Assembly: GCA_020741375.1 (NCBI GenBank) | Contig: DYZF01000072.1 | Coordinates: 1-13,325 of the forward strand | From: Tessaracoccus flavescens | Lineage (GTDB): Bacteria > Actinomycetota > Actinomycetes > Propionibacteriales > Propionibacteriaceae | Direction of reading: 5' to 3' | Length of the DNA stretch: 13,325 bases | Shown here: positions 1 to 13,325 of the stretch, one piece after another | Layout: each line of letters begins with the position of its first letter | Numbering within the stretch: position 1 is the first letter of the stretch | Translations under genes and position numbers: made by a program | Notes under the pieces: model-generated | Told to the model about the DNA's origin: nothing | What the model saw: only the letters and a program-made list of their open reading frames with translations | Database searches by the model: none

Positions 1-477
1 GGTGGTCACGTCGGTGACCCAGGCGTTGAACGCCGCGTCGTTCGCCGTCGACCCGAAGAACGTCATCACCGCGTCGAGGATCACCATCAGCGCGACCGCC
101 GTCGTCACCGCTCGCACCTCCGCGGCCGCCGGAAATGCCGCGACCGACGCCGCCCACAGCACATAGCCCGCGACGATGAACGGCTTGCGGCGCCCGACTT
201 TGTCTGACCACCACCCCATCGCCAGCGTCGTGACGGTGGCGACGATGGCGGAGACGGCCACCATGACGGCGATCGGGCGCGAATCCGGCGTGATCTCGTC
301 GTAGATGTACGCATTCAGCCAGGTGTTCTCGATGTTCCACGCGATCTGACCGGACAGCCCGAGCAGCACCATGGCCACCCACGTCGCCGCCGGAACGCCG
401 CTCCCCCGCCGCGACGGCGCCGCCGGACCCGGCGACCCAGCCGAGTCCAGCGCCCCGACGCCGGATGCCCCGCTCAT
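1..477 (-). CDS. MFS transporter, N-terminal part (cut by window edge)
   Basis: This is the first 159 codons of a major facilitator superfamily transporter; the rest lies off the left edge. After a disordered Gly/Ser/Pro-rich stretch (residues 1-30), TM1 runs about 32-50. TM2 runs about 68-88 and leads into GWWSDKVGRRKPFI (88-101), the MFS cytoplasmic loop 2-3 motif (G-x3-D-x-x-G-R-R). TM3 and TM4 follow at about 102-118 and 124-141, then FFGSTANDAAFNAWVTDVT, a conserved TM4 to loop 4-5 pattern. The ATG (477-475) overlaps the stop of the upstream GH2 gene in an ATGA, so the two are very likely translationally coupled. From its partner I infer uptake of a glycoside or oligosaccharide. Family is near certain; substrate cannot be read from this fragment. 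Confidence 0.9.
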   Translation of the reverse strand, partial: MSGASGVGALDSAGSPGPAAPSRRGSGVPAATWVAMVLLGLSGQIAWNIENTWLNAYIYDEITPDSRPIAVMVAVSAIVATVTTLAMGWWSDKVGRRKPFIVAGYVLWAASVAAFPAAAEVRAVTTAVALMVILDAVMTFFGSTANDAAFNAWVTDVTT

Positions 478-2258
478 GAGCCCAACGCCCGCAAGGCGGC
501 GTAGAGCTCAGCGTTGAGATCGCGCATCAGGTCCACCGGCACCTTGATGACGGCTCGGTCGTAGGTCATGAGGCCGTTGTTCTCGATCTCGACGTCGCTG
601 ACCTGGGTGTACACGGCGGCGCGCAGCCCGTGCTCGACGAGCGGGATCAACTGGTCGCGCCACAACGCGGCGATGCCCGTGGCAAGCGCGTTGGCGTCGT
701 CGAAGAACTTGTAGCCGAAGCGCTCCTTCTCGTCCCAGAGGTGGCCCTCCACGGCGAGGTTGTAGCCGCCGAACTCGGAGAGCCAGAAGGGGCGCTGGTC
801 GCGACGCGGTGGGCGCTTGAGCGCCAAGGTGTAGCGGTGGCGCGAGCGGAAATCGCCGTCGCCCTGATCGAACCAGCCCGACGCGTGATCGATGAGGCGC
901 GTCGGATCGAGCCGCCGGACCAGCGTCGCGGCGCCGCGCGCGTCGAACTGCCCCCACGATTCGTTGAACGGCACCCACGCGACCACGGACGGGTGCGGGC
1001 TCAGCAGCCGTACCATCTCCGCCAACTCGGCGAGGAACTCTCGCCGGTTGGCGTCGTCGCCGCGACCTGCGGCCTTCATGGCGCGATCCGAGCGGTCCGT
1101 GAGGTGGGCGTCGGAGAACTGGACGGCGGCCGACGCCACCATGCCCGTGCGCGGCGTCCCGCCGGAGACCATGTCCTGCACAATCAGCATCCCGAGTTGA
1201 TCGGCCAGGTGGTAGTAGCGACGCGATGCGATCTTGATGTGCATGCGGGCGCCGTTGAAGCCCATCCGTTTCAGCGTGGCCAAGTCGTACTCCATGGCCT
1301 CGTCGGCGGGCGGCGTGAGGCCGGATTCGGGCCAATAACCCTGATCCAGCGGCGTGTTCAGCAGAATCGGCTCACTGTTGAGCAGCACCGCGGGGCGCTC
1401 CGCCGTGACCCCCGGAATCGGCCCGAGCTCCACCGTCCGCACCCCGGCCCACGATTCCACCTCGTCGTCGCCGACCCGCACCGTCAACCGGTAGAGGTAG
1501 GGATCCGACGGCGACCACAGCCGCGCGTCGGGCAGCGGCACCCGCAGTTCCTCGCCGGTGTGGCCGGACGCCTCGGCGACACCGCCGTCGGGCAGCCTCA
1601 CCGCGACCGCGACGTCCGCGGCCCGCTCCGCCTCCACCCGCACCAGCAGCCCATCCCGCGACCTCGGCGTGGTCGCGACCACCCTCGTCACCGCGTTCTC
1701 CGGCAGCGGCTCCATCCACACCGTGCCCCAGATGCCCGACGTGGCCGTGTACCAAATGCCGCCCGGCTTGAGGGCCTGCTTGCCGTGCTGCTGGTTGCCG
1801 GAGTCCGACGGGTCGTGGACGACGACGATGACGCGGCGCGGGCCCTCTCCCTCGGGAAGGTCGACGGTGAACGGCAGGTACCCGCCCCGATGCTCGGCCG
1901 CGAGGACGCCGTCGACGAAAACCGCGCAAGCGTAATCGACGGCCTCGAAGTTCAGCGCCGTCCTGCCACTCCACGGCACCTCGATGTCGCGCTGATAGAA
2001 CAGCACCTCGTCCGGAGTGAAGGGGCGCCCGACGCCCGAGGCGGCGGTCTCGATGGCGAACGGGACCGTGATGTTCCCGTCGAACTCGCTGGGGATCTGC
2101 TCGTCGCGCGGAAGCTCGGCGCCGCGGTCGCGGACGGCGTAGCGCCACGTGCCGTTGAGGCTGGCCCACCGTCGGCGCTGCAGTTGAGGGCGCGGATACT
2201 CGGGCAGCGGGCTCTCGGAGCCGGCCAAGTGAGATCCCCATCGCGTCACGAGCGTCAT
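474..2258 (-). CDS. Glycoside hydrolase family 2 protein (beta-galactosidase/glucuronidase-like)
   Basis: A 594-aa retaining glycosidase. The N-terminal jelly-roll sugar-binding domain starts at LNGTWRY (34-40) and includes the family patterns VDYACAVFVDGV and GGYLPF. An immunoglobulin-like domain follows, then a TIM barrel over roughly the last 300 residues. The catalytic acid/base is Glu433 in FNESWGQF, and the probable nucleophile is Glu495 in WLSEFGGY. TQVSDVEIENNG, a typical GH2 barrel-end motif, lies near the C terminus. No signal peptide is seen, so the enzyme should act in the cytosol on sugar brought in by the coupled MFS protein. I chose ATG 2258 because protein homology begins about 30 residues later and any longer reading frame lies antisense to the neighbouring hydrolase. 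No convincing SD precedes it. Family assignment is firm; specificity among galactoside, glucuronide or another beta-glycoside is open. Confidence 0.92.
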   Translation of the reverse strand: MTLVTRWGSHLAGSESPLPEYPRPQLQRRRWASLNGTWRYAVRDRGAELPRDEQIPSEFDGNITVPFAIETAASGVGRPFTPDEVLFYQRDIEVPWSGRTALNFEAVDYACAVFVDGVLAAEHRGGYLPFTVDLPEGEGPRRVIVVVHDPSDSGNQQHGKQALKPGGIWYTATSGIWGTVWMEPLPENAVTRVVATTPRSRDGLLVRVEAERAADVAVAVRLPDGGVAEASGHTGEELRVPLPDARLWSPSDPYLYRLTVRVGDDEVESWAGVRTVELGPIPGVTAERPAVLLNSEPILLNTPLDQGYWPESGLTPPADEAMEYDLATLKRMGFNGARMHIKIASRRYYHLADQLGMLIVQDMVSGGTPRTGMVASAAVQFSDAHLTDRSDRAMKAAGRGDDANRREFLAELAEMVRLLSPHPSVVAWVPFNESWGQFDARGAATLVRRLDPTRLIDHASGWFDQGDGDFRSRHRYTLALKRPPRRDQRPFWLSEFGGYNLAVEGHLWDEKERFGYKFFDDANALATGIAALWRDQLIPLVEHGLRAAVYTQVSDVEIENNGLMTYDRAVIKVPVDLMRDLNAELYAALRALGS

Positions 2259-2355
2259 GGGAACAACTGTGCCACCGCTACGGCTTTCGCAAACCTCTGG
2301 ACAGAAACCTGAATCAACCGTCAGGATTGGGCGAAACGCGTTTGACAGGAGCCCC
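2259..2355. promoter_or_regulatory. Divergent promoter region between GH2 and hydrolase genes
   Basis: This 97-bp gap must hold the promoters of both the GH2-MFS operon (leftwards) and the alpha/beta hydrolase (rightwards). It is visibly less GC-rich than the flanking genes. It contains a short perfect inverted repeat, CCTGA-N8-TCAGG, that could be a regulator site but is too short to be convincing. I see no clear -35/-10 pair on either strand. An SD-like AGGAG lies just before the hydrolase ATG. Confidence 0.45.
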
Positions 2356-3255
2356 ATGAGCTCCTTAGCCCCCACCCGCATCGAGACGCCCCGCATCACC
2401 ATGAACGTGTGGACCAGCGGCCCCCACGACGGGGTCCCGCTGCTACTCGTGCACGGCAATCTCAGCTCAGGTGGCTTCTGGAAGTACGTCGCTGAGGAGT
2501 TGGGCGACGACGTGCGCGTCATCGCACCGGACATGCGAGGCTTCGGCGACACAGATCCCGCCCCCATCGACGCCACCCGCGGCCTCGGCGACATGGTCGA
2601 CGATGTGCACGCGCTCCTCGACGCGCTCGGCCTGGCCGGGCAGAGCAAGGTGAACGCGGCCGGCTGGTCCATGGGCGGCGGCGTGCTGCAGCAGCTGATG
2701 CTCGAATACCCCGACGATCTCGCCTCCGTCACGCTCATCGCGCCGCTGTCGCCCTACGGTTACGGCGGCACGAAGGGCCCCGACGGCGAACGCTGCACCG
2801 CTGACGCCGCGGCGTGCGGGGCCGGCGGCGCCAACCAGATGTTCATCTCGCGGCTCGTGGCGAAGGACGCGAGCGAGGACTGGCCCGGCCTGGCCACCGG
2901 TGACAAGGGCATCCTCAACACCATGAGCCCGAAGTACTACGACTCCTCCGCGATCGCCGATCTGGAGCGGAAGCCGGAGATCGTGTGGCTGCGCGGCACC
3001 GAGGACAAGGTGGTCTCCGACGCGTCGCTGTTCGACCTCGCGACGCTGGGTCAGATGGGCGCCATCCCCGGCTGGCCGGGCGACGAGGTCGCGCCGCCGC
3101 AGCCGATGGAACTACAGACGCGCACGGTGCTGGACCGCTACCGCGAGAACGGTGGGGCGGCCACCGAGGCCGTGCTCGAGGGCATCGACCACGGCATCCC
3201 GCTGGCAGTCCCGGCACGCGTTGCCGAGGAGATCACGCGCATTCTGGTGCGCTGA
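2356..3255 (+). CDS. Alpha/beta hydrolase fold protein
   Basis: A 299-aa single-domain alpha/beta hydrolase. The oxyanion-hole strand is LLVHGN (about 30-35), followed by APDMRGFGDTD, the usual region after strand beta-4. The nucleophile elbow is GWSMGG with Ser105. The likely acid is Asp217 in RGTEDKVV and the catalytic His is His279 in GIDHGIP, so the triad is complete. A lid insertion with two Cys (147 and 154) lies after the elbow. The start is set at ATG 2356, preceded by AGGAG; the frame is open further upstream but that would cover the divergent promoter gap. No signal peptide, so probably cytoplasmic. Candidate activities are esterase, lactonase or haloperoxidase-like; the sequence does not choose between them. 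Divergent from the glycosidase operon, but a functional link is not shown. Confidence 0.88.
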   Translation: MSSLAPTRIETPRITMNVWTSGPHDGVPLLLVHGNLSSGGFWKYVAEELGDDVRVIAPDMRGFGDTDPAPIDATRGLGDMVDDVHALLDALGLAGQSKVNAAGWSMGGGVLQQLMLEYPDDLASVTLIAPLSPYGYGGTKGPDGERCTADAAACGAGGANQMFISRLVAKDASEDWPGLATGDKGILNTMSPKYYDSSAIADLERKPEIVWLRGTEDKVVSDASLFDLATLGQMGAIPGWPGDEVAPPQPMELQTRTVLDRYRENGGAATEAVLEGIDHGIPLAVPARVAEEITRILVR

Positions 3256-3278
3256 CACCCGCCATTGGGCGCGGCTGA

Positions 3279-3302
3279 GCCCGGCTGCTTCGCAGCGCGG
3301 GC
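3279..3302 (+). terminator. Hairpin after alpha/beta hydrolase
   Basis: GCCCGGCTGC, loop TTC, then GCAGC-G-CGGGC. This is a 10-bp GC-rich stem with one bulged G, starting 24 bp after the hydrolase stop. There is no U-tract, as is common in high-GC actinobacteria. It lies between convergent genes and could act in both directions. Confidence 0.5.
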
Positions 3303-3324
3303 CACTCAACCAGCGAGCTAGGAG

Positions 3325-3360
3325 ACTCGACCCGCAACGTGTGCGGACCGACCGTCGAGT
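3325..3360 (-). terminator. Two-level hairpin at the end of ilvE
   Basis: ACTCGAC (3325-3331) pairs with GTCGAGT (3354-3360), and inside it CCGCA (3332-3336) pairs with TGCGG (3342-3346). The outer arm reaches the last base of the ilvE stop codon. With the 3279-3302 hairpin it separates the convergent hydrolase and ilvE transcripts. No U-tract is present. Confidence 0.45.
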
Positions 3361-4436
3361 TAGGCGACGCGGCGGGTCCAGCCGTGCTTGTCCTCCGCGC
3401 GGCCGTACTGGATGTCCACGAGGTGCTGACGGATCTCCAGCGTCTTCACGCCGGGGGTGCCGTCGCCCACCTGCTGTTCGCCGCGAGCCGGCGAGTTGAA
3501 GCCGACGATCGGGGTCACCACCGCGGCCGTGCCGCACGCGAAGACTTCGGCGATCTTGCCGCTGTCGACGCCGTCGTGCACCTCGTCGATGGAGATGGCA
3601 CGCTCGACGGGCTTGAGATCGTGATCCGAGGCCAGCTTCAGGACGGATTCACGGGTGACGCCCGCCAAGATCTGGCCGAGCTCCGGGGTAACGAGTTCGC
3701 CGTCGTCGGTGACGAACATGACGTTCATCGTGCCGCATTCCTCAACCCACTTGTGCTCTGCGCCGTCGGTCCACAGCACCTGGCCGCAGCCGTGCTGCGC
3801 GGCCTCTTGGGTGGCGACGAGGCTGGCGGCGTAGTTGCCGCCGCACTTCGCGGTCGCGGTGCCGCCGGGGGCGGAGCGGGCGTAGTTGGGGGTGATCCAG
3901 AGCTTCACCGGGTCGGCGTAGTAGGCGCCGGCCGGGGTGGCGATGACGGCGAAGCGGTAGTTGTTGGCTTCACGCACGCCGAGGTACGGCTCGGTGGCCA
4001 CCATGAACGGCCGGATGTAGAGGCTCTGCTCGTTGTCGCTGGTAGGCACCCAGTCCTTCTCGAGCTTCACCAGCTCGCTCACCGCGTTGAGGAACGTCTC
4101 CTCCGGAAGCTCCGGCATGCCCATGCGCTGCGCCGAGTGGACGAAGCGGGCCGCGTTGCGCTCGGGACGGAACAGCCAGATGGAGTCGTCGTCGCGGCGG
4201 TACGCCTTGAGGCCTTCGAAGATCTCCTGGCCGTAGTGCATGACGGCGGCGGCGGGGTGCAGCGCCCACTCCGACATTGGAATGATGCGAGCGTCCTGCC
4301 ATGCGTCGCCGGCTACGTAATCGACGATCGCCATGTGATCGACGTAGTAGCGCCCGAACCCTGGGTCTGCGAGCGCGGCCTTGCGGGCAGCGTCGGAGGT
4401 CGGGGTGGTGGTACGGGTCACGGAGAATTGAGCCAT
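3360..4436 (-). CDS. ilvE: Branched-chain amino acid aminotransferase
   Basis: A 358-aa fold-type IV PLP enzyme of the type II BCAT group (the longer, mitochondrial/actinobacterial form). It interconverts Val, Leu and Ile with their 2-oxo acids using 2-oxoglutarate/glutamate. Visible landmarks are HYGQEIFEGLKAYR (67-80), the substrate-pocket region YIRPFM (140-145), the PLP lysine Lys197 in GGTATAKCGGNYAAS, and EECGTMNVMFV and GTAAVVTPI, which bind the cofactor phosphate. The length is complete for the family. The start ATG (4436-4434) has no SD. A TACCAT box ends 7 nt before it, which suggests a leaderless mRNA. It stands alone rather than in an ilv operon. Confidence 0.96.
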   Translation of the reverse strand: MAQFSVTRTTTPTSDAARKAALADPGFGRYYVDHMAIVDYVAGDAWQDARIIPMSEWALHPAAAVMHYGQEIFEGLKAYRRDDDSIWLFRPERNAARFVHSAQRMGMPELPEETFLNAVSELVKLEKDWVPTSDNEQSLYIRPFMVATEPYLGVREANNYRFAVIATPAGAYYADPVKLWITPNYARSAPGGTATAKCGGNYAASLVATQEAAQHGCGQVLWTDGAEHKWVEECGTMNVMFVTDDGELVTPELGQILAGVTRESVLKLASDHDLKPVERAISIDEVHDGVDSGKIAEVFACGTAAVVTPIVGFNSPARGEQQVGDGTPGVKTLEIRQHLVDIQYGRAEDKHGWTRRVA

Positions 4437-4443
4437 AGGTTCG

Positions 4444-4449
4444 ATGGTA
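4444..4449 (-). promoter_or_regulatory. -10 box of ilvE, leaderless start
   Basis: On the minus strand TACCAT is followed by 7 nt and then the ilvE ATG, so transcription would begin at or next to the A of ATG. No SD-like sequence lies in between. No clear -35 was found, which is usual for such promoters. Confidence 0.5.
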
Positions 4450-4519
4450 GACCGCGCCGATTCCAGCGGCTCAGCTGTCCACCCTCAGCGCGATCGGGCC
4501 ACGTGGCCGTGAAATTGCA

Positions 4520-4939
4520 CTAGTCCTGACTGATGGTGCCGTCCAGCACCCAGGCGAGGAACTCCTTGAGATCGCCGGTCTCGCCGTCGCGGCCGCCACG
4601 TCCGATCACCATCGGGGCCAGCGTCGGAGTGAGCTTCACCCCGCGGAGGCGTTCCATCAGCCCACCCGGGACGGTCAGCGAGTAGTAATTGCCGTCGACG
4701 TCGACCGCGAGCGAATGGTTGTTGCGCAGGTACCAGCCGGTCTTGTCGGTCTTGACGACGTGACCGTCGAGGGTGCGGGCCTTCAGCGGTCGCGGCTCGA
4801 CGCCCTGGGCCCGGGCGTCGGCGATGAACTGGTCGATCAGCACCTTCGCCTGGGCCGCTTCGGCTCGGGCATTGCCCTGGCTGAGTTCGTGCCGGATCTT
4901 GGCTGCGCGCTGCCGGTCGGTGAGTCCATCGTCTGCCAT
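4520..4939 (-). CDS. Conserved-looking protein of unknown function, 139 aa
   Basis: I do not recognise this family. The protein is soluble, with no membrane segment or signal peptide. Residues 1-50 look helical and charged (RQRAAKIRHELSQGNARAEAAQAK, LIDQFIADARAQGVEP). A beta-rich half follows (HVVKTDKTGWYLRNNHSLAVDVDGNYYSLTV), then LMERLRGVKLTPTLAPMVIGRGGRDGETGDLKEFLAWVLDG. The Gly-rich charged segment GRGGRDGETG (113-122) is the most distinctive feature. ATG 4939 is preferred over ATG 4960 because TATCCT lies exactly 7 nt before it, the same layout as ilvE; the upstream ATG would place its codons across that box. The gene follows ilvE's promoter on the same strand but has its own start signal. 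Codon usage is like its neighbours, so it is probably a real gene. Confidence 0.72.
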   Translation of the reverse strand: MADDGLTDRQRAAKIRHELSQGNARAEAAQAKVLIDQFIADARAQGVEPRPLKARTLDGHVVKTDKTGWYLRNNHSLAVDVDGNYYSLTVPGGLMERLRGVKLTPTLAPMVIGRGGRDGETGDLKEFLAWVLDGTISQD

Positions 4940-4946
4940 GGGGTTC

Positions 4947-4952
4947 AGGATA
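4947..4952 (-). promoter_or_regulatory. -10 box of the 139-aa gene, leaderless start
   Basis: TATCCT on the minus strand, 7 nt, then ATG 4939. No SD is present. The match to TANNNT and the spacing decide the start codon in favour of 4939. Confidence 0.5.
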
Positions 4953-5015
4953 GGCGCCATCCGTGACGCCGACAGGCACGAAAATCCGGCCTCCTGTGGA
5001 TCCGTCTCCAGAAAA

Positions 5016-5067
5016 ACCTCGAGGTACTAAACGAGGTACAGAAAATGTCCGCGCGGTCAGGACCGCG
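5016..5067 (+). promoter_or_regulatory. Symmetric and repeated elements upstream of the symporter
   Basis: The 186 bp between the 139-aa gene and the symporter holds three compact elements. There is a 10-bp palindrome ACCTCGAGGT (5016-5025), a direct repeat CGAGGTAC at 5020-5027 and 5032-5039 (12-bp period, about one helical turn), and a hairpin CGCGGTC-AG-GACCGCG (5052-5067) that would sit in the 5' leader. The first two could be a regulator site and the third a leader structure. No textbook -35/-10 pair is visible. Confidence 0.35.
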
Positions 5068-5125
5068 AAGTCTCTGGAAGAATCACGCCGTCGGCACAGC
5101 GCCGGCCACAGCGGAAGGCACCTCT

Positions 5126-6562
5126 ATGGAGACCATCACCACCTGGCTAGACAGCTTCAACGGTCAGATCTATTCGTGGATCCTCATCCCCGTCCTGCTC
5201 GCCGCCGGCCTGTGGTTCACGGTGCGCACGCGCGGCATGCAGTTCCGCCACTTCGGCCGGATGCTGTCCGTGCTGAAGGTGTCGCGCAAGTCTGCAGACT
5301 CCGACGGCGGCATCTCGTCGTTCCAGGCTTTCGCCATCGGTCTGGCCTCGCGCGTCGGCACCGGCAACATCGCCGGCGTCGCGATCGCCATCACGCTCGG
5401 CGGCCCGGGCGCCGTGTTCTGGATGTGGGTTGTCGCCCTCCTCGGCATGGCCACCGCCTTCATCGAGGCGACACTCGCGCAGGTGTTCAAGATGCCGTGG
5501 GGTGATGGCACCTTCCGCGGCGGCCCGGCGTTCTACATCTGGCGCGGCCTGAAGTCGTGGAAGTGGGGCGCGGCGTTCGCCGTCATCCTGCTATTCACCT
5601 ACGGCATCGCCTTCCAGATGGTGCAGGCCAACACGATCGCCAACACAGTCGAGGCCACCTACGGCGTCAACACGTGGATCACCGCCATTGTCGTCGCCCT
5701 CCTCACGGGTGCGGCCATCATCGGCGGCATCAAGTCTGTGGCCAAGGTGGCCGAATGGATGGCCCCCGCAATGGCGCTGGTCTACATCGTCGTCGCCCTC
5801 ATCATCATCGCCCTCAACATCGACCAGATCGGGTTCGTTTTCAGCGAGATCTTCCAGTCGGCGTTCGGCCTGAACGAGGCGTTCGCGGGCACCGCCGGCG
5901 GCATCACCGCGGCCATCATGAACGGCGTCAAGCGCGGCCTCTACTCCAACGAAGCCGGCATGGGCTCCGCCCCGAACGCGGCCTCCACCGCAACCACCAT
6001 CCACCCCGTCCGTCAGGGCCTCATCCAGTCCTTCGGCGTCTTCGTCGACACCATGATCGTCTGCTCCGCCACCGCCTTCATCGTCCTGTCCTCCGGCGTC
6101 TACACCCCGGGCCAGGATCTCGAGGGCGCGACGCTGACCCAGTCGGGCGTCGTCGCCGCTCTGGGCGACTGGATGGCTCCGGTGATGGTGCTGCTGATCA
6201 GCGTCTTCGCGTTCTCGACGCTCATCGGCAACTACGCCTACGCCGAGGTCAACCTCGACTACCTCACCAAGGATCGTGCCGGCTCCGACCTGGTGCTCAA
6301 GATCATCGTCGTCATCGCCACCTTCGTCGGCGGCATCGCCAAGCTCAGCTTCGTGTGGGTGCTGGCGGACACGTCGATGTTCTTCATGGCGATCATCAAC
6401 TTGGTGGCGATCGTGCTGCTCGGCAAGTGGGCCATGGGCGCGCTGCGCGACTTCGAGGCCAACCCCGACGGTGCCTTCATCGCCGCCGGAAACCACCACC
6501 TTCCTGCGGAGTTGGAGACGGAGATCTGGGTCAAGGATCCGCCGAAGGCCGCCGTCTCCTGA
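5126..6562 (+). CDS. Alanine/glycine:cation (Na+) symporter, AGCS family
   Basis: A 478-aa integral membrane carrier that imports alanine or glycine with Na+. Family signatures are clear: GLASRVGTGNIAGVA (72-86, the AGCS hallmark in the unwound helix), GGPGAVFWMW (92-101), GGPAFYIWRG (132-141), NEAGMGSAPNAAS (275-287) and HPVRQGLIQSFGVFVDT (293-309). About ten or eleven hydrophobic segments can be counted, and the length is normal. The start is ATG 5126, preceded by GGAAGG with 7-nt spacing; an in-frame ATG at 5045 would add 27 residues containing the leader hairpin and has no good SD. A hairpin follows the stop. Whether glycine or alanine is preferred cannot be told. The fumarase downstream seems to be a separate unit. 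Confidence 0.93.
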   Translation: METITTWLDSFNGQIYSWILIPVLLAAGLWFTVRTRGMQFRHFGRMLSVLKVSRKSADSDGGISSFQAFAIGLASRVGTGNIAGVAIAITLGGPGAVFWMWVVALLGMATAFIEATLAQVFKMPWGDGTFRGGPAFYIWRGLKSWKWGAAFAVILLFTYGIAFQMVQANTIANTVEATYGVNTWITAIVVALLTGAAIIGGIKSVAKVAEWMAPAMALVYIVVALIIIALNIDQIGFVFSEIFQSAFGLNEAFAGTAGGITAAIMNGVKRGLYSNEAGMGSAPNAASTATTIHPVRQGLIQSFGVFVDTMIVCSATAFIVLSSGVYTPGQDLEGATLTQSGVVAALGDWMAPVMVLLISVFAFSTLIGNYAYAEVNLDYLTKDRAGSDLVLKIIVVIATFVGGIAKLSFVWVLADTSMFFMAIINLVAIVLLGKWAMGALRDFEANPDGAFIAAGNHHLPAELETEIWVKDPPKAAVS

Positions 6563-6585
6563 CCCTCCTGACCACCGACGATCGG

Positions 6586-6616
6586 GCCCCGCCTCCGAAC
6601 TCCGCGGACGCGGGGC
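6586..6616 (+). terminator. Possible terminator after the symporter
   Basis: GCCCCGC (6586-6592) and GCGGGGC (6610-6616) are perfect 7-bp arms around a 17-nt loop, starting 24 bp after the symporter stop. There is no U-tract, so it is a modest candidate. Confidence 0.4.
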
Positions 6617-6700
6617 GTGACGAAGGTGACGGCCGCCGTCGAGAAGCGAATGGCTGAGCTGATCAAGCAGGCCGTCGCGGCATGATCCCCGCCGCGACTC

Positions 6701-6787
6701 GGGTTTGAGCAGTTCCTGCACCTCAACGCACGAAACTGCCACTGAACGGCGTTTTCGGGCATCGAGTTGCCGAAACTGCTCAAACCC
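6701..6787. repeat. 87-bp imperfect palindrome (REP/MITE-like hairpin)
   Basis: The 293-bp gap between symporter and fumarase contains an almost completely self-complementary element. The outer 14 bp are perfect (GGGTTTGAGCAGTT at 6701-6714, AACTGCTCAAACCC at 6774-6787). Pairing position i with 88-i then continues with no bulges to a 7-nt loop ACTGAAC (6741-6747). I count 33 paired positions of 40 (one G-U) and 7 mismatches. CGAAACTGC occurs twice inside it (6731-6739 and 6771-6779). It is too long and lacks the U-tract expected of an ordinary terminator. A dispersed palindromic repeat or a structured 5' leader of the fumarase are both possible. Confidence 0.75.
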
Positions 6788-6843
6788 AAACCCCGCGACC
6801 GGCCGCCACCCGAGCATCTGGAAGACTGGCCCCATACGTCTAC

Positions 6844-6850
6844 AAGGAGG
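6844..6850 (+). promoter_or_regulatory. Strong ribosome binding site for fumarase
   Basis: AAGGAGG with 5-nt spacing to GTG 6856. This decides the GTG start. Confidence 0.8.
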
Positions 6851-6855
6851 CTCCA

Positions 6856-8556
<1,701 letters not shown>

Positions 8557-8564
8557 TCTGAGCT

Positions 8565-8602
8565 GACGAAGGGCCTCGCGGGCAACCGCGGGGCCCTTCG
8601 TC
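8565..8602. terminator. Strong bidirectional terminator, 17-bp stem
   Basis: GACGAAGGGCCTCGCGG (8565-8581), tetraloop GCAA (a GNRA loop, 8582-8585), CCGCGGGGCCCTTCGTC (8586-8602). All 17 positions pair, one of them as G-U. It starts 9 bp after the fumarase stop and faces the end of the convergent phosphatase gene, so it can serve both. The tail is GTCCTC rather than a U-run. Confidence 0.88.
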
Positions 8603-8628
8603 GTCCTCACAACGGTTAGTTTGCGCTC

Positions 8629-9324
8629 TCACTCAGCAGGTTGATCACAGGTGCGGTCGAAGCGAGCGGCCACCGCAGCGATATCCGCATCTGTCGCGCC
8701 CTGTCGACGCAGGAACTCGACCGCATTCGTCTCGTCCAAGAAAGATCGCAGTGCCGAGACCCGCTCTCCTAGCCACGCTTCCCACTCTTCCCCAACTTTG
8801 TGGGTCTCCTTGGGGTGTGGATTGTGCGCTTGGAAGGCATTGATCCCCTCAGCGGCCGCGACGTACCCATCGACGATATCGTCGTGGCTCCAGCCGGCAA
8901 CGAGTTGGCCGAGCGACAGCACTAGGCCGGTACGGTCGCGACCGGCGGAGCAGTGCACGATCACGGGACCGTCAGCATGGCCGACCGCTAGGAGTGCCCG
9001 AGCCACCCGGTCACCGAACATCTCAAGATATCCGGCGTAGTCAGCTGGGTGATCGAGGTAGCCCATCGGGTAGTCGAAGCCCGGGTGGTCAGGATCCTCG
9101 GTCGGGCGATGCAGGACTGTTAGGCCGTCAAGAGCAGCGGCCGACACGTTTGCGTCGCCTTTGCGGCGGACAGCGAACTCAATCTCGGACCTTAGATCGA
9201 CCACCGTGCGGTAGCCCTCTCCGAGGGCTTGGCTCCAGCCTTGCTCTGTGACCCATTCCCGTCGCCCCATACGCACCACACCGGGTGCTACCTGATGCGC
9301 GTTGACCGCTCCGTCCCAACCCAT
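8629..9324 (-). CDS. Tyrosine-protein phosphatase family protein
   Basis: A 231-aa protein with the Cys-based phosphatase loop HCSAGRDRTG. Cys125 is the nucleophile and Arg131 the phosphate-binding arginine (C-x5-R). VVDLRSEIEF (41-50) is the typical upstream strand of the Y_phosphatase3 group, which includes mycobacterial PtpB-like enzymes with protein or lipid phosphatase activity. A helical C-terminal part (DATDADIAAVAARF-like ending) resembles the UIM-like tail of that group. There is no signal peptide; secretion is not indicated. The ATG at 9324 is preceded by TAGGTT with 6-nt spacing and no usable SD, so a leaderless start is likely. G+C is visibly lower than in the fumarase. No cognate tyrosine kinase is nearby. 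Confidence 0.85.
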   Translation of the reverse strand: MGWDGAVNAHQVAPGVVRMGRREWVTEQGWSQALGEGYRTVVDLRSEIEFAVRRKGDANVSAAALDGLTVLHRPTEDPDHPGFDYPMGYLDHPADYAGYLEMFGDRVARALLAVGHADGPVIVHCSAGRDRTGLVLSLGQLVAGWSHDDIVDGYVAAAEGINAFQAHNPHPKETHKVGEEWEAWLGERVSALRSFLDETNAVEFLRRQGATDADIAAVAARFDRTCDQPAE

Positions 9325-9397
9325 GCTCCGAACCTATCTGCAGATTGCGCTCGGAACTGAGTTGGAGGGTATTGATCCGGTACTTCTGGTTCGGAGC
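9325..9397. repeat. Inverted repeat GCTCCGAACC / GGTTCGGAGC in divergent gap
   Basis: Perfect 10-bp arms at 9325-9334 and 9388-9397 with a 53-bp spacer. One arm covers the space between the phosphatase -10 box and its start codon. The 150-bp gap (9325-9474) otherwise holds only the two divergent promoters. A regulator site pair is possible; chance cannot be ruled out. Confidence 0.4.
9331..9336 (-). promoter_or_regulatory. -10 box of the phosphatase gene
   Basis: TAGGTT on the minus strand, 6 nt upstream of ATG 9324. It abuts a 10-bp palindrome ATCTGCAGAT (9336-9345). Confidence 0.45.
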
Positions 9398-9462
9398 CCG
9401 CCAGAATCTTGTCCAAAGATGAGCTCGACAGGACCCGGCCACGAGCTTAGGCATTCAACCCC

Positions 9463-9468
9463 TACTAT
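9463..9468 (+). promoter_or_regulatory. -10 box of the 113-aa gene, leaderless GTG start
   Basis: TACTAT, 6 nt, then GTG 9475, with no SD between. The ATG inside this stretch (9468) runs into a stop after three codons, so it is not a start. Confidence 0.55.
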
Positions 9469-9474
9469 GAGCGC

Positions 9475-9816
9475 GTGAACGACGACTTGTTCGATGCTGA
9501 CAAGACCTTCGAGATTCAGATGGAAGTCAGCATCCCGATAAGCATGGAAATCATGGCCACCACGTGGGAAGAGGCTGTTCAAGAAGCAATCGAAACTTGG
9601 TGGCAAACAACATCGGATGACACCTTCACGGCTCTGATGCTCAACGCACGGCCAGTTCTTGATGAGCCGGTGACTGTCCGCCAAGTCCACAACTCACTCG
9701 GCGTGGGGCAAGCCCCTGACGACACTCGCCAGCTCGCGATCGACCTCAGCGAGGACTATGAGGTGGTGGAGAACGAGTCAGGGGAACCCTATTACGTCAT
9801 CAAGCGCCGCGGGTAG
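9475..9816 (+). CDS. Unknown acidic protein, 113 aa
   Basis: I do not recognise this protein. It is soluble and acidic, without cysteines. It begins with a charged strand-like stretch (FEIQMEVSIPISMEIMA, 12-28), then a helix TWEEAVQEAIETWWQ (30-44) with an unusual Trp pair, and ends with a strand-like DYEVVENESGEPYYVIKRRG. A strand followed by 'a-t-s-W-E-E-A' recalls small plasmid- or phage-borne single-domain proteins, but no family can be named. G+C is near half in its first codons, well below the rest of the window. It is divergent from the phosphatase and shares its gap. The start is set by the TACTAT box. Real-gene status is supported by this promoter layout and the open frame, but not by homology. 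Confidence 0.55.
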   Translation: MNDDLFDADKTFEIQMEVSIPISMEIMATTWEEAVQEAIETWWQTTSDDTFTALMLNARPVLDEPVTVRQVHNSLGVGQAPDDTRQLAIDLSEDYEVVENESGEPYYVIKRRG

Positions 9817-9840
9817 AACCGGCTAATCGCCGCTTCGCCA

Positions 9841-9895
9841 CCCCAGTGCCTCTGACGCCAGCGCTGCGGACCGACGGGATCCTCCTGGACTGGGG
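9841..9895. repeat. Inverted repeat CCCCAGT / ACTGGGG
   Basis: Perfect 7-bp arms at 9841-9847 and 9889-9895 with a 41-nt spacer that contains the palindrome CAGCGCTG. It begins 25 bp after the 113-aa gene and ends 8 bp before the operator pair. It could be a weak terminator insulating the acidic-protein gene, or chance. Confidence 0.3.
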
Positions 9896-9901
9896 ACGAA
9901 A

Positions 9902-9941
9902 GATGAGAGATTTCTCATCAACTCCTGAGCGTCTCCTCATC
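9902..9941 (+). promoter_or_regulatory. Tandem operator pair upstream of the 144-aa acidic protein
   Basis: Site A1 is GATGAGA-GATT-TCTCATC (9902-9919), a perfect 7-bp inverted repeat. Site A2 is TGAGC-GTCT-CCTCA (9926-9939), the same layout with two substitutions. Centres are 22 bp apart, about two helical turns. A1 matches a site upstream of the second acidic-protein gene (12701-12715) at 14 of 15 positions. A2 lies where the -35 region would be if TTCAAT (9951-9956) is the -10, as expected for an activator. The most likely ligand is the response regulator encoded next door (inference). Confidence 0.72.
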
Positions 9942-9976
9942 GAAGAGGAGTTCAATTGCCGCTGGAGGTGAAGACA

Positions 9977-10411
9977 ATGAGCAACGCGCTGCGCACCACT
10001 GCGCTCGTCGTGGTTGCCGTCGTGCTCGGGCTGGTCCTGGGCTACACGGTCACCCAAGCGTTCTCCCGGACGGCGGAGCCGGCGGAGGATCCTGCCATCA
10101 TTGTCACCGCCGTCCCGGCCGCACCGACGCCGTCGGCCACGCCCAGCGCGTCGCCGATCGCGACGATCAGCCCCACCCCGCTGCCCACGGAAATCTCGAA
10201 GCCTCCAGCCGAGACCAACCCGCCTGCGCCCAAGCCCGCGACCACGGCACCCAAGACGGTCGCCGCCCCGAAGCCGAAGCCTGCCGCGGCCAAGAAGACC
10301 GTCTCGGCGCCGAAGCCCCAGCCCGTCTACGACGACGATGACGACGAATGGGACGACGACGATGAGTGGGACGAGCCCGACGACGACGATGAGGTCGACG
10401 ACGACGACTAG
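9977..10411 (+). CDS. Membrane-anchored protein with Asp/Trp-rich tail, 144 aa
   Basis: I do not recognise a named family. A short N terminus (MSNALR) precedes one hydrophobic helix (about 7-29), giving an N-in, C-out anchor. Residues 30-118 form an extended Pro/Ala/Thr/Ser then Pro/Lys/Ala linker suited to crossing the cell wall (APTPSATPSASP, AAPKPKPAAAKK). The tail 119-144 has 22 acidic residues of 26, with two Trp (DDDDDEWDDDDEWDE). ATG 9977 is chosen for GGAGG 8 nt upstream; an in-frame TTG at 9956 has none. It shares layout and upstream sites with the gene at 12804 on the other side of the two-component genes. Its TAG stop overlaps the regulator's stop in a shared CTAG. Likely role: a surface polyanion that binds cations or cationic molecules (inference). 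Confidence 0.85.
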   Translation: MSNALRTTALVVVAVVLGLVLGYTVTQAFSRTAEPAEDPAIIVTAVPAAPTPSATPSASPIATISPTPLPTEISKPPAETNPPAPKPATTAPKTVAAPKPKPAAAKKTVSAPKPQPVYDDDDDEWDDDDEWDEPDDDDEVDDDD

Positions 10412-11088
10412 ACCAGCCGGTATCCCATGCCGCGCACGGTCTCGAACCGGTCCTTCCCCAGCTTCCCGCGCAGGTACCGCACGTACACGTCCACGACGTT
10501 GGAGGCCGGGTCGAAATCGAAGCCCCACACGTTGCTCAGCAGCTGCTCCCGGCTCAACACCTGACCGGGGTTGCGCAGGAAGGTCTCGGCGAGCGTGAAC
10601 TCTCTGGCCGACAGGTCGATCCACTTGCCATCGACCTGCGCCCGCCGCGTCAGGAAGTCCAGCGTCAAACCGTTGTGGGTGAGCTGCGTCGAGGTCGACC
10701 CGCCCTCTCCTCCGGAGGACGACGGCGAATCCGAGCGCAAGCGGAGGCGGATTCGCGCCAACAACTCCTCGAACGAGAAGGGCTTCGGCATGTAATCGTC
10801 GGCGCCACCCTCCAGGCCGGCAACCCGGTCAGCGACCGATGACCGCGCCGTCAGCATGATCACCGGCACCGCGACGCCTTGGCCGCGGATGCGTTCGAGC
10901 ACCTCGAAACCGTCGATATCTGGGAGGCCGACGTCGAGGATCACCAGATCGAAGTTGCCGTGGACCGCCAGCGACGCGCCCTCGGAACCCGAAGAGGTGG
11001 AGTGCGAGGTGTAGCCCGCCGCCTTCAGACCCTTGGCGATGAACGCCGCAATTCTGGCTTCGTCCTCGATGATCAGAATCGTGCTCAC
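10408..11088 (-). CDS. Response regulator, OmpR/PhoB family
   Basis: A 226-aa DNA-binding regulator. The receiver domain (1-118) has the acidic pair Glu8/Asp9, phospho-acceptor Asp52 in VILDVGLPDIDG, Thr80 in MLTARSS and Lys102 in MPKPFSFEELLARI; all key residues are present. A Ser/Gly linker (119-130) leads to a winged-helix domain with LSAREFTLAETFLRNPGQVLS, the recognition helix region ASNVVDVYVRYLRGKLG and the wing FETVRGMGYRLV. The GTG start overlaps the kinase stop by 4 bp (GTGA), so expression is coupled. Its probable targets are the TGAGN-N4-NCTCA site pairs before the two flanking acidic-protein genes. OmpR-type proteins usually bind direct repeats, so the inverted symmetry of these sites deserves attention. 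Confidence 0.96.
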   Translation of the reverse strand: MSTILIIEDEARIAAFIAKGLKAAGYTSHSTSSGSEGASLAVHGNFDLVILDVGLPDIDGFEVLERIRGQGVAVPVIMLTARSSVADRVAGLEGGADDYMPKPFSFEELLARIRLRLRSDSPSSSGGEGGSTSTQLTHNGLTLDFLTRRAQVDGKWIDLSAREFTLAETFLRNPGQVLSREQLLSNVWGFDFDPASNVVDVYVRYLRGKLGKDRFETVRGMGYRLV

Positions 11089-12581
11089 GGCGTCGTCCCC
11101 TCAACTTCTGCTACGTCCTCGTCGCCGTCCGCCCCGGGCTGCGACCCCGCCGGGCTGATGGGCAGCACGATGGTGAAGGTGGACCCCTCGCCATGGACGG
11201 AATCGATCTCGAGCCGGCCGTTGTGGGCGGCGACGATGGACTCGACAATACTCAGGCCAAGGCCAGCGCCCTGGGCGCGCGACGCGGCCTCGCGGGTGCG
11301 GCCGAAACGCTCGCGGACCGTCTGCAACTGATCGGGCGCGATACCAATTCCCTGATCACGGACGAAAAGCTCCACCTCGCCGCGGTTCAGCCGCGACCCC
11401 AGGGTGACCGGCGACCCGGCCTCCGAGTACTTCACCGCGTTGGCAGCCAACTGCAGCCACGCCTGGGTGACGCGGCCGGGATCGATGAACGCCTCCGCCG
11501 CCGCGACCCGCTCCAGGCGCCACGAGCGATCGCCCAGCGCACGGGCCTTCTCCAACACCTGGTCGGTGAGGGTGGTGAGGTCGAACCATTGAGGCTGCAC
11601 AAAGTCGGATTCGGTGGATTTGGCGAGCATCAGCAGATCGTTGACCAGGACGCTCATGCGGTCCATCTCGTCGATCGCCAGATCGCGCGTCTGCGCGACA
11701 TCCGCCGGGTCGTCGACGTCGATCAGCTCCATGTGACCGCGCACCACCGTGATGGGGGTACGCAGTTCGTGGCCGACGTCGTCGAGTAGTTGACGCTGGC
11801 CCTCGACGGAGCGCTGCACGCGGTCGAGCATGCGGTTGATGGTCGCCGACAGCGCCGTCAGGTCGTCCTTGCCACGGACAGGGACCCGGGTGGTCAGATC
11901 GCGTTCGTCGATGGATTCGGCGGCCTCACGTAGTTCCTCGATGGGGCGCAGCAGCCGGCCGACGGCGAGCCACGCGGCGAAGACCACCAGCGCCATGGTG
12001 CCCAGCGCAACCAGCGCATAGACCGTCATCGTGCGTCGCAGCTCTGCTTCGGCGACGTCGCGGTCGAAAACGTGCAACAGGGCGCCGGACGCGTTCGGGT
12101 AATGCACCGGGGCTACAAGAACGTGGTAGTTGCCGGTGGAGGTACGCACCGGCTCGATCCGCATCTGCGTGCCGGTGGCCCAGGGGCGTACGTGATCGAC
12201 AAGCTCCTGATCATCCTCGGGGCGGAAGGGCACGTCGTCCGAGGCAACGAGGGCGACGGCGCTGCCCCGGAACGCCAGTTCGCCTTCCCCCTCACCGATG
12301 ACAGTGCGCGCGAGGTAGGTCTCGAGCAGTTCGTTGGGACCGCTGAAGGGCTCGCCCGTGGTGGGGTCTACACCTTCGGCCGACAGCACGCGGAGCTCAT
12401 CGCGGGCGCGTTCGAGCTGCGTCACAAGGTTGTCGGAGATCGCGCGATCTTGCACGATGGCCACGATGGCGCCAGACGTGGCCAGCGAGAGAAGGGTGAG
12501 CAGCACCATCGCCCACATGATCCGGGCACGAATGGTCACCTTCGTGGTGATGTCCTGCCCCGGGGATCTCATGAGGTTCAT
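11085..12581 (-). CDS. Sensor histidine kinase, HisKA/HATPase type
   Basis: A 498-aa membrane kinase, cognate to the coupled regulator. TM1 is about 22-44, an extracytoplasmic sensor of about 140 residues follows (45-184), TM2 is about 185-208, and HAMP is about 209-260. The dimerisation domain carries His271 in DDVGHELRTPITVV. The ATPase domain shows the N box (WLQLAANAVKYSE), G1 (VRDQGIGIAPDQ), F-like (RERFGR) and G2 (GAGLGLSIVESI), so it should be active. The C terminus is an acidic disordered tail. ATG 12581 is chosen for GAAGG 7 nt upstream; in-frame ATG 12611 and a longer frame lack a good SD. The sensor is rich in acidic residues (EGEGELAF, DDVPFRPEDDQE), which could bind cations (inference). 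The kinase precedes the regulator, the reverse of the usual order. Confidence 0.94.
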   Translation of the reverse strand: MNLMRSPGQDITTKVTIRARIMWAMVLLTLLSLATSGAIVAIVQDRAISDNLVTQLERARDELRVLSAEGVDPTTGEPFSGPNELLETYLARTVIGEGEGELAFRGSAVALVASDDVPFRPEDDQELVDHVRPWATGTQMRIEPVRTSTGNYHVLVAPVHYPNASGALLHVFDRDVAEAELRRTMTVYALVALGTMALVVFAAWLAVGRLLRPIEELREAAESIDERDLTTRVPVRGKDDLTALSATINRMLDRVQRSVEGQRQLLDDVGHELRTPITVVRGHMELIDVDDPADVAQTRDLAIDEMDRMSVLVNDLLMLAKSTESDFVQPQWFDLTTLTDQVLEKARALGDRSWRLERVAAAEAFIDPGRVTQAWLQLAANAVKYSEAGSPVTLGSRLNRGEVELFVRDQGIGIAPDQLQTVRERFGRTREAASRAQGAGLGLSIVESIVAAHNGRLEIDSVHGEGSTFTIVLPISPAGSQPGADGDEDVAEVEGTTP

Positions 12582-12803
12582 TGTGCCGCCTTCAAGCCAT
12601 AACGCTGTCATTTGCTCATCGCGCGGCCGCTCAGAAGTGGGCGAGGCGCGTGATGAGCGCAACTTTGTCGCCGAAAACTAAGCGTCCGGTGAGCCCCATC
12701 TGAGAGCTTTCTCATGTGCGCGGATGAGAAACCTCTCACCAAAAGGCCGGGGTTGGCCTCATCTTGGCTGGGTTTGATGGTGTCAACAATCAAAGGAGTC
12801 CCC
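12582..12803. promoter_or_regulatory. Divergent intergenic region between kinase and second acidic protein
   Basis: These 222 bp must hold the promoters of the kinase-regulator operon (leftwards) and the acidic-protein gene (rightwards). For the rightward gene TTGGCC (12753-12758), 17 bp, GATGGT (12776-12781) is a weak candidate, with the operator pair upstream as for an activator. For the leftward operon, TAGTTT (minus strand, about 12674-12679) could be the -10, placing site B1 near its -35; that would allow autoregulation. TTTGAT / ATCAAA form a small inverted repeat just before the RBS. All promoter calls here are tentative. Confidence 0.4.
12700..12740 (+). promoter_or_regulatory. Tandem operator pair between kinase and second acidic protein
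   Basis: Site B1 is TGAGA-GCTT-TCTCA (12701-12714) and site B2 is TGAGA-AACC-TCTCA (12725-12738), extended to GATGAGA-AACC-TCTCACC. Both have perfect 5-bp arms and a 4-bp spacer; centres are 24 bp apart. They repeat the design of the pair at 9902-9941. Position between divergent genes means one occupied pair could act on both directions. Confidence 0.75.
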
Positions 12804-13325
12804 ATGGCACTGAAGAACGCAACCGCCTGGCTCGCAGCCGCCGCGTTCGGTGTTGCGGCGGTCGCAGGAGGCGTGTTGTCCTCCATCGCGTCGCCGGTCA
12901 CCGAACCGATGCCTGCGATCACCGCCACCGCCACCCCCACCGTCGATCCCGAGGCCGCGATTGTCGTCGAGCCGATGCCCTCGGAGTCGGTGACTCTGAC
13001 CGGCGAGGTGGACCAGTGTGACGATCTAAACGCCAACGGCACGTGCGACGATGAGGAGACCCCGGCCACGCCTACGCCGACGCCGTCGGCCACCCCGTCG
13101 CCGACCCCTACCGTCACGCAGGCTCCGGCCGTGGAGAAGGCCCCCGCACCGGCCCCGGCCACCACGCAGCAGGCCGTCGCGCCGAAGAAGGCCGCCCCGG
13201 CTCCCGCACCGGCGCCGACCAAGAAGGCCACCACCAGCACCGTCAAGAAGAAGACGTCCACTCCCGTGCGCTACAGCGACGACGATGACGATGATGACGA
13301 CGACTGGGACGACGACGATGATGAT
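12804..13325 (+). CDS. Exported/anchored protein with EF-hand-like loop and poly-Asp tail (cut by window edge)
   Basis: The first 174 codons of a gene running off the right edge. An Ala-rich hydrophobic helix (about 8-28) serves as anchor or signal peptide. Residues 72-85 read CDDLNANGTCDDEE. From Asp74 this is a 12-residue EF-hand-type loop (Asp1, Asn3, Asn5, Gly6, Asp9, Glu12) with Cys72 and Cys81 bracketing most of it. A long Pro/Ala/Thr/Lys linker follows (TPTPTPSATPSPTPT, KKAAPAPAPAPTKK). The tail from 159 is nine Asp, Trp, six Asp to the window end. ATG 12804 has AAAGGAG 5 nt upstream. Architecture, tail and operators match the 144-aa protein at 9977, so the two look like diverged paralogues. 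Function unknown; calcium or other cation binding is suggested by loop and tail. Confidence 0.85.
   Translation, partial: MALKNATAWLAAAAFGVAAVAGGVLSSIASPVTEPMPAITATATPTVDPEAAIVVEPMPSESVTLTGEVDQCDDLNANGTCDDEETPATPTPTPSATPSPTPTVTQAPAVEKAPAPAPATTQQAVAPKKAAPAPAPAPTKKATTSTVKKKTSTPVRYSDDDDDDDDDWDDDDDD

Follow-up and report, generated by a model that had tools for sequence, protein, structure and literature searches.

A conserved actinobacterial two-component system linked by a palindromic DNA site to genes for anchored proteins with low-complexity tails

One contig of Tessaracoccus flavescens carries a histidine kinase and response regulator between two genes whose products end in aspartate-rich tails, an arrangement that raises the question of whether the four genes act together and, if so, what they respond to. 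The DNA examined here (the window, 13,325 nucleotides) is an entire contig, G000:C72, of a 2.26-Mb genome that is held in 296 contigs and is estimated to be 85% complete. Throughout, family denotes Propionibacteriaceae, class denotes Actinomycetes and genus denotes Tessaracoccus. The first-pass annotation described a kinase-regulator pair between two plus-strand genes of one design, and reading frames together with Pfam matches confirm this layout:

9977..10411, plus strand: gene A, 144 amino acids, ATG start (reading frame; same-place relatives)
10408..11088, minus strand: response regulator RR, a receiver plus an OmpR-type DNA-binding domain (Pfam; recognition helix DVYVRYLR)
11085..12581, minus strand: sensor histidine kinase HK (Pfam; structure models; fold comparison)
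12804..13325, plus strand: gene B, cut at the contig end (reading frame; same-place relatives)

The HK and RR reading frames share a 4-base overlap. Gene A is convergent to RR, with overlapping stop codons. Gene B is divergent from HK and lacks its 3′ end, since window and contig stop together. RR matches Response_reg (3.6e-27) and Trans_reg_C (1.4e-24), and HK matches HisKA (2e-13), HAMP (2.4e-13) and HATPase_c (4.2e-21). With all of these domains above their cut-offs and both proteins encoded in one operon, the pair is a two-component system of the OmpR/PhoB type. Among the best 25 NCBIfam matches for each protein, none reached its cut-off; assignments of RR as a CztR/SilR/CopR heavy-metal regulator (TIGR01387, 204.4 bits versus a cut-off of 279.2) and of HK as a WalK kinase (NF033092, 165 bits versus 725) were rejected. 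Close relatives of HK occur in records named Tessaracoccus massiliensis and Tessaracoccus sp. MC1679, in Propionibacteriaceae and Propionibacterium MAGs, and in two Schaalia records and one Buchananella MAG.

On reading, proteins A and B show the same order of parts: a single N-terminal hydrophobic helix, a linker of Pro, Ala, Ser, Thr and Lys, and an Asp tail interrupted by Trp. Protein A carries the strand-like motif EDPAIIV between its membrane helix and a Pro/Thr/Lys linker, and protein B carries AAIVVEP ahead of a Pro/Ala linker. GAC and GAT codons are mixed (15 and 4 for Asp in gene A, 12 and 10 in gene B), and thus a pure repeat at the DNA level does not underlie the Asp tract. Protein A ends in DDDEVDDDD and, as read, is without an LPXTG-type anchor signal; the corresponding end of B is absent from the contig. 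No Pfam family, PepSY included, was found for either gene, and a protein search with gene A gave 3309 candidates with none at E 1e-3, as expected from its low complexity. A GltJ match of protein A (19 bits versus a cut-off of 450) was set aside as compositional. A and B are probably disordered polyanions, with a linker that we infer to span the cell wall.

The palindrome ATGAG-N6-CTCAT, with up to one mismatch, occurs four times in the window, compared with a mean of 0.19 and a maximum of 2 in 200 shuffles. Unusual site pairs had been reported upstream of both genes, and the palindromes bear this out:

9903..9918, no strand: operator palindrome 1 before gene A, ATGAGAGATTTCTCAT, exact ATGAG-N6-CTCAT
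9925..9940, no strand: operator palindrome 2 before gene A, CTGAGCGTCTCCTCAT, one mismatch, 22 bp after the first
12700..12715, no strand: operator palindrome 1 in the HK-B gap, CTGAGAGCTTTCTCAT, one mismatch
12724..12739, no strand: operator palindrome 2 in the HK-B gap, ATGAGAAACCTCTCAC, one mismatch

Across 48 aligned promoters, the palindrome comes with a weak −10-like box and with an additional CTCATC half-site at a spacing of 11 or 22 bp. Judged by analogy with PhoB-type promoters, this arrangement fits the geometry of an activator.

If the palindrome belongs to this system, it should accompany related regulators and tail genes elsewhere. A family search for the regulator matched 91 of 197 genomes at E 1e-60, and the family comparison used 60 regions around such matches plus the loci of close HK relatives; in the class, the regulator was found in 52 of 296 genomes at E 1e-78, and 19 regions were taken. 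These loci gave 71 candidate tail frames, of which 58 were counted and 13 dropped, mostly as antisense or compositional artefacts, although two of them, the second acidic frame of L057 and the masked X frame of L170, are possibly genuine. Some real genes, such as B of L057 and L060, are overlooked by the detector. In 46 of the 58 tail genes beside orthologous regulators, the 350 bp preceding the helix include a palindrome with at most one mismatch (29 exact). The corresponding figure for 350-bp windows drawn at random from these loci, some of which may themselves contain real sites, is 152 of 2900. When fixed criteria were applied to whole loci, an operator-preceded anchored tail gene was present at 55 of 83 regulator loci and absent from 28, and a few matches are of another kind, such as the Thr/Gly-rich or His/Gly-rich proteins of L097, L101, L102 and L107. 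The same criteria in a further test recovered such a gene at 17 of 20 regulator loci of the class versus 0 of 20 arbitrary regions of class genomes, with 25 exact palindromes versus none. Sites had already been partly seen in three of these genomes (G363, G397 and G399), and without them the count is 14 of 17 (p 1.1e-7, a value inflated by shared ancestry). Co-occurrence in relatives had been named in advance as the observation on which the idea of a self-contained module would stand or fall, and the idea survives on both sets of loci.

The association extends to whole genomes. Exact ATGAGANNNNTCTCAT is present in 50 of 91 family genomes with the regulator versus 15 of 106 without it (p 1.3e-9, likewise inflated by common descent), leaving 41 regulator-bearing genomes that lack an exact operator; a reversed control pattern matched three family genomes. 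Twenty genomes were selected because they have the regulator; in each, an operator lies within 6 kb of it, and 33 of their 62 ATGAGANNNNTCTCA places fall within that distance, with 17 of the 29 distant ones contributed by two large genomes. A relocated A gene of G189, on another contig (L229), retains an exact operator. Together, these comparisons of sequence establish an association of the predicted operator with both the regulator and the tail genes.

Which protein binds the palindrome is suggested by variation in RR itself. Of 103 loci, 82 have the recognition helix DVYV[RG]YLR, and the fetched stretch contains the canonical operator in 72 of them; loci with any other recognition helix have it in only 6 of 21 cases (p 2.2e-7, again inflated by shared ancestry). 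Small changes to the helix (VYIRYLR, VYVRYVR) leave the operator in place at four of four loci, and the remaining altered-helix loci have it in 2 of 17. Both regulators with a VRALR helix (L172 and L178) are accompanied by altered palindromes, ATGAAGAAATCCTCAT and ATGAAGAGTTCTTCAT. Because regulators with changed helices mostly occur without the canonical site, this pattern points to RR as the predicted binder.

Tail genes of family loci occupy two places, A (convergent to RR) and B (divergent from HK). Both are filled in, for example, L053, L055 (where A is cut at the contig end), L057, L059, L060 and L071, and in L052 gene A lies about 4 kb away and the B frame is broken between the helix and the Asp tail. 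In 15 of 19 class regions, a frame termed X lies directly upstream of the kinase, and in 13 it is Asp-tailed; its product runs from one helix through a motif (DFGEPVEV or PDLGGPILL, for instance) and a linker of Pro, Ser and Thr to the tail. At several class loci a convergent gene is also present, whose product has a helix of another kind and a tail of Ser, Pro and Ala. By eye, A of the window resembles X, and B resembles this convergent type. Lipobox-like cysteines after the helix are visible by eye in L081-L083. NCBIfam searches at E 0.01 gave nothing for three X genes or for one Ser/Pro-tailed A gene.

The expectation that Asp tails define the system does not hold, for genes at the same places can bear Asp, Ser/Pro/Ala or other tails. 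Although B of L058 and B of L077 end in Ser/Pro/Ala tails, their N termini agree at 15-19 of 28-30 residues with those of the Asp-tailed B proteins encoded in the window, in L053 and in L055, and this shared N terminus makes it likely that tails have been exchanged on the same gene B. The B genes of L059 and L071 agree less well with other B genes. A strand-like motif, defined as [PG]-x?-[IVL]-x-[VLI] no more than 35 residues after the helix in a pattern written after the sequences had been read, occurs in 38 of 58 tail genes, compared with a mean of 13.5 and a maximum of 24 over 500 shuffles; by group, the Asp-tailed A/X genes have it in 29 of 36 cases, the B genes in 3 of 9 and the others in 6 of 13. 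We consider the module, its predicted operator and its partner family to be well supported. That the partners form a class-wide family of proteins acting with the kinase, each combining a membrane anchor and a short juxtamembrane strand-like motif with an exchangeable disordered tail, which would serve as a swappable antenna setting the input of a constant core, is a more speculative reading to which we give rather less than even odds.

A DNA pattern for DDDWDDD had 12 matches in 6 of 39 genus genomes, 10 of them within module regions. Among the matches, one on G000:C155 proved to be an unrelated frame ending GGDDDWDDD, and another lies on G180:C1.

The sensor stretch of HK contains 25 acidic and 13 basic residues (net −12), and net charge is negative in all 36 aligned sensors, from −1 to −23, in agreement with the acidic sensor domain that had been described. 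The sensor was modelled alone because comparison of the whole kinase was swamped by kinase cores, and fold comparison of the predicted structure indicates a PDC/Cache-like domain (models with pLDDT 87 and 93). Its sequence profile found nothing better than E 2.3 among PDB sequences. The extracellular sensor domain of WalK/YycG is among the best-matching folds, and sensors of many different ligands share this fold.

Other genes that carry the site offer a hint about the signal. In G180, exact sites precede both a secreted RTX calcium-binding protein (PF00353, E 2.2e-51) and a PepSY lipoprotein (PF03413, E 1.7e-17), and in G018 an RTX gene (E 6.2e-38) diverges from the kinase with a palindrome that is one mismatch off. 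At E 1e-15, 29 of the 197 family genomes contain RTX relatives. Among 27 upstream regions examined, 13 contain the palindrome in a relaxed form (up to one mismatch) that was chosen after a first look at the sites, and 11 of these are exact, whereas 300 shuffles average 0.16 with a maximum of 2. The cationic signal proposed in the first-pass annotation thus gains from the RTX genes and from one PepSY lipoprotein within the family, but outside the family the RTX link all but disappears, with the palindrome at 1 of 29 loci. The stretches fetched around a sister system beside RTX genes (G059, G088, G120 and G148) are free of the palindrome; the partner protein of this system matched PepSY in one of three tested cases (E 0.004, below cut-off), and one partner gave nothing against NCBIfam at E 0.01. 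Sites also stand upstream of genes for APH-family kinases (L168, L219) and for secreted proteins that match Pfam only weakly (L218, L221, L225). Poly-acidic stretches have a general affinity for divalent ions, and this property combined with the RTX result makes a divalent cation, calcium in particular, a plausible signal as far as gene content can indicate.

We propose, with a probability of roughly 0.45, that the locus is an autoregulated envelope module for divalent cations in which A and B are anchored polyanions that perhaps feed back on the kinase. HK would sense an extracytoplasmic condition through its PDC/Cache-like domain, and phosphorylated RR would bind ATGAG-N6-CTCAT upstream of A, of B and, in the shared HK-B gap, of its own operon. 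Binding would most likely activate A and B, in keeping with the promoter geometry. The polyanions would extend into the wall and bind divalent cations near the membrane, most likely calcium. They might also contact HK, by way of the membrane helix or of the short strand-like motif, and so act in feedback or as its co-sensors. Activation as opposed to repression, the calcium signal and the contact with the kinase are what we infer from these observations, and the feedback is a guess from anatomy.

A and B might instead exert feedback on the kinase as MgrB does on PhoQ, with the membrane helix and the juxtamembrane segment acting, the tail serving as a spacer or wall anchor of largely indifferent composition and no cation being involved. 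This alternative, which we regard as possible though doubtful, would explain why anchor and operator stay constant while tail composition changes, as in B of L058 and L077; it also suits the presence of A/B-type genes in the predicted regulon of RR and the appearance of WalK, which has known membrane partners, among the best-matching sensor folds. Against it, acidity is often retained, as in the Asp-tailed gene directly upstream of the kinase at 13 of 19 class loci, and family RTX calcium-binding genes bear the site.

A cell-wall stress module seems to us unlikely; in it, HK would report damage to wall or membrane, the anchored disordered tails would probe or cushion the wall, and the apparent cation link would arise because acidic secreted proteins are common. 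No cell-wall enzyme is prominent among the predicted targets that were read. Furthermore, we take SCO2142/SCO2143 of Streptomyces coelicolor to be a probable ortholog of the HK-RR system; the gene order of L178 (G254), where an Asp-tailed X gene lies upstream of the kinase and regulator, is what suggests this relationship. The available part of one study counts the pair among CssSR homologs and reports its expression to be unaltered under secretion stress (PMC3498368), which argues against wall stress to the extent that the presumed orthology holds. In the consulted portion of a table of S. coelicolor systems, the pair appears without a name (PMC9739842). Finally, the notion that low-complexity tail genes are simply common and that the palindrome is owned by an unrelated regulator is very improbable, for although some tail-like reading frame occurs in 10 of the 20 arbitrary regions, the operator occurs in none of them, and the palindrome varies with the recognition helix of RR.

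The arrangement and its matching DNA site recur widely in actinobacteria, and for this reason the module looks like an undescribed signalling system of broad recurrence in that group. A search of open-licence papers did not find a description of it, and the accessible portions of reports on CrsRK of Actinosynnema (PMC12623338) and on SCO5282/5283 (PMC6629963) revealed no link to the module. An apparently uncharacterised, conserved actinobacterial two-component system can now be connected to a DNA site, to likely targets and to a testable class of signal. The core regulon is small in most genomes examined, and therefore discovery of the signal should be practical. If tails do swap on a constant core, a low-complexity region would be changing the job of a signalling system; under the antenna reading, its input would change through exchange of the tail and not of the sensor domain.

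Two further known systems invite comparison. The BqsSR/CarSR system of Pseudomonas is tied to divalent cations in the excerpts consulted, and it is likened to the window system by description and not by sequence, the cation theme here being a conjecture; we know of no anchored acidic tail partners for it. In enterobacteria, according to the part of the source available, PhoPQ is linked to cations and its regulon includes the small single-helix protein MgrB, which acts on the kinase (PMC8404706). Unlike MgrB, which has 47 amino acids and is without an acidic tail, A and B carry long low-complexity tails; their anatomy and operator would suit single-helix membrane proteins within the predicted regulon of their own two-component system.

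Two genes lie near the kinase-regulator module in the window:

6856-8553, class I fumarase gene (PF05681, PF05683)
8629-9324, tyrosine-phosphatase-family gene (PF13350)

A class I fumarase gene is likewise found by reading in the module neighbourhood at locus L012 and at the distant locus L171. In Tessaracoccus massiliensis (L052), the operator at the relocated gene A, a copy of the predicted regulator site, is positioned ∼25 bp from the start of a protein similar to the tyrosine-phosphatase-family product of the window, and gene B carries a frame break that separates the membrane helix from the Asp tail (∼1900-2400, regulator-forward orientation). Directly after gene A, a multi-spanning transporter-like frame is present at L057, L077 and L080.

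Phosphotransferase-like proteins of ∼400 amino acids are encoded at seven loci (L162, L167, L168, L177, L217, L219 and L220), with a Pfam APH match confirmed only for L168 and L219. Their starts lie ∼50-65 bp from an operator at every locus except L177, for which no such site-to-start distance is listed.

At one of these loci, L217, a further regulator-like gene, the second in its genome, has several operators nearby, together with an Asp-tailed gene resembling X (the tail gene just upstream of the kinase). The large genome concerned, G331, may therefore carry two modules.

The palindrome ATGAG-N6-CTCAT was not found, within the stretches retrieved, with a sister system at L261, L262, L263 and L264, loci of four genomes in which the gene order is RTX (calcium-binding secreted protein), anchored protein, regulator and kinase.
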